DNA of 64,000 nucleotides from Cyclobacterium sp. (lineage in GTDB: Bacteria > Bacteroidota > Bacteroidia > Cytophagales > Cyclobacteriaceae): the NCBI RefSeq assembly GCF_014762705.1, contig NZ_JABURL010000119.1, positions 124,001-188,000 of the forward strand, written 5' to 3'. Each line of letters starts with the position of its first letter. The stretch's first letter is position 1. The translations under genes were made by a program, and so were the position numbers. Below the pieces are notes generated by a model that was given only the letters and a program-made list of their open reading frames with translations, searched no databases and was not told the DNA's origin. Shown piece after piece: positions 1 to 64,000 of this stretch.

Positions 1-1079
1 CTCGCGGAATGCCTGACTGGCTTTCGCTTGATGCGCCATCCCTGCCCCGATTTCTACAGGAAGCAGGTTATGAGACCGCACTCTATGGCAAGTGGCATTT
101 GTCCAACAGCCCTGTTACGGATTCACCTAGACCCGATGCTTATGGCTATGACGATTACGCTGCATTTAACTGCTCCGGAGAGGAGATGCCTTGGTTTGAA
201 GACACTATTTTGGCGAATGCGTTCATAGAAGAAAGCATCCAACAGGATAAGCCCTTCTTTATCAACCTTTGGATTCATGAACCGCACACCCCGCATCATT
301 CGCTGCCGAAATACGAGAGAATGTTCAACCATCTTGAAAACCGGGAGGATCAAATCTATGCGGCGGTGCTGGCTCATGCTGATGACCGTATCGGTCAGGT
401 GCTCAACACGCTCGACCGTCTCGGGATCACTGACCAAACACTGGTTGTATTTAGCTCCGATAACGGTCCGGAACGTGCCAAGTCCGGTATTGAACTTTTG
501 TTAATGGATGGGCACGCCACTGGAGCTGGCTGGAATATTGCTGCATCGAGGGGAATCACAGGTGGTCGCCGTGGTTTCAAGGCTTCAGTTTTCGAAGGGG
601 GTATTGGCGTTCCTTTTATCGCCCGATGGCCAGGAAAAATCAAGGCGGGTGAGATCGATGAGGTATCTCTTATATCTGCCGTGGATCTTCTGCCTACCTT
701 TTGTGAACTTGCAGGGGCTAAATTGCCTGATGATTTTATACCAGACGGAGTAAGCTTTACTCGCGTTTTGTTGGGAGATCCCATGCTCCAGCGAAAAAAG
801 CCTCTTTTCTGGAAGATCCATCCCGGATCTCGTTATGGTTCTGATCATTGGGCTGCCTTTGCCATTGTGCACGATAAATGGAAACTCGTCACCAATAGTG
901 AACACTCCCGATTCGTACTTTATAATATCTCCCAAGACGTAACTGAGTCTAAGGACTTATATGCGGAGAAACCAGAAACAGTAGCATATCTTCTCGCCAT
1001 GCTGGAAGATTGGGAAGCTACCCTTCCGGAAGCACCTTTCGGTGATGTCTTTTCGAAACTCAGGGAATCGGATTATTAG
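1..1079 (+). CDS. Sulfatase, 5' end cut by window edge
   Basis: Family S1-type sulfatase, hydrolysing sulfate esters of a glycan in the periplasm or at the cell surface. The reading frame is open from base 3, so the gene begins outside the window. The first in-frame ATG (base 9) is internal: the N-terminal metal-binding DD pair and the formylglycine motif of the family are missing, while the region starting with the GKWH motif, which normally follows them by 50-80 residues, is present. Also visible are the FSSDNG metal-binding segment, the GGIGVPFIARWPG segment and a C-terminal small domain ending near the usual DW motif. Substrate cannot be read from the fragment. The sulfatase identity is secure from these motifs. 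Confidence 0.9.
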   Translation, partial: RGMPDWLSLDAPSLPRFLQEAGYETALYGKWHLSNSPVTDSPRPDAYGYDDYAAFNCSGEEMPWFEDTILANAFIEESIQQDKPFFINLWIHEPHTPHHSLPKYERMFNHLENREDQIYAAVLAHADDRIGQVLNTLDRLGITDQTLVVFSSDNGPERAKSGIELLLMDGHATGAGWNIAASRGITGGRRGFKASVFEGGIGVPFIARWPGKIKAGEIDEVSLISAVDLLPTFCELAGAKLPDDFIPDGVSFTRVLLGDPMLQRKKPLFWKIHPGSRYGSDHWAAFAIVHDKWKLVTNSEHSRFVLYNISQDVTESKDLYAEKPETVAYLLAMLEDWEATLPEAPFGDVFSKLRESDY

Positions 1080-1190
1080 CAAATGAGTAGAGTTGCGGAG
1101 CAATCTATTTAATGCTTAACCTTTCACTAGTCAATAAATTTGTTTTTTTTAATGATTTATCAACCATGCGAGATTCCATCTGGCAATTTA

Positions 1191-1211
1191 AAATCAAATT
1201 ATAAGCAGATG
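1191..1211 (+). repeat. Translation-start leader, copy 1
   Basis: A 21-base segment ending in the ATG of the glycosidase gene matches bases 18918-18938 at 19 of 21 positions, including the start codon. It is A-rich with no clear Shine-Dalgarno element, as is usual in Bacteroidota. It supports the ATG at 1209 as the true start rather than the upstream in-frame start at 1140. Confidence 0.45.
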
Positions 1212-4034
1212 AAAACAAGCTTTTTTGTCCTTCTCATTTCCTTGGTAAGTATTCACTTTGGCAAGGCACAGCAGGGTGCATCCCCTGTAAAAACCGTACC
1301 GGTGGTTACGGAAAATGACTGGCTGCTGTACCATTCCGATCAGCCAGCCGGGTTCAAAACCAACAAGGACGGACACCTGGTGCTAAGTAATGGACTGGTT
1401 AGCCGAACCTTCGCAACGGCGCCCAATGGGGCGACCATCGGACTGGAACACCTGCAAACCGGGGAGTCCTTTTTGCGCTCAGTGCGTCCGGAAGCAGTCA
1501 TTCAACTGAACGGCATTGCTTTTGACGTGGGTGGACTTACCGGCCAACCCATCCACAATTATTTGCTTCCGGAATGGATCGCATCCATGCAGGCAAATCC
1601 GGGTTCCTTCAAATTGGTGGGCCATACCGTGGAAAACACCAGGGAGCGTTTTGCCTGGAAGAAACGAGCCGAATGGATGCCCAAAGACATGCCTTGGCCG
1701 GCACCGGGAAAGGAACTTGTTTTTACCTATCAATTGGATGAGGAGGCAGTAAAAGTCATATTGGAACGATCAATCGCCGATGAAAGCCGTGAAACCCTAT
1801 TTGGAGATTCCTTTGATACCATGCATAAAAATTGGAAGCGGGTAGAATCAGAGGCACATACCCTTAATTCCTTTATCAACGAAGGGAAAGCCGGTGAAAT
1901 CATGGCATTGGCCAATACGGCGGTTTATGCCCAGCAGCCGGTGCTTCCGGGAGCAAGAGTTTTTCTGGCAAAGATCAATCCGGGCACAGACAAGAGCAGC
2001 AGTTGGGGGCCGGGGCTTGGACTGGTGTTTTCAGACAAAGTAATCAAACTCAACATTCGTCCTGGTGGCAATGAAATTGGTTTTTACGATGGACAGCAGG
2101 AATACCTCAGGTCGGGCCTGGAAGGGGGAAAGCCGGTTTGGCTGCGGATGGAATTGGGGGAGGACCGGCTGCTGGCTTCCTGGTCCTATGACAAAAATGA
2201 TTGGCAGCAGGCTGGAGATATTCCGCTTCAACAAGCCCCGCAAGGAGTCCGGATTGGCAAGATGGATGGAACAGGCAAAAACAGTGACCACAATGAAAAG
2301 GGAGAATTAGGGCGCAGCAAAATCGAAGAATTTTTCATGCTGGGAGAAATTTCTCCATCTGCAAAAGCTGCCGGCTTGGCATCCTACCAATACTTGTTGG
2401 ATATATCCGTGCATGTACATTACGAATTGTACGATGGGCTTCCTGTATTCAGCAAATGGATTACCGTTGAGAATCGCTCCGGCCAGCCGGTAACCGTCAA
2501 TTCGTTTACAAGTGAAATCCTGGCGGTAACCGAGCCCGAAAGTACCGTCGACAGCCGGGAGCAATGGATGCTTCCCAATATAACGATCGAAACCGATTAC
2601 AACTTTGGCGGCATGACCTCCGAAAATGTCTTGCGTTCCAGCATTGACTGGAAACCGGATCCGCAGTATAAAACCCAGGTGAATTACGAGCGAACGATGC
2701 CGGTTTTGCTGGAAGTTTCGCCCAAGTATGGCCCGGAGCAGGAGCTGCATCCAGGGGCTTCCTTTTCCTCATATCGGGTATGGGAACTGCTGCACGATAG
2801 TTGGGATCGGGAACGAAAAGGGCTTGAGCACCGGCGAATGATGCGTTCACTGGCTCCCTGGGTGACCGAAAACCCCATATTGATGCATGTACGATCTGCT
2901 GATACCGAGGCGGTAAAAAAAGCCATAGACCAAAGTGCTGAAGTGGGATTTGAAATGGTGATCATGACATTTGGCAGTGGATTCAATGCGGAAGATGCGA
3001 GTAGGGAAAACCTGGACCGCATGAAGGGCCTGGCCGATTACGCCCATGGAAAGGGTATTGCACTGGGCGGTTATTCTTTGCTGGCCAGCCGGAAGGTTGG
3101 CGGTGGAAACGACGTGTTGATGCCAGAAGGCATGACGCCTCGTTTTGGTAATTCACCCTGCCTGGAAAGTAAATGGGGACACGATTATTTTGAATCCCTT
3201 TATCATTTATACAGCACAACCGGACTCGATATCCTGGAGCATGACGGGTCTTATCCGGGGGATGTGTGCGCGGCAACTGATCACCCCGGACACAAGGGAT
3301 TGGCCGATTCGCAATGGAACCAGTACCAGCGGATTGCTGAATTTTACCAATGGGCGCGTTCAAAAGGGATTTACCTGAACGTGCCCGATTATTATTTTCT
3401 TGCGGGCAGCAATAAAACAGGGATGGGTTATCGCGAGACCAATTGGTCGCTGCCCAGGGCCCAGCAGGAAATCATCGAACGTCAAAATATATACGACGGC
3501 ACCTGGACCAAGACACCGTCCATGGGCTGGATGTTTGTGCCCCTGGTACAATACCATGGGGGAGGGGAGGCCGCCACAATCGAACCACTAAAAGCACATT
3601 TGCCCCATTACGAGCAGCGGTTGGCCAACCTCTTCGGTGCAGGGGTACAAGCCTGTTACCGCGGGCCGCAGTTGTACGATGCTCCGGAAACAAAGGCATT
3701 GGTCGAAAAATGGGTTGGTTTTTACAAAGTGCACCGGGAGGTGCTGGATGCAGACATCATCCATCTACGCCGGCCGGATGGCCGCGATTGGGATGGTATT
3801 TTGCACGTAAATCCCAAGGGAGAGGAAAAGGGCTTGCTCATGCTCTACAATCCCTTGAACGAAGAGATTACACGAACCATTAGGGTTCCGGTATACTATA
3901 CGGGTCTGCATGAAGAGGTATTGCTGGAAGACCAATGGGGGAAATCACAGTCGGTTGCTGTAAACCGGGATTTTAGCCTGCCAGTCGAAGTCACCATCCC
4001 TGAGCGGGGATACCGGTATTTTGTTTTAAAATAA
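1209..4034 (+). CDS. Secreted clan GH-D-like glycosidase with inserted lectin-like domain
   Basis: Probable exo-acting glycoside hydrolase of the alpha-galactosidase type (clan GH-D, related to GH27/GH36), 941 residues from the ATG at 1209. That start gives a clean signal peptide (MKTSFFVLLISLVSIHFGKA); the frame extends to 1140 but the extra residues are unlikely to be translated. An N-terminal beta-sandwich is interrupted at about residues 200-380 by a concanavalin/LamG-like stretch (DSFDT start, WLRMELG core, GVRIG end). A TIM-barrel follows, with the segment LDILEHDGSYPGD near residue 695 where clan GH-D enzymes place the nucleophile aspartate, and a C-terminal beta domain. It is the only clear glycosidase in the sulfatase cluster. 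Exact family and substrate are unknown; alpha-galactoside is the best guess. Confidence 0.6.
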   Translation: MKTSFFVLLISLVSIHFGKAQQGASPVKTVPVVTENDWLLYHSDQPAGFKTNKDGHLVLSNGLVSRTFATAPNGATIGLEHLQTGESFLRSVRPEAVIQLNGIAFDVGGLTGQPIHNYLLPEWIASMQANPGSFKLVGHTVENTRERFAWKKRAEWMPKDMPWPAPGKELVFTYQLDEEAVKVILERSIADESRETLFGDSFDTMHKNWKRVESEAHTLNSFINEGKAGEIMALANTAVYAQQPVLPGARVFLAKINPGTDKSSSWGPGLGLVFSDKVIKLNIRPGGNEIGFYDGQQEYLRSGLEGGKPVWLRMELGEDRLLASWSYDKNDWQQAGDIPLQQAPQGVRIGKMDGTGKNSDHNEKGELGRSKIEEFFMLGEISPSAKAAGLASYQYLLDISVHVHYELYDGLPVFSKWITVENRSGQPVTVNSFTSEILAVTEPESTVDSREQWMLPNITIETDYNFGGMTSENVLRSSIDWKPDPQYKTQVNYERTMPVLLEVSPKYGPEQELHPGASFSSYRVWELLHDSWDRERKGLEHRRMMRSLAPWVTENPILMHVRSADTEAVKKAIDQSAEVGFEMVIMTFGSGFNAEDASRENLDRMKGLADYAHGKGIALGGYSLLASRKVGGGNDVLMPEGMTPRFGNSPCLESKWGHDYFESLYHLYSTTGLDILEHDGSYPGDVCAATDHPGHKGLADSQWNQYQRIAEFYQWARSKGIYLNVPDYYFLAGSNKTGMGYRETNWSLPRAQQEIIERQNIYDGTWTKTPSMGWMFVPLVQYHGGGEAATIEPLKAHLPHYEQRLANLFGAGVQACYRGPQLYDAPETKALVEKWVGFYKVHREVLDADIIHLRRPDGRDWDGILHVNPKGEEKGLLMLYNPLNEEITRTIRVPVYYTGLHEEVLLEDQWGKSQSVAVNRDFSLPVEVTIPERGYRYFVLK

Positions 4035-4057
4035 ACTGTCCATAAATTGTTCGAACG

Positions 4058-5653
4058 ATGAAAGGATTTCTGAACGGGTATTTAAGGATAATTTTAAAAG
4101 TTACAGCTTCTGCTAAACAAATGCCTCTTCTGATTAATACCAAAAAAGGTTTGGAAGAAACCTTATACCACGCCAGGTATTTTATTGGCTTTTTGGTGGT
4201 CATAGGGGGGATGATTTGCTGTCAACCAAAAGATATACATGAAGTGAGGCAAAAGTACAATGTGCTCTTTATTGCTGTTGACGACTTGCGTACAGAACTG
4301 AATTGTTATGGTGCAAACCATATTAAGTCTCCGAATATTGATCGACTTGCTTCTGAGGGAGTTCGGTTTACGGAGGCTCATGTGCAACAAGCCATATGTA
4401 TGGCCTCCCGCGCTTCCATCCTGACAGGGATCAGACCTGAGAAGCGGGGTATTTATACAGGGGAATCTGTAGCGGATTTAATGCCCGGTGTACTGACCAT
4501 GAATATGTTTTTTAAAGAAAACGGGTATAATATCGCGGCAGCAGGAAAAATTTATCATCATGGTATTGACCATGAAAAGCAATTCGGAGAGGATTATATC
4601 ATTCCCAAAAAATCCTGGACAGGAAGGGGCTATGTGACCGGGGAAGCGATCAATCAAATATCCCTCAATACGACGCATCAACGTGGGCCTGCCTATGAAA
4701 GGGCAGATGTGCATGATACCATTTATAAGGATGGTATTAATACCCTTCATGCAGTGAGAAAGCTGGAAGAATTGGAAAAGTCCGACAAACCATTCTTTTT
4801 GGCGGTGGGCCTTTCCAAGCCTCACCTGCCTTTTGTTGCTCCCGCGAAATATTGGGATATGTATCCTGAGGCGTCCATTGCGATGCCTGAAATCAGAGAA
4901 ATGCCCGGGAACTCCGGTAAATATACCATGCGGTTAGCTGGTGAACTGGGCAATTACTATGGTATGCCCAGCAGGTACGAAGATATTGAAGACGAGACCA
5001 CACTTATTTTGAGAAGGGCTTATTATGCCTGTGTTTCATACGCAGATGCCCAGGTAGGATATTTGCTGGACCAACTCGATAAATTGGGATTGCGGGAAAA
5101 TACTATTGTGGTGCTATGGGGGGATCATGGCTATAAATTGGGTGATTACGGCAACTGGTGCAAATGGTCGAATATGGATATTGATACCCGTATTCCGTTA
5201 ATATTCAGTGTCCCGGGTGGAAAAAAGGGGGAAGTTGCTGATAGACCGGTCGAAGCTTTAGATATCTATCCTACCCTGGCAGCATTGTGCGGCATGGACG
5301 AACCATCCCATCTTGAAGGAAAAAGTTTAATTTCTATTTTGAATAATCCTGAACAACAACCGGCATCAAAGGAATATGCGTTTACCATTTGGCCACAAAA
5401 TCGTTGGAAGTACGATAAGACCATAATGGGATATGCTGTAAAAGATGGCCGCTTCAACTATGTGGAATGGGTAAAACTAAACACTGGTGAGGTTTTGGAA
5501 AAAGAACTTTATGACCATCAGTCTGATCCGGGAGAAACCAGGAATGTCATTGATGAGGAGAAATACCAAGAGGTAATAGCAAGCCTGTCAGCAAAAAGTG
5601 AAGAGCGGAGAGCTGCTACAGACCATGATCATGGATTTAAATCACTTCGATAA
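4058..5653 (+). CDS. Iduronate-2-sulfatase-like sulfatase
   Basis: S1-family sulfatase resembling iduronate-2-sulfatase (likely near subfamily S1_7). Metal-binding VDD at residues 74-76, formylglycine motif CMASR with Cys114 (fits C-x-P/A-x-R), GKIYHHG in place of GKWH, and LWGDHGYKLGDYGNWCKWS as the distal metal and active-site segment, all typical of the iduronate-sulfatase branch. The hydrophobic export segment is at about residues 41-55, so the annotated start (4058) probably lies upstream of the true one; an in-frame ATG at 4121 is an alternative. The gene follows the glycosidase by 23 bases, suggesting co-transcription. A marine homologue could act on a carrageenan- or ulvan-type sugar rather than iduronate; that is inference. 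Confidence 0.88.
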   Translation: MKGFLNGYLRIILKVTASAKQMPLLINTKKGLEETLYHARYFIGFLVVIGGMICCQPKDIHEVRQKYNVLFIAVDDLRTELNCYGANHIKSPNIDRLASEGVRFTEAHVQQAICMASRASILTGIRPEKRGIYTGESVADLMPGVLTMNMFFKENGYNIAAAGKIYHHGIDHEKQFGEDYIIPKKSWTGRGYVTGEAINQISLNTTHQRGPAYERADVHDTIYKDGINTLHAVRKLEELEKSDKPFFLAVGLSKPHLPFVAPAKYWDMYPEASIAMPEIREMPGNSGKYTMRLAGELGNYYGMPSRYEDIEDETTLILRRAYYACVSYADAQVGYLLDQLDKLGLRENTIVVLWGDHGYKLGDYGNWCKWSNMDIDTRIPLIFSVPGGKKGEVADRPVEALDIYPTLAALCGMDEPSHLEGKSLISILNNPEQQPASKEYAFTIWPQNRWKYDKTIMGYAVKDGRFNYVEWVKLNTGEVLEKELYDHQSDPGETRNVIDEEKYQEVIASLSAKSEERRAATDHDHGFKSLR

Positions 5654-5913
5654 TTAAAGAAATATATTTTATTGGGACATTAGGGTCGTTTTTGGCAATC
5701 CTGAACATCAAGGGGTCTGCATCAGCAACCGACTCGCCTAACAAAACAGGAATTGCCGCCGGTAGATTTTAGCGGTGTTTTTATTTTATTCATTTATTTT
5801 TTATAAATTGGATTATTATAATTGAATCCAATACAACCGACTTGGGTAAAATAACTATCTTTCAAATCTAGCTTATTTGAAGTGTATACCATCAATTAAC
5901 TTAAACCCGGATT

Positions 5914-6504
5914 TTGAGACTGCTGATTAACAAAAGTGAGAAGGAGTTGGTATGTTCCCTGAGGCAAGGGGATATGAAGGCCTTTGATGAATTATATTAC
6001 CGCTACTTGCCCAAGCTACTCGGTTTTGCCTACAGGTACCTTAGTGATGACATGGAGGCAGAAGAAACGGTACAGGTGATATTCATAAAAATTTGGGAAA
6101 AAAGAAGAAGCCTGAACGAAAACCAAAACTTCAAATCTTATTTGTTTCAATCTGTAAAAAATCAATTGCTCAATAAGCTTAGGAATCAAAAGAAAAACTG
6201 TACCCTGGAAGAAATTCCAGAGAGGTATTTCGTCAGTTCAGAAGATGTATTCGAAAAATTATCCTATAAGGAACTGGAAAATACAGCCACAGCACTCATT
6301 AATAACCTTCCCAAAACCCAGCAAAAAGTTTTTATTTTAAGCAAAATAGAAGGATTGACCCATGATGAAATCGCTGCCCAATTGTGTCTTTCCAAAAGAA
6401 CCGTGGAACACCATATTTATTTAGCAACAAAGTTTTTAAAGGGAGAGTTGACACAAAGAGCTTCACTGTACGGACCACTGATCCTGGTTTTAATTGCCGG
6501 TTAA
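5914..6504 (+). CDS. ECF RNA polymerase sigma factor (FecI-like)
   Basis: Extracytoplasmic-function sigma factor of the Bacteroidota FecI type, 196 residues. Region 2 runs from about residue 15 to 85 (FDELYYRYLPKLLGFAYRY, then the AEETVQVIFIKIWEKR helix) and region 4 from about 125 to 180 (LPKTQQKVFILSKIEGLTHD and the LSKRTVEHHIYLA helix-turn-helix). The only start keeping the whole of region 2 is a TTG at 5914; an in-frame ATG at residue 21 would remove its first helix. Its expected partner FecR lies at 8462, separated by a sulfatase remnant and a sulfatase gene. It presumably drives the SusC-1 operon. Confidence 0.9.
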   Translation: MRLLINKSEKELVCSLRQGDMKAFDELYYRYLPKLLGFAYRYLSDDMEAEETVQVIFIKIWEKRRSLNENQNFKSYLFQSVKNQLLNKLRNQKKNCTLEEIPERYFVSSEDVFEKLSYKELENTATALINNLPKTQQKVFILSKIEGLTHDEIAAQLCLSKRTVEHHIYLATKFLKGELTQRASLYGPLILVLIAG

Positions 6505-6542
6505 ATCTTGATTTCTAATCTTATCCATATCTATAGTTCGTG

Positions 6543-6792
6543 ATGAAGCGTAAATTTGTATTATTTTCTATACTGATTTTGTTTTCAGGATAATTACATC
6601 GGAATGATCAAAACCACTCAATTGGAAAATTTCAGGATGTATAACCTTAGAAATGATCCCAAACAAACCACTGATGTTGCATCTGAGAATCCGGAAATTT
6701 TTGAATCAATGAAAAGAAAAATGATGCAGTTGCACCAGGAAATAGTCCATGAAGCCATTGACTGGAGGGAGTTTTCCTGGCAGGAAGAATAA
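6543..6792 (+). pseudogene. Internally deleted sulfatase: start plus C-terminus only
   Basis: An ATG at 6543 opens a 16-codon signal-peptide-like segment (MKRKFVLFSILILFSG) ending in TAA at 6591. Eleven bases on, in another frame, 6604-6792 encodes 62 residues that match only the extreme C-terminus of a sulfatase: YNLRNDPKQTTDVA, then a helix ending HEAIDW. This is how intact sulfatases here finish (for example YNLKEDPKEENNV near 8050). The catalytic core of about 400 residues is absent. The best reading is a sulfatase gene that lost its centre by deletion. It could instead be two unrelated fragments, but order and spacing argue for one gene. Confidence 0.75.
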
Positions 6793-6813
6793 ATTTAAAA
6801 TGATAAATACCAA

Positions 6814-8181
6814 ATGATGATATACCGGAACGTACAGATTTTGTGGGTTTTTTGCTTACTCTTGAATTTTTTGGAGGTTTCAGGCCAATCAAATACCAAT
6901 GTAGAAAAACCCAATATCTTACTCATATTTACAGATGACCAAGGGTACCATGATGTGTCTTATTATGGAACAAAAGACATTCGTACCCCTCATATAGATG
7001 GCATAAGAAGCGACGGAATGCGCATGGACTTTTTCTACACCAATTCTCCAGTCTGTGCACCCACCAGGGCTTCTTTGATGTCAGGCCGTTATCCGGATCA
7101 GGTTGGGGTTCCCGGATTGATAAGGTCTATTCCGGATAACAACTGGGGATATTTGGATCCCGGCACGGTGCTATTACCAGCCCTGCTTAATAAGGCAGGG
7201 TACCATACGGCACATATCGGGAAATGGAACCTTGGTTTGGAAAAACCGAATCTTCCGAATGATCATGGTTTTGACCTTTTTCAAGGCTGGCTGGAAGACA
7301 TGATGGACGATTACTGGACCCATAGAAGGCATGGAAGAAATTACATGCGCCTCAACGAAGAAATTATTGATCCGGAGGGGCATGCAACTGATCTGTTTAC
7401 CCAATGGTCTGTGGAATACATCAAATCACGCAAGGAAAGTAAGGATCCATTTTTTCTTTACCTGGCCTATAATGCCCCTCATTTTCCTGTTCAGCCTCCT
7501 GAGGAGTGGCTAAAAAAAGTAAAGGATAGAGAATCAGGCATTCAGGATACAAGAGCCGAATTGGTTGCTTTTATTGAACACATGGACAATGGGATAGGAG
7601 AAGTGATACAGGCTTTAAAGGAAAGCGGGCAGTATGAAAATACACTCATCATCTTTACCAGCGATAATGGGGGACATTTACCGTCTTCGGCCAATAATGG
7701 CTCTATAAGAGATGGGAAACAAAGCATGTATGAAGGGGGATTAAGAGTACCCACAGTGATTTCCTGGCCAGGAGTAATTGAGCCTGGGTCTGTTTCGGAA
7801 CAGGTTAATCTGTCAATGGACATTTTCCCTACCCTTGCGGATATTGCAGGTGTTAAATTGGAACATGGGGTTAATGGCAGAAGTTTTTTGCCGACCCTTA
7901 TGGGCCAAATAATGGAGGAAAAAGAAAGACCCCTTTATTTTGTCAGAAGAGAAGGGGGAACACGATATGGCGGAAAAGCTTACCATGCCCTTAGACTGGG
8001 TGATTGGAAATTACTCCAAAACAACCCTTACCAACCGATGGAGTTATATAATCTTAAGGAAGACCCGAAGGAGGAAAATAATGTCATAGAGCAAAATCAG
8101 AAAACTTATCAAAAATTAAATGCCTTGTTGATGTCCCATATTCAGGAAGGAGGCAAAACTCCCTGGCAAAAGCTTAAATAG
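6814..8181 (+). CDS. Secreted arylsulfatase-type sulfatase
   Basis: Complete S1 sulfatase, 455 residues with an N-terminal signal peptide ending near SGQS (residue 26). Visible are TDDQGYHDVSYYG (metal pair at residues 41-42), the formylglycine motif CAPTR with Cys81, GKWNLG (Asn replaces the common His of GKWHLG), FTSDNGG for the distal metal ligands, YEGGLRVP, and the C-terminal YNLKEDPKEENNV segment. It begins 21 bases after the sulfatase remnant and sits between the sigma gene and its FecR. That position suggests it entered, or was duplicated within, a sigma/anti-sigma operon. Substrate unknown. Confidence 0.92.
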   Translation: MMIYRNVQILWVFCLLLNFLEVSGQSNTNVEKPNILLIFTDDQGYHDVSYYGTKDIRTPHIDGIRSDGMRMDFFYTNSPVCAPTRASLMSGRYPDQVGVPGLIRSIPDNNWGYLDPGTVLLPALLNKAGYHTAHIGKWNLGLEKPNLPNDHGFDLFQGWLEDMMDDYWTHRRHGRNYMRLNEEIIDPEGHATDLFTQWSVEYIKSRKESKDPFFLYLAYNAPHFPVQPPEEWLKKVKDRESGIQDTRAELVAFIEHMDNGIGEVIQALKESGQYENTLIIFTSDNGGHLPSSANNGSIRDGKQSMYEGGLRVPTVISWPGVIEPGSVSEQVNLSMDIFPTLADIAGVKLEHGVNGRSFLPTLMGQIMEEKERPLYFVRREGGTRYGGKAYHALRLGDWKLLQNNPYQPMELYNLKEDPKEENNVIEQNQKTYQKLNALLMSHIQEGGKTPWQKLK

Positions 8182-8461
8182 TATCGAGCCGGTATTAACC
8201 CAATTCGGGAAAAGGAATTCGCTTTTTGGTTTCGATTTGAAACATTTGAAATTCAGCCTTCTGTATTTTTTACCTTTATTATTGGGTATATCGTACGGGA
8301 ATCAGGGAACATGCTCATTGCCGTAAAACAATAAGAAATCTTGCCATAAGGCCTAAGTGGCACATAAAATTATTGCTCAAATCTGGCAGAATAAAATTTT
8401 TTTTCATTTTTTTTAAGTAATAAGTTGGTGCCAGGTGTATTGCTTAAAATGAAATGATATT

Positions 8462-9451
8462 TTGAAGAAGGAAAAGCTAATAAGATTCTTAAATAACCTT
8501 TCTACACCCGAAGAAAATAGGGAAGTGATGGATTGGTTGAAAAAAGCCGGTTCGGAAGATCAGTTTCTGAACATGCTTAAAAAGGACTGGGATTCCGGGA
8601 AGGCCAATAAGGTAAGCAAATTAAAGCAGCAAGAAATACTGGGTCATATTCATCAGGCCACATTGAAAAGCCGGAATAGCCTGAAAGGAAAACAGGTTTT
8701 TCATTACTTCCTGAAATTCGGCAAGGTTGCCGCTACTTTTTTATTGTTCCTATTTTCAGGTTATTTCCTTTATGAAGCTATAGTTTTTAAGGATAATGAA
8801 ACAGCGGTTGCGGAAATTCCGGTTACGAAGATCACGAAACAAACCGCAGCAGGGGAGAAATTGAGGTTAACACTACCTGACAGGTCTGAGGTAATTGTCA
8901 ATTCCTTATCCACTTTAAACTTTTCCTCGGATTTTGGCAGCAATAATAGAGAAATAGAACTGGAAGGGGAAGCCTTCTTCTCGGTTGCTCCCGACAAAAA
9001 CAAGCCTTTTAAGGTAAAAACAGGCACTGTGGTGACTACCGCCCTGGGTACCGCTTTCAATGCCTATGCCAGAGAAGAAGAGGTTAAAATTTCGCTTACT
9101 GAGGGAAGCGTCCATGTAGCTCAAAAGGCAGAAGAAATTTCCCTTTTACCCGGAGAAATGGCTTCGGTTCGGTTTGATGCCGTTTCCGGTTTAACCAAAG
9201 GAACATTTGATCCGGACCGGACCACCTTATGGAAGGAAGGGAAGATCCGGTTTCAAAGCAAACCCCTCAGGGAAATTCTTCAATCTTTGGAAACATGGTA
9301 CGGTGTTCGTTTCGAAACGAAAGCTTTTGACAACAGAAAAGTTACGGGCCTTTTCAACAATGAAAGCCTGGAAGACATACTGACAGGCTTGAGTTTCTCC
9401 CTGGGGTTCGAATACCAGATCGATCAAAAAAATGTAGTCATAAAATTCTGA
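8462..9451 (+). CDS. FecR-type anti-sigma factor
   Basis: Inner-membrane anti-sigma regulator, 329 residues. A cytoplasmic N-terminal helix bundle (1-75) should bind the ECF sigma; one transmembrane helix lies at about 84-104. The periplasmic FecR domain (about 118-225; GEKLRLTLPDRSEVIVNS, then the GEAFFSV strand) is followed by a C-terminal DUF4974/STN-like domain (about 255-329). Translation appears to start with TTG at 8462, since no ATG fits and the family begins this way. It ends 106 bases before the STN-containing SusC-1. The standard circuit is substrate-loaded SusC signalling to FecR, which then releases the sigma factor. Confidence 0.92.
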   Translation: MKKEKLIRFLNNLSTPEENREVMDWLKKAGSEDQFLNMLKKDWDSGKANKVSKLKQQEILGHIHQATLKSRNSLKGKQVFHYFLKFGKVAATFLLFLFSGYFLYEAIVFKDNETAVAEIPVTKITKQTAAGEKLRLTLPDRSEVIVNSLSTLNFSSDFGSNNREIELEGEAFFSVAPDKNKPFKVKTGTVVTTALGTAFNAYAREEEVKISLTEGSVHVAQKAEEISLLPGEMASVRFDAVSGLTKGTFDPDRTTLWKEGKIRFQSKPLREILQSLETWYGVRFETKAFDNRKVTGLFNNESLEDILTGLSFSLGFEYQIDQKNVVIKF

Positions 9452-9557
9452 TTGCCTATGAAATAAAAACGAAAAGCAGGATAAAATTCCCATCGCCAAA
9501 TGAAACATTTTACCCTGCCCGCTTTAAAGAAATCAATTCAATAAAACACCTAAAATT

Positions 9558-12500
9558 ATGAAAAGAAAAATACTATACCTAATAAAGATGGTATCCAAAA
9601 ACCTGTTATATGGCTGTGTACTGCAATGTTTGTTTTTGACTACCTTGCTGGCCAATGATTCCAAAGCCCAGATCAAACCGATCGACGAAACATTTCTCCG
9701 CATGGCCAATAAGGACTGGAGTGTACAAGAAGTTTTTCAGAACCTTGAATCCAAAACAGACTATGTTTTTATTTTTCCGGATGACCTGCTTAAGGACAGG
9801 GGGCGGGTAACATTAAAGGCCGGAAAACAATCCGTCAATGATATTCTGGTACAGGTAGCTCAATCTGCCAAATTGAAGTTCAGGCAGGTCAATAACTCCA
9901 TTTATGTGGGAGGTTCTCAAAGCATAAACCAAAGTCAGGAAGTAACCATTTCCTTGGATTTTATAGAAATCAGTGGAACAGTTGTAGATCAGAACGGGCA
10001 ACCCATCCCGGGAGCGACGGTCCTGGTAGAAGGTACAAACACGGGGACAGCCACTGACATTGAAGGTAATTTTTCCATCGAAGCAGCTGAGGGTTCTGTA
10101 CTGCTTTTTTCTTTTATTGGCTACCAATCTCAACGCATCACTGTAGGTAACCAAACGAGCCTGACCATTACCTTAAACGAAGACCAGTCCTCACTGGAAG
10201 AAGTGGTGGTAGTAGGGTATGGAACACAGAAGAAAGTGAATGTGATTGGTTCAGTTTCACAGATAAGTGCTGAGAACATTGAAAACCGACCTGTTCAACA
10301 ACTTTCTCAAGCCATAACTGGTCAAATGCCTGGAGTAACCGTAATCCAAAGATCCGGTCGGCCGGGTCAAAGTGGAGGTAATATCAGGGTCAGAGGGGTT
10401 GGCTCCTTTGGAGCAACACCAAGCGCCTTGATTTTGATTGATGGCATACCGGGCAATATGAATGACATCAATCCGGATGATGTGCAGTCCATTTCAGTGT
10501 TAAAGGATGCCTCTTCAGCAGCGATATATGGAGCAAGGGCGGCAAATGGGGTCATTTTGGTGACTACCAAAAATGGATCTAATAAAAAAATGACAGTGAG
10601 TTACAATGGCTATGTTGGCTTCAACCAGCCAACTGAGTTGCCACAATTTGTGGACTCCTGGGATTATGCAACCATGTATAACATTGCCTCAGGAAGCAAT
10701 AGTTATACAGAGGAAGACATAGAGAAATACAGGTCACAATCTGATCCGGACAATTATCCGAATACCCGGTTTTTGGACCATGTGTTTGCAGGGGATGGTA
10801 TTCAGACCGGCCATACCCTTACTTTAAACGGAGGGGATGAAAACAACAAATATTTCCTTTCAGGAGGTATATTAAGTCAGGAGGGAATTGTTCCAAAAAA
10901 CAATTACAACCGGTATAATTTGAGACTGAATCTGGAAAATAAGCTAGGTGAACAATTCAAATTAACCACCAGGTTATTTGGATCTATTGAGGAGCGAAAC
11001 GAGCCTCAGGCAACTGCCAACAAAGGAGGAGAACTCAATGATCAGTTGATACAAAATGCCATCAGGTATCCCGCAGTTTACTTGGGCCAGGCTTCAAATG
11101 GTGATTTTGGGATAGGTCCGGAGAGTGGGGGTACACCTGTTTCCTGGCTACAATCAGATTCCTATTTGACCAATCCCAGAACACGGACAGGAATAAATAT
11201 GAAATTGGATTGGACACCGGTACAAGGGCTGGTTTTTTCTGCTATCGGAGGTTATAATTCCTTTTTACTGGAACAACGGTCCTACCTGGCTTCACAAAGG
11301 TTAAATGATGATGTTTTTCATGCACAATCGTACCTGAACCAATATAGTAACAAGGAGATTTTCAAAACAGCCCAATTTATTGGAGAGTATTCGAAAAGTT
11401 TCGATAACAACAATTTGGATTTTTTGGTGGGCTATACTTTTGAAAACCAAATCAATACTTATTTCAATGGATACAGACAAGACTTTCCCAGCAATGATTA
11501 CACGGTAATTGGTATGGGAGGCGCAGACAATCAAAGAGTAGGTGGTTTTGATGAGGAATGGGCGATTCAATCCCTCATTTCCAGGATAAAATTTAATCAT
11601 GCCGAAAAATATTTGTTTGAAACTACTTTGAGGTATGATGGCTCTTCCCGGTTTCCAGAAAACTACAAGTATGCTCTTTTTCCATCAATGGCTCTCGGTT
11701 GGAGACTTTCCGATGAGGTATTCCTGGAAAACTGGAACTGGCTTTCGGATTTTAAATTGAAAGCATCCTGGGGGATTCTGGGAAATCAAAACATTGGCAA
11801 TTACCCTTATCAGACCGTTCTTAATTCAGGCAGGAATTATCCTTTTGGAGGAAGTATTTCCACCGGGGCAGCTTATTCGGACTACAGGGATGCCAATATC
11901 CGCTGGGAGTCTACCGAAACTTTAGACTTTGGAGCAGAAACAAGTTTTTTGGAGGGAAAATTGTCCTTTAACTTCACCTATTTTAACCGGAATACTACCG
12001 ACATTCTTTTTCAACCTACGGCAAGTGTTTCATCCATTTTGGGAGTGGGGATCGGAGAAATCAATACCGGAGCAGCCAGAAACAAAGGCTGGGAATTTGA
12101 TTTTGGATATCGAAACCAAATGAATGATTTTCAATATTCTGTTACGGGAAATTTTTCCATTATCAATAATGAAGTGGTTTCTCTGGGACTTGGGAATGTA
12201 GAACAGCCAAATGGTTTGGTCGGAAATGGTTCCAGCTTGTTTGTAGGCTTCCCTATGGAAATGTATTATGGATATGAATCTGATGGAGTCTTTTTAAGTG
12301 AAGAGGATATTGCTGATTGGCCCACACAATCTGCCATTACCCCCAACCCAATGCCAGGAGATATCCGATACAAAGATATTAGCGGCCCTGATGGGGTGCC
12401 TGATGGCAGAGTGGACCCGACCTACGACAGGACCTTCTTAGGCAGTAGAATTCCTAAATATACCTATGGCCTCAATTTTGGATCAAAATACAAGAATTTT

Positions 12501-12938
12501 GACATATCTGTATTTTTGCAGGGTGTTTCGGGCGTAGATGGATTTTTAAATAATTATGCGGGCTGGGCCTTTTTTAATCTTGGAAACATCCAAAAATGGC
12601 AAATGGATGGCAGATTTAATCCGGAGAGTCCGGAAAGGTATCCGGCTTATCCCCGTTTGGAAGTCATCACCAACAGTGGAACACCAAATACCGTCATTTC
12701 TGATTTTTGGGTGACTAATGCATCTTACCTCAGGGTTAAAAACCTTCAGTTGGGATATACCTTAAATCCGCAACTGCTGGAAAGAATAGGCCTTCAAAAC
12801 CTAAGGCTTTACCTTAGTGGAGAGAATGTACTTTCTTTTACTTCTTACATGGAAGGTTGGGACCCTGAAATCAACACGGGAGGAGCCTATTATCCCATTT
12901 TGGCAACCTATACTTTGGGTATTAATGCTAGATTTTAA
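9558..12938 (+). CDS. SusC-like TonB-dependent receptor with STN domain (SusC-1)
   Basis: Outer-membrane TonB-dependent oligosaccharide transporter of the SusC/RagA family, 1126 residues. In order: signal peptide ending near SKAQ, STN signalling domain (about 50-115), carboxypeptidase-regulatory-like domain (about 138-215, ISGTVVDQNGQPIPGATVLV), plug with the family signature EEVVVVGYGTQKK and LKDASSAAIYGARAANGVILV, then the beta-barrel ending in an aromatic residue (NARF). The STN domain pairs it functionally with FecR just upstream. It binds substrate together with the SusD lipoprotein encoded next. The substrate, inferred from neighbours, is a sulfated, possibly phosphorylated, glycan. Confidence 0.97.
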   Translation: MKRKILYLIKMVSKNLLYGCVLQCLFLTTLLANDSKAQIKPIDETFLRMANKDWSVQEVFQNLESKTDYVFIFPDDLLKDRGRVTLKAGKQSVNDILVQVAQSAKLKFRQVNNSIYVGGSQSINQSQEVTISLDFIEISGTVVDQNGQPIPGATVLVEGTNTGTATDIEGNFSIEAAEGSVLLFSFIGYQSQRITVGNQTSLTITLNEDQSSLEEVVVVGYGTQKKVNVIGSVSQISAENIENRPVQQLSQAITGQMPGVTVIQRSGRPGQSGGNIRVRGVGSFGATPSALILIDGIPGNMNDINPDDVQSISVLKDASSAAIYGARAANGVILVTTKNGSNKKMTVSYNGYVGFNQPTELPQFVDSWDYATMYNIASGSNSYTEEDIEKYRSQSDPDNYPNTRFLDHVFAGDGIQTGHTLTLNGGDENNKYFLSGGILSQEGIVPKNNYNRYNLRLNLENKLGEQFKLTTRLFGSIEERNEPQATANKGGELNDQLIQNAIRYPAVYLGQASNGDFGIGPESGGTPVSWLQSDSYLTNPRTRTGINMKLDWTPVQGLVFSAIGGYNSFLLEQRSYLASQRLNDDVFHAQSYLNQYSNKEIFKTAQFIGEYSKSFDNNNLDFLVGYTFENQINTYFNGYRQDFPSNDYTVIGMGGADNQRVGGFDEEWAIQSLISRIKFNHAEKYLFETTLRYDGSSRFPENYKYALFPSMALGWRLSDEVFLENWNWLSDFKLKASWGILGNQNIGNYPYQTVLNSGRNYPFGGSISTGAAYSDYRDANIRWESTETLDFGAETSFLEGKLSFNFTYFNRNTTDILFQPTASVSSILGVGIGEINTGAARNKGWEFDFGYRNQMNDFQYSVTGNFSIINNEVVSLGLGNVEQPNGLVGNGSSLFVGFPMEMYYGYESDGVFLSEEDIADWPTQSAITPNPMPGDIRYKDISGPDGVPDGRVDPTYDRTFLGSRIPKYTYGLNFGSKYKNFDISVFLQGVSGVDGFLNNYAGWAFFNLGNIQKWQMDGRFNPESPERYPAYPRLEVITNSGTPNTVISDFWVTNASYLRVKNLQLGYTLNPQLLERIGLQNLRLYLSGENVLSFTSYMEGWDPEINTGGAYYPILATYTLGINARF

Positions 12939-12974
12939 GAAAAAATGAATACAAATATTTTAAGGACTAATCTT

Positions 12975-14609
12975 ATGAAAACGATATATAAGCCATTGTT
13001 CGTCGCGCTCTTGTTGCTTTCGGGTATTTCCTGCGATGATAAACTGGAGCAATTTCCCACCGATGCTTTTGCCAGTGGGACATTCTGGACTTCGGAATCC
13101 AATGCTTTGATAGCTTTAACAGGAATGTACAGAGGAAATATAAATTACGGAACGCAGGTAGTACCCTCAGACTGGTGGACTTACTGTGGAATCGTTTTTT
13201 TGGAATTCGCCACAGATAATTCCTATGACAGGCGCGGAGACAATTCTACCTATAACCGGTTGACGGATGGAACACTGCTTCCAAACAATAATGTGGTAAA
13301 CGGTTATTGGCAGGGTTCCTACAGGCGCATAGCCATTGCCAATGATTTTCTGGAAAATATTGATAATGTCAATATGCCAGAAGTAAAAATGCAGCGGATG
13401 AAAAGCGAAGCCAGGTTTATTAGGGCAACGCAGTATTTTTATTTGTCTCAGTTTTGGGGAGATGTTCCTTTGGTTACCAATACACTCACACCGGATGAAG
13501 CCAATAACGTTGAAAAATCAAGCAAGACGGTTATTGTGGACTTTGTGATACAGGAATTATCGGAAGCAGTAAATGGACTTCCCAGATTTTCCGAAATTCC
13601 TGATTCCGAAATTGGTAGAGCAAGCAAACAAGCGGCCCTGGCTTTTTTAGGCAGATTATACCTGGCTGAGAAAAGATTTGATGAGGCCTCTGAAGTATAC
13701 CAACAAATCATCAATTATGGAGATAATATAATCGATTCGGAATACGGGCCGCTCTTTACCACAGAAAACGAAAACAGTGCAGAAAATATTTTCAGCGTGC
13801 AATTTGTTTCAGGATTAGCCCCAAATGCCATGCCCCAGCATGCATTTCCTGCTGCCTCAAGCGGCTGGCATATTATCAATCCACTGGGAAGCCTGGCAGA
13901 GGAATATGGATTTGAGGACGGAACGCCCTTTTCCTATGATGACCCAAAGTTTGTCCAGGAGGATATGGGAGCCAACCGGGATCAGAGATTTAGGGATACC
14001 TTTATTTGGAATGAATCAACTTTCCTAGGAAGAAGATATGTATGTCATCCCGATTCCACCCAATCCGTCGATCAGCTTACCTATTCCAAACAAGCGACAC
14101 GTACCGGATTTGGGTTTAGAAAATATTTTGATGAAACTTTTAATGGTAATTTAAGAAATGACTATGGCGGAAATATCCCGATTATCAGGTATGCGGAGGT
14201 CCTGTTGAGTTATCTGGAAGCTGAACTTGAAGCAGGAAACCCCATTACCCAAAACTTACTGGATCAAACGATTAATCTTGTCAGAGGAAGAGAATCAGTA
14301 AATTTGCCTCCTATTACAGAAACCAACCCGGATGTTCTCCGGGAAATTCTAAGAAGCGAACGCAGAATTGAATTGGCCTTTGAAGGTACCCGGTTATGGG
14401 ATATTTTCCGTTGGGAAATAGGAGAGGAAGTGTTAAATGGTGATTTTTGGGGGGCACCCTTTCCGAATTCGGTAAGGTATCCAACTACTTCCATTAAATT
14501 GGACCCTCAATCCAGGTGGTATGTTACTACCAAAAATTTCAGGCCAGGCGATTACCAATGGCCTATTCCTGAGTCAGAAACCAACATTAACCCAAAATTG
14601 GCAGAATAG
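12975..14609 (+). CDS. SusD/RagB-like glycan-binding lipoprotein (SusD-1)
   Basis: Surface lipoprotein that forms the lid of SusC-1. The preferred start at 12975 gives MKTIYKPLFVALLLLSGISC, a lipoprotein signal with the acceptor cysteine at residue 20. An in-frame ATG at 12945, 7 bases after SusC-1 stops, would add ten polar residues. The fold is recognisable from the RFIRATQYFYLSQFWGDVPL helix, the EVLLSYLEAELEAG segment and the closing RSERRIELAFEGTRLWDIFRW block. Length (544 residues) is normal. Co-transcription with SusC-1 is near certain. Confidence 0.96.
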   Translation: MKTIYKPLFVALLLLSGISCDDKLEQFPTDAFASGTFWTSESNALIALTGMYRGNINYGTQVVPSDWWTYCGIVFLEFATDNSYDRRGDNSTYNRLTDGTLLPNNNVVNGYWQGSYRRIAIANDFLENIDNVNMPEVKMQRMKSEARFIRATQYFYLSQFWGDVPLVTNTLTPDEANNVEKSSKTVIVDFVIQELSEAVNGLPRFSEIPDSEIGRASKQAALAFLGRLYLAEKRFDEASEVYQQIINYGDNIIDSEYGPLFTTENENSAENIFSVQFVSGLAPNAMPQHAFPAASSGWHIINPLGSLAEEYGFEDGTPFSYDDPKFVQEDMGANRDQRFRDTFIWNESTFLGRRYVCHPDSTQSVDQLTYSKQATRTGFGFRKYFDETFNGNLRNDYGGNIPIIRYAEVLLSYLEAELEAGNPITQNLLDQTINLVRGRESVNLPPITETNPDVLREILRSERRIELAFEGTRLWDIFRWEIGEEVLNGDFWGAPFPNSVRYPTTSIKLDPQSRWYVTTKNFRPGDYQWPIPESETNINPKLAE

Positions 14610-14614
14610 ATATC

Positions 14615-17221
14615 ATGAAAAGAAGACATGCAGTAAAAGCAATCGCCCTGGGATCTGTTACACCCCACCTGCTGTTGGGCGGCACAGCAGGTTTTGTGCC
14701 GGCACCAAAAGTAAAAGGCAATTTAGCTCCCTCCAATTTTGCCAGTCAATGGCAGCAATGGCCGGATATGCCCTGGGTAGGGCCGGAATATTGGGGCAAC
14801 AGGTTGCAGGATTGGGAAATCCGTCAGGGACGTGCCGTTTGTGTCATCTCCGACAAAAATCGCTCGCTTCATTGCCTTACCCATCAAATGGGTTCCGGTT
14901 CCGGAAATTTTTCCCTACAGGTCAACATGGATTGGTTGAATGCAGCAGCCAAAGGAATACAGGAAGCCTATGCCGGTTTTCGGCTTGCAGCAAAAGGAAA
15001 GTTTGAAGATTATCGCTCTGCCGCAGTTTTTGGCCAGGGACTCGATGCTGGGATCAACGGACAGGGCTACCTTTTTATTGGAGAAAAAACAGGCAGCCAA
15101 CAACTCTCCCTTGATGCTGAAATCACCCTCAAACTGGAAGGAATCGGAAATGAACTCCAATTGAAAGCGCAGCATTCAGGGAATGGCAAATTGCTGGCCA
15201 TGTTGACCTATACCCAACCCAAGGCTACATGGGAAGGGAATCTGGCTCTGGTGTCTCATTTTCCTTTGGAAAACACAGGCTCACCATCGGTGGCCTTTTC
15301 CGGATGGCAAATATCCGGAGACAAAATTGCAGCAGACGCAGCGCAGGCTTTTGGACCAATCTGTTTTGCCCAGTATACCCTGCATGACGGAACACTTAAA
15401 TTGGCTGCCCAGCTGACGCCGGTAGATGGAATCAGCGGGCTTCAGCTCAGCCTTCAGGTCTGGCAAAATGGCCAGTGGGAAACCTTGCAGGAAGCCTTGC
15501 CAGATCCTTTGGGCAGAGTGGCCCATTTCAGGCAGGAAAATTGGCAAGCCGGAAAGGCTACCCCATACAGGGTCAAATTGGACCTGCCTCTGAAATCTGG
15601 CAACAGTTCCTATTATTATACCGGCACCATTGCCAAAGAGCCAAAGGATATGGATCAGGTCAAGATGGCAGTTTTCAGCTGTAATGCAGATTATGGGTTT
15701 CCGGATCAGGAGGTAAGCATCCATTCCCTGAAACACCAGCCCGACCTGGCTGTTTTTCTGGGCGATCAGTTTTATGAAAGTACTGGCGGATTCGGCATTC
15801 AGACCGCTCCCCTGGAAAAATCCAGCCTCGATTACCTGCGAAAATGGTACATGTTTGGCTGGTCTTACCGGGAAATTTTCCGACACATTCCAAGTGCCTT
15901 TATTCCAGATGACCATGATGTGTACCATGGAAATGTTTGGGGAGAAGCCGGCAAAAATGCCCCCACCGATGAGGGATGGGGCTATGTGGCCCAGGACCAG
16001 GGTGGATACAAAATGCCGCCTGAATGGGTGAACATGGTGCAACTGACCCAGACCGGCCACCTGCCGGATCCTTTTGACCCTACCCCGGTCAAACAGGGCA
16101 TAGGTACCTATTATACCGATTGGGTTTATGGAGGTGTAAGTTTTGCGATTTTGGAGGATCGGAAATTCAAATCCGCACCCAAGAATGTTTTGCCTGAGGA
16201 GGCCATGGTGACGAATGGGTTTATTCAGAATCGTGAATTTGATATCAAAGCCCACTACGATGTAGAAGCGCAGCTTTTGGGTGAAAGACAGCTGGAATTT
16301 TTAGAACACTGGTCCACCGATTGGAGCAAAGGTGCTGAAATGAAGGCAGTACTGTCTCAAACAAATTTTTGCACGGTTGCCACACTGCCGGAAGGCAGCA
16401 TCATTGACAGTATCGTTCCCCGGCTTCCTATTCCCGAACCCGGTGTTTATGTATCTGGCGACGCCCCTACCACGGATATGGACTCCAATGGCTGGCCACA
16501 AAAAGGCCGGGATGAAGCTTTGCGAATAATTCGGAAAGCCTTTGCACTACACGTGGCGGGTGACCAACACCTGGCTTCTGTAGTTCACTATGGGGTGGAT
16601 GAATTTGGAGATGCGGGTTATGCCTTTGCCGGTCCGGCATTAAATAACCTCTTTCCCAGGCGTTGGTGGCCGCCTGTTGGTGATCAACATGAAGGGCTTC
16701 CAGGTAAGCCTGCCTATACAGGCAATTTTCATGATGGCTTCGGAAATAAAATGACGGTGCATGCGGTGGCCAATCCCAGAAAAACAGGTCAGGAGCCGGC
16801 TCTGATTCATGACCGGTCCACCGGCTATGGTCTGGTCACTTTTGATAAAGCCCAAAAGAAAATTAACCTGGAGTGCTGGCCAAGGTATGTAGATCCTGAA
16901 AAACAACCCGATGGTCAATTCGAAGGTTGGCCTGTTACTATCACCCAGCAGGATAATTTTGCCAAAGCAAGCGCAGGTACCCTGCCTGTCCTGGACCTGA
17001 ACAACTGCCACAATCCCATAATCGAGGTGGTGGATGAAGAAAGCGGTGAACTGGTCTATTCGCTCAGGGTAAGGGAAAAAACTTTCCGGCCCAAAGTATT
17101 TAAAGATAGCAAATACCAGGTAAAAGTATGGGAAGATGGACAGGATAGGACACAATTATTTCAGGGATTGGCTTTGGATCTGAATCAAAAAGAGACCTTA
17201 TTTGTAAATTATCAGGTTTAA
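14615..17221 (+). CDS. PhoD-like metallophosphohydrolase
   Basis: Large exported phosphomonoesterase or phosphodiesterase of the PhoD family, 868 residues, starting 5 bases after SusD-1 stops. The N-terminus MKRRHAVKAIALG looks Tat-type, which fits PhoD enzymes exported with bound metal. Residues 1-340 form beta-rich regions of no family I can name. The catalytic part spans about 345-700: KMAVFSCNADY, FLGDQFYE (metal-binding Asp), IPDDHDVYHGNVWG (the PhoD DDHD motif) and HVAGDQHLASVVHYG. Its place inside a SusCD operon suggests removal of phosphate from the imported glycan or phosphate scavenging from the substrate; this is inference. Confidence 0.85.
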   Translation: MKRRHAVKAIALGSVTPHLLLGGTAGFVPAPKVKGNLAPSNFASQWQQWPDMPWVGPEYWGNRLQDWEIRQGRAVCVISDKNRSLHCLTHQMGSGSGNFSLQVNMDWLNAAAKGIQEAYAGFRLAAKGKFEDYRSAAVFGQGLDAGINGQGYLFIGEKTGSQQLSLDAEITLKLEGIGNELQLKAQHSGNGKLLAMLTYTQPKATWEGNLALVSHFPLENTGSPSVAFSGWQISGDKIAADAAQAFGPICFAQYTLHDGTLKLAAQLTPVDGISGLQLSLQVWQNGQWETLQEALPDPLGRVAHFRQENWQAGKATPYRVKLDLPLKSGNSSYYYTGTIAKEPKDMDQVKMAVFSCNADYGFPDQEVSIHSLKHQPDLAVFLGDQFYESTGGFGIQTAPLEKSSLDYLRKWYMFGWSYREIFRHIPSAFIPDDHDVYHGNVWGEAGKNAPTDEGWGYVAQDQGGYKMPPEWVNMVQLTQTGHLPDPFDPTPVKQGIGTYYTDWVYGGVSFAILEDRKFKSAPKNVLPEEAMVTNGFIQNREFDIKAHYDVEAQLLGERQLEFLEHWSTDWSKGAEMKAVLSQTNFCTVATLPEGSIIDSIVPRLPIPEPGVYVSGDAPTTDMDSNGWPQKGRDEALRIIRKAFALHVAGDQHLASVVHYGVDEFGDAGYAFAGPALNNLFPRRWWPPVGDQHEGLPGKPAYTGNFHDGFGNKMTVHAVANPRKTGQEPALIHDRSTGYGLVTFDKAQKKINLECWPRYVDPEKQPDGQFEGWPVTITQQDNFAKASAGTLPVLDLNNCHNPIIEVVDEESGELVYSLRVREKTFRPKVFKDSKYQVKVWEDGQDRTQLFQGLALDLNQKETLFVNYQV

Positions 17222-17244
17222 TTATTGCCAAATTTAAATATTCC

Positions 17245-18780
17245 ATGACATTCCGAATGATCATCTTACCCTTGATTGCAGTCCTTTTCTTTGCCTGTTC
17301 ACCCGAAAAGGATCGGCCCCAAAGCCCACCCAATATCATTTACATTTTGGCCGATGATTTGGGTTATGGGGATTTGGGCTGTTATGGGCAGGAAAAGATC
17401 GAGACCCCTCACATTGATGCCCTGGCTGCCAGCGGGATGTTGTTTACACAACATTATTCAGGCGCTCCGGTATGCGCACCTGCCAGGGCGGTACTGCTTA
17501 CAGGCCAGCACAGTGGCAGGGCGCAGGTGAGGGGAAATGACGAATGGGGAGATAGGGGTGATGTATGGAATTACATGGCCATGCTTGCCGATTCTACCCT
17601 GGAAGGGCAGCGCCCTATAAAGGAGGGAACCACTACTTTGGGTTCTCTCCTGCAGGGAGCAGGGTATACCACGGCCGTTGTTGGAAAGTGGGGTTTAGGA
17701 GCCCCACATACGGTTGGGGTACCCAATAAGCAAGGCTTTGATTATTTTTTCGGTTACAATTGCCAACGGCAGGCGCACACCTTATACCCTGTACACCTTT
17801 GGGAAAATGATCGGCGGGTATATTTAAACAATGATACCATTCCACCAAATACCCGCTTGCCTGAAGGGGCGGATCCCTATGTCGAAGAAAGCTATGCTGA
17901 TTACTTTCTTACCGATTATGCACCAGAAGAGATGTTTAAACGCATTCAGGAATTTGTAAAGGAAGAGACCGATCATCCGTTTTTCCTCTATTGGGCTACA
18001 CCTATTCCGCATGTTCCCCTGCAGGCCCCAGAAAGATGGATCGATTATTATGTGGACAAGTTTGGTGAGGAGGAACCCTACCTGGGTGAAAGGTCTTATT
18101 TTCCGGCCCGACATCCAAGGGCTACCTATGCGGCCATGGTCAGCTACCTGGATGAGCAGGTAGGTAATTTGGTACAACAGCTTAAAGACCAGGGGGTATA
18201 CGACAATACCCTGATTATTTTCACCTCAGACAATGGCCCCACCTTCAATGGGGGTACGGATTCTCCCTGGTTTAATAGCGCAGGGGTTTTCAGAGAGGAA
18301 AGGGGTTATGGCAAAGGTTACTTGTATGAAGGAGGAATCAGGGTACCCATGATTGCTTCCTGGCCAGCAAAAATCGAGAAAGGAACCCAAAGTGACCATG
18401 TTTCTGTATTTTACGATGTGATGCCTACTTTGGTGGAAATTGCCGGAACAGAGGAAACCTACGATTCAGATGGTGTCAGCTTCCTGCCAACCTTAATTGG
18501 AGAAGATCAAAAAGAGCACGAATACTTGTATTGGGAATTCCCTTCCTATGGTGGTCAGATGGCTGTTAGGATAGGAAACTGGAAAGCCCTGAGGCTAAAC
18601 ATACACGAAGGGGAATCGGAATGGCAACTATTTGACCTGACTAATGATCTTTTGGAAAGCAATGACCTGGCTGCCGATCACCCTGAGATCATCCGAAAAG
18701 TGGAAGCTATTGTTGCTGAAGCACATGTGCCGGCCTCCAATCCCCGCTGGAGGTATGCAGCATTGGGAGAAGAACAATAG
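17245..18780 (+). CDS. Arylsulfatase lipoprotein
   Basis: Complete S1 sulfatase, 511 residues, with lipoprotein signal MTFRMIILPLIAVLFFAC (Cys18 as lipid acceptor), so probably membrane-anchored. Motifs: LADDLGYGDLGCYG (metal pair at 37-38), formylglycine motif CAPAR with Cys77, GKWGLG, FTSDNGPTFNGG, YEGGIRVPMIASWP and a YWEFPSYGGQMAVR segment near the C-terminus. It begins 23 bases after the PhoD-like gene, so SusC-1, SusD-1, PhoD and this sulfatase probably form one operon. Resembles arylsulfatase A/GALNS-type enzymes; substrate not determinable. Confidence 0.93.
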   Translation: MTFRMIILPLIAVLFFACSPEKDRPQSPPNIIYILADDLGYGDLGCYGQEKIETPHIDALAASGMLFTQHYSGAPVCAPARAVLLTGQHSGRAQVRGNDEWGDRGDVWNYMAMLADSTLEGQRPIKEGTTTLGSLLQGAGYTTAVVGKWGLGAPHTVGVPNKQGFDYFFGYNCQRQAHTLYPVHLWENDRRVYLNNDTIPPNTRLPEGADPYVEESYADYFLTDYAPEEMFKRIQEFVKEETDHPFFLYWATPIPHVPLQAPERWIDYYVDKFGEEEPYLGERSYFPARHPRATYAAMVSYLDEQVGNLVQQLKDQGVYDNTLIIFTSDNGPTFNGGTDSPWFNSAGVFREERGYGKGYLYEGGIRVPMIASWPAKIEKGTQSDHVSVFYDVMPTLVEIAGTEETYDSDGVSFLPTLIGEDQKEHEYLYWEFPSYGGQMAVRIGNWKALRLNIHEGESEWQLFDLTNDLLESNDLAADHPEIIRKVEAIVAEAHVPASNPRWRYAALGEEQ

Positions 18781-18891
18781 ATAAAGCTACCAAAGGGCCA
18801 ATTATGGAATACGAATTTTAAACCTGTCCCAAATTCGCAAAACATGGTTTTTATTTATTAATAATTTGATTTTTATTGCTCAGATAGCCTT

Positions 18892-18907
18892 CCCCGACTA
18901 ATCGGGG
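18892..18907. terminator. Short hairpin after the SusCD-1 operon
   Basis: Perfect 6-base arms (CCCCGA / TCGGGG) around a 4-base loop, 112 bases after the sulfatase stop. No T-tract follows, so it is a weak terminator or an intergenic palindrome rather than a clear intrinsic terminator. Confidence 0.35.
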
Positions 18908-18917
18908 TAACCTATTA

Positions 18918-18938
18918 AAAACAAATTATAAACAGATG
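18918..18938 (+). repeat. Translation-start leader, copy 2
   Basis: Twin of 1191-1211 (19 of 21 bases identical), ending in the ATG of a 37-codon reading frame. A second copy of an initiation region with only a tiny frame behind it suggests the remains of a lost gene start. Confidence 0.45.
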
Positions 18939-19049
18939 AAAGGACTGGCTATTTCAGGCAGTATATTTTATTTTTTTATGTATTGTCTGACTAATCGATT
19001 ACTGTATTGGGAATTTAACGGATATTTGGTACCTTATGCTGCTTATTAA
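18936..19049 (+). other. 37-codon small ORF, possible gene-start relic
   Basis: Opens at the duplicated leader and encodes a hydrophobic N-terminus (MKGLAISGSIFYFFMYCLTN) followed by an aromatic-rich tail. It stops 12 bases before the DUF1549/DUF1553 gene. The first 18 residues could be a signal peptide. It may be a decayed start of a secreted-protein gene, or a leader translated to feed ribosomes into the next gene. No family is recognised. Confidence 0.3.
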
Positions 19050-19061
19050 CCAAATGTCCTC

Positions 19062-21389
19062 ATGCATTTAAAAGTGTATCAATATTTGCTGGCGGGCTTG
19101 ATTGCCCCATTAATGGCCAGTATTTTACTTTACGGTTGTCAGGAAGGTGGAGCCAAAAGCAATCCTGAAATTCCGGATGTAGTCAGTTATAATTTTCATA
19201 TCAGACCCATTTTATCTGATAATTGTTTTGCCTGCCATGGTCCGGATGCCAATAAGAGAGAGGCTGGATTACGCCTTGATACGGAAGAGGGCGCCTATGC
19301 AGCACTGAAAGAGAATCCCGGTAAACACGCTGTTATTCCTGGAAATCCCAGGGGATCCATGTTGATCCAACGAATTTTTTCAACAGATCCCGCTCAAATG
19401 ATGCCTCCTCCGGAATCCAATCTCAAAATTACGGAGCATGATAAAAACCTGATCAAAAAGTGGATCGATCAGGGAGCGAAATATGAAAAACACTGGGCCT
19501 TTGTTCCTCCTGAAAAACAGGAGCTTCCCGAGAATGACAGAGAGGGCTGGTCTGAAAATCCAATTGATCCTTTTATTTTGGCCAGAATGAAAGCCAATGG
19601 TCTCTCGCCCAGCCCTGAAGCGGACAAGTCGTATTTGCTGAAAAGATTGAGTTTGGATCTCACAGGCCTTCCTCCGCAGGTGGAAGAGGTAAAAGGGTTT
19701 TTGAACAATGAGCAAAGCTGGGAAGAGATGATCGAACATTATTTGGCAAAGCCAGCTTTTGGGGAGAGGATGGCTTTACTTTGGTTGGATATATCGAGAT
19801 ATGCTGATTCATTCGGCTATCAGAATGACAATATTCGGACGCAATGGCCCTATAGGGACTGGGTGATTCATGCTTTTAATCAAAACATGCCCTATGACCA
19901 ATTTTTGACATGGCAACTTGCAGGAGACTTGCTTCCAAATCCCAGTAAGGAGCAGTTGTTGGCCACCGCATTTAATCGCAATCATAAAATTACAGAGGAG
20001 GAAGGCGTCATTCATGAAGAATACCGGGTAGAATATGCCCTTGACAAAACCAATACATTTAGCAAGGTAAGCCTTGGTATAACCATGGAATGTGCCCAAT
20101 GCCATGATCATAAATATGATCCTGTTTCGCAAAAGGATTATTTCAGTCTTTATGCTTTTTTTAACAATACTCCAGAGAAGGGATTTGAAGGAGGAGCCGG
20201 ATCACCTGTAAGGGCAAAAACCCCACTGATATGGGTGGAGGAAGAAGATACTAAAAATATTTTGTCGTTTGTCAATCACCCGGACACCAGCAGCGTTGCT
20301 GTTTCTATCATGGCGGACTTGCAAGATTCTATCCGGCCGACTTATGTTTTGGACAGGGGGGTTTATGATGCGCCTACTGGAGAGCCTTTAGTGGCTGGCA
20401 CACCCGGAGTTATCAAGGCTTTTGATCCTGAATTACCAAGGAATCGATTGGGTTTGGCGAAATGGGCATTTGCAGATGACCACCCGCTTACTTCCCGGGT
20501 ATTTGTCAATCTGATCTGGCAGGAGATCTTTGGAAAGGGATTGGTGCCTTCATCAGCTGATTTTGGCATGCAGGGGAAATTACCCACCCATCCTGAACTT
20601 TTGGACTGGCTGGCAGTGGATTTCAGGGAGCATGGCTGGGATATCAAAAGACTAATTCGACTGATTGTCAGTTCGGCTACCTACAGGCAATCTGCTCAGG
20701 TGGAACCCAAACACATGGAATTGGACCCCGAAAACGTATATTTGGCCCGATTTCCCAGGCTTCGCCTGCATGCCGAACTTATTCGTGATTTTGTGCTGTC
20801 CAGTAGTGGTTTATTGGTTCCCGAGATTGGAGGCCCCAGTGTAAAACCCTACCAACCTGCCGGTTTGTGGGAGGCTTCCAGTTCGGGAAGGGGAGAATTG
20901 AACGTTTACCGTCAGGATAAGGGCGATAAATTATACCGGAGAGGGATTTATACCTTTATCAAGCTGACATTGCCCCCACCATCCCTGTTGATTTTTGACG
21001 GTAGTAACCGGGACATTTGTCAGGTAGAAAGAAACAGGACCAATACCCCCTTACAGGCATTGGCCATGCTCAATGACCCCATGGTTTTAGAGGCCTCAAG
21101 GGTACTGGCAGAAAAATTGAATAAAGCCCATGAAAATCCCGGATCGGCCATAGAAGAAGCCTTTATCAGAATTTTATCCCGAATCCCTAAAAAGGAAGAA
21201 ATGGAAATGATGCTGGCATTTTATGAAGAAGAACTGCTCAGGTTTAGTGCTGAACCCAAGGTCGCACAGAAGGCAGTGGAAGTCGGGGAATTCCCAATGT
21301 TAAAGGAACAGCAAGCTCAGGAATCAGCAGCATTGATGCAGGTAATCATTGCCTTGTACAACCTGGAAGAGGCCATAACGAAGACCTAA
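19062..21389 (+). CDS. DUF1549/DUF1553 Planctomycete-type cytochrome lipoprotein
   Basis: Secreted protein of the Planctomycete-cytochrome type, 775 residues, with lipoprotein signal ending LLYGC (Cys26). The N-terminal haem domain has CFACHGPD (CxxCH near residue 55) and the associated MMPPP segment. DUF1549 follows (about 165-375) with its own conserved CAQCHDHKYDPVSQKDY motif. DUF1553 covers about 455-720 (LASRVFVNLIWQEIFGKGLV-like and NRDICQVERNRTNTPLQALAMLND). The LamG-like insert common between the two DUFs in longer homologues is absent, and the usual DUF1501 partner is not next door. Such genes often accompany sulfatases in Planctomycetes; biochemical role unknown, probably oxidative carbohydrate processing. 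Confidence 0.9.
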   Translation: MHLKVYQYLLAGLIAPLMASILLYGCQEGGAKSNPEIPDVVSYNFHIRPILSDNCFACHGPDANKREAGLRLDTEEGAYAALKENPGKHAVIPGNPRGSMLIQRIFSTDPAQMMPPPESNLKITEHDKNLIKKWIDQGAKYEKHWAFVPPEKQELPENDREGWSENPIDPFILARMKANGLSPSPEADKSYLLKRLSLDLTGLPPQVEEVKGFLNNEQSWEEMIEHYLAKPAFGERMALLWLDISRYADSFGYQNDNIRTQWPYRDWVIHAFNQNMPYDQFLTWQLAGDLLPNPSKEQLLATAFNRNHKITEEEGVIHEEYRVEYALDKTNTFSKVSLGITMECAQCHDHKYDPVSQKDYFSLYAFFNNTPEKGFEGGAGSPVRAKTPLIWVEEEDTKNILSFVNHPDTSSVAVSIMADLQDSIRPTYVLDRGVYDAPTGEPLVAGTPGVIKAFDPELPRNRLGLAKWAFADDHPLTSRVFVNLIWQEIFGKGLVPSSADFGMQGKLPTHPELLDWLAVDFREHGWDIKRLIRLIVSSATYRQSAQVEPKHMELDPENVYLARFPRLRLHAELIRDFVLSSSGLLVPEIGGPSVKPYQPAGLWEASSSGRGELNVYRQDKGDKLYRRGIYTFIKLTLPPPSLLIFDGSNRDICQVERNRTNTPLQALAMLNDPMVLEASRVLAEKLNKAHENPGSAIEEAFIRILSRIPKKEEMEMMLAFYEEELLRFSAEPKVAQKAVEVGEFPMLKEQQAQESAALMQVIIALYNLEEAITKT

Positions 21390-22352
21390 TTACCTGAGAC
21401 GTTCTTTATACATAAACCTGCATGTAAAGTTTTGCTTGGGCCGCCGTTTTCCCCCCTGCTTGGGATTTAGAAAATGAAATCCCGGTAAACCCTTTTTTTG
21501 CTAAGGATACAGGGATTTTCTCGTGCTGAGGTTTTGGGATGGATACGATAAATTTGACCGGGCCTAAAATTGTTTATCCTATCAGGTAATTGGACTTAAA
21601 TCCCAACGAATAAAAAATCCCCAAACGGGGATTTTTCTTTCCAAAAAGATAAGCCACAAGGTCAAAATTTTCCCCGGAAGAGCCGAATAAAGGCCACTGC
21701 TCTTTATTGGTATTGATAGAAAATTCAGCTAATTGGAACAAACATTCCAGGTCCTTATTTTTCACATTAAAAAAATCAATATTTAAGCTGTTTAGTATTG
21801 GAAATTGTATTGGTATTTTTTATTTTTATAAGCTTATATTTTACATATTAAAATTTAAATGGAATATAAAGTTTGTAAAATACGCATATACAGGTTTGAG
21901 TTTTACTTACCAATTTTAATTATTTAACCTCCTGACTAACTGACAACCAGCAACCTATTCCACCTTAAAACTCCGATAGCAGTAGTATTGCTAAAAGTTT
22001 GACCAGAGACAATGAATTCATAGCACATTCAATTATCCAGTTGATCATTAGTAAAAAACTTTTTGGGTTTCAGAAGAAAGGTTTTAACTGTAGGAAGATT
22101 AAAATGAAACCTTTAAGGTTTGGCGGTTAAAGAGGGATTTAATTTTGCCCTGAGCAGGTTTTCAACCGGATCGGGGATGTTTTGATTTTTATTTATTAAC
22201 CATAATTCAATTTATCCAGATGAGTATAGCGAACAGTTCCTGAATCCATTCAAGGTGAAAGATTTTCAAAGTCTTTCCATTAACAGTGACGCCCAATTTC
22301 TTTGAGAATGGGCACTGTGGCAATTAATCATTTATCATAAACCCAATCTAAA
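21390..22352. other. 963-base non-coding leader before SusCD-2
   Basis: No credible gene on either strand. The region is AT-rich, especially 21770-21920. It contains a strong bidirectional hairpin at 21613-21636. Small open frames across it (for example the reverse-strand frame 21574-21765, which reads straight through the hairpin) have no recognisable product. The part from about 21930 to 22352 probably holds the SusC-2 promoter and a 5' leader, but I cannot point to a specific promoter element. Confidence 0.6.
21613..21636. terminator. Bidirectional intrinsic terminator
   Basis: Ten-base perfect arms (AAAAATCCCC / GGGGATTTTT) around a 4-base loop, with T-rich tails in both directions. It lies 224 bases after the DUF1549/DUF1553 stop and insulates SusCD-2 from upstream transcription. 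Confidence 0.8.
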
Positions 22353-25300
22353 ATGAAAAACGAATTACCAAAAGCAGGAAGAAACCTGCTACACAGGGCA
22401 GTTTATGTTCTGTATTTGCCCTTAATTATCCTGTTATGGGGCCCACCAACTCAGGCTTCAGGGATGACAAACAATGATCCAAATCCGGAATTTTCTGAAG
22501 AGGACGTATCCATAACAGGGACGGTTTTAGATGAAAATGGGCTTCCTATGCCCGGTGCTACTATATCTATCCAAGGAACAAGTAGAGGAACAGTCACAGA
22601 TTTAGATGGCAAGTTTTCCATTACTGTGCCTGAAGAAGCCACTTTGGTGATTTCTTATATCGGTTATCAGTCCCAAACCATTAAGATAACCAATCAGACA
22701 GAATTGACCATTCGGCTAATTCAGGATTCTTCCGCACTGGAAGAGGTTGTGGTGATTGGTTATGGAACACAGAAGAAATCAGATCTGACAGGTTCGGTGG
22801 GTTCAGTAGGAGAAGCGGAATTAAACGAGCGTCCTTCTCCATCTCTGAATCAGGCACTGGCTGGCAGGGTTGCGGGTGTTCAGGTAAACGTGAATTCAGG
22901 ACGCCCCGGTGGTAGAACCAATGTCCGTATCCGTGGATTCAGTTCTATTAACTCTTCAAATAACCCCCTATATGTGGTGGATGGTGTCCAGCTTCCTATG
23001 AGTAACCAGGCTCAGGCCAGTAATGCCATTGATTACATTAACCCTAACGACATCGTGTCTGTTGAGGTATTGAAAGATGCCTCCTCTACTGCCATTTATG
23101 GATCCAGAGGTGCCAATGGAGTAATCCTAATTACCACCAAAAAAGGTAAATCTGGTGAGGGAACGCTGACTTATAATGTAGATTTCAGCGTGAATACCAT
23201 CGGTCCTAACAGACCTGAGGTTTTGAATGCAGCAGAATACATGGCTGTGGAAGATCTTGCCTGGAGAAATATGGAAAAATACGACCCGGAAGGTTGGAAT
23301 GCCGGTAGATGGGCCTATCTGAACCCTGCACTTAGAAGAACTGATCCCAGGGTATTTGATAGCCAGGGAAACCCATTGTTCGACACCAACTGGTTGAATG
23401 AAACGACTCAAAATAAATTGTCCCAAAACCATCAGTTGGGATTTACAGGAGGAAACGAAAGGACGACTTATTCTTTGTCTTTGGGTTATAGGGATGATCA
23501 GGGCTTGTTAAAAACATCCTACCTTACCCGGTATTCCACCCGCTTCACCATTGATGATCAGGTTAAACCATGGTTGAAAATAGGGGGTACTATCAGTTAT
23601 AATAACCAATCAGAAAATCTGGTAGATGTCAGTGATGCAGTACCAAGACAAATTGTGGAGGATTTTCCTTTTTTACCGGTAAGGTATGAGGATGGCACTT
23701 TTGCCAACAACAGGGATTATCCTTTTGCAGAAGGAACGATGAGTTCCATGCACCGACTATACGGGAGAAAGTATATTTTGAATACCCAAACGACTTTGGG
23801 AAGTGCTTATTCAAATATAAAATTTGCAGAGGGATTGGAAATGCGGACCGTGTTAGGAGTGAATATTTTAACCCAGGAAAATAACCAATCCAGCACCCGG
23901 ACCTTAGCCATTGCCCAGTCAGGCACGGCGTCTAAAAGTTTGGAAAGGGACAGTTTCTGGTCCTTGGAAAATTACCTTACCTATAATAAAGTATTTGGAG
24001 AAAGACATGCTTTTACCGGTTTATTGGGTATTTCCTGGCAGGAAAACACTTACTCCAGCATGAGTGCCAGTATCCAGAATTTTGCAACGGACTTCTTTAC
24101 ATACAATAACCTGGGAGCCGGTTCACAACTTCCCCGGGTTGGCTCCAATGCTTCAAGACATGCTTTAAATTCCTATTTTGCGAGGATAAATTATATTCTG
24201 GACGATAAATATCTATTTACAGCAACCGGTAGGGCAGATGGGGCATCCAAATTCGGTGAGAATAACAAATACGCAATTTTCCCTTCTGCCGCTTTGGCCT
24301 GGAGGTTGTCCGAAGAAGCTTTTCTTAAGGGAAACAGTACCATTTCAAATTTGAAATTGAGGACCAGTTATGGTCTTACCGGTAACTCAGAGATCCCGCC
24401 CTATTCCTCACTTTCCCTATTGAGCTCCAATTATTCGGCCATTTGGAATGAGACACAGGTAGGAGGTACAGGTATCAACCGATTGGCCAATCCTGACCTT
24501 AGATGGGAAAAAACGGCTCAGACCGATGTCGGTTTAGAACTAGGTCTGTTTCAAAACAGGCTCACCGTGGAATTTGATTACTATTACAGAAAAACGACTG
24601 ACATGTTATTGGATTCTCCGGTTCCAAGAACAAGTGGGTATGCCACTATAAGAAGAAATGTAGGTTCAATGGAAAACAAAGGGGTTGAACTCACATTAAA
24701 TGCAGTGGTTGTTGAAAAAGCGGATTTCACCTGGAATAGTAGCTTTAATTTTTCTGCCAATCGGAATAAGGTATTGTCATTGGCTACACCTGCAGATATT
24801 TTCGGTGTAGGCGGGCCTAATTTCACCAACCAAACCAATATTATCAGGGTAGGTGAGCCCGTAGGATCTTTCTGGGGTTTGGTAAGGCTTGGAACCTGGA
24901 ATGAATCCGAAAGAAGTGAAGCCGCTGAGTACGTAAGTTATAGAAATGGATTGACTATTCTTCCGGGAGATATTAAGTACCTGGATGTAAATGGAGATAA
25001 GGCCATCAATGATTCGGACAGGATGATTATCGGAAATGGAAACCCAAAATTCTGGGGTGCCTTGACCAATAATATCAGGTTTAGAAACTGGGATCTGGCC
25101 ATTGATCTGCAATACATGTATGGCAATGACCTTTTGGACATGAACCTGCACCCAAGTGAGGACCGGCAAGCCCTGGCCAATAGCTACCGTACGGTGCTGG
25201 ATGCCTGGACCCCGGACAACCAGAATTCCATGGTGGCGGAAATCAGAGACACCCGCGCAGGTTATGTAACCAATGTGGATTCCAGATGGGTTAAAGACGC

Positions 25301-25559
25301 GTCATTTCTACGTGGAAGAAACCTGCTATTAGGATACACCTTTCCCGTTGAGGTGGCAAATAGACTTCGTTTGAGTAGGTTGAGGGTGTATACTTCGACC
25401 CAAAACTTCTTCCTGATCACAGGAGATGAAATCATTGGTGACCCTGAAGTGGCACCGATCAGGGGAGGCGACGGAAACAATGTATTTTCTCAGGGTATGA
25501 ATTGGCACAGTTATCCTAAGCCAACCACCTATTTATTGGGTATTCAGGTTGCATTGTAA
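22353..25559 (+). CDS. SusC-like TonB-dependent receptor without STN domain (SusC-2)
   Basis: Outer-membrane SusC/RagA transporter, 1068 residues. Signal peptide ending near TQAS, then directly the carboxypeptidase-regulatory-like domain (about 52-125, SITGTVLDENGLPMPGATIS), plug with EEVVVIGYGTQKKSDLTG and LKDASSTAIYGSRGANGVIL, and the barrel. The N-terminal STN domain of the other two SusC proteins is absent. It is therefore not expected to signal through a FecR/sigma pair, and none lies beside it. Its long upstream leader may carry the control instead. Confidence 0.97.
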   Translation: MKNELPKAGRNLLHRAVYVLYLPLIILLWGPPTQASGMTNNDPNPEFSEEDVSITGTVLDENGLPMPGATISIQGTSRGTVTDLDGKFSITVPEEATLVISYIGYQSQTIKITNQTELTIRLIQDSSALEEVVVIGYGTQKKSDLTGSVGSVGEAELNERPSPSLNQALAGRVAGVQVNVNSGRPGGRTNVRIRGFSSINSSNNPLYVVDGVQLPMSNQAQASNAIDYINPNDIVSVEVLKDASSTAIYGSRGANGVILITTKKGKSGEGTLTYNVDFSVNTIGPNRPEVLNAAEYMAVEDLAWRNMEKYDPEGWNAGRWAYLNPALRRTDPRVFDSQGNPLFDTNWLNETTQNKLSQNHQLGFTGGNERTTYSLSLGYRDDQGLLKTSYLTRYSTRFTIDDQVKPWLKIGGTISYNNQSENLVDVSDAVPRQIVEDFPFLPVRYEDGTFANNRDYPFAEGTMSSMHRLYGRKYILNTQTTLGSAYSNIKFAEGLEMRTVLGVNILTQENNQSSTRTLAIAQSGTASKSLERDSFWSLENYLTYNKVFGERHAFTGLLGISWQENTYSSMSASIQNFATDFFTYNNLGAGSQLPRVGSNASRHALNSYFARINYILDDKYLFTATGRADGASKFGENNKYAIFPSAALAWRLSEEAFLKGNSTISNLKLRTSYGLTGNSEIPPYSSLSLLSSNYSAIWNETQVGGTGINRLANPDLRWEKTAQTDVGLELGLFQNRLTVEFDYYYRKTTDMLLDSPVPRTSGYATIRRNVGSMENKGVELTLNAVVVEKADFTWNSSFNFSANRNKVLSLATPADIFGVGGPNFTNQTNIIRVGEPVGSFWGLVRLGTWNESERSEAAEYVSYRNGLTILPGDIKYLDVNGDKAINDSDRMIIGNGNPKFWGALTNNIRFRNWDLAIDLQYMYGNDLLDMNLHPSEDRQALANSYRTVLDAWTPDNQNSMVAEIRDTRAGYVTNVDSRWVKDASFLRGRNLLLGYTFPVEVANRLRLSRLRVYTSTQNFFLITGDEIIGDPEVAPIRGGDGNNVFSQGMNWHSYPKPTTYLLGIQVAL

Positions 25560-25587
25560 ATTAAGGTGATCATTAACGAAACTAGAA

Positions 25588-27147
25588 ATGAAAAATATTA
25601 TAAAGAAAAGATTTTGGATCTATATAGGCATAAGTTTGCTTGGCATGGCTGTATTGACGGGCTGTCAGGATTTTCTAAGCGAGGAAGATCCTTCTAACCT
25701 TACACCGGAAAGTTTTTATACCATTCCGGATCATGCCGAAGCAGCCCTGGCCGCTGTTTACGCTGATACCAGATTCATTGGAGACGGAGCAGGAATATTT
25801 TCCTCTACCTGGCAGCTTTTGGAGGCTCCCACCGGAACTTCAACTACGGAGACTGCTCAAAATTCGGATTTAAATAATCTGTATGGTTTGATCTATGATG
25901 GTCGGACCCAACATGTGATCAATTGGTGGAATGGCTTGTACAAAGTGATCGCCCAGGCGAATTTGGTGTTGGACAAGGTGCCTGCCATCACTCCTATGGA
26001 TGAAGCGCAAAAAACAAAAATTCTTGGTGAAGCAAGGTTTTTGAGGGCATGGGCCTATTTCTATGCAGTTAGACTCTGGGGCGATATTCCCCTGATCACT
26101 GCTCCACAAACCGCAAGTTCAGAAAATTTCAGGCCTTCACCGTCTCCACAAGCGCAGGTTTATCAACTGATTGTGGATGATTTGAAAGCGGCAGAGGCAG
26201 CAGGTCTTCCCTGGATGGATGCTAGCGGAAGGGCCTCGCTTGCGGCCGTAAAAAGTCAATTGGCAAAAGTTTACCTGACTATGGCTGGATTCCCCTTAAG
26301 TATGGGTAGCGAATATTATCAGTTGGCGGCACAAAAATCAGCTGAAGTCATTGATTATGCCAATGCAAATCCCAATCAAATCAATTTATTTCCCACCTAT
26401 GGAGATCTTCATGATGAAACCAATGACAACTTATTGGAGCATATATTTATGTTGCAATACAATATTGTAGTGGCCGGTAATCCCATGAATAACATGTTTC
26501 CCAATTTCAAGCCAGTTACATTTCAGGGACCATCTGGTACAGGTAGCACGGTACCTACCAATGAGTTTTACAATTCCTATGAGCAAGGTGATCTGAGGGC
26601 TGTCAATCAGGAAGGTTTTTTCTACACCAGTTATTTTACCAATGGAAGTGGAGAACCCTTTGATTTGGGCGCACCATATATTTTCAAACATTTCAATCAA
26701 AGGGCTTTGGGGTCTGAAGGAAACCCTGGAAACAGAGCCAATAATTTAAATGTACCTCTGATTCGATTTGCGGAGGTGTTGTTGATTTATGCAGAGGCCC
26801 AGAATGAGGTGGGAGGTCCTAACGCCATGGCGCTTGAAAGCCTGAAAAGAATCCGGGATCGTGCAGAACTCGAAACGCCTGCTTTAGGGGAATTTACAAC
26901 TGAGAGCTTCAGGGAAGCAATTTGGAGAGAGCGTTGGCATGAACTCTGTTATGAGCAAATTACCTGGTTTGATATGTTGCGGCTCCGCAAAGTCTACAAT
27001 GAAATTACCAATGGCTTTGATAACTTCGTCGGCCACGAAAACCTGAGTTCCAATCAGACACTTCAGGAAAGACATTACCTGATGCCATTCCCGTTACCTG
27101 AAACACAAAACAACCCCAACCTTACCCCAAATAATCCGGGATATTGA
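25588..27147 (+). CDS. SusD/RagB-like glycan-binding lipoprotein (SusD-2)
   Basis: Surface glycan-binding lipoprotein paired with SusC-2, 519 residues, starting 28 bases after it. Lipoprotein signal ends in LLGMAVLTGC (Cys26). Family landmarks: ARFLRAWAYFYAVRLWGDIPL, RFAEVLLIYAEAQNEVGG, ESLKRIRDRA and the closing IWRERWHELCYEQITWFDMLRL block, then a terminal LTPNNPGY. A strong terminator follows the stop codon, so SusC-2/SusD-2 is a two-gene transcript. Confidence 0.96.
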   Translation: MKNIIKKRFWIYIGISLLGMAVLTGCQDFLSEEDPSNLTPESFYTIPDHAEAALAAVYADTRFIGDGAGIFSSTWQLLEAPTGTSTTETAQNSDLNNLYGLIYDGRTQHVINWWNGLYKVIAQANLVLDKVPAITPMDEAQKTKILGEARFLRAWAYFYAVRLWGDIPLITAPQTASSENFRPSPSPQAQVYQLIVDDLKAAEAAGLPWMDASGRASLAAVKSQLAKVYLTMAGFPLSMGSEYYQLAAQKSAEVIDYANANPNQINLFPTYGDLHDETNDNLLEHIFMLQYNIVVAGNPMNNMFPNFKPVTFQGPSGTGSTVPTNEFYNSYEQGDLRAVNQEGFFYTSYFTNGSGEPFDLGAPYIFKHFNQRALGSEGNPGNRANNLNVPLIRFAEVLLIYAEAQNEVGGPNAMALESLKRIRDRAELETPALGEFTTESFREAIWRERWHELCYEQITWFDMLRLRKVYNEITNGFDNFVGHENLSSNQTLQERHYLMPFPLPETQNNPNLTPNNPGY

Positions 27148-27170
27148 GATTTCATACCATAATTAAATGT

Positions 27171-27214
27171 AATAAAGAATAACTTCTCTTTGGAGAAGCT
27201 ATTCTTTATTTTAA
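27171..27214 (+). terminator. Intrinsic terminator after SusCD-2
   Basis: Long near-perfect hairpin: arms 27171-27188 and 27192-27210 (AATAAAGAATAACTTCTC with its complement, one mismatch), followed by a T-rich run. An in-frame TTG for the next gene at 27190 falls inside the loop, which argues against that start. Confidence 0.85.
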
Positions 27215-27237
27215 TTCCAACCCAAAATAAACCAAGA

Positions 27238-28605
27238 ATGAGAAAAGAAAATTCCGTTTCCAGGCGCAAATTTTTAATCACTACAGCAACGGCAGCATTG
27301 GCGCAGCCCCTTTTGTTTAGCCATGCCGGTATGGGAAAAATCAAAAGAAATCCACTCAGGCATGTCTGTGTAGGAGTAGGAGGTATGGGCTGGCATGATT
27401 TGAACCGTTTCAAAGCTCATCCGAATGTGGACATTGTAGCCATCTGTGATGTGGATGAAAACCACTTGAACAGGGCAGCAGAAGCAGTCCCTAATGCCAA
27501 AAAATATACGGATTGGAGAGAATTGCTGGAAAAGGAGGCTGAGAATTTTGATGCCATCAATGTGAGTGTCCCGGACCACAACCATTTTTCCATTGCCATG
27601 CAATCCATTCAAATGGGCAAGCATGTATATTGCCAGAAACCCATGTGCCATGATGTGGCAGAAATCAGAAAACTTACACAAGCAGCACAAAAAGCTGGAA
27701 TAGTAAGTCAGTTGGGTACCCAGCATGCTTCCGGAAAGGGTGACCGGACAGCCGTTCAATGGATCAAAGAGGGCCATATCGGTAAAATAAAGGAGGTTTA
27801 CCTCTGCTCCAACAGACCTGGAGCAACGGAGGCCTATCGTTTTGAAGGGCCCAGGCCTGATGGAGGTGAGAATCCCCCCATGCACCTTCATTGGGATTTG
27901 TTTATTGGAACAGCTACGATGAGGCCTTATGCACCAACCATTTATCATCCTTCCAAATGGAGGGCCTGGCAGGACTTTGGTACCGGATGGTCCGGTGATA
28001 TAGGATGCCATATCCTGGATGCGGTTTGGAAAGGTTTGGATTTGAAAGCTCCGAAATCGGTGGTGGCCAAAGTGCAGGATTCCTGGGAGAATTCCCCTGA
28101 ACGAAGGGCGGATACCTGGCCCCAAAGCAATCATATCACCTGGGTATTTCCCGGAAATAAGCATACTGCAGCAAACGAATTTAAGGTTCACTGGTACGAT
28201 GGAGAATTTTATCCCCCTGAGGAGGTCAGGGCAATGTTTTCTGTGGAAGATTATCCTGCTGAATCTGCCATGCTAGTTGGAACTGAGGGAGCTCTTTTGA
28301 TCCCGCACACCAAGATGCCTGTTTTGCTGCCAGCAGAGAAATTCGAGCAGGTTACTCCACCAAACCTGGAAGAAAGAGATCATTACCATCATTTTGTGGA
28401 CGCCTGTTTGGGAAAAACCAATACAGAAAGTCATTTCGGCATTTCCGGCCCCATGTCTGAAACGGTGATTTTGGGTACCGTGGCCATCAGGCAACCCAAT
28501 GAAGTTTTGGAATGGGATACCAGCAATTTGAAAATCCTGAATCATGATGCTGCCAACCAATATTTGTCCAGGGAATACAGAAATGGCTGGGAACTGAAAG
28601 TTTAG
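27238..28605 (+). CDS. Tat-exported Gfo/Idh/MocA-family oxidoreductase
   Basis: NAD(P)-dependent sugar oxidoreductase-like protein, 455 residues from the ATG at 27238. The N-terminus SRRKFLITTATAALAQP is a twin-arginine signal, so the protein works in the periplasm with its nucleotide already bound. The Rossmann motif is slightly altered (VGVGGMGWHDLNRFKAHPNV), followed by AICDVDENHL, NVSVPDHNHFSIAMQSIQMG and the catalytic-type GKHVYCQKPMCHDV segment, then the C-terminal Gfo/Idh/MocA domain. Periplasmic members often occur in PULs and include glycosidases using a redox mechanism (GH109-like), so a hydrolytic role is possible. It is separated from SusCD-2 by a terminator. Confidence 0.92.
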   Translation: MRKENSVSRRKFLITTATAALAQPLLFSHAGMGKIKRNPLRHVCVGVGGMGWHDLNRFKAHPNVDIVAICDVDENHLNRAAEAVPNAKKYTDWRELLEKEAENFDAINVSVPDHNHFSIAMQSIQMGKHVYCQKPMCHDVAEIRKLTQAAQKAGIVSQLGTQHASGKGDRTAVQWIKEGHIGKIKEVYLCSNRPGATEAYRFEGPRPDGGENPPMHLHWDLFIGTATMRPYAPTIYHPSKWRAWQDFGTGWSGDIGCHILDAVWKGLDLKAPKSVVAKVQDSWENSPERRADTWPQSNHITWVFPGNKHTAANEFKVHWYDGEFYPPEEVRAMFSVEDYPAESAMLVGTEGALLIPHTKMPVLLPAEKFEQVTPPNLEERDHYHHFVDACLGKTNTESHFGISGPMSETVILGTVAIRQPNEVLEWDTSNLKILNHDAANQYLSREYRNGWELKV

Positions 28606-28691
28606 ACAATGGAACAATGAATGCCTGGGGGATTCTTGGTTTTTCCCCGATTATCCATGGCGGTTATTGATTATAGTGAATAAATTGCCTT

Positions 28692-30095
28692 ATGACTTTA
28701 AAAGCAGGCTTTCAGCTATTGGTTTTAATTGGATTTTTGGGCCCCTTGAAAGCTCAGGAAACCAGGGAGACCAAAAAAATGAATGTATTGTTTATCGCTT
28801 CGGATGATCTCAACAATGGTATCAGTGGCTATGGACATGAAATGGTAAAGGCACCCAATTTGGAAAGGTTGGCAAAAAGAGGTGTTCAGTTCAATAAAGC
28901 TTATTGTCAATACCCTCAATGCAGCCAAAGTAGGGTGTCGATAATGACGGGACTCCGACCAGACACTACTCAGGTTTTTGATCTTAAAACAGATTTTAGA
29001 GACATTATTCCCACTGTCACGACATTACCCGAACTTTTCATGGAAAATGGATATTTTTCTGCAAGGGTGGGGAAAATTTATCATTATGGGGTGCCCGGGG
29101 ACATTGGCACGAATGGTTTGGATGATGCAAAATCCTGGAATCAGGTCATCAATCCCATTGGCAGGGATAAAAGGGAAGAGGATAAGCTTATCAACCTGAC
29201 TCCAAACAGGGGGCTGGGTTCATCCTTAAGCTGGCTGGAGGCCGCCGGTACGGATGAGGAACAGACGGATGGAATGGTAGCCAATGAAGCGATCCGATTA
29301 ATGCAAGAAAATCAGGATAAGCCATTTTTTATTGCCGCCGGCTTCTACAGACCACATTGTCCATATATTGCTCCGAAGAAGTACTTTGACATGTATCCTT
29401 TGGAAAGTATTTCTTTGCCTGATGAACCTGTTGATCATCTCAAGGACATTCCGGAAGCTGCCTTCTGGACCAACCCTTTGTATTGGGGATTGGACGAACA
29501 TGAACGCAAACAGGTCATCAGGGCCTATTATGCCGCAGTGACGTTTATAGATGCTCAGGTTGGAAAATTGCTGGATGCCTTGGAAGATCTGGGACTCGCA
29601 GAAAATACGATAGTCGTATTCTGGAGTGATCATGGATACCACCTTTCCGAACATGGCCAATGGAAAAAGCAAAGCCTTTTTGAGGAGTCCGCCCGGGTTC
29701 CCCTGATGATTGCGGCACCGGGCAAGGCGGGTAACAGCATGGTTACAGATCGGGTTGTTGAGTTACTGGATCTTTACCCCACTTTGGCAGCCCTATGTGA
29801 CTTGGCAGCTCCTGAATATTTGCAAGGCAATGACATTTCACCCTTGTTGGAAAATCCAAATGAAGTTTGGGACCATGGCGGATTTACGCAGGTAAGGCGG
29901 AACTCCGGGCCATATATGGGCAGAACCATAAGGACCGAACGTTGGCGATACATTGAATGGGATGGTGGTGAGAAAGGTACACAGCTATATGACCATGACC
30001 AGGATCCCAGGGAGTACAACAACCTGGCAGGGCACCCTGACTATCAGGAAATCCAAAGTAATTTGAAAAAGCGTATGGATACTACATTCAGGTAA
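28692..30095 (+). CDS. Iduronate-2-sulfatase-like sulfatase with unusual CSQSR motif
   Basis: S1 sulfatase of the iduronate-2-sulfatase-like branch, 467 residues, signal peptide ending near LKAQ. Metal pair DD at 38-39, GKIYHYG, FYRPHCPYIAPKKYFDMYP, and WSDHGYHLSEHGQWKKQSL for the distal site are all present. The formylglycine position reads CSQSR (Cys77-Arg81), with Gln where the maturation consensus C-x-P/A-x-R has Pro or Ala. All other catalytic landmarks are intact, so it is either matured despite the substitution or works poorly. It is convergent with the next sulfatase. Compare the paralogue at 4058, which has a canonical motif. Confidence 0.9.
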   Translation: MTLKAGFQLLVLIGFLGPLKAQETRETKKMNVLFIASDDLNNGISGYGHEMVKAPNLERLAKRGVQFNKAYCQYPQCSQSRVSIMTGLRPDTTQVFDLKTDFRDIIPTVTTLPELFMENGYFSARVGKIYHYGVPGDIGTNGLDDAKSWNQVINPIGRDKREEDKLINLTPNRGLGSSLSWLEAAGTDEEQTDGMVANEAIRLMQENQDKPFFIAAGFYRPHCPYIAPKKYFDMYPLESISLPDEPVDHLKDIPEAAFWTNPLYWGLDEHERKQVIRAYYAAVTFIDAQVGKLLDALEDLGLAENTIVVFWSDHGYHLSEHGQWKKQSLFEESARVPLMIAAPGKAGNSMVTDRVVELLDLYPTLAALCDLAAPEYLQGNDISPLLENPNEVWDHGGFTQVRRNSGPYMGRTIRTERWRYIEWDGGEKGTQLYDHDQDPREYNNLAGHPDYQEIQSNLKKRMDTTFR

Positions 30096-30180
30096 TTTTG
30101 ACACCAATTAGTTTAACCAAAACTGACAAAGAAATGGGATCTGCATTAATGAAAGAATCGGATTTATAAAGGTCTGAATT

Positions 30181-31542
30181 TTACCGGTCATCTTTTTTAA
30201 ATTCCTCCAGCAATAACATCATTTCTTCCACCTTTTCCGGATGCCGTTCACTGAGATTATTGCTCTCTCTGAAATCTTCCTTCAGGTTGTAAAGTTCTTT
30301 TTTATCTACCCCATGAAGGAGTAATTTCCAATCGCCCCGTCTGACTGCATGTGTCCCCCTGATTTTCCAATACATGGGTTGCGCCCGTACCTGCTCTTTC
30401 CCCTCATCGACAATATTTTGCCAAATGTCCTTGCCGTCCACATCCCGGGGTATTCCATTTTCGAAACCTGTGAGTTTGCAAAGCGTAGGCAACCAATCGG
30501 AAACGTGGACGGGAAAATCAATGATGCCCGGTTCCAATTGCCCCGGCCAATTGACAAAACCAGGCACCCTTATGCCACCCTCGTGTAAACTGCCTTTCCA
30601 TCCCCTCAGCGGATAATTATTGCCCAATACCAGATGGGGATCATCTGCATACCGGCCCTCGTATTCGGTCTTACTTTGCCAGCTTTGCTGGGCACCATTG
30701 TCACTGACAAATACAATCAAGGTATTTTCTCTTTTGCCGGTACGTTCCAGGGCATCGATGATCTGGCCTATGCTTTCATCCAGGTGGCTGACCGCTGCTG
30801 CAAACAGCCGGCGGGAGGGGTGCATCAGCACATCGTCCTTATAGAGGTCATGGTATTCCTCAGGCTCGGATAGTGGAGAATGGGGGACATGGTGAGTTAC
30901 ATAAAGGAAAAAGGGTTGGTCCCTATCCTCCTCGATAATACGGATGGCCTCCGCTGTGACCAGGTCGGTCACATGGCTGCCACTTTCATCCAGGTATTCA
31001 TCATTGCGGTGCCAGGACCTGCGTTCTGTCAGTTCGGTTTCGGTTTTGTATTCATGGGTATAAGGATCTATTTGTCCATCAAAGTAGCCATAGGAAGATT
31101 GAAACCCGTATTTTAAAGGGGTGTATGGCGGGGAACCCATGTGCCACTTTCCGGCAATGGCAGTATAATACCCATTTTCGGCCAACAGGGAAGCAAGCGT
31201 AGGGTCACCCAGATCAATCACCTCTCCATAGGCTGGGGCCAGCACCCCATACCTGCTCGGATACTTTCCCGTCATCAGGCTGACACGGGTAGGCGTACAG
31301 GTTGGCATGACGTAATGCTGCTTCAAAATCTTCCCCGACCTGGCCAGCCTATCAATATTCGGTGTTTTGATATCAGAACCATGATAGCCCACATCAGCCC
31401 AACCCAGGTCATCGGGTAAGATGAACAGGATATTAGGTTTGACAGGGGGGCTTGCCTTCTTGTCAAAGCCTGATTCAGACCAAATCAAGGAAGCTGCCAG
31501 CATGGGGAAAATGTGGATAAAAAGGAATTTAAGGAATATCAT
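30181..31542 (-). CDS. N-acetylgalactosamine-4-sulfatase-like sulfatase
   Basis: S1 sulfatase resembling arylsulfatase B (probably near subfamily S1_19), 453 residues, the only sulfatase here on the reverse strand. Signal segment at 1-20, PDDLGWADVGYHG (metal pair 44-45), formylglycine motif CTPTR with Cys82, GKWHMG, HHVPHSPL, VSDNGAQQ, LHEGGIRVPGFVNWPG and YNLKEDFRESNNLS. Subfamily S1_19 contains enzymes acting on 4-sulfated galactose or GalNAc in carrageenan and chondroitin; that parallel is inference. It is flanked downstream by a convergent sulfatase and upstream by a palindromic repeat array that probably holds or displaces its promoter. Confidence 0.93.
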   Translation of the reverse strand: MIFLKFLFIHIFPMLAASLIWSESGFDKKASPPVKPNILFILPDDLGWADVGYHGSDIKTPNIDRLARSGKILKQHYVMPTCTPTRVSLMTGKYPSRYGVLAPAYGEVIDLGDPTLASLLAENGYYTAIAGKWHMGSPPYTPLKYGFQSSYGYFDGQIDPYTHEYKTETELTERRSWHRNDEYLDESGSHVTDLVTAEAIRIIEEDRDQPFFLYVTHHVPHSPLSEPEEYHDLYKDDVLMHPSRRLFAAAVSHLDESIGQIIDALERTGKRENTLIVFVSDNGAQQSWQSKTEYEGRYADDPHLVLGNNYPLRGWKGSLHEGGIRVPGFVNWPGQLEPGIIDFPVHVSDWLPTLCKLTGFENGIPRDVDGKDIWQNIVDEGKEQVRAQPMYWKIRGTHAVRRGDWKLLLHGVDKKELYNLKEDFRESNNLSERHPEKVEEMMLLLEEFKKDDR

Positions 31543-31656
31543 CTTGGGTTTATGAATTGATGGACATTCAAATTACATAAGAATTGGAATGTTGGCAATG
31601 GTTTGACCACAGAAGGGCAAAGATTTTTATGGATTTTTTAATGGGTCCACCCAAAG

Positions 31657-31735
31657 CCTTATAATTCCTTATATGCCTTCTATGGTTTAAAAAAAAGCGG
31701 AACCATATATAGAAGAACATATAAGAGGAGTAAGG
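31657..31735. repeat. Imperfect inverted repeat in repeat copy 1
   Basis: Left arm 31657-31687 and right arm 31701-31735 are nearly complementary, with small bulges, around an A-rich loop. The RNA from either strand would form a stem of about 30 base pairs. Confidence 0.8.
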
Positions 31736-31838
31736 GTGGTTTTTATTTTTGTTAATTGTAGAAAATTGTGGTTGGTAATTTTGTTTCACCACAGAAGGGC
31801 AAAGATTTTAATGAATTTTTTTTTATAGTCTGGCGAAG

Positions 31839-31916
31839 CCTTATAATTCCTTATATGCCTTCTATGGTTAAAAAAAATGGGGAACCATATATAGAAGAAC
31901 ATATAAGAGGAATAAG
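31839..31916. repeat. Imperfect inverted repeat in repeat copy 2
   Basis: Same palindrome as copy 1, arms 31839-31868 and 31883-31916, loop changed by a few bases. The stem is better conserved between copies than the flanking sequence. Confidence 0.8.
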
Positions 31917-32144
31917 GGTGGTTTTTTTTTTATTGTAGAAAATAGTGGTTGGTAATTTTGTTTCTTCACAGAAGGCCATAATCTTTAGTAAAATTGATTT
32001 CATTTTAAACTGTTTTTTTGCCAATTTACAAAATGTAACTGATCCTGATTTTCGGGAAATGAAGCATTTATCCAGGCCAACTGGATTATCCACCAGGTTT
32101 TTATCCATTTAAAGCAGAAATTGTTGTTTAACCTTAAAGTATTT

Positions 32145-33596
32145 ATGGAAAAATTTAACCCAAAATCATTTGTCCTTATTTGTTTGATGTTAGTTGGCAT
32201 GTCCTCTTTTCCCGGTCATGCCATCACTGGTAAGGAAAATAAAAAAGCCGATCCTCCAAATATCATTGTCATATTTGCCGATGACCTGGGCTATGGGGAT
32301 TTGAGTGTCTTCGGTCATCCCACTATTTCCACACCGAATCTGGACCGCATGGCGTCTGAAGGCCAGAAGTGGACCAATTTCTATGTAGCAGCCCCGGTCT
32401 GCACCCCCAGCCGGGCAGGCCTGCTTACCGGAAGGCTTCCCATTAGGTCAGGCATGAGCAGTGATAAACGACGGGTGTTATTTCCAGATTCCAAAGGAGG
32501 CCTGCCTCAATCGGAAATTACCATTGCCAGGGCCCTTAAGGGAAACGGCTACCAAACTGCTGCCATCGGAAAATGGCATTTGGGGCATTTATCTCCCCAT
32601 TTGCCCACAGATCATGGATTTGATAGTTATTTTGGCATTCCTTATTCCAATGATATGGATAAGGTGGAGAAAACAGATCATTATACCCTTGCCGAAGAGG
32701 AAAGGTATCAGGCATACAATGTTCCGCTAATGAGAGACAAGGAAATTGTTGAACGACCTGCGGACCAACGTACCATTACGCGCAGGTACACTGAGGAGGC
32801 CGTAGGAAAAATAAAGGAATTCGGAAAGGATCCTTTTTTTATTTACCTGGCACATAACCTGCCTCACATTCCTTTGTTTCGGTCGGCGGAATTTAGAGAC
32901 CAATCGCTGGCGGGCATCTATGGAGACGTCATTGAGGAGATCGACTGGTCGGTGGGGCAAATACTGGAAGCACTGAAAGCGGAAGGTGTTGCTGAAAACA
33001 CACTGGTGGTTTTTACCTCCGATAATGGACCCTGGCATGTTTTCCGCACTCATGGAGGTACGGCTGGCCCACTGAGGGGAGCAAAAGGTGGAACTTTTGA
33101 GGGTGGTATGCGGGAACCAACCGTTTTCTGGTGGCCTGAAGGAATACAACCTGGTGTGGTTAGAGATATGGCAACAACCATGGATTTATTACCAACCTTT
33201 TGTGCCATTACCGGCACCGATCTTCCGGACGACAGGGTTTATGATGGATACGACATCAGTCCACTTCTGCGCGGAACGGGGAAGAGTGAACGGGAGACGG
33301 TATTTTACTACCGCGGGCAGCAGGTATATGCTGTTCGAAAAGGAGATTACAAAGCCCATTTTATCACCCAACTGGAATACGGCAATCCCACCGCCCACCC
33401 GGTGACCCAACCTCCGGTGCCTCTGGAAAATACACCAACCGTGCTGGAAACACCGCTATTGTATAATGTAAATGTCGATCCGGGCGAGCGATTTGATATC
33501 GCGGCAGACCATCCTGAAATCATTGCTGAAATCAGGGCTGTGGTAGAGGCGCACAAAGCAGGTATAGAACCGGTGGAAAACCAATTGGAAAAATAA
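32145..33596 (+). CDS. Arylsulfatase A-like sulfatase
   Basis: Complete S1 sulfatase, 483 residues from the ATG at 32145, which gives MEKFNPKSFVLICLMLVGMS as signal peptide; the frame is open to a TTG at 32121. Motifs: FADDLGYGDLSVFG (metal pair 46-47), formylglycine motif CTPSR with Cys86, GKWHLGH, GIPYSNDM (typical of arylsulfatase A/GALNS-type enzymes), FTSDNGPWHVFRTHGG, FEGGMREPTVFWWP and YNVNVDPGERFDIA. It lies 64 bases before another sulfatase on the same strand, so the two are probably co-transcribed. Substrate unknown. Confidence 0.93.
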   Translation: MEKFNPKSFVLICLMLVGMSSFPGHAITGKENKKADPPNIIVIFADDLGYGDLSVFGHPTISTPNLDRMASEGQKWTNFYVAAPVCTPSRAGLLTGRLPIRSGMSSDKRRVLFPDSKGGLPQSEITIARALKGNGYQTAAIGKWHLGHLSPHLPTDHGFDSYFGIPYSNDMDKVEKTDHYTLAEEERYQAYNVPLMRDKEIVERPADQRTITRRYTEEAVGKIKEFGKDPFFIYLAHNLPHIPLFRSAEFRDQSLAGIYGDVIEEIDWSVGQILEALKAEGVAENTLVVFTSDNGPWHVFRTHGGTAGPLRGAKGGTFEGGMREPTVFWWPEGIQPGVVRDMATTMDLLPTFCAITGTDLPDDRVYDGYDISPLLRGTGKSERETVFYYRGQQVYAVRKGDYKAHFITQLEYGNPTAHPVTQPPVPLENTPTVLETPLLYNVNVDPGERFDIAADHPEIIAEIRAVVEAHKAGIEPVENQLEK

Positions 33597-33660
33597 GCTA
33601 TTGAAGGTCCCGTAGGTATTCTGCCAGACAAGTTTTCTTACAAAGTAAACCCATCAAAAA

Positions 33661-35442
33661 ATGAAATTATCTTTTATTGGTAGTAGAATGCTGCTTTTCA
33701 TTATTCTGCTAATGGGGTGCATGGTGAATTTGCATGCCTATCAGCAAACTGATCGCCCCAATGTGGTATTAATCATTTCAGACGATCAGGGCTATGGAGA
33801 TCTTGGCATTACGGGTAACCCCCATGTACAGACTCCGGTTTTGGATCGATTGGGGAAGGAAAGTATCCGGTTGAACCAATTTTATGTGTCACCCGTCTGT
33901 GCCCCAACCCGGTCGAGTCTGATGACAGGACGGTATTCCCTGCGTACAGGTATTAGGGATACCTACAATGGTGGTGCGATTATGGCTACAGAAGAAGTGA
34001 CCATTGCTGAAATGTTAAAGGAAGTGGGATACAACACGGGTATTTTTGGAAAGTGGCACCTGGGAGATAATTATCCTTTCAGGCCTGGAGATCAGGGTTT
34101 CGATGAATCCCTGATCCACCTCTCGGGAGGAATGGGCCAGCCGGGTGATTTTACTACCTTCTTTAAAGGAGACAGCAGCTATTTTGACCCGGTACTTTGG
34201 CACAATGGCCAACAAGAGGCCTATTCGGGTTATTGTTCGGATATTTTCACCAATGAGGCCATTGGCTTTTTGGAAGAAAACCGGGCCGATCCTTTTTTCC
34301 TTTACCTTTCTTTCAATGCCCCGCATACCCCGCTTCAGGTACCAGCCGAATATTATGAAAGGTACAAGGATATTGATCCAGCTTCAGGCTTTGAAGCAGA
34401 TGGGCGGCCATTTCCTGAAATGAACGAAAGGAACAAGGAAGATGCCCGGAAAGTGTATGCCATGGTTTCCAATATTGATGACAATGTGGGTAGATTGTTA
34501 AAGAAGTTGGATGAACTGGAAATTGCCGACAATACCCTGGTTATTTTCATGACTGATAATGGGCCTCAGCAACCCAGGTATGTGGCCGGGATGCGGGGCA
34601 GAAAAGGCAATGTGTTCAGAGGTGGTGTCAGGGTGCCTTTTTTCCTCAGGTTGCCAGATCGCCTGCAAGGAAATAAGGACATAGAAGCTAACCTGGCCCA
34701 TATTGATGTGTTGCCTACATTGGCGGAGATCTGTGATGCCCCCCTTCCCAAAAATACAAAAATAGATGGCCAGAGCTTTCATGCCCTGCTTAGGGGAGAA
34801 ACAGCGGTTGAATTTGAGGACAGACCGCTGTTTTTTTACTGGACCAGACGGTATCCCGAGTTGTACAATAACATTGCCCTGCATAAGGGAGATTTTAAAT
34901 TGGTAGGAAATACAGATCATGATGCGTCCCTGGAGGCATTTGGTCTTTTTAATGTGAAAGAAGATCCTTACGAACAAGAAAACATAGTACGTTCAAATAG
35001 GGCTATAGCGGAAGACCTTAAATCCGAAATGGACGAAGTAATTGCGGACCTGACGCAATCGGCTAATCTCAATGTGGCCCAAAGAATGATAATCGGCAGC
35101 GAACATGAAAACCCCGTTTATCTCAACCGAAACGATGCCGACGGAGAGCGGGGAATCTGGACCCAGGAGGAAGTTTTTGGGATGTGGAAGGTAAAAACCC
35201 TGGAGGGCAGGTACAATATCCGTTTCAAATTTATCAAACCCCTGGAAACGAATGGTAAAATGGTCCTTGAGACCAACTCGCTTATTGTTCAGGAGCAGTA
35301 TGAGGAGGTTCCGACAGATGAAATTACCATGAAGAACGTGTACCTGCCGGAAATGGAAGTGGACCTGATTCCCCACTATGTGACGGAAGGCAAGAGTATT
35401 TTTCCGCTGTGGGTGGAGCTGGAAAAGATTACTGGTCCATGA
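33661..35442 (+). CDS. Sulfatase with C-terminal beta domain
   Basis: S1 sulfatase of 593 residues, longer than its neighbours. Signal peptide ending near LHAY, SDDQGYGDLGITG (metal pair 41-42), formylglycine motif CAPTR with Cys80, GKWHLGDNYP, FNAPHTPLQVP, MTDNGPQQPRYVAGMRG and FRGGVRVPFFLRLP. After the sulfatase domain (to about residue 465) comes a roughly 110-residue beta-rich extension (GIWTQEEVFGMWKVKTLEGR onward) that resembles a carbohydrate-binding module. This architecture is common in Bacteroidota and Planctomycetes sulfatases. It is the last gene of the sulfatase area before the REP-like palindromes. Confidence 0.93.
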   Translation: MKLSFIGSRMLLFIILLMGCMVNLHAYQQTDRPNVVLIISDDQGYGDLGITGNPHVQTPVLDRLGKESIRLNQFYVSPVCAPTRSSLMTGRYSLRTGIRDTYNGGAIMATEEVTIAEMLKEVGYNTGIFGKWHLGDNYPFRPGDQGFDESLIHLSGGMGQPGDFTTFFKGDSSYFDPVLWHNGQQEAYSGYCSDIFTNEAIGFLEENRADPFFLYLSFNAPHTPLQVPAEYYERYKDIDPASGFEADGRPFPEMNERNKEDARKVYAMVSNIDDNVGRLLKKLDELEIADNTLVIFMTDNGPQQPRYVAGMRGRKGNVFRGGVRVPFFLRLPDRLQGNKDIEANLAHIDVLPTLAEICDAPLPKNTKIDGQSFHALLRGETAVEFEDRPLFFYWTRRYPELYNNIALHKGDFKLVGNTDHDASLEAFGLFNVKEDPYEQENIVRSNRAIAEDLKSEMDEVIADLTQSANLNVAQRMIIGSEHENPVYLNRNDADGERGIWTQEEVFGMWKVKTLEGRYNIRFKFIKPLETNGKMVLETNSLIVQEQYEEVPTDEITMKNVYLPEMEVDLIPHYVTEGKSIFPLWVELEKITGP

Positions 35443-35843
35443 AATTCGGATGTTCGGATACGGTGTCTTCTTCCAGGTGAGGTATCGGCTTCACGGTCTA
35501 ACCTGAAAAGATAAACCGGTACTATTCGTTTGATTCTCCGTTTAACGAGAACCCAGGCCTGAACGGCCTGAACAACAATAACCGCGGGTGCAGCCCACGG
35601 CCGTTAGGAAACGATAAACCCACAACCCCTGAAGGGGTTGAATATGCCGTGTATGAGTTTCAATAAGGATTCCTTAATATCGGTTCATGGTCAACTTCTG
35701 AAGTGGTATAGGTGGAAGGCGAAGAGGATTCACCGGCCGAGGTTCAACCCACTCCGGGGTTGTGGGCAGGATAGATAGACTCGTGATCCCCGGGTTTAAA
35801 CCAGGGTTATTGTTGTTGAAGTCCACCGCACCAGGTATTGATG
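35443..35843. other. 401-base non-coding stretch with GC-rich palindromes
   Basis: No convincing gene. The stretch is visibly richer in G+C than the surrounding intergenic DNA and carries four short palindromes between 35554 and 35762. It runs into an AbrB-like gene on the reverse strand. Confidence 0.6.
35554..35762. repeat. Cluster of REP-like palindromes
   Basis: Four short hairpins: CAGGCC/GGCCTG at 35554-35570 (perfect), CCGCGGG/CCCACGG at 35582-35600 (one mismatch), CAACCCCT/AGGGGTTG at 35623-35640 (perfect, 2-base loop) and CAACCC/GGGTTG at 35745-35762. The first three lie within 90 bases. Similar palindromes recur between genes in Bacteroidota and may be mobilised by REP-associated transposases; no such transposase is in this window. 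Confidence 0.55.
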
Positions 35844-36053
35844 TTATGCTGGCTTTGTCTTCAGTTTTTCTTTCAGCGCTGCCACGGCAGCATCATTTCT
35901 ACTTAACTCCAGCCGTTGATGGTCGTCAACGAGCCATTCAACCTCTGCACCGGCGGTGAATTCCATTGCCTGCGCAAGGGCTGCCGGAAAATTCACATAG
36001 GATTGTTCGCTTTTCAGCCTTTTGATAAGCTGGACTTTGGTTTTATATCCCAC
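35844..36053 (-). CDS. AbrB/MazE-like small DNA-binding protein, IS-associated type
   Basis: A 69-residue protein starting with GTG at 36053 (GYKTKVQLIKRLKSEQSYVN). It resembles the short SpoVT/AbrB-type proteins that accompany transposase genes in Bacteroidota insertion sequences: a swapped-hairpin beta fold with NFPAALAQAMEF and a WLVDD strand. A C-terminal tail (AAVAALKEKLKTKPA) could be a short helix. No transposase lies beside it, so it is probably an orphan left by an insertion sequence. It could instead be a free-standing antitoxin, but no toxin gene is adjacent. Confidence 0.6.
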   Translation of the reverse strand: MGYKTKVQLIKRLKSEQSYVNFPAALAQAMEFTAGAEVEWLVDDHQRLELSRNDAAVAALKEKLKTKPA

Positions 36054-36084
36054 ATCTGGTGTTTTGACTAAATATAAACGTCAG

Positions 36085-36120
36085 AAAAAGGACCATAAAT
36101 CAAAATTTCTGGACCTTTTT
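36085..36120. terminator. Hairpin with A/T-rich flanks
   Basis: Arms AAAAAGGACC and GGACCTTTTT pair over ten positions with one A-A mismatch around a 16-base loop, with A- and T-rich ends. It lies just upstream of the AbrB-like gene and downstream of nothing on the forward strand. It may be an IS-end relic or a terminator. Confidence 0.4.
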
Positions 36121-36254
36121 TGTTTCAAAGCCTGACCCGGGTAGCTAACCGATTCAGGGACAAAAATAAGAGGAAAGGAGGGTCAATTCACCAGATAAAG
36201 AGCTAATATAGAAAAGCCACCCTTAACACCTTATTAATTTTTTCGATGCGGATT

Positions 36255-37391
36255 TTAATCTACCGTAATTCTCACAAAGCCCAATTCATCAGCTATATTT
36301 TCATACAACCAGATTTTGTTGTCGATGAAAAAGTGGGTTCGAGGGTTTTTTTGATACTGGTCCAGGAAGGTCTCTTTAATAATATTCAGGTCCTTGTCCA
36401 AAACAGTTAGAAAAACTTCAGCACCAATTTCTTCGGCTTCGCCATATTCATTGAGGTCTGCGGAAAATTTGGTTTTAAATGAAAGTCGAACATATCGCTC
36501 GGAAATAGGATCCCATATAGGGTCTAAAAAATTGATCGACTCCTTGAATTTTCTTCTGTGTTCTTCTGCTTGCTCCAGCTCTACGGTTTTTGGGAGTTTA
36601 TACTCATTTTGGTTTCCAGTGAGCTTACTGTCCCACGAAATCAGGTAGAGAGAATCCATCGAAATATCGTAGACATAAGCTTCATTGTAAGCGCCGTTGG
36701 TCAGTACAATTTTATTATCCCGGATTTTAGTTGCCATAGGTACCGGTCTAAAAGCTCCGGCCGGCCTTCCACCTTGTTCTATTTCCATCCGGTAGTTATC
36801 GAGTTTCTCCGTTTCAGGCAATGATATTTTTTCGTACGTTTCGTTTTCCAGATCAACCTTGGCTAAAAAATACTGGTTTTCAAGATTTTGAACATACAGG
36901 CCGAAAATCGTATTCGGGTCACTGGGATGCTCCATCAGGCGAAAGGGAAATGCTTCCGGACCCTTTAGTTCTGGGGCAATTTTGGTCAATTTTAAGTCCC
37001 TGACTTTTTTGCCTAGTTGGTCAAAAACAGCGTTGAGCCCATTAGACCAGATCATTAACTGGTCGCTTAAATTAAGTGAATAGCCTCCTATGTAAGAACC
37101 CATTCCATTTGGGCCTTCTTTTTCAAACTGGAGCGTCTCCTCCAATTCCAAATTTTCCAGATTGATTTTATCAAACTTAGCTTCTCCATGCGAATAGTGA
37201 TAAAGGTATTTCCCATCACTGGAAAGCTCTGGACTGGAAAGCCCATACTTAAGATTTATAATGCCGCCCTTAGGATCAATTACAACCGTGTCCTGGGTCA
37301 AATCAAAATCCAGATTGCTATCGGATTGGGGTTTATTTTCCGAGCAGCCAAAAATGACAAGCAAGCCAATGACTATCGTATATTTTTTCAT
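36255..37391 (-). CDS. DUF4221-type lipoprotein
   Basis: Lipoprotein of 378 residues, signal MKKYTIVIGLLVIFGC with Cys16 as acceptor. The body looks like a beta-propeller-type fold (SSPELSSDGKYLYHYS, GPNGMGSYIGGYSLNLSD, FPFRLMEHPSDPNTIFG) and ends in DNKIWLYENIADELGFVRI, which I associate with DUF4221 proteins of Cytophagales. These often occur in tandem paralogous families of unknown function, and a deleted relative lies at 37597. The gene stands alone with about 200 bases on each side, so it probably has its own promoter near 37400-37450. Confidence 0.75.
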   Translation of the reverse strand: MKKYTIVIGLLVIFGCSENKPQSDSNLDFDLTQDTVVIDPKGGIINLKYGLSSPELSSDGKYLYHYSHGEAKFDKINLENLELEETLQFEKEGPNGMGSYIGGYSLNLSDQLMIWSNGLNAVFDQLGKKVRDLKLTKIAPELKGPEAFPFRLMEHPSDPNTIFGLYVQNLENQYFLAKVDLENETYEKISLPETEKLDNYRMEIEQGGRPAGAFRPVPMATKIRDNKIVLTNGAYNEAYVYDISMDSLYLISWDSKLTGNQNEYKLPKTVELEQAEEHRRKFKESINFLDPIWDPISERYVRLSFKTKFSADLNEYGEAEEIGAEVFLTVLDKDLNIIKETFLDQYQKNPRTHFFIDNKIWLYENIADELGFVRITVD

Positions 37392-37596
37392 TTTTTCGAT
37401 TTGGTTTTGTTTCTACCTATCGTTCTCCGACAGCCGGAATACCGCACTATGTTACCTTATTACAATCATTTAATGTTTTGAAAATACTAAGAATAACCTT
37501 AAAATATGTTATGGTTTCGGTACTTTAACCTTTTTTAACCTATTTTTTTCGTAAAAAGGTATAATTTCGACTTCCCCAATTAATACCGAAATAATT

Positions 37597-37754
37597 ATGA
37601 AAAACAAATTACTACTGATTTTGAGTTATTGGCTGAAGCACCCGTTCCCCAATTGGAAGAAAATCCCCTGCAGTACTTTGTCCGGGAGGGGGATATTTGG
37701 ATTTTCGCGAATATTGGGGATGAATTGGGCTTTATCAGGGTGGCCTTACATTGA
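37597..37754 (+). pseudogene. DUF4221 remnant: start plus C-terminal 40 residues
   Basis: An ATG at 37597 opens a lipoprotein-like start (MKNKLLLIL), which then runs into sequence whose sense is in a different frame. From about 37628 that frame reads LLAEAPVPQLEENPLQYFVR, then EGDIWIFANIGDELGFIRVA, and stops at 37752-37754. The tail matches the end of the DUF4221 protein at 36255 (KIWLYENIADELGFVRI). The central 300 or so residues are missing. It is on the opposite strand from the intact paralogue, so it is not part of the same transcript. The 77-codon frame of the ATG itself is spurious. Confidence 0.7.
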
Positions 37755-38061
37755 GGAAAATCTCAGGCTTTGGGTTAATGCGAAAGGGGGAAAACAGGTT
37801 TCCTTTAGAAATGTCCGGCCTGCTAAATAAAACCCCTGCATAAATGCCTGGGGGTACAAAAATCAATGCTTTCAACATGTTTTCAGCAGTGAGAAAAATC
37901 GGTTCATTAAATGGACTGAAGTTGGTATTTCTATTTTCCATATAGGAGAATTCCACCCCTAACTTTAAAAGCAGTATCCAGACCAATGCAATCAAATAAA
38001 TAACAAAGAGGGCAGTGGTCCACTTGTTAGGCACATTAAGATCTTTGGCTAATGCTTTCAT
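37735..38061 (-). pseudogene. Truncated VanZ-family membrane protein
   Basis: The first 70 or so residues look like the N-terminus of a VanZ-like protein: helix ALFVIYLIALVWILLLKLG, the NFSPFNEP segment, and NMLKALIFVPPGIYAGVLFS as second helix. The last two helices of the family (normally 150-200 residues in all) are missing. The frame instead runs into unrelated residues, and its final codons are antisense to the DUF4221 remnant. A deletion removing both gene ends would explain the two truncated neighbours meeting here. Product, if made, is unlikely to be functional. Confidence 0.65.
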
Positions 38062-38134
38062 GTTGATTGTAGGTCCTACAATTTATAGCATTGTATGAAA
38101 AAAACCTATCTGGTGTATGGGCCAGACAGCAAAA

Positions 38135-38908
38135 TTAGTAGTCAAATAAAGATTTTATTGTCTGGTAGTAACTACGTCCGCTGGTAATTTCGCTTTGAGA
38201 ATAATCATCCATAATCAATAAAAAACGGCTATTAAAGTGTTTCCGGATTTCCTTTAACAAATTTTTATTAATGAGATATGACTTGTGTACCCGGATAAAA
38301 TAAGCGGGCAATTTGTCTTCTAACTTCTTTAAACTCGAATCTAAAATATACGATTTAGCATATTTGGTAACAATAGACACATATTTCTCGTCGGCCTGTA
38401 GGTAAGAAACTTCCTCCAGCCGCAGAAAAATAATGCGATCACCAACTTTTACCGGAATGGAGGAGGCTTCGTTTTTCTTATATTCCTGGGCAAACTGCTC
38501 AATGAGTTTGTTGAGATTAATTTCGGAATTGATTTTATTGATGGGTTGGTCGAGCTTTTCAAGGGTTTTAGCAAACCGCTCTTTTGTGAGTGGCTTTACC
38601 AGATAGTCGAGGCAATTGGTATCAAAAGCTTTCAATGCAAACTCGTCAAAAGCAGTACAAAATATTACCTTAGGGGAATAGTTTAAATTTTTGAGTACAT
38701 CAAACCCACTGATTACTGGCATCTGAATATCTAAAAATAGTAATTCCGGCTTCATTTGGGTGATTTTTTCTATGGCTTCCTCTCCGTTTGCCGCTTCGGC
38801 AATTATTTCAAAAAAATCCGGATATTCCCTCATTAATGTTTGAAGACGTAATCGTGCCAGAGGTTCGTCATCGACAATAATAGTTTTATAGGGTCGGTTA
38901 ATTTTCAT
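38135..38908 (-). CDS. LytTR-family response regulator
   Basis: DNA-binding response regulator of 257 residues. Receiver domain at about 8-125 with acidic pair at 13-14 (IVDDEPLARLR), phosphoacceptor Asp60 in LLFLDIQMP, and Lys in LVKPLTKERF. LytTR DNA-binding domain at about 155-255 (KVGDRIIFLRLEEVSYLQAD, then FIRVHKSYLINKNLLKEI). Its start overlaps the stop of the histidine kinase gene (ATGA arrangement), so the pair is translationally coupled. Target genes are not evident; no neighbouring transport or efflux gene suggests one. Confidence 0.95.
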   Translation of the reverse strand: MKINRPYKTIIVDDEPLARLRLQTLMREYPDFFEIIAEAANGEEAIEKITQMKPELLFLDIQMPVISGFDVLKNLNYSPKVIFCTAFDEFALKAFDTNCLDYLVKPLTKERFAKTLEKLDQPINKINSEINLNKLIEQFAQEYKKNEASSIPVKVGDRIIFLRLEEVSYLQADEKYVSIVTKYAKSYILDSSLKKLEDKLPAYFIRVHKSYLINKNLLKEIRKHFNSRFLLIMDDYSQSEITSGRSYYQTIKSLFDY

Positions 38909-40707
38909 GAATTGAATTGATTTTTCAGTGTGACTTTAAAATGTTTATTTGCTCCGTTCTCCCAATTGATGTGTGCATTATTTCCATATATAATTTCCAG
39001 TTTATCATTCAGGTTCTGCAGACCGTATCCGCTTACGGGTTCTTCAGGAAAGTCGGGACCGTTGTCATAAATCGAAATCCATAATTCCTTCTTATGTTGT
39101 TTTACCACCACTACAATTTTTCCCTTGGCTTTTATTTGTGAAACCCCATGTTTTACCGCATTTTCGACAAGGGGTTGAATTAAAAATTTAGGAATTTGTT
39201 TTTCAAGCGTATTTTCATCAGCATTTATTTCGTATTCAAGATTATCACCAAAACGAGTTTTTTCGATTTCTAAGTAGTTTTTAACCATATCCAGTTCCTC
39301 AGCAACCGAAACATAGTTTTTGTTTTCCTTATTAATCGAATACCTGAAAAGTTCTGAAAGGCCTGTAGCCATATCCTCGGTTTTGCCGGCGTCGATATGT
39401 GCCAGGCTGGCTATAGAATTTAGCGAATTATAAAGAAAATGTGGGTTAATCCGCGAATGAATCGCATTCAGTTCTGCCTGATTTTTTAATTCTTTCATTT
39501 TGGCAATTTCTACGTCTTTTTGGTTTACCATGCTTTGGATGCGATAGTTAACAAAGTTATAGAATACACGGAGTGTCGCAACCGATGCTATCAGGAAAAA
39601 ATAGGTTGTGTTTGGGAGCAAGAAAGTAGAAAATGTTAAACTTGAAATTAAGTTCGGATAGAAAATCAGTAAATACGGAAAAACCAAAATTATTGGGACT
39701 ATAAGTCCGGCAAAAAGGGTGCTCAGAAAGATAAAAGCCTGCTTTCCAACAAAATTATCTAACTTCTTAACAAATACCGGTTCTGTATAATACAGAAAAA
39801 CGAGAACCAACAACGCTTGTAAAACCGTTCCCATGATGTTGGCGATAAAAGCACCTGGGCTACTGACTAAAAAGGACAAAGAACCTTCGGATGTTGTGAC
39901 TATAGTATGAAAAAAGGGAAGGATAAATAGGATAATTGCTCTCTGCTTAATATACATCAGTAAGCTTGGGTTTTTTTTCCTTTTAGATTCTTTTGAAAGA
40001 AAAAACAGGAATCCGAATAGAATTAAAATTGCCTTTAAAAAATAGGAAAGGTTACTTGTTAGCTTCTGGTACCTCAAATCTAAATAGTATTGATAGCCGA
40101 ATTTTTCTACAGTGCTTTTTTTCAGTTTTTCATAGAAATCGCTGGAGTATAACTTTTTTAGCAAGTCCTTATCTATTTCCTTGAATTCAGCTTTGGAGGC
40201 ATCAGAAGAATCAAAAATACCGCCATATCCGGTTTCGCCTTGCTGAGGCATAAATAACTTGGTTAAGTTGCGAATGGTATGGAAATAAATTACGTTCGCA
40301 GGTATGGTGTCAGTTAAATCGGGAATCCCAATGTCCAAATTGACAAATACTATTTTAGAACCGGAGGTTCGTTTCCAATTATTTGATGAAATACCTCCAG
40401 GTTCCTGCATTAGTGTTAGTTTGAAATTTGGGTTCTCATTTACCATTTTTATTTTTACGGTTTCGAGTAGCCCGTTTAATTCGCTTATCATTCTTGTGAT
40501 GATCAAAGAATCCTGTTGTGTTTTCAGGCCTATTACTTGTAAACGAATATCCTCTTCAAACCTATAGGCGTTTGCGTTTTCTCCATTAAAAAGTCTTTCC
40601 CGAATTACATTCCAGGTGGTTTCTTCATAGGGTTTTGTAGTTGGGTTTGCCTGCATTGAATTGAAGGTGGCTACCAGGACAATTAAGCTAAATAACAACT
40701 GTTGCAT
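38905..40707 (-). CDS. LytS-type sensor histidine kinase with large periplasmic domain
   Basis: Sensor kinase of 600 residues. Signal peptide 1-20, an extracytoplasmic region to about 215, then a helical membrane part (about 220-385, perhaps six or seven helices) and the His_kinase domain with phosphoacceptor His423 in NPHFLYNSLNSIASLAH. An HATPase_c domain follows, with the LIQPLVENAVKHG N-box and the GYGLQNLNDKLEIIYG G-box. The periplasmic part (FHTIRNLTKLFMPQQGE, later EIDKDLLKKLY) reminds me of DUF2927-type putative peptidase-like domains, with low certainty. It is coupled to the LytTR regulator downstream and divergent from the sigma gene at 40967. Confidence 0.92.
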   Translation of the reverse strand: MQQLLFSLIVLVATFNSMQANPTTKPYEETTWNVIRERLFNGENANAYRFEEDIRLQVIGLKTQQDSLIITRMISELNGLLETVKIKMVNENPNFKLTLMQEPGGISSNNWKRTSGSKIVFVNLDIGIPDLTDTIPANVIYFHTIRNLTKLFMPQQGETGYGGIFDSSDASKAEFKEIDKDLLKKLYSSDFYEKLKKSTVEKFGYQYYLDLRYQKLTSNLSYFLKAILILFGFLFFLSKESKRKKNPSLLMYIKQRAIILFILPFFHTIVTTSEGSLSFLVSSPGAFIANIMGTVLQALLVLVFLYYTEPVFVKKLDNFVGKQAFIFLSTLFAGLIVPIILVFPYLLIFYPNLISSLTFSTFLLPNTTYFFLIASVATLRVFYNFVNYRIQSMVNQKDVEIAKMKELKNQAELNAIHSRINPHFLYNSLNSIASLAHIDAGKTEDMATGLSELFRYSINKENKNYVSVAEELDMVKNYLEIEKTRFGDNLEYEINADENTLEKQIPKFLIQPLVENAVKHGVSQIKAKGKIVVVVKQHKKELWISIYDNGPDFPEEPVSGYGLQNLNDKLEIIYGNNAHINWENGANKHFKVTLKNQFNS

Positions 40708-40966
40708 GATTTTTGGATTTAAAAGTTCGGTTCAAATAAACAGGGTTATCAAATAATAATTTAGCTTTTTCCGATGAAGTGCTTAATTTATGGAATATTC
40801 CGCCTAGGCTTTCCTTTGTCGCAGGTAAATCATTATTCAGTTAGGTTTGCCATTTTATCCTTAAAATGTCAGATAGCGTTTCTCAGTTTGAACCAATTTG
40901 GATTATTATTCACGAGCGTGCATTCTGTCGGGAGCTTAAAAAATTGATGAAAAGAAGGTAAAAAGG

Positions 40967-41713
40967 ATGGTCGGTCATATTTCGCAAAGCAATGGTTTGT
41001 TTTGTAAATCCTCATTTTTATACAATTTGCATTCTGAAAAATCTATTTTGGAAATAGCGAATTCTTTGATAAATTTATCACTACGGCCGTTTCATCACCT
41101 TATTCACGTTACCATTATCAAAAATCTAGTCAACCATACCGACGATGACCTATTAGTTCTTTTAAAAAAGGGGGATAGGGATGCTTTTAACTGCATTTAC
41201 AACAGGTATTGGAAAGGATTGTTTTTCTGTGCGCTTAAGAAGCTGGGAGAAAAAGAAGAAGCAGAAGACCTCATTCAGGACTTATTTGTTTCAATTTGGA
41301 TGAAAAGAGAAGATTTTGAAATTAGTTCTTCTTTGAAAGCCTATTTGTTTACCGCATTAAAATACAAAATTATTAACCATTTTGAATTTAAAAAAGTCAG
41401 GAGAAAACATCTTGCCACCTTAAAGGACGCATTTAGTGAGCTTGACAATGGAACGTCCAATACATTGCTTGCAGAAGAAGTGGAAAAAAGGGTGGAGGTT
41501 GGTATTAATAAATTGTCTCCAAAAGTAAAGCTGGTTTACCAATTAAGTCGTGATGAAAATTTATCCTTGGATGAAATTGCTGAAAGACTCGAGGTTTCAA
41601 AACAGACCGTTAAAAATCAAATATCAAAAGCGCTAAAAATACTCAAAGCACACCTTAACCATAGTTATTTATGGATCATTTTTGCCACTTTTATTTATTT
41701 AATATTTAGTTAA
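40967..41713 (+). CDS. ECF RNA polymerase sigma factor (second)
   Basis: FecI-like sigma factor controlling Region C. The sigma core starts near residue 57 (DDDLLVLLKKGDRDAFNCIY) and includes region 2 (AEDLIQDLFVSIWMKREDF) and region 4 (LSPKVKLVYQLSRDENLSLD and the VSKQTVKNQISKALK helix). A C-terminal hydrophobic stretch (SYLWIIFATFIYLIFS) is common in this subgroup. The first 55 residues after the only ATG (40967) do not resemble the family, so the true start is probably downstream at a non-ATG codon (a TTG lies near 41066). It is followed by FecR and an STN-type SusC, its expected circuit. Confidence 0.9.
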   Translation: MVGHISQSNGLFCKSSFLYNLHSEKSILEIANSLINLSLRPFHHLIHVTIIKNLVNHTDDDLLVLLKKGDRDAFNCIYNRYWKGLFFCALKKLGEKEEAEDLIQDLFVSIWMKREDFEISSSLKAYLFTALKYKIINHFEFKKVRRKHLATLKDAFSELDNGTSNTLLAEEVEKRVEVGINKLSPKVKLVYQLSRDENLSLDEIAERLEVSKQTVKNQISKALKILKAHLNHSYLWIIFATFIYLIFS

Positions 41714-41917
41714 TCTCATTTTATCTTTATGGTGTAAAAGGCAATTTTATTCTAATTCCATAATAAAGATTGCCATTGAACAGTACAATATATTTTTTTT
41801 ACAAAAAGAATAATCGTAATATTTCTAAAAAATGCTTTTATACCATATAGTTGTCTTGGGTTTTTGCCCGTTTTGATATTATTTTTTTTTGCCATCGATA
41901 GTACTCCGGTGGTATTT

Positions 41918-41943
41918 AACTGACTTTACTATATCAGTCAGTT
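41918..41943 (+). terminator. Hairpin between sigma and FecR genes
   Basis: Perfect 8-base arms (AACTGACT / AGTCAGTT) with a 10-base loop and a short T-rich run after it, 35 bases before the FecR start. It may terminate or attenuate sigma-gene transcription before FecR, setting their ratio. Confidence 0.45.
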
Positions 41944-41977
41944 TTATTTGGAATTTATATTATAGATCAGGCCGGAA

Positions 41978-42973
41978 TTGAGAATAAAAAAAATTAAAGA
42001 AATTTTAAGGAATTATCGATTTGGTCGTACATCAGCCAGAGAAGATCAGGTTATAGACCAATGGTATGATTCGTTAAATAATCGGAAGAAGAATTTTACC
42101 AAAGAGGAGCTAAGTAGCATAGGTCAAAGTATTTTGAAGAGGATAAATGGTAAAATAGATGCAAAAGAGGATGCAAAATATGCTGCAAGTCCTATCAGTA
42201 AGGGTTTAATACCTATTGGATATACCTATATTCTTCGAATTGCAGCTGTTTTAATTATAAGTGTGATTACTGTTTCACTATTGGTGAACAATCATTCAAA
42301 ACTTAAAAATGACACCATTTCTCATTTGGATGTAAAAGTTAATGAAGTCCATTTGTCAGACGGAAGTATTGTCTGGCTAAAGAGCGACAGCAAGTTATAC
42401 TATCCGGATCAATTTGACCGTGATAGCAGAGAGGTTCATTTGGAAGGAGAAGCTTTCTTTGATGTGGTAAGAGATAAGAATCGACCCTTTATCATCTATT
42501 CAAAAGACATGGTTACCAAAGTATTAGGCACCAGTTTTAATGTAAGGGATTACGAAGAGGAGAGTGAAAAGGCTGTTGAAGTATTAACGGGAAGTGTCAG
42601 GGTGTCCTTAAGTCGGGAAGATGGAAGTCGGGAAAATGTGGTATTAAAATCCCGGGAAAAGGTAAGTTTCAATAAGGCAGCCCCTTCAGGGATGGGGATA
42701 AAAAAGAATGATTCTCCTGTCTTTGTTCCTGAGACTACCAGGGAGTTGAAGTTCGAGGAAGATCCTATACAGGAGATTATTGACAAATTGAATCAGGTAC
42801 ACGAGGTGGACATTCGTATAAAGAATAAAGCATTATATGGTTGCCGTATTACTGCTAATTTGACCTACGAAACATTAGATGTTTGCCTTGAAATTATATC
42901 GAGGGCATTAAATGCCAAATATTACCAAATAGAAGATCAAATTTACCTTGATGGAAAGGGATGTTTAAACTAA
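41978..42973 (+). CDS. FecR-type anti-sigma factor (second)
   Basis: Anti-sigma regulator of 331 residues, partner of the sigma at 40967. N-terminal helical sigma-binding part (1-75), one transmembrane helix at about 86-108 (YILRIAAVLIISVITVSLLV), FecR domain (about 120-230; EVHLSDGSIVWLKSDSKLYY and GEAFFDVVRDKNRPF) and a C-terminal DUF4974 domain (about 250-331). The start is a TTG at 41978, the same unusual choice as the other FecR gene in this window. It should receive the signal from the STN domain of SusC-3. Confidence 0.93.
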   Translation: MRIKKIKEILRNYRFGRTSAREDQVIDQWYDSLNNRKKNFTKEELSSIGQSILKRINGKIDAKEDAKYAASPISKGLIPIGYTYILRIAAVLIISVITVSLLVNNHSKLKNDTISHLDVKVNEVHLSDGSIVWLKSDSKLYYPDQFDRDSREVHLEGEAFFDVVRDKNRPFIIYSKDMVTKVLGTSFNVRDYEEESEKAVEVLTGSVRVSLSREDGSRENVVLKSREKVSFNKAAPSGMGIKKNDSPVFVPETTRELKFEEDPIQEIIDKLNQVHEVDIRIKNKALYGCRITANLTYETLDVCLEIISRALNAKYYQIEDQIYLDGKGCLN

Positions 42974-43010
42974 AAAAAGTATATGTGAATGAATTAAAAT
43001 GAAAAAAAAA

Positions 43011-43043
43011 TAGGCCAAAAGTGTTTGAGCCACTTTTGACCTA
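43011..43043 (+). terminator. Hairpin between FecR and SusC-3
   Basis: Thirteen-base arms (43011-43023 and 43031-43043, TAGGCCAAAAGTG with its complement, one G-T pair) around a 7-base loop, 82 bases before SusC-3. The following bases are only moderately T-rich. It probably ends or attenuates the sigma/FecR transcript so that SusC-3 needs its own sigma-dependent promoter. Confidence 0.6.
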
Positions 43044-43124
43044 ATTATTTCCCTACTGCGAAGGCATATAGCCTAAAGGGATGTTTTTGCCTTAATTATT
43101 GTGTAACAAAAACTTTACAAATGT

Positions 43125-46100
43125 ATGAAAATTCAAATACACCACACTGCATTATTTACAAAAATAATGAGAATATCATTGGTTCAACTGATTATTCTGC
43201 TGATAGTTACAGGGGTTTCATTTGCTGGCCCTTCTAGCGCACAGAATGTATTGAAAATCAATCTTTCATTGGAAATTAATGAGAGGCCTATAAAGGAAGT
43301 TTTGGAGCAAATTGAAGAAATAGCTGATGTGAAATTTGCTTATTCGGTTGGGATGGTAAAGCCTGAAGAGACCATTTCGTTAAACATTAAAAATAAGGAG
43401 TTGGGTTTGGTATTGGATCAGATTTTTTCCCCACGAAACGTAAAGTACTTTGTGCTGGGGAAACAAATCATTTTAAACCAATCCAATATTAGTGATATAA
43501 AAAGTAAAATTTCTCAAATTAAATTAATTGAAATGATTATTTCGGGGAAGGTAACTTCTCCAGATGGGGAGCTATTACCCGGAGTAACTGTTTTGGTGAA
43601 AGGAACCTCCAATGGGACTGTCACCGACATCAATGGAGAATACAAATTGGAAGTTCCGGGCAGTAGCGGAGTAATATTAGTGTTTTCTTCCATCGGGTTT
43701 AAAGAAAAGGAGATTAGCGTTTCTGAAACATCTACCGTAAATGTAATTCTTGAAGAAGATATTCAAGGTTTAAATGAAGTGGTTGTAACTGCTTTAGGCG
43801 TGGAAAAGGATCCTAAAAGCATTACTTACGCCACTCAGAAAGTTTCTCCTGATGAAGCGATAAAAGTGAAAGATCCAAATTTCATGAATAGCCTGGCAGG
43901 AAAGGTAGCAGGAGCAGTTATTACCAAAGGTAATTTTGGGCCGGGAAGTGCACCACGAATCCTTTTGCGCGGGAATAAATCACTAACGGGCAATAGTGAA
44001 CCTTTGTTTGTTCTAAACGGGGTACCCATGATTGGCGGCACAGACATCCTTTCCAATTATAATCCTGAAGATATTGAAAGTATTCAGGTGTTAAAGGGAG
44101 CATCTGCTGCGGCTTTATATGGAAGTGAAGCAGCCAACGGAGTTATTCTGGTCAATACAAAGAAAGGAATGCATGGTGTTTCTAAGGTGGAGTTTTCATC
44201 AACCTTTACTGTAGAAAATGCTGTGGATTTGCCAAAACTACAAACCTCATACGGTCAGACAAATCCAAATTTTAATGATAGTTGGGGGGAGAGAATCAGT
44301 AACGGGAGCGACAGTCATCTGAAGGAATTTTTTGAGCCGGGTCAAACCATGATCAATTCGGTTTCATTTTCTAATGGGAGTGAAATTGGTCAGATTTATA
44401 TGTCCTATTCAAATACCAATGCAAGCGGAATACTTCCTGAAAATGATTTAGAGCAGAACAATTTTACGGTAAGGTTAACCTCTCAGTTTTTTAATGATAA
44501 ATTATCAGTTGATGCTTCCATAAACTACACCGACCAGAAGATCTATAATCAAAATTCAGCAGGGGGCTATAGTGCGCTTCCAGGAATATATTCCTTTCCG
44601 GTAGGGGATGATTTTTCAAAATACAACAAGGACAATTTTGAAGTTTGGGATCCTGTTCGGGCGATGTATGTTCAAAATTGGCCCTACATCCGGAATGAAA
44701 CCTTTCCCAATCAAAATCCTTACTGGGTGCAGAACAGAAATCAGCGCGATTTTTTAAGGGATCATACCATTTCTGCCATTACAGCCAAACTTGAGCTTTA
44801 CAGCTGGTTGGATTTACAAGGGAGAGTTACCTATGATAAGATATTTGATAAATCGGAATTTAGAAATTATGCCAGTACTCAGGCGACTGTAGCTGGTCCA
44901 AATGGAGGATACGGAATCAGTCGATCTTCTGTAAATAATATTTATTCTGATTTGTTATTGATTGGTAATAAAAACATTAGCAGTGATTTTAATTTGGCAG
45001 GGACACTGGGTTTTAGTAATCGGGAAACTACCAGCAGTGGGTTGAATCTTTCAAGTACGGTTGCCACCTCCTTGACATTTCCCAATTATTTCTCCGTTTT
45101 TGCTTTAAATGGATTATTTAATAAAAGTGAAAGCCTTAGAAAGAGCATGACTCAGGCGGCATTTGGAAATGCTACCCTTGGTTTCAGGGATAAAGTCTAC
45201 TTGGATATAACAGGAAGGAATGAATGGAGTTCTACTGTTTCTCAATCCTTCTTCTACCCATCGGTGGGCGTTTCTTATATTCTAAAAGATGCATCGAACA
45301 GTCGCTCAGGTTCTTCAGGTGTTTTATCCTTTGCAAAAGTATCTTCTTCGTATGCGGAGGTTGGAAACAGTCTTCCTTTTGGTATTGCCAACTGGACACC
45401 ACCGATGTCTTTGGATAATAATGGAAATATTAATCCCAGAGGCACACTTCCTTATTTTGATGGTAGTGATACCTTAAACCTTAACCCCGAAAGAACGAAG
45501 TCCTATGAAGTCGGCACGGAGCTTCGGTTTTTCAATAACCGATTGACTGTTAATTTAAACTATTACAATGCCACCACATATGATCAAATACTACAAATTC
45601 AGGCTCCAGCCGGAGCAGGTGCATCAAATTTCTGGATAAATGGAGGCATTATTCGAAATAAAGGAATAGAAGGAATTATCAATTACAACACAAATTTAGG
45701 AAGTGTCAAATGGGCTTCATCGCTCAATTTTTCACACAATAAAAATCAGATCAGGCAATTGAGTGACCTTCTAGAAGCTGAAAGGTTTGTGTTGACCAGT
45801 TTTAATCAAAGCAGGCTGGTATCCATCTTCCTGACAAGACCCCAGGATGGGGAATATGGTGCTTTTGGAGACATGTATGGCAGGACCTACCAAAGAGACG
45901 ATGAAGGAAACCTTATAACCAATGAGGCAGGGGTTCCCCTGGTCTCACCAAACCCGGATCAGTTCATTGGGAATGCAAACCCTGATTTTCTGGCTGGATT
46001 GAATAATTCCTTTGCCTATAAGCAGTTTTCTTTGTCTTTCCTGATAGACAGCAGGTTTGGAGGGGGGGTAGTCAACCGAACAGAAGTGTGGTTGGACTAT

Positions 46101-46475
46101 AAAGGCCTCTCTGAACGAACTGGAGTCGCAAGGGATAATGGAGGAGTTCTGGTAAATGGGCAGGTAGTGGATGCCAAAGAATTTTATTTAAACCAAACCG
46201 GTGCGGGAGCCACAGCTATAGCCTCTGAATATTTCTACGATGCGACAAATGTTAGGTTAAGGGAGTTTCAAATAGGTTATAATTTGCCAATAACCAATGA
46301 CTTCATCAAGGAATTAAACTTATCATTAATCGGACGTAACCTGTTTTTCTTTTTCAAAAATGCTCCATTTGACCCTGAGATCAGTGTAAATACTTCTCCC
46401 ACCTCCGAAGGTATTGCTTCCTTTAGTCAACCCCAAACGAGATCATTTGGGGCTAGTTTAAGAGCTATATTTTAA
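43125..46475 (+). CDS. SusC-like TonB-dependent receptor with STN domain (SusC-3)
   Basis: Outer-membrane transporter of 1116 residues. Signal peptide ending near SSAQ (residue 40), STN domain (about 45-115; ERPIKEVLEQIEEIADVKFA), carboxypeptidase-regulatory-like domain (about 138-210, ISGKVTSPDGELLPGVTVLV), plug with the variant signature NEVVVTALGVEKDPKS in place of VVVGYGTQKK, LKGASAAALYGSEAANGVIL, and the barrel. The TALGVEKD plug signature marks a SusC subgroup different from SusC-1 and SusC-2, matching the different type of SusD encoded next. The STN domain links it to the FecR/sigma pair upstream. Confidence 0.96.
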   Translation: MKIQIHHTALFTKIMRISLVQLIILLIVTGVSFAGPSSAQNVLKINLSLEINERPIKEVLEQIEEIADVKFAYSVGMVKPEETISLNIKNKELGLVLDQIFSPRNVKYFVLGKQIILNQSNISDIKSKISQIKLIEMIISGKVTSPDGELLPGVTVLVKGTSNGTVTDINGEYKLEVPGSSGVILVFSSIGFKEKEISVSETSTVNVILEEDIQGLNEVVVTALGVEKDPKSITYATQKVSPDEAIKVKDPNFMNSLAGKVAGAVITKGNFGPGSAPRILLRGNKSLTGNSEPLFVLNGVPMIGGTDILSNYNPEDIESIQVLKGASAAALYGSEAANGVILVNTKKGMHGVSKVEFSSTFTVENAVDLPKLQTSYGQTNPNFNDSWGERISNGSDSHLKEFFEPGQTMINSVSFSNGSEIGQIYMSYSNTNASGILPENDLEQNNFTVRLTSQFFNDKLSVDASINYTDQKIYNQNSAGGYSALPGIYSFPVGDDFSKYNKDNFEVWDPVRAMYVQNWPYIRNETFPNQNPYWVQNRNQRDFLRDHTISAITAKLELYSWLDLQGRVTYDKIFDKSEFRNYASTQATVAGPNGGYGISRSSVNNIYSDLLLIGNKNISSDFNLAGTLGFSNRETTSSGLNLSSTVATSLTFPNYFSVFALNGLFNKSESLRKSMTQAAFGNATLGFRDKVYLDITGRNEWSSTVSQSFFYPSVGVSYILKDASNSRSGSSGVLSFAKVSSSYAEVGNSLPFGIANWTPPMSLDNNGNINPRGTLPYFDGSDTLNLNPERTKSYEVGTELRFFNNRLTVNLNYYNATTYDQILQIQAPAGAGASNFWINGGIIRNKGIEGIINYNTNLGSVKWASSLNFSHNKNQIRQLSDLLEAERFVLTSFNQSRLVSIFLTRPQDGEYGAFGDMYGRTYQRDDEGNLITNEAGVPLVSPNPDQFIGNANPDFLAGLNNSFAYKQFSLSFLIDSRFGGGVVNRTEVWLDYKGLSERTGVARDNGGVLVNGQVVDAKEFYLNQTGAGATAIASEYFYDATNVRLREFQIGYNLPITNDFIKELNLSLIGRNLFFFFKNAPFDPEISVNTSPTSEGIASFSQPQTRSFGASLRAIF

Positions 46476-46538
46476 TTCATCGAAAACGTTCGTTTCAAAT
46501 GAATTTTTCCTGAGTATGTCAACTAAAATATAAAAAAG

Positions 46539-48122
46539 ATGAAAAATCATATCATAAATAAAACCTGTTTGAATGCAATCTTGATGGCCGGAATCCTTTT
46601 ATTGTCGGGTTCTTGTGTGGAATACATGCAGGATCTCAATAAGGATCAAAAGTTAATTACAGATGAATTGCTAAGACATGATGCAAATGAAGGTGGAGTT
46701 TCCCTTCCAGGTATGCAACTTGGGATAATGGATGTCCTCACCACCTGGCGAATTGAGATGCAACAAAACTTAAACGCAGATAATTATGGCGGATATATGA
46801 GTCTACCGGCACCATTTTTCGATAACAGAAATAATGGAACCTATGCGATGGTTGATAGCTGGAACAATCAAATTTGGTTAGTACCCTCTGAAAAGGTGTT
46901 GGATCAATGGGTCATGATGAAAAAAAAGGGCTTTGATCAATCCTACCCGGACCTTTATGCCTTGTCGATTATTTTTAAAACTTTTGCAGGCCATAGGCTG
47001 GCCGATATATTTGGACCGATTCCTTATTCAAAATACGGTGAATCCAGTGATGTGAGTTTTGATTCGGTAGAGGAAGCATATGAGGTGTTTTTTGCGGAAT
47101 TGAAAGAAGCTGTGGCGGTTTTAAAGCAAGCTGAAGAAGAAAATCCGGATGCAGATAAGGTAAGGTATGCAAAATTTGATAAATCAAGATACGGAGGAGA
47201 TTATGCTACCTGGATAAGAGTAGCCAACACCTTACGGCTAAGACTTGCCATTCGGATTTCAAAAGTAAATCCCGACAGGGCTAAGCAGGAAGCTGAGAGC
47301 GCTTTGTTGGATGGAGGAGTTTTGACCGCGGGTGATGCCTCGTTTGAAATGTCAACCGGGACCATACATCCTCTGGAAACAATTACTTCAGCATGGCAGG
47401 AAACCCGCATAAATGCAATGGTTGAAACATTACTTGGGGGGTATAATGATCCGAGATTACCCGTTTATGCCATACCTGCTTCAGATCCCGCACTTAATGG
47501 GCAGATCAAAGGAGTGAGATCAGGAGCCATTTTTGGTCCGCGACCTTATCTAGGGTTTTCTCAAGTGAATTTTTTCGGAAATCCGTATGTGAAAGTAATG
47601 GATGTGGCCGAGAGTTTCTTTCTTCGGGCAGAAGGGGCGCTCAGGGGTTGGAACATGGGAGGTACAGCAAAAGACTTCTATGAGGAGGGTATTCGCGTTT
47701 CCTTTAGTGCAAATGGTGTTGGAGGCGCCGAGGAATACCTCAATAATAGCACGGGTAAACAGCTACCCTATGTAGACCCCTACAATGCAGAAAACAATGC
47801 CTCTCCGATGACAGATATTACCGTAAAATGGGAAGAAAATGATTCCTTTGAAAGGAAGCTTGAAAGAATTATCACTCAGAAATGGATAGCAATGTATCCT
47901 GATGGTCAGGAAGCCTGGTCTGAGTTTAGGAGGACAGGCTATCCCAAATTATATCCTGTTGCCGTTAATTACAGTGAATTTTCAGGAGGAGAATTTATAA
48001 AGCGGATAAGTTATCCTACCTCCATTACCAATAGTAGCCAGGCTTCTGTAGCCGAAGCAATTAATTTGTATTTAAATGGAGAAGATAATATTTTCACTCC
48101 TCTTTGGTGGGATGTGGATTGA
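46539..48122 (+). CDS. SusD/RagB-like lipoprotein, divergent type (SusD-3)
   Basis: Substrate-binding lipoprotein of 527 residues, probably the SusD-like_2 type. Lipoprotein signal ends AGILLLSGSC (Cys26). Recognisable parts: LYALSIIFKTFAGHRLADIF, FGPIPYSKYGE, RVANTLRLRLAIRISKVNP and YVKVMDVAESFFLRAEGALRG, then ITQKWIAMYPDGQEAWSEFR. The middle and C-terminal blocks differ clearly from SusD-1 and SusD-2, so its ligand is probably of another chemical kind. It is followed after 16 bases by the PVC-type protein. Confidence 0.92.
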   Translation: MKNHIINKTCLNAILMAGILLLSGSCVEYMQDLNKDQKLITDELLRHDANEGGVSLPGMQLGIMDVLTTWRIEMQQNLNADNYGGYMSLPAPFFDNRNNGTYAMVDSWNNQIWLVPSEKVLDQWVMMKKKGFDQSYPDLYALSIIFKTFAGHRLADIFGPIPYSKYGESSDVSFDSVEEAYEVFFAELKEAVAVLKQAEEENPDADKVRYAKFDKSRYGGDYATWIRVANTLRLRLAIRISKVNPDRAKQEAESALLDGGVLTAGDASFEMSTGTIHPLETITSAWQETRINAMVETLLGGYNDPRLPVYAIPASDPALNGQIKGVRSGAIFGPRPYLGFSQVNFFGNPYVKVMDVAESFFLRAEGALRGWNMGGTAKDFYEEGIRVSFSANGVGGAEEYLNNSTGKQLPYVDPYNAENNASPMTDITVKWEENDSFERKLERIITQKWIAMYPDGQEAWSEFRRTGYPKLYPVAVNYSEFSGGEFIKRISYPTSITNSSQASVAEAINLYLNGEDNIFTPLWWDVD

Positions 48123-48138
48123 ACGAATCAATAAAAAT

Positions 48139-51100
48139 ATGCTAAAAAAGAATTTGTGTGTACCTGCAATTAACGTTTGTCTTTATCACCTTCGGATCCT
48201 ACCTCTACTTTTGGGGGTAGGACTGACGGTTTTTGCCTGCCATTCCGGGGTTCCATCTGATGATAGGTCATTGGAAAATGCCTTGTCTACATTTTCTCTG
48301 GAAGAAGGCTTCCAGATTGAGCTTATTGCAGGTGAGCCGCTTGTATCAGATCCCGTCGCCATGGAAATAGATGAACAAGGCAGGTTATATGTTGTAGAGA
48401 TGCATGGTTACCCGCTGGATCTCAGTGGTTCAGGCAGAGTGAAACGTTTATCAGATACAAATGGAGACGGGATAATGGATGAAAGTGTCATTTTTGCGGA
48501 TAGTTTGCTGATGCCTACAGGGATCATGCGCTGGAAGCAAGGCCTAATCGTAACAGATCCACCAAATGTATTTTATTTGGAAGACAGTGACGGAGACGGT
48601 AAGGCAGATATCAAATCAACCCTCCTTACAGGCTTTGCCTTATCTAATCCCCAGCACAATGTTAATACCCCTAAATTGGCTTTGGATAACTGGATTTATT
48701 TGGGACATGAGCCTTCGGTTACCACCACCATTTACGAAGATAAATTCGGTGATAAAGGTACCGATGTCTATTTCCCGGAGAAGCCGGACTTGAACCGACT
48801 TCCCCAAAATGCAGGGGGGCGAAGCATCCGGTTTAAGCCTGACTCCTATGACCTTGAATTGCTGAGTAGCAGGACCCAATTTGGCCATACTGCCGATGCC
48901 TTCGGACACCGGTTTTTGGTAAACAACAGCAACCATATCATCCAGGAAGTTCTTACCGCAGAATACCTGCAAAGAAATCCTCATTTGGTGATTACAGAGG
49001 TTACTCAATCTTCCTCTGACCATGGAAGTGGCGCAGAGGTTTTTCCGATCACCATCAATCCACAGCATCAGCTATTGACGGACCTGGGCGTTATGACATC
49101 TGCCTGCGGACTGACGGCCTACCTGGGAGCAGCTTTTCCGGAGCGATATGATCAGGCCACCTTTGTTTCAGAACCGGTAAGTAATATCGTACATGTGGAT
49201 TTTGTAAAGAGCGATGGGACAGGGTTTATAGCCTCCAGGGAGCATCCTGATAAGGAGTTTTTGGCGTCCACGGATGCCTGGTTTCGGCCAGTCAATGCCT
49301 ATATTGGCCCTGATGGAGCCTTGTATATCCTTGATTATTACCGTCAGATTATAGAACATCCCGAATGGATGGCAGAAGAAGTGGTTCAATCGGGAGCCTT
49401 GTATAATGGTACAGACAAAGGTAGAATTTACCGCATTACACCCAAGGGCACATCACCGATTGATTGGTCCGATAAATTGACTTTAGGGGAAGCATCTCCC
49501 GAAGAATTAATGGGTCATCTGTCTCATAAAAATGCCTGGTGGAGAATGAATGCCCAAAGGATATTAGTAGATCGGAAACCGACGAATCTTAGCCCCTCTT
49601 TAAAGCAAATTGCAGTCTCCGGGGAAAGCCCTATGGGCCGGCTTCATGCTTTATGGACATTGCAGGGAATGGGAGCGCTTGATGTAGAAACGGTAGCCGG
49701 GGCATTAAATGACCCTGTGCCCGGGGTTCGCGAAAATGCGGTGAAATTATCAGAGCTCTTTTTAGCTTCTTCCCCCGAGCTTGTCCCTCAATTGCTGGCT
49801 TTGAAAGATGATTCCGATCCAAAGGTTAGGTTTCAGTTGATGCAAACACTGGGGTACATTGAAAGTGAAAGTGCTTTTCAGGCAAGAAAAGAACTTTTGT
49901 TTAGAGATATTGATGATAAATGGGTGCAATTGGCAGCGCTTTCGGCTCCGTTTTCAGAAAGTAGCCGGCTTATTGATCCGGTCTTGAACCAATATACCCG
50001 CACGCCTGCCTATGATGGTATGGTGCAAAAACTGGCCTCCATGGTTGGTGCCAGTATGGATGAAAGGACTATTTTCACCATGGTGAAACGGGCAACCCAA
50101 CGCAATGCGCAAGACAACTACAATTGGCAACCTGCTCTTTTGCGTGGTTTGGCACAAGGAATCAAGAGTAAGGAATTGGAAGGTACACATAGCGCAGCTG
50201 CTGGCCTTTTGGCAAGTAATATTTTTAATCACCCCTCAGCAGAAGTACAGGAAGCAGCCCTGCAGGTGCTGGAGGGTATTGGACTGGATAACGTCGCAGG
50301 TAAGGAAGAGGCTTTGGCAGAAGCAAGAAAAATTGCCATGAACCGAACGTTAAGTGGTGAAGAAAGGAGCTTAGGCATCCGGTTTTTGGCTTTGACAGAT
50401 CCGATCCAATACCACGACATGTTGGTAGGGATGGTGCAGGTTGGAGAGCCACTGCCTGTTCAGTTGGCTGCTTTTCGTGCTTTAAGTAAATCTGAGGATA
50501 GTTCCTTTTCAAAATTGGTGATCGATCGGTGGGAAAGTTTCACGCCCGAATTAAGGGATGCAGCTGTTAGTGCGATGATGATGAATGGTGAGCGGATTAC
50601 TGTTTTATTGAGTGCCCTGGAGGATGGATTGATTCAAAAGGCCACTATTGGCTGGAGAAGAAGTGTAGGCTTGATGGCCAACAAAGACGAAACGCTCAGG
50701 GTAAGGGCCAGGGCCATTTTGACCCGGCCAGAAGGCGAAAGTGAGAAAATTATGGAGACCTACCAACCTGCCCTGGAACTTAAGGGAACCATAGATGAAG
50801 GGGCCAGGGTTTTTCGGGAAAATTGCGCTATCTGTCACCAAATGGGAGAGGATCAGGGGCTTGCCTTTGGGCCAGACCTATCCTCTCTGAAAAACAGACG
50901 TCCTGCCAGTATAATGACGGATATTCTCAATCCTAATTCGTCCATTGCGGATGGCTTTGATCTTTGGGAAGTAGAATTACAAAACGGGGAGCTTCATCAG
51001 GGACTTATTTCCTCGGAGACTCCCACGGCAATCAACCTCAGGAATGCAGGAGGAATTGACAAGAACATTTCCAGAACCAATATAAAGACGCTGAAACTAA

Positions 51101-51192
51101 TAGAAATGTCTGCCATGCCCACCGGCCTTGAGCAAGGTATTTCGGTACAGGAAATGGCAGATTTACTTGCTTATATACGTAAAGCCGAATAA
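48139..51192 (+). CDS. PVC-type haem-binding dehydrogenase-like lipoprotein with HEAT repeats
   Basis: Large exported redox protein of the membrane-bound-dehydrogenase type known from Planctomycetes and Bacteroidota, 1017 residues from the ATG at 48139. The longer frame from 48076 overlaps SusD-3 and is unlikely. Lipoprotein signal ends VGLTVFAC. A six-bladed propeller like that of PQQ-dependent sugar dehydrogenases covers about 40-440 (DEQGRLYVVEMHGYPLD, VTDPPNVFYLEDSDGDGKAD, AYIGPDGALYILDYYRQIIE), HEAT-like helical repeats about 450-860, and a C-terminal cytochrome c domain with CAICHQMG (CxxCH) and LNPNSSIADGF. Expected role: oxidation of a carbohydrate or related alcohol with electrons passed to the haem. 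Substrate unknown. Confidence 0.9.
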   Translation: MLKKNLCVPAINVCLYHLRILPLLLGVGLTVFACHSGVPSDDRSLENALSTFSLEEGFQIELIAGEPLVSDPVAMEIDEQGRLYVVEMHGYPLDLSGSGRVKRLSDTNGDGIMDESVIFADSLLMPTGIMRWKQGLIVTDPPNVFYLEDSDGDGKADIKSTLLTGFALSNPQHNVNTPKLALDNWIYLGHEPSVTTTIYEDKFGDKGTDVYFPEKPDLNRLPQNAGGRSIRFKPDSYDLELLSSRTQFGHTADAFGHRFLVNNSNHIIQEVLTAEYLQRNPHLVITEVTQSSSDHGSGAEVFPITINPQHQLLTDLGVMTSACGLTAYLGAAFPERYDQATFVSEPVSNIVHVDFVKSDGTGFIASREHPDKEFLASTDAWFRPVNAYIGPDGALYILDYYRQIIEHPEWMAEEVVQSGALYNGTDKGRIYRITPKGTSPIDWSDKLTLGEASPEELMGHLSHKNAWWRMNAQRILVDRKPTNLSPSLKQIAVSGESPMGRLHALWTLQGMGALDVETVAGALNDPVPGVRENAVKLSELFLASSPELVPQLLALKDDSDPKVRFQLMQTLGYIESESAFQARKELLFRDIDDKWVQLAALSAPFSESSRLIDPVLNQYTRTPAYDGMVQKLASMVGASMDERTIFTMVKRATQRNAQDNYNWQPALLRGLAQGIKSKELEGTHSAAAGLLASNIFNHPSAEVQEAALQVLEGIGLDNVAGKEEALAEARKIAMNRTLSGEERSLGIRFLALTDPIQYHDMLVGMVQVGEPLPVQLAAFRALSKSEDSSFSKLVIDRWESFTPELRDAAVSAMMMNGERITVLLSALEDGLIQKATIGWRRSVGLMANKDETLRVRARAILTRPEGESEKIMETYQPALELKGTIDEGARVFRENCAICHQMGEDQGLAFGPDLSSLKNRRPASIMTDILNPNSSIADGFDLWEVELQNGELHQGLISSETPTAINLRNAGGIDKNISRTNIKTLKLIEMSAMPTGLEQGISVQEMADLLAYIRKAE

Positions 51193-51240
51193 TGCAATTG
51201 CAGGACTTATTACAATAATTTCACAAGTAACCCAAAGAAA

Positions 51241-52620
51241 ATGAAATTGATATTCATGAAACGTTTGATACTATCACTACTGGCTTTCGGAGCCTTTCAG
51301 CTGACTGGTTTTGGAGTAGCCCCCAAGCCCCTGAATGTAGGGCTTGCAAGAGTGATTATTACTCCTGAAACGCCGGTTAGGCTAACCGGCTATTCCAGCC
51401 GGGATGTTCCCTTCGAAGCTGTTCATCACGATTTATGGGCCAAAGTGATGGCCTTTGGTGATGAAAAAACAGGATACCGTATAATTATAACTGTAGACTT
51501 ACTGGGTATTCCGCATCAGATTACGCAAAAAGTAAGGGAAGCCCTTGCCCGGGAAATCAATATATTACCTGCGAACCTCTCCATTTGTGCCTCCCATACC
51601 CATAGTGGTCCGCAAATTGGAAATATTGTTTCTCATTTTCATAAACCACTGGATCCTGACGAGCTAGCTGAGATTGCCCTTTTTGCCATGGGACTGGTGC
51701 CAAAATTGAAAACCCTGGCCATGGAAGCGATTGAAAACGCTTCCCCGTCGCTGGTATCCCATACCAAAGGTGAGGTGGGTTTTGCAATCAATAGGAGGAC
51801 TTCCATTAACCCAAATGGTGTTACGGACCATTCATTACCGGTAATGAAAATTACAGACATGAAGGGAGAAACAAAGGCCGTGTTGGTAAATTACGCCTGT
51901 CATGCAGTAACCCTTGGCCCTTTAAATAATGTGGTTCATGGGGATTGGGTAGGGGAGGCCCAACTCCAGATGGAAGAAAACTTACCTCCCGGAGCCATGG
52001 CCATGGTGGTCATAGGCTGCGGTGCCGATCAGAATTCTTCACCTCGGATGAATACAGATAAGCCGGAGATGGATTTAGTATATGCGAAAGACCAGGGAAA
52101 ACAAATTGCGGATGAGGTGCAGCGCTTGCTGGCTACCAATGACTGGAAGGGCATTGGACAACTGCCTGAGGGCAAAATGAAATATGTGGAACTGACCTTT
52201 GCCACTATGCCGGACCCGAAAAAACTGGCAGCGGATGCCAAAGGCTCGGGCAGGACAAGCAATTACTCCCTGTTATTACTGGGTCGAATGGCTAGAAGCG
52301 GGGATATTCCTGAGAAAATAGATTATCCCATTCAGGTTTGGGATTTCGGGAAAGAGTTGGTAATGATCTTTATGGCCGGAGAGGTAGTGGTAGATTATGC
52401 CTTAAGGCTAAAGCAGGAGTTGGGAGAAGATCGGGTTTGGGTAAATGCCTATGCCAATGATATGCCCTGCTATATTCCCTCGCTCCGGATATTGCGAGAG
52501 GGTGGGTATGAAGCAGAAACAGCCATGATTGGGTACGAGAAGCCCTCCAAATTTACTGAGGACGTGGAGGAGACGATCATGAGCGGCATTTATTCTATTT
52601 TACCAAAATCAAGTAAATGA
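51241..52620 (+). CDS. Neutral/alkaline ceramidase-like hydrolase, first copy
   Basis: Exported zinc amidase-like protein, 459 residues, related to the N-terminal catalytic domain of neutral ceramidase. Signal peptide ends near TGFG; an in-frame ATG at 51256 is an alternative start. Likely zinc ligands are in ICASHTHSGPQIG (residues 116-128) and NYACHAVTLGPLNNVVHGDW; the region GCGADQNSSPRMN corresponds to the nucleophile loop (GNxGDVSPN in classical ceramidases) but is altered. The C-terminal immunoglobulin-like domain of true ceramidases is lacking. It probably hydrolyses an amide-linked acyl group or similar bond in the SusCD-3 substrate. Overlaps the next gene by four bases. Confidence 0.82.
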   Translation: MKLIFMKRLILSLLAFGAFQLTGFGVAPKPLNVGLARVIITPETPVRLTGYSSRDVPFEAVHHDLWAKVMAFGDEKTGYRIIITVDLLGIPHQITQKVREALAREINILPANLSICASHTHSGPQIGNIVSHFHKPLDPDELAEIALFAMGLVPKLKTLAMEAIENASPSLVSHTKGEVGFAINRRTSINPNGVTDHSLPVMKITDMKGETKAVLVNYACHAVTLGPLNNVVHGDWVGEAQLQMEENLPPGAMAMVVIGCGADQNSSPRMNTDKPEMDLVYAKDQGKQIADEVQRLLATNDWKGIGQLPEGKMKYVELTFATMPDPKKLAADAKGSGRTSNYSLLLLGRMARSGDIPEKIDYPIQVWDFGKELVMIFMAGEVVVDYALRLKQELGEDRVWVNAYANDMPCYIPSLRILREGGYEAETAMIGYEKPSKFTEDVEETIMSGIYSILPKSSK

Positions 52621-53975
52621 TGAGATTTTCTCAATTAATAGTTGCCACTCCCTTTAAGTCCGACCAAAAGAATAGATCCATTGTAGTCTTTTTCGTCTTG
52701 GTGCTGGTTCTGCTTTTATCAAGCCAAATTTCTTTTGCCGGAGACTTTAGGGCAGCAGTGGTCAAGGAAAATATTACCCCAAAAGTATCAAAATTCCTTT
52801 TAGGGTATGGAGCTCGTCAATCTGAAGGTGTTCTGGATAGTATTTACCATCAGATTTTACTATTAGATGACGGTCAGTCAATCTTTGCGCTGGTTTCCAC
52901 CGATATTTGTTTGGTCTCTCCCGCCACCTATGATCGGGTAGCCAAATTGGTGGAGCAGAAGTTTGGGATAACACGAAATAATTTTTGGTGGTCGGTAACA
53001 CATACGCATTCTGCACCGGAAGTAGGCGGGCCCGGACTCCCGGCGGCTTTTATGGGAGAGCGGTATACCCACCCCATTGATACGACCTATACGGATTTGG
53101 TAACCTCCAAATTATTGGGTGGTATTGAAAGAGGGATTAGTGAGCTGTCTCCTGCCAGCCTGGGCGTGGGTTGGGGACATTCATTCGCGAATATTAATCG
53201 AAGAGCCAGGGATATTGATGATATTGCTTTTTTGGGGTTGAACCCGGATGGACCGGTAGACCGTAAGATTGGTATACTAAAAATAGTGCATCAGGAAGAC
53301 CACCGATTAATGGCCACGGTGGCCAATTATGCAATACATGGGACAGTTTTGGGGGGACAAAATTTATTGATTAGCGGTGACGTTTCGGGAGTGGTATCCA
53401 ACTATGTGGAAGAAAGATCAGGAGCGCCAATGCTATTTATCAACGGTGCTGCTGGTAACATCGCACCTATTTACAGTGTATATCCAGATGCCAGGTCAGG
53501 AAGACTGAATCAATTCAGAAGGCTGCTGGGAGATAAAATACTGATGGGCAGTGAGGAAATCCAGCACTACGAAGATTGGGTTTCTTTTAGTGCATCGGAG
53601 ATGGAGTTTCTGACCCCTGTGAAGGAAGGATTAAAGTGGCCTGAAACTTTAAATGATTACCTTGTGGATGCCACGGCCGATGTTAAAATGATTAAAGTAC
53701 CTGCGCGTTTTCTGAACATCAATGACAAAATAGGTATTTGGGCAAGTCCCCTGGAACTGTTTTGCGAAATTTCGAATGAGGTAAGAGATCGGTCTCCGTT
53801 TCCCTATACCTTTTATTATGGGTATACCAACGGCTGGTTGGGGTACATGCTAACCGAGGAGGAATGGGCCTACAAGGGATATGAACCTACGGTATCCCCA
53901 TTTGTTCCCAATGCTGGGACAAAGTTCGGAGAGGCAGTATTGTCGTATCTACAAAGTGAATTAAAAAGTAAATAA
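52617..53975 (+). CDS. Neutral/alkaline ceramidase-like hydrolase, second copy
   Basis: Second ceramidase-type amidase-like protein, 452 residues, translationally coupled to the first by an ATGA overlap. Signal segment at about 22-40 (SIVVFFVLVLVLLLSSQISF). Candidate zinc ligands are in SVTHTHSAPEVGGPG and NYAIHGTVLGGQNLLISGD; the nucleophile loop reads INGAAGNIAPIYS, closer to the classical ceramidase loop than in its neighbour. Overall similarity to the first copy is low apart from these motifs, so they are old paralogues with distinct substrates rather than a recent duplication. The C-terminal domain of true ceramidases is again missing. Confidence 0.82.
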   Translation: MMRFSQLIVATPFKSDQKNRSIVVFFVLVLVLLLSSQISFAGDFRAAVVKENITPKVSKFLLGYGARQSEGVLDSIYHQILLLDDGQSIFALVSTDICLVSPATYDRVAKLVEQKFGITRNNFWWSVTHTHSAPEVGGPGLPAAFMGERYTHPIDTTYTDLVTSKLLGGIERGISELSPASLGVGWGHSFANINRRARDIDDIAFLGLNPDGPVDRKIGILKIVHQEDHRLMATVANYAIHGTVLGGQNLLISGDVSGVVSNYVEERSGAPMLFINGAAGNIAPIYSVYPDARSGRLNQFRRLLGDKILMGSEEIQHYEDWVSFSASEMEFLTPVKEGLKWPETLNDYLVDATADVKMIKVPARFLNINDKIGIWASPLELFCEISNEVRDRSPFPYTFYYGYTNGWLGYMLTEEEWAYKGYEPTVSPFVPNAGTKFGEAVLSYLQSELKSK

Positions 53976-53991
53976 TTAAACTAATAAAGAG

Positions 53992-55236
53992 ATGAAGTCA
54001 CTATTTTCAGTAACCGCATGTATAGTCAATTTATCTGTTTTCCTGGTTTTTACCGCAGGTGCCCAAAACCCGGATTTCCCCTGGCCGGACGGTAAAAAAA
54101 TGGCCATCAGTTTAAGTTTTGACGATGCCCGGGCTAGTAATCCCAGCCCTGGGGCAGCCTTATTGAATGAGTATGGGGTAAAGGCTACTTTTTATGTGGT
54201 TCCCTCCAGCATGGAAAGAGATATTCCAGGCTGGGAAATGGTGGTAGATACAGGACATGAGATTGGTAATCACTCTCTTTATCACCCCTGTAGTGGTAAT
54301 TTTGTATGGTCCAGAAATAAGGCCCTTGAAGATTACACCCTGGAACGAATGCGAAAGGAATTGATCGCCGCCAATGATGAAGTGGAGCGGCTACTGGGTG
54401 TGAGACCGGAAGTTTTCGCCTATCCTTGCGGACTTACGTACGTTGGTAAGGGAGAACGTACCCAAAGTTATGTACCCCTGATCTCAGAACTGTTTCTCTC
54501 GGGAAGGGGCTGGAAGGATGAAGCCCCAGTGGACCCCTATTATGTTGACATGGCACAGCTTACCGGTATGGAGATGGACAACAAGTCCTTTGAAGAAATT
54601 TTACCCTTAATAGAAGCGGCTGCAGAAAACCGGCAATGGTTGGTTTTGGCAGGGCATGAAACCAATACGGAGGGCAATCAAACTACCTATTTGAGCATGC
54701 TGAGAAAGCTTTGTGCCTATGCCAATGATCCGGCCAATGGTATTTGGATTGCTCCGGTAGGTACGGTGGCCAAATACGTGAAGGAAAAACGATCGTCCAT
54801 GGAAGGTAATTTAAATATTCCCGGTATTTCCGAGCCCTCAGAAAATGGAACAGTTTACCTTACATCGGAAAATGGCAAAGGGATAGGTCCTGATATCAAA
54901 TACATGCCCGAGTGGAACGCATTTGGGTGGTTTACAGCCAATGACAGGGTAGAATGGGATCTGGATCTTCCAAAGAAAGGTACGTACGAAGTATGGATGG
55001 AATGGTCTGTTTCGGATGAGGAGGCAGGCAAACCTTTTGTGCTGACCTCGGGCGATCAGACCATTGAAGGGATTGTAAAACCTTCCGGATCCTGGGAGAC
55101 TTTTCAGAAAACAAAGATAGGTAAACTGTCACTGGAAGCCGATTTTAACCGGATCATCGTGGCTTCCGGCGAGGAATTTGAAGATGGAGCATTGATGGAT
55201 TTAAAAGCCCTGACGCTGGTGCCGGTAGGGAAGTAA
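53992..55236 (+). CDS. NodB-type polysaccharide deacetylase with C-terminal beta domain
   Basis: Exported carbohydrate deacetylase-like enzyme (CE4/NodB fold), 414 residues, signal peptide ending TAGAQ. Catalytic landmarks: SFDDA (Asp44, Asp45), GNHSLYHP (metal-binding His94 and His98), FAYPCG (motif 3) and VLAGHETN near residue 220. From about 290 a beta-sandwich follows (FGWFTANDRVEWDLDLPKKG, then YEVWMEWSVSDEEAG) like the DUF5077/CBM6-type modules of Bacteroidota enzymes. It lies 16 bases after the second ceramidase-like gene and closes the Region C operon. N- or O-deacetylation of a glycan is the expected reaction. Confidence 0.88.
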   Translation: MKSLFSVTACIVNLSVFLVFTAGAQNPDFPWPDGKKMAISLSFDDARASNPSPGAALLNEYGVKATFYVVPSSMERDIPGWEMVVDTGHEIGNHSLYHPCSGNFVWSRNKALEDYTLERMRKELIAANDEVERLLGVRPEVFAYPCGLTYVGKGERTQSYVPLISELFLSGRGWKDEAPVDPYYVDMAQLTGMEMDNKSFEEILPLIEAAAENRQWLVLAGHETNTEGNQTTYLSMLRKLCAYANDPANGIWIAPVGTVAKYVKEKRSSMEGNLNIPGISEPSENGTVYLTSENGKGIGPDIKYMPEWNAFGWFTANDRVEWDLDLPKKGTYEVWMEWSVSDEEAGKPFVLTSGDQTIEGIVKPSGSWETFQKTKIGKLSLEADFNRIIVASGEEFEDGALMDLKALTLVPVGK

Positions 55237-55549
55237 TCAAAACGGGGAAAAATTTATTACTCTTGCATTTTTCTCGATTAGGAAGTAGGGTATTTCGTAT
55301 ATAGTAGTAGACCAGAATAGCATAGAATTCCGGTTAGTGGAATCTCCACGGTATAGAAGTCAGATCAATATCAGAAAACGCAAATTTCCTGTATCAGCAA
55401 AAAGGTAGCTGCTCCAAAAGGTGAAAAGGCCAGGAAATCGAAAACGTGATAAAAAGCCCTCCGGGGCTTTTTTAGTTTTTTGGCCGTAGTTTTGATCGTA
55501 CGGCATATTTATAAATAGATGAATTTGTTTTTTCTTGATTTAGCATTCC
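55237..55549. other. Convergent intergenic region
   Basis: 313 bases between the Region C operon and the reverse-strand LytTR regulator. Apart from the terminator at 55451-55480 I see no gene, repeat or other structured element. Confidence 0.6.
55451..55480. terminator. Bidirectional intrinsic terminator
   Basis: Nine-base perfect arms (AAAAAGCCC / GGGCTTTTT) around a 4-base loop (TCCG), then further T runs. It sits between convergent genes and serves both the deacetylase gene and the reverse-strand regulator at 55550. Confidence 0.88.
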
Positions 55550-56257
55550 CTATAGCAATTTTCTGTCGCCCAGCTTTTTAAAAAAATCTTCCCTGTAATT
55601 CCGGCTGATGGGATAAAGATCTTCTCCTATCAACACTTCATTGGATTGGACTTCGTCAATATGCCGCATGTTGATAATAAAGGAGCGGTGAATCCGAACA
55701 AACTCACCCGGCAGGGCATTGGCTATACTGGTAAGGGACAGTAGCGACAAGATCTTTCTGGTCGGGGTGATGATCTTGATATATTCTCTCTGTGCCTCTA
55801 TGGCCTGCACCTCCGAGTACAAAAATTTGACGATCCGGGTGTCGGTTTTGATAAAAAAATAATCGGGTTTCTCAGTTGTGTCTTCAGCAGAAACTTGTAC
55901 GGAAAGGTATTCCACTGCCTTATCGATAGCTTTCCTGAAGCGCTCAAAAGAGACCGGCTTCATCAGGTAATCGATCACATCCAGCTCATATCCTTTGACT
56001 GCGTATTCTTCATAGGCCGTTACAAAGATCGTTAATGGCCTATTTGGGAGTTCGTTGAGCAAATCTATTCCGGTCATCAATGGCATACGGATATCAAGCA
56101 AAAGAATATCAACAGGATTTTTCTTTAGAAAACCCATCGCTTCTTCCCCATTGCTACAAACGCCAGCCAATTCCAAATTGCCAACCTTGGAAACGTAGTC
56201 CGAAAGCAATTTCCTGGCTGGCGGCTCGTCGTCCACGATAAGGATTTGGTAGTTCAT
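55550..56257 (-). CDS. LytTR-family response regulator (second)
   Basis: Response regulator of 235 residues. Receiver domain with LIVDDEPPARKLL (acidic pair 9-10), phosphoacceptor Asp55 in LLLDIRMPLMTG and YLMKPVSFERF; LytTR DNA-binding domain from about 130 (KTDTRIVKFLYSEVQAIEAQ, then FVRIHRSFIINMRHIDEV). Its ATG overlaps the stop of the kinase gene by four bases. The pair is divergent from the DUF4440 genes at 57525, which are plausible targets. Confidence 0.95.
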   Translation of the reverse strand: MNYQILIVDDEPPARKLLSDYVSKVGNLELAGVCSNGEEAMGFLKKNPVDILLLDIRMPLMTGIDLLNELPNRPLTIFVTAYEEYAVKGYELDVIDYLMKPVSFERFRKAIDKAVEYLSVQVSAEDTTEKPDYFFIKTDTRIVKFLYSEVQAIEAQREYIKIITPTRKILSLLSLTSIANALPGEFVRIHRSFIINMRHIDEVQSNEVLIGEDLYPISRNYREDFFKKLGDRKLL

Positions 56258-57252
56258 TTCAGGTCTATTTTTAAGTTCACTTCGAAGGAGCTGGTAGTTT
56301 GATCCAGTACCAGCTCGTGTTTTTCCGGATAAATCAGGTTGAGTCTCTTCTTCACATTCGAAAGGCCGACACCACTTTCTTCTTCAGCTGTTTTACGTGC
56401 TTTTAGTACATCATTCCTGATGTAAAAGTGTAGCACATCTTCTTTATCGATGGTTAGTTTAATTGCAATCCGTCCATCAATGGTATTGCCATGTTTAAAG
56501 GAATTCTCAAGGAAAACCAAAAATATAAGGTGAGCGATACTATGCCTGTCCTTTACGCCCTCATGGCTGAATTCAATCGTTGGTTTTTCATCCAACTTTA
56601 ACCTCCAAAGTTCAATGAAATTTTCCATAAACTTAATTTCTTTGGCAAGGGGAACAAAGCGCCCCTGATCCTCATACAGCATATGGCGCATCATTTCAGA
56701 GAGCTTCATGACCGCAGGTGCGGTGTTGTCCTCCTTGAAATAGGCCATCGAATAGATATTATTTAAGGTATTGAACAGAAAATGAGGGCTGAGCTGAAGT
56801 TTCAAAAACTTTAGCTCAGATGCCAATTGGCTGTTGCGAAGTTCGATTTCATTTCGTTGCGCCGAAATCATGTTGGCAAAAAACCAGATAACAGTAGTGA
56901 TAAGGTAGAAGCCAAAAGCGGGAACTGATCTGATAAAGTAGGTATAGGTAACAGACCGGTGCGTCATACCGAGGAGGTTAACCCGCAAAAGCACTATGGT
57001 AACTACCACGGCAATAGACGCCATAATATAGCCGGAATACTTTCCTTTCTTATAGAGTTTCGGTAACAACAAGTAATAATTCAAATAGGCAATGGAGGAG
57101 GATGTCAGGACATCAGAAATTACTGCGCCCCAGATTTCACTAGAGGAATTGATCCAATTGCTTAAAGACGCATACAAAATCGCCCCGTAACACAGCCAGA
57201 AAAGGACATGCAATGCATAAAATGCCGGTCGCGAGATAAAATTATTTTTCAT
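56254..57252 (-). CDS. LytS-type sensor histidine kinase (second)
   Basis: Sensor kinase of 332 residues with four predicted membrane helices in the first 130 residues and almost no extracytoplasmic domain. A short coiled linker (AQRNEIELRNSQLASELKFL) leads to the His_kinase domain with His157 in LSPHFLFNTLNNIYSMAYF; the ATPase part has LIFLVFLENSFKHG and SGVGLSNVKKRLNLIYP. This is the common Bacteroidota form. The ligand probably acts in or near the membrane. It is coupled to the regulator gene downstream by ATGA. Confidence 0.94.
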   Translation of the reverse strand: MKNNFISRPAFYALHVLFWLCYGAILYASLSNWINSSSEIWGAVISDVLTSSSIAYLNYYLLLPKLYKKGKYSGYIMASIAVVVTIVLLRVNLLGMTHRSVTYTYFIRSVPAFGFYLITTVIWFFANMISAQRNEIELRNSQLASELKFLKLQLSPHFLFNTLNNIYSMAYFKEDNTAPAVMKLSEMMRHMLYEDQGRFVPLAKEIKFMENFIELWRLKLDEKPTIEFSHEGVKDRHSIAHLIFLVFLENSFKHGNTIDGRIAIKLTIDKEDVLHFYIRNDVLKARKTAEEESGVGLSNVKKRLNLIYPEKHELVLDQTTSSFEVNLKIDLK

Positions 57253-57524
57253 GGCGGAAATTTAGCCTTTTAAATAACACGAAAATAAAGGGATCATCCA
57301 ACAGACAGTTGTGATCTACAGAAGGCAATTTTTATTCAATAAGTGGTAAATGCCAAAGCTGCCCATTTTCATTCGTTGATCAAATTTGTCGTTCGGGTGA
57401 GAGAATCATGCTTTCTATTGATGTTGCCAAAATCTTTGGATTATTTTTCGTCAATTAGTAGTGAAAAAGTGGGTCATTTACTGCTGCCGCACATTGAAAA
57501 TAATTTAATAAAACTTAAATCTAT

Positions 57525-57974
57525 ATGAAAAAGTACCTTTTTGTTATTTCGCTCTTCCTTTTAAACATCTCCCTCACTTTTGCTCAATCAGTAACAGAGC
57601 AGAAAATCAAAAAACTCTCCCTGGACAAATGGCAATGGATGGCTGATAAAGACATATCGAAACTTGAAAAACTGTTTGACGATCAAGCCAGGTTTGTCCA
57701 CATGAGTGGAAGCTGGAAAACAGACCGTGAACTGGAGATCATCGAGTCGGGAAGTATCTGGTATAAAAATGCTGAGGTACATGATACAGCCGTTGAGATT
57801 TCTGGAAATACCGCGGTAGTCTGGAATCGAATCACCTTGACAGCCCACGTCAGAGGCAGTGATGTGGAAAATGAATTTACGGTAACTGAAGTCTACCAAA
57901 AGCAGGGCGAAGACTGGAAAATGCTGGTTTTCACTTTCAGCAGCGTAAGAGATACCCACGAGATCGAACATTAA
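57525..57974 (+). CDS. Secreted DUF4440/NTF2-like protein, first copy
   Basis: SnoaL/NTF2-fold small protein of 149 residues with a signal peptide ending LTFAQ. The core (KLSLDKWQWMADKDISKLEK, ARFVHMSGSWKTDRELEIIE, TAVVWNRITL, VYQKQGEDWKMLVFTFS) matches DUF4440. Its neighbour at 57988 is a close tandem paralogue. Function unknown; NTF2-like folds bind small hydrophobic ligands or act as isomerases and hydrolases. Divergent from the second LytTR system. Confidence 0.88.
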   Translation: MKKYLFVISLFLLNISLTFAQSVTEQKIKKLSLDKWQWMADKDISKLEKLFDDQARFVHMSGSWKTDRELEIIESGSIWYKNAEVHDTAVEISGNTAVVWNRITLTAHVRGSDVENEFTVTEVYQKQGEDWKMLVFTFSSVRDTHEIEH

Positions 57975-57987
57975 TTCTAAAAAAGTA

Positions 57988-58440
57988 ATGACCATGAAAA
58001 AAGCATTTCTAGGATTTCTTCTCCTCTTCCTAATTACACCATTTCTCTTTGCCCAGGAGGATAACGCCAAACAGGAAATCATCGAGCTTTCAAAAACCAA
58101 ATGGCAGTGGATGGCTGACAAAGATGCGGATAAACTCGCAGAGCTCTTTGACGACAAATCTGTTTTTGTCCATATGGGTGGTGCCTGGGGAAAGGAGCGT
58201 GAAGTAGACATTATCCGTAGCGGTGGCATCTGGTATAAAGACGCAGACATTCACGAAGTTTCTGTCGAAATCATCGACAACACGGCCATTTTGCTGAACC
58301 GCATCACCTTGATCGCTGAAGTGGGCGGCAATGAAGTAACCAATCCATTTGAAGTCACGGAAGTATATATTAAAAAAGCAGAGGGCTGGAAGTTGGGCTC
58401 CCTGTCATTCACCAAATTAATAGGACCTGCAGACCGGTAA
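57988..58440 (+). CDS. Secreted DUF4440/NTF2-like protein, second copy
   Basis: Tandem paralogue of the preceding gene, 150 residues, signal peptide ending LFAQ. The shared stretch KWQWMADKDADKLAELFDD and FVHMGGAWGKEREVDIIRSG shows a duplication within the locus; the C-terminal ends differ (LGSLSFTKL against MLVFTFSSV). It starts 13 bases after its partner and 13 bases before the flavodoxin gene, so the three probably form one transcript. Confidence 0.88.
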   Translation: MTMKKAFLGFLLLFLITPFLFAQEDNAKQEIIELSKTKWQWMADKDADKLAELFDDKSVFVHMGGAWGKEREVDIIRSGGIWYKDADIHEVSVEIIDNTAILLNRITLIAEVGGNEVTNPFEVTEVYIKKAEGWKLGSLSFTKLIGPADR

Positions 58441-58453
58441 AAACAATACAGCC

Positions 58454-59062
58454 ATGAGATTATTTCTCCTTTTCATTTACCTGACCACTGCTTTAAGTTG
58501 CTCCGGCCAAACCCAAACGGAAGCCTTAGATATTCCGGGTGAAAAATCCTCGGACGAGAACCTCATTGTCTATCTCTCACGCACCAAAAACACCAAAGCG
58601 GTGGCAGAGATGATTCAGGAAAAAGTGGGAGGAGCGCTTGTAAGCCTGGAGCTGGAAACCCCTTACCCGGAAGATTATGATGCCATCGTTGCCCAGGTAG
58701 CCAAAGAAAATGAGACGGGTATTCTTCCTCCATTAAAAACCGAGGTTGACTTATCTCAGTATCGGACAGTGTTTGTAGGCTTCCCTACCTGGGGCATGCA
58801 GCTACCGCCCCCGATGAAGACATTTCTAAGTGAAAATGACCTCAGTGGCAAAATGGTAATTCCCTTCAATACCAATGCGGGGTATGGAATCGGAAGTAGC
58901 TTTGACAAGGTTGAAGAGCTCTGTCCTGATAGTACTATTCTGGAAGGTTACTCTACCAGAGGTGGGATCGAGCGAGACGGAGTTTTGTTTGTGATGGAAG
59001 GAGAAAAAGAAGAGGAAGTAAGAAGAGCGGTCGATGATTGGTTGAACGGTCTTGGCATTTAA
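58454..59062 (+). CDS. Exported flavodoxin-like lipoprotein
   Basis: Flavodoxin-fold protein of 202 residues carrying an export signal with a possible lipobox (YLTTALSC, Cys16), so probably anchored in the periplasm. FMN-binding features: phosphate loop YLSRTKNTKAVAEMIQ, the VGFPTWGMQLPPPMKTFL loop and TNAGYGIGSSFDKVEELCP. Flavodoxins are normally cytosolic; exported ones recur in Bacteroidota and may pass electrons to periplasmic reductases. The molybdenum hydroxylase genes downstream are possible partners, but 388 bases separate them. Confidence 0.85.
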   Translation: MRLFLLFIYLTTALSCSGQTQTEALDIPGEKSSDENLIVYLSRTKNTKAVAEMIQEKVGGALVSLELETPYPEDYDAIVAQVAKENETGILPPLKTEVDLSQYRTVFVGFPTWGMQLPPPMKTFLSENDLSGKMVIPFNTNAGYGIGSSFDKVEELCPDSTILEGYSTRGGIERDGVLFVMEGEKEEEVRRAVDDWLNGLGI

Positions 59063-59450
59063 AGAATCAGGATAATTGCCCTGTATAGATGGGATACGTA
59101 CCTGTACAGGTGAAATTAAATGGAATGGAAATTAACTGAGGTCCGGAGGTGATTGAATTGGTGCTATGTAAATGCTTATATAAGGTAAATAGTTTTGAGG
59201 ATATGTAATCAGTGAAACTTATAAATAGATTGCTACAAATCAGTATATTAAAGTGAATGGATTATCTTCAAAGAGGCTCCTTATTTCGGTCCCATATTTA
59301 AAGTAGAAGAGATAAGAACAAAAATGATGGATTTCCTGTCAGTGCGCTTTACCGGCTAATCGATTTGATTTGAATAGGACTCGCTAAAAATAAATATTAA
59401 ATTGAGTATCTGAATATTAACCATTCATTTAGCATAAAATCTAATTTTCC
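59063..59450. other. 388-base intergenic region before the molybdenum hydroxylase genes
   Basis: No gene found on either strand. It is AT-rich toward its right end and should contain the promoter of the molybdenum hydroxylase cluster. The only structured element I see is the 12-base palindrome at 59100. Confidence 0.55.
59100..59111. promoter_or_regulatory. Perfect 12-base palindrome, possible operator
   Basis: ACCTGTACAGGT reads identically on both strands and lies 38 bases after the flavodoxin stop and 340 bases before the hydroxylase gene. Its size and symmetry suit a dimeric regulator, but one isolated copy could be chance. Confidence 0.25.
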
Positions 59451-61691
59451 ATGAGTAACCAATCAACCAAACTCGATCGAAGGTCATTTTTAAAAGTCTC
59501 AGCACTTGCCGGGGGAGGGATGATGCTGAGCTTTAATTGGCTGGCAGGATGTAAACCGAACGCCGAGGAGGCATTGGGAATGCCAGAGGACTGGTTTAGA
59601 ATGAATGGCTATATCCGGATTGGTGATAATGGATTGATCACTTTGATGTCTCCCAATCCAGAAGGCGGTCAAAATGTCAAAACTTCCATGCCGATGATTC
59701 TGGCTGAAGAGTTGGACGCCGATTGGACAAAGGTCATCGTGGAACAGGCCCCTTTGGATACAGATAATTTCACCAGGCAATTTATCGGAGGAAGTCAGGC
59801 TATCCGAACCGGTTGGACCCCCTTGCGCACAGCAGGAGCTACAGCCCGGCAAATGCTGATGCGTGCCGCGGCTCAAACCTGGAATGTTCCGGTATCAGAA
59901 ATCACCACGGAACCTGGCTTTATCCTTCATCAACCAGGTAACAAAAAGGCACATTTTGGGGAAATGGCCAACCTTGCGGCTACTTTGCCGGTTCCGGAAG
60001 CGGTTGATTTAAAAGCAAGCCAGGATTTTAAGATCATCGGCACCTCCAAAAAGAATGTTGACTTGAATAAAATCGTCACCGGAAAACCCCTTTTCGGAAT
60101 GGATTATAAAAAGGAGGGAATGCTGTATGCTATGATTATTCATCCTCCGGCTTTTGGTAATAAACTCAAATCATTTGACGATTCGCAGGCCTGGTCCATG
60201 CCCGGCATTAGGGATATTTTTCAGTTCAAATCCCTTCGGGACGATTACAAAAGGACCTTCTTTGACACCGTGCAATTCACCGATTTAATCGCCATCGTCG
60301 GAGACAGCACCTGGCAGGTACTGCAGGCAAAGAAAGCCATAAAAGCGGACTGGGAAATTCAGGAAGGCTATGAGGAACAGCGGGATATGTTTGGTCGTGA
60401 AGCTGTCAGAGTAGTGCCAAAAGGTCTGGAAAATACGGATGCCCAGGAAATAGCTATGAAACAAGCCGCTCAAAAACCCCAAACCCAACGGAAAGATGGG
60501 AATCCCGAAGCGGTTTTCTCCACTGCTGCTAAAGTTATAGAGAGAACCTATACCGGTCCTTTTTTAGCGCACAACTGCATGGAGCCTATGAATTTTTTCG
60601 CCCATGTGGAAGGGGATAAGGTGTCCTGTGCCGGACCATTGCAAAAACCAGAATTGACGGAGCATGCCCTTTCAAGCCGATTGGGCATTCCGGTAGAAAA
60701 TATTGAGATAGAAATGACCCGACTGGGTGGCGGGTATGGCCGTAGGTCCTATGCCCATTGGCTAATAGAAGCAGCGGTGATTTCCCAAAAAATGAATGCT
60801 CCTGTCAAGCTGGTTTACACCAGGGAAGACGACATGACAGGTGGCGTTTATCGATCCCGTTATCAGGCCACTTACCGGGCAGCCCTCAATGAAAACAATC
60901 AATTGATTGCCTTTCATGTCAACGCAGGTGGTCTACCTGAAAACCCATTGTACGCAAACAGGTTTCCGGCAGGAGCTGTGGATAATTATTTGGCCGAAGG
61001 CTGGGAAGTGCCCTCCAATATCACTACAGGTTCCTTCCGTGCACCAAGATCAAATTTCATGGCTTGCGTTGAGCAATCGTTTCTGGATGAAGTTGCGGAG
61101 GCAGCGGGCAAAGACCCCATTGATTTCCGATTAGAACTGCTGGCAAAAGCAAAAGCAAACCCGGTAGGTGAAGGAAATGATTACGATCCGGACCGGTATG
61201 CAAAAGTTTTAGAATTGGTCAGGGAAAAAGCAAACTGGGCAAATTCAACACCAGGAGTTTCCAGAGGAGTATCGGCCTATTTCTGCCATAACAGCTACGC
61301 TGCTCAGGTCTTGGACATGAAAATAGTCGATGGGCAGGTTCAAATCGATAAAGTCACTAATGCCATTGATTGCGGGCTTGTAGTAAACCCTGATGCGGCC
61401 AAAAACCTCTGCGAAGGAGCGGTAATAGATGGGATCGGTACGGCCATGTATGGAGAACTGACCTTTGAAAATGGGGTAATCAGCAAATCCAACTTCGACC
61501 AATACAGGCATATCCGGATGAAAGAGGCCCCAAAATCGATCGAAACCTATTTTGTAGAAAACGGAGAGGATCCCTCGGGTCTTGGCGAACCAGCCTACCC
61601 GCCGGTTTTCGCAGCATTGGCAAATGCGCTTTATAAAGCTACAGGAAACAGGTTTTACGATCAGCCTTTTTCCAGGCAATCGAACAGCTAG
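59451..61691 (+). CDS. Molybdopterin-binding large subunit of a xanthine-oxidase-family hydroxylase (IorB-like)
   Basis: Molybdenum hydroxylase large subunit, 746 residues, similar to isoquinoline 1-oxidoreductase beta subunits and periplasmic aldehyde oxidases. Tat signal DRRSFLKVSALAGGGMMLSF, so it folds with cofactor before export together with its iron-sulfur subunit. Molybdopterin-binding segments include GGSQAIRTGWTPLRTAGATA, RLGGGYGRRSYAHW and NITTGSFRAPRSNFMACVEQ; the catalytic glutamate is in GLGEPAYPPVFAALANALY near the C-terminus. Substrate could be an aldehyde or N-heterocycle. The [2Fe-2S] partner is encoded at 61807. Confidence 0.93.
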   Translation: MSNQSTKLDRRSFLKVSALAGGGMMLSFNWLAGCKPNAEEALGMPEDWFRMNGYIRIGDNGLITLMSPNPEGGQNVKTSMPMILAEELDADWTKVIVEQAPLDTDNFTRQFIGGSQAIRTGWTPLRTAGATARQMLMRAAAQTWNVPVSEITTEPGFILHQPGNKKAHFGEMANLAATLPVPEAVDLKASQDFKIIGTSKKNVDLNKIVTGKPLFGMDYKKEGMLYAMIIHPPAFGNKLKSFDDSQAWSMPGIRDIFQFKSLRDDYKRTFFDTVQFTDLIAIVGDSTWQVLQAKKAIKADWEIQEGYEEQRDMFGREAVRVVPKGLENTDAQEIAMKQAAQKPQTQRKDGNPEAVFSTAAKVIERTYTGPFLAHNCMEPMNFFAHVEGDKVSCAGPLQKPELTEHALSSRLGIPVENIEIEMTRLGGGYGRRSYAHWLIEAAVISQKMNAPVKLVYTREDDMTGGVYRSRYQATYRAALNENNQLIAFHVNAGGLPENPLYANRFPAGAVDNYLAEGWEVPSNITTGSFRAPRSNFMACVEQSFLDEVAEAAGKDPIDFRLELLAKAKANPVGEGNDYDPDRYAKVLELVREKANWANSTPGVSRGVSAYFCHNSYAAQVLDMKIVDGQVQIDKVTNAIDCGLVVNPDAAKNLCEGAVIDGIGTAMYGELTFENGVISKSNFDQYRHIRMKEAPKSIETYFVENGEDPSGLGEPAYPPVFAALANALYKATGNRFYDQPFSRQSNS

Positions 61692-61806
61692 CTGAGCAGA
61701 AAAGACCTTTAAATCAATAATGAATTCAATATATAAATGCGCATTGTTTGAATTTTGTAAGCAGGTTAAAGTGTAAATTATTAACTTAGAATTAAATACA
61801 AATCAT

Positions 61807-62265
61807 ATGGCACAGTTTAGTTTAAATATCAATGGCAAATCCGTTCAGGTAGATGTAGATCCCAACACCCCCCTGTTATGGGTACTGAGAGACCACTTGG
61901 ACCTGGTGGGTACCAAATTCGGCTGCGGCATAGCACAATGTGGCGCTTGCACTGTACATGTAAATGGAGAGGCGGTAAGGTCCTGCTCATATCCGATCAG
62001 TATCGTGGAGGACAAAAAAGTGGTGACCATCGAAGGCCTATCGGAAAAGGGAGATCATCCGGTACAGAAAGCCTGGGTAGAACATGATGTGCCGCAATGC
62101 GGGTATTGTCAATCCGGGCAAATCATGTCTGCAGCTTCCCTTTTGGCCAGGAACCCCAAGCCAACAGACGAAGAGATAACTTCGGCAATGAATGGAAACA
62201 TCTGTCGCTGTGGTACCTATACCCGGATAAAAGCAGCCATTAAAACGGCTTCCCAAACACTTTAA
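61807..62265 (+). CDS. [2Fe-2S] subunit of a xanthine-oxidase-family hydroxylase (IorA-like)
   Basis: Small iron-sulfur subunit of 152 residues. An N-terminal plant-type ferredoxin domain binds cluster II with [20 protein letters not shown] (two cysteines plus the closely following third, fourth at RSC); a C-terminal helical domain binds cluster I with [10 protein letters not shown] and GNICRCGTY. No signal peptide is present, so it is expected to travel with a Tat-bearing large subunit. It lies between two large-subunit genes, 115 bases after one and 11 before the other, and may serve both. Confidence 0.95.
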
Positions 62266-62276
62266 CCCACTGAAAT

Positions 62277-64000
62277 ATGACATTGCTAAATAAAAAATTA
62301 GATAGGAGATCCTTTTTAAAGGTGTCAGGCCTTGCAGGAGGTGGAATGATGTTGAGCTTTAGTTGGCTGGCCGGTTGCAAACCGACACCGGAAGAAGTAT
62401 TGACCATGCCAGATGAGTGGTTTGAAATCAACAGTTACATAAAAATAGGCGAAAATGGTGCAGTGACGCTTTTCAATCCTAATCCTGAATTCGGTCAAAA
62501 TGTAAAAACGTCTCTCCCCATGATTCTGGCTGAGGAATTGGATGTGGACTGGAAAAACGTATTTGTAGAGCAGGCGGATTTTTATCCGGAGCGTTTTGAC
62601 AGACAATTTACGGGAGGTTCGCAAAGCGTGCGTGCAGCCTGGACACCCCTGCGCACCGCCGGGGCCATTGCCCGACAGTTGATAGTAAATGCAGCTGTAC
62701 AATCCTGGAATGTTCCTGTGGCTGAAATCACCACCAATATGGGTACTGTGGAACATCAAGCCAGTGGCAAAAAGGCTGGCTATGGTGAGATGGCTTCCCT
62801 GGCAGGGACGCTGGATGCACCGGATCCGGAAACCATTAAACTCAAGGATAATGCAGATTTCAAAATCATTGGCCAGTCCAAAAAGAATGTGGATTTGCAA
62901 AAAATTGTAACCGGAAAGCCGATGTTTTCGCTTGATCATAAGGTTGAGGGAATGAAATATGCCGCCATTGTTCATCCGCCGGCCTTCGGAATGAAGCTCA
63001 AATCCTTTGACAAAAGCTCTGTGACATCCCTGCCGGGTATTCAGGATGCCTTTAAAGTTAAGGTTTTTAAGGACGATTATGGTAGAAATTTCTTTGATAC
63101 CACTACATTCCCGGAGATCATCGCCATTGTGGGTAATTCTACCTGGGAGGTCTTGCAAGCCAAAAAAAGCCTCCAAGCTGAATGGGAAGAAGCTCCGGAA
63201 AGCACTTTTCCCATGGCGGGAAGGGGAGGTCAAACCAGAGATATTAGCGTTCCCGGAGGATTGGAGAATTCCAGCACGCACAAGGAAAAGATGGCGCAAT
63301 TCCAGCGGAAACCAGGAAATATTCAAAGAAAAGACGGAGATCCGGAAGCTGCGTTCAAAAAAGCGGCCAGAGTGATTGAACGAACGTATACAGCTCCCTT
63401 TTTGGCCCACAACACCATGGAGCCGATGAATTGTTTCGCTGATGTGAAAGGGAATAGGGCCATCATTTACGGTCCAACCCAGGCGCCGGATTTTATTATG
63501 AACGCACTTTCCAGCAGCCTGGAGCTTCCGAAAGAAAATATCCAGATCAACCTTGCCCGGATGGGGGGAGGCTTTGGCCGGCGGGCTTATAGTCACCATA
63601 TGGTAGAAGCGGCCTTGATTTCTCAAAAAATCCACGCCCCTGTAAAAATGGTCTATACACGGGAGGATGATATGTCGGCTGGGGTCTATCGGCCCACCTA
63701 CTCAGCCACTTACCGGGCTGCTCTCGATGAAAACGATAATCTATTGGCCCTGCATGTGAAGGCCGGGGGTATCCCGGAATCTCCGCTGCATGCGAACCGA
63801 TTTCCTGCGGGTGCTTTAGACAACTACCTGGCCGAAAGCTGGCAGACCGAATCGAACATCACCATTGGAGCTTTCCGTGCACCCAGATCCAATTTCATCG
63901 CCGGAGCAGAGCAAAGTTTCCTGGATGAATTGGCAGAAGAAATGGGAAAAGATCCCATAGCATTCCGTTTGGAATTACTTAAGAGAGCCGAAACAAACCC
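62277..64000 (+). CDS. Second molybdopterin-binding large subunit, 3' end cut by window edge
   Basis: A paralogue of the gene at 59451, starting with ATG at 62277 and open to the end of the window (574 codons visible). The N-terminus LDRRSFLKVSGLAGGGMMLS is again a Tat signal. Shared segments include MILAEELDVDWKNVFVEQAD, GGSQSVRAAWTPLRTAGAIA, RMGGGFGRRAYSHHMVEAAL and ITIGAFRAPRSNFIAGAEQS. The C-terminal catalytic glutamate lies beyond the edge. Similarity to the first copy is high throughout but diverged in the middle (an insertion around 63200-63290, MAGRGGQTRDISVPGG). It probably arose by duplication and acts on a related substrate. Confidence 0.93.
   Translation, partial: MTLLNKKLDRRSFLKVSGLAGGGMMLSFSWLAGCKPTPEEVLTMPDEWFEINSYIKIGENGAVTLFNPNPEFGQNVKTSLPMILAEELDVDWKNVFVEQADFYPERFDRQFTGGSQSVRAAWTPLRTAGAIARQLIVNAAVQSWNVPVAEITTNMGTVEHQASGKKAGYGEMASLAGTLDAPDPETIKLKDNADFKIIGQSKKNVDLQKIVTGKPMFSLDHKVEGMKYAAIVHPPAFGMKLKSFDKSSVTSLPGIQDAFKVKVFKDDYGRNFFDTTTFPEIIAIVGNSTWEVLQAKKSLQAEWEEAPESTFPMAGRGGQTRDISVPGGLENSSTHKEKMAQFQRKPGNIQRKDGDPEAAFKKAARVIERTYTAPFLAHNTMEPMNCFADVKGNRAIIYGPTQAPDFIMNALSSSLELPKENIQINLARMGGGFGRRAYSHHMVEAALISQKIHAPVKMVYTREDDMSAGVYRPTYSATYRAALDENDNLLALHVKAGGIPESPLHANRFPAGALDNYLAESWQTESNITIGAFRAPRSNFIAGAEQSFLDELAEEMGKDPIAFRLELLKRAETN

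Follow-up and report, generated by a model that had tools for sequence, protein, structure and literature searches.

We found that eight genes on one strand of a Cyclobacterium genome (positions 40967 to 55236, forward strand, of the 64,000-nucleotide stretch of DNA analyzed, hereafter the window) form an operon that probably encodes an uncharacterized oxidative breakdown of sugars in place of ordinary glycosidases. The specific reading that we put forward, for and against which we are evenly divided, is a SusCD locus for a sugar or glycoside in which periplasmic oxidation is followed by metal-dependent cleavage, with no classical glycosidases. The substrate is probably an N-acetylated sugar.

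A sequence-only reading had proposed the eight genes, and their existence, coordinates and approximate names were confirmed by the open reading frames and by Pfam and NCBIfam profile searches with family cut-offs applied. The source bacterium is marine. The operon opens with an ECF sigma-70 factor (40967 to 41713; TIGR02985 match over residues 73-230), whose real start probably lies downstream of the first ATG, and a FecR-type anti-sigma factor (41978 to 42973; PF04773 and PF16344). These are followed by a SusC/RagA TonB-dependent outer-membrane transporter (43125 to 46475; TIGR04056, 590 bits) and a SusD-like lipoprotein (46539 to 48122; PF12741, E 2.9e-153), and the adjacency of these two homologues makes the operon a SusCD locus. 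The transporter had been called an STN-type SusC; the SusC assignment stands, and the STN domain (PF07660) reaches 17.2 bits, under its 28.4 cut-off. The SusD, previously described as divergent, is an ordinary PF12741 protein whose best solved-structure match is a chitin-binding SusD (8j0p/8jxz, E 4.4e-119). The remaining genes encode a PVC-type protein (48076 to 51192; DUF7133/TIGR02604, HEAT and cytochrome c/TIGR02603), two PF04734 proteins, cerA (51241 to 52620) and cerB (52617 to 53975), and a NodB/CE4-type polysaccharide deacetylase (53992 to 55236; PF01522, 65.6 bits). As called, the SusD and PVC reading frames overlap by 47 bases, an overlap that would disappear if the PVC gene begins at Met22 (48139). 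A terminator-like hairpin 3' of the operon (55451 to 55472, forward strand) is a consensus match only, the region holding 14 such matches compared with 15.3 in shuffles. Consensus promoter matches were not above shuffle counts, and the Bacteroidota-type promoter pattern has 3 matches across the window where 2.1 are expected, with not one of them upstream of an operon gene start.

None of the eight proteins matched a glycoside hydrolase, lyase or sulfatase family (Pfam, E up to 0.01), which supports the earlier description of the operon as a self-contained SusCD unit that lacks the classical carbohydrate-active hydrolases. The probable oxidation step is assigned to the PVC-type protein. It carries a lipoprotein-type Cys55, a propeller at approximately residues 66-459, HEAT repeats and a cytochrome c domain with CxxCH at residues 917-921; 38/38 sequences keep both the CxxCH residues and Met1014 unchanged. 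When the whole model was searched with Foldseek, mostly helical-repeat proteins came out on top, with sGDH (1cru) at rank 7, and the propeller comparison therefore rests on a second look with VIA-align, in which the 16 best structural matches of the propeller are sugar dehydrogenases. The propeller fold is common to the PVC protein and the PQQ sugar dehydrogenases (sGDH/Asd/AA12). His194-Asn195, present in 37/38 sequences, resembles the HN motif of sGDH and may be its counterpart. PQQ dependence is unsupported by genome content, PqqE not exceeding its cut-off in 10/10 genomes. The earlier suggestion of an oxidation step alongside hydrolases is thus supported, with the oxidation graded as probable.

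The earlier statement that no glycosidase is present holds by Pfam, with one caveat: a protein of PVC architecture, Lac161_ORF7 (TIGR02604, HEAT_2 and cytochrome c), is a reported beta-galactosidase which, according to the available text, was purified and hydrolysed lactose with a Km of 1.8 mM (PMC5342196). The PVC protein could likewise be a hydrolytic glycosidase and the operon an ordinary utilization locus with an unrecognised family, in which the role of NodB and the ceramidase-like proteins is limited to de-esterification or deacetylation. We consider this quite improbable, as invariant CxxCH residues and Met1014 are hard to square with an enzyme that only hydrolyses, the structural matches of the fold are dehydrogenases, and the lactose result may, speculatively, stem from an oxidation-coupled reaction or contamination. 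A PVC paralogue on contig C66 of the window's genome adjoins a PF04734/PF06439 fusion (ceramidase-like/3-keto-disaccharide-hydrolase), for which phmmer gave no match to solved structures at E 0.001. The same genome encodes many PVC-type heme proteins and also many PF04734 proteins that are not ceramidases.

The two PF04734 proteins score 45.9 (cerA) and 60.4 bits (cerB) against the family cut-off of 32.1, and 15.4 and 32.7 bits with the NCBIfam ceramidase model NF041649 against its cut-off of 1200. They differ from each other, as had been noted, with 22% identity over 241 aligned columns. The cerB model has the ceramidase catalytic-domain fold and aligns to ceramidase chain residues 3-489, where the aligned part stops; the claim that the ceramidase C-terminal domain is missing is therefore right for cerB. 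The zinc ligands of the P. aeruginosa ceramidase are His97, His204, Glu411 and Tyr448, numbers that agree with the chain positions. The cerB zinc ligands are His129, His241, Glu380 and Tyr410; among 97 cerB-like proteins, His129 is kept in 96 (one gap) and the other three in 97/97 each, and among 15 cerA-like proteins the first ligand is kept in 14 (one gap) and the other three in all 15. The ceramidase serine nucleophile presumably sits in the GDVSPN/GNLSPN motif. Its column holds Ala in 96/97 cerB-like proteins (Ala283 in the window's cerB) and Asn in the remaining one, and Asn in 15/15 cerA-like proteins, including the window's cerA; for cerB, two further comparisons show the same Ala/Ser column. 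Judged by this serine test, cerA and cerB are not ceramidases, with the zinc site retained, in agreement with the earlier view that the activity is probably not plain ceramidase. A Ser adjoins the serine column in the window's cerA and in three Cyclobacterium-type cerA, and is not conserved in other cerA-like proteins.

These residues bear on the sphingolipid- and glycolipid-like substrates that had been suggested, under which an N-acyl glycolipid or sphingolipid-like compound would be deacylated by two ceramidase-type amidases. Such a role would fit the PF04734 family and the ceramidase N-domain fold of cerB, but it is at odds with the replaced serine, with the likeness of the PVC propeller to sugar dehydrogenases and with a module of sugar-binding type (weak matches). 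Recurring neighbours are mostly sugar-oxidation and sugar-acid genes, and no lipid-metabolism family is found among the 25 of 118 neighbour families listed; single loci do contain a gene for a fatty-acid desaturase or for a GDSL lipase. We have set lipid deacylation aside as highly improbable, and the substrate may be the N-acylated aminoglycan of the same list.

The CE4/NodB family (PF01522) has a metal motif of Asp-Asp and His-x-x-x-His, and this site is intact in the operon's NodB, with D44, D45, H94 and H98 invariant in 19/19 aligned sequences. The protein is a putative deacetylase, named at the family level from its sequence; the earlier assignment as a NodB deacetylase stands at that level and not beyond it, TIGR04243 scoring 18.1 bits where its cut-off is 240. 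Its C-terminal CBM6-like module (residues 270-414; 54799 to 55236) has homologues at other loci, for which CBM_6 matches are weak, and the window's own copy has no Pfam match. The module occurs in one copy per locus in 42/75 loci, on cerB, NodB, cerA or as a standalone protein, and the proteins carrying it therefore probably share one substrate.

Our locus sample comprised the 75 loci with the best cerB matches. By the coverage rule PVC is present in 62/75, adjacent in 51, and PVC and NodB are both present in 35. The PVC count rises to 63/75 with a contig-cut fragment (56%) at L114, where a GMC dehydrogenase was considered as a non-homologous PVC substitute and dropped, the contig-cut last reading frame being that PVC fragment. 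Among the 12 loci without PVC, six lie on contigs shorter than 8 kb (L076, L085, L089, L095, L107 and L108), and L082 has only a distant PVC (25%). The run SusC-SusD-PVC-cerB-NodB is found in 20/75 loci spread over 10 genus-level groups. The synteny check proposed with the sequence-only reading thus came out in its favor: a gene order unique to one genome is ruled out, and the set is more than a chance grouping, since other genera have it too.

Polysaccharide deacetylases frequently target peptidoglycan, and some PVC-cerB pairs sit among LemA, M48 and DnaJ genes, as they might if the set served to remodel peptidoglycan or glycans of the cell itself and did not act on an external nutrient. We find such envelope maintenance most improbable, since SusCD with sigma/FecR is a sign of substrate-induced import and SusC, SusD and PVC are joined in 24/75 runs.

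The neighbourhoods are also relevant to a route in which oxidation takes place at C1. SusCD would import chitin-type oligosaccharides or GlcNAc derivatives, PVC would convert them to an aldonic acid or lactone, NodB and/or CerA/CerB would deacetylate or open the lactone, and the sugar acid would undergo de-amination and dehydration in the cytoplasm, like in the ong oxidative chitin pathway. As a whole we regard this route as possible though rather unlikely. The chitin-binding relative of SusD and the intact NodB metal site argue for it, as do GntP, IlvD/EDD, gluconolactonase and SDR genes near Daejeonella-type loci. IlvD/EDD dehydratases, however, act on non-amino sugar acids. In C. qasimii (L144, G008) a class-III aminotransferase, SDR, cerC, Gfo/Idh and SSS symporter adjoin the operon, and in two more Cyclobacterium (G010, G011) the aminotransferase cluster adjoins PVC-cerA-cerB-NodB; PLP aminotransferases are also found at other PF04734 loci of the window's genome. 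The importer of the ong pathway is of SSS type, and the pathway also includes a deacetylase and a PLP enzyme, according to the available text (PMC9537276). On the other hand, no chitinase or hexosaminidase was matched in the eight operon proteins (Pfam) or among the 25 of 118 neighbour families listed, and the operon proteins matched neither a KDG kinase family nor one of OngB-type deacetylases. No orthologue of the aminotransferase was found in the window's genome (G000; best match 38%), and the cluster is partial in G002 and separate from the operon in G045. Given this patchy linkage, we take the cluster as a hint only and not as a member of the system.

Returning to oxidation followed by cleavage, SusCD would take up a glycan-like ligand, as expected from its family. 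The PVC lipoprotein would use its dehydrogenase-type propeller to oxidise a hydroxyl group of the sugar and would hand the electrons on to the cytochrome c domain of the same chain, as its fold and intact CxxCH suggest. The product of this oxidation may then be the substrate of CerB, with CerA, working as a hydrolase or lyase that depends on zinc, and the NodB-type enzyme would strip an acyl group from N or O, most likely the acetyl of an amino sugar. Because the set has one sugar-binding-like module, which may sit on any one member, the co-occurring CerB, CerA and NodB may act on a common substrate or as one assembly. We slightly favor cleavage at the glycosidic bond once the sugar is oxidised, in 3-ketoglycoside style, over an oxidation at C1 that yields a sugar acid. 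A bolder proposal, which we think unlikely, is that CerB founds a glycosidase-replacing zinc class of ceramidase fold that cuts a glycosidic or N-acyl bond only after PVC oxidation, with CerB, CerA, NodB and PVC forming an outer-membrane assembly served by one mobile sugar-binding module.

In the open-access literature searched we found no earlier description of the cassette, no mention of AqSusD among the ten papers listed, and nothing for the PVC family name or for 'alkaline non-lysosomal ceramidase' with Bacteroidetes. As far as these searches reach, the cassette is undescribed, and little function has been assigned to PVC-type heme proteins or to PF04734 proteins other than ceramidases. 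The cassette joins both with a deacetylase and an importer into a defined, repeatedly assembled test set, and the pattern of one module per locus gives experimenters a way to ask which proteins work together. If oxidation does precede cleavage, utilization loci seemingly empty of carbohydrate-active enzymes are being missed.

Compared with neutral ceramidases (2zws/2zxc of P. aeruginosa and human 4wgk), PF04734 homology, catalytic-domain fold and zinc ligands are held in common, whereas cerA/cerB differ in the replaced serine nucleophile, the absent C-terminal domain and NCBIfam scores far under cut-off. Lac161_ORF7, whose cosmid was assigned to Chthoniobacter (Verrucomicrobia) and has a DUF377 protein three genes away, shares the domain architecture of the operon's PVC protein; the available text mentions no PF04734 protein and contains the word 'ceramidase' 0 times (PMC5342196). 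The 3-ketoglycoside pathways combine a sugar 3-dehydrogenase with a DUF1080/PF06439 hydrolase, and periplasmic sugar oxidation precedes cleavage, according to the available text (PMC9007349), the order that we propose here. The PF06439-PF04734 fusion beside the PVC paralogue provides a link to them, whereas the operon proteins have no PF06439 or GMC match (Pfam). With the ong pathway, as described in the available text (PMC9537276), the operon would have in common that an amino-sugar derivative is imported across the outer membrane and deacetylated, and the SSS importer has a counterpart in related Cyclobacterium clusters; the operon differs in using SusCD and in the absence of GH20, D-aminoacylase-type OngB, OngC and KdgK (KDG kinase) families from its eight proteins (Pfam). 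Finally, as in SusCD polysaccharide utilization loci with ECF sigma/FecR, sigma factor, FecR, SusC, SusD and periplasmic enzymes stand in one operon, but here the enzymes, in place of any glycoside hydrolase, lyase or sulfatase match, are the PVC protein, the PF04734 pair and the PF01522 protein.

Eight genes, all on one strand, occupy positions 40967-55236 in our ORF map of the window. Pfam and NCBIfam assign them to a sigma factor, FecR, SusC, SusD (PF12741), a PVC-type protein (48076-51192, +) composed of DUF7133/TIGR02604, HEAT and cytochrome c domains, two PF04734 ceramidase-like proteins (cerA, 51241-52620, and cerB, 52617-53975, both +) and a PF01522 deacetylase (NodB, 53992-55236, +), confirming the operon described in the sequence-only reading. 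From susC onward the intergenic gaps measure 63, -47, 48, -4 and 16 bases, and these short distances make co-transcription from susC on likely. A start at Met22 of the PVC gene would remove its 47-base overlap with the SusD gene. The terminator-like hairpin 3' of the operon (55451-55472) is of a type no more frequent than in shuffles. Scanning the flanking genes revealed a response regulator and a histidine kinase downstream and a histidine kinase upstream, all on the opposite strand. Elsewhere in the window, a sulfatase-rich stretch (14615-35442) encodes, among the proteins scanned, five sulfatases, a PhoD-like phosphatase and a Gfo/Idh protein, with large ORFs of SusC size nearby.

Across 195 genomes (the window's own and 194 relatives), cerB matches of at least 53% identity are found in all 12 genomes of the genus, own counted, and in six further genomes of the family, one match being a fragment. 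The complete eight-gene order is present in four of the 12 Cyclobacterium genomes (the window's own, G005, G009 and C. qasimii, G008) and in G045, from a different genus; in another five of the 12, cerB and PVC are the only operon genes found together.

A search of genome contigs with the cerB alignment brought up 234 relatives; the best 80 of these yielded 75 loci, mainly from Bacteroidota. Scored by homology at coverage above 40%, PVC is present in 62 of the 75 loci (a same-strand neighbour of cerB in 51 of these), NodB in 38, PVC with NodB in 35, cerA in 13 and SusC plus SusD orthologues in 8. Same-strand runs with gaps below 350 bases join cerB to PVC in 60 loci, to NodB in 37 and to both in 35. 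A SusC, SusD, PVC, cerB and NodB run recurs in 20/75 loci spread over 10 genus-level labels. The cassette recurs in Bacteroidota, which makes the unit wider than was visible from the window sequence alone. Its SusD belongs to two families, PF12741 in 8 loci and a 20-locus cluster with a PF07980 representative, and SusD type requires at least five changes on a PVC tree built by a quick method that gave long-branch warnings. Three loci are Acidobacteria-type records (L125, L127, L130), whose cerB homologues (54-55% identity) have no detected PVC gene; a gene for an outer-membrane beta-barrel protein of 1130-1165 aa lies at most about 4 kb away (PF25183 in L125, homologues in the other two).

A PVC neighbour by itself is weak evidence, because the window's own 6.1 Mb genome holds 20 distinct ORFs above the curated TIGR02604 cut-off; what counts is repetition across genera. 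At least two of these 20 ORFs adjoin PF04734 genes. As a control, stretches were fetched around five further PF04734 regions of this genome; a PVC gene adjoins one of the five.

The single observation that points most strongly to oxidised glycosides is a fusion of PF04734 to PF06439 (3-keto-disaccharide hydrolase) next to a PVC paralogue on contig C66 of the same genome (L150, 5274-10634, minus strand), at a locus that also carries SusD, two BNR proteins, a DHDPS-family protein and a class-III aminotransferase homologue. The adjacency is repeated in all four further genomes fetched for the fusion (G004, G009, G029, G105); a fifth stretch, fetched around an aminotransferase of G005, contains neither fusion nor PVC. 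However, with one query sequence, just a single cerB locus among the 75 had a 3-keto-disaccharide hydrolase gene nearby, and that gene runs on the other strand.

A mobile module, corresponding to NodB residues 270-414, is present in 42 proteins from the 75 loci: 26 cerB, 12 NodB, three stand-alone proteins and one cerA-like protein. On cerB it is C-terminal in 23 (one cut by a contig end) and N-terminal in L109, L117 and L119. Each of the 42 module-bearing loci has exactly one copy. Where PVC, a PF04734 gene and NodB occur together (35 loci), NodB carries the module in 12 loci, cerB in another 12 and a stand-alone protein in two, and nine lack it; this zero overlap of carriers has a probability of 0.0016 under independence, a figure that is only indicative because the loci are related. 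Module state requires at least eight changes on the PVC tree (minimum possible, five). Homologous modules match CBM_6 weakly (22 and 26.7 bits; cut-off 28.9). Most simply, CerB, CerA and NodB would act on one substrate and require a single sugar-binding module among them.

Neighbouring genes were counted in 98 of the 178 ORFs of the cerB runs, hand-picked to thin near-duplicates. Among Pfam families, xylose-isomerase-like barrels lead (5), ahead of SDR and Gfo/Idh (4 each); IlvD/EDD, gluconolactonase, Gluconate_2-dh3, M20 peptidase, Exo_endo_phos and GntP follow (3 each), then aldose epimerase, GMC and others (2 each). Daejeonella-type loci extend the cassette with XI-like, GntP, IlvD, SDR and gluconolactonase genes. 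Directly upstream of the C. qasimii operon lie Gfo/Idh, class-III aminotransferase, SDR, a third PF04734 gene and an SSS symporter. The same block adjoins PVC-cerA-cerB-NodB in G010 and G011, where sigma-FecR-SusCD homologues were not found beside it, and occupies a separate site with its own SusCD-like pair in G045. In a Bacteroidales locus (L070:9971-19199), cerB carries a fused GDSL lipase-like domain (707 aa in all), and downstream of it a NodB-type deacetylase is joined to GH3 (1031 aa); DegT, Gfo/Idh and GH30 genes accompany them. On contig C86 of the window's genome (L058/L153), a SusD locus includes three cerA-like PF04734 genes as well as genes for a DegT aminotransferase, a PfkB kinase, a sugar/ureide permease and a LacI regulator.

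In the best supported scheme, SusCD would bring the substrate in, PVC would oxidise the sugar, and CerA/CerB and NodB would carry out zinc-dependent cleavage plus deacylation. The earlier proposal of an oxidation step is probably right, and the view that the activity is not plain ceramidase was correct; its lipid substrates are unsupported. Three observations slightly favour oxidation at C3: the PF06439 fusion, the pairs of GMC and Gluconate_2-dh3, and the lactose report on a PVC-architecture protein (PMC5342196). Oxidation at C1 is favoured by the IlvD, GntP and gluconolactonase neighbours. The NodB family, a chitin-binding SusD as closest match among solved structures and recurring PLP aminotransferases favour, but do not prove, an amino-sugar substrate. 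Work on ong, the oxidative chitin pathway (PMC9537276), shows that oxidised amino sugars do serve as nutrients, but the enzymes that define ong are absent from the window operon. What is new is a SusCD locus variant without known carbohydrate-active hydrolases, built around two poorly characterised protein families.
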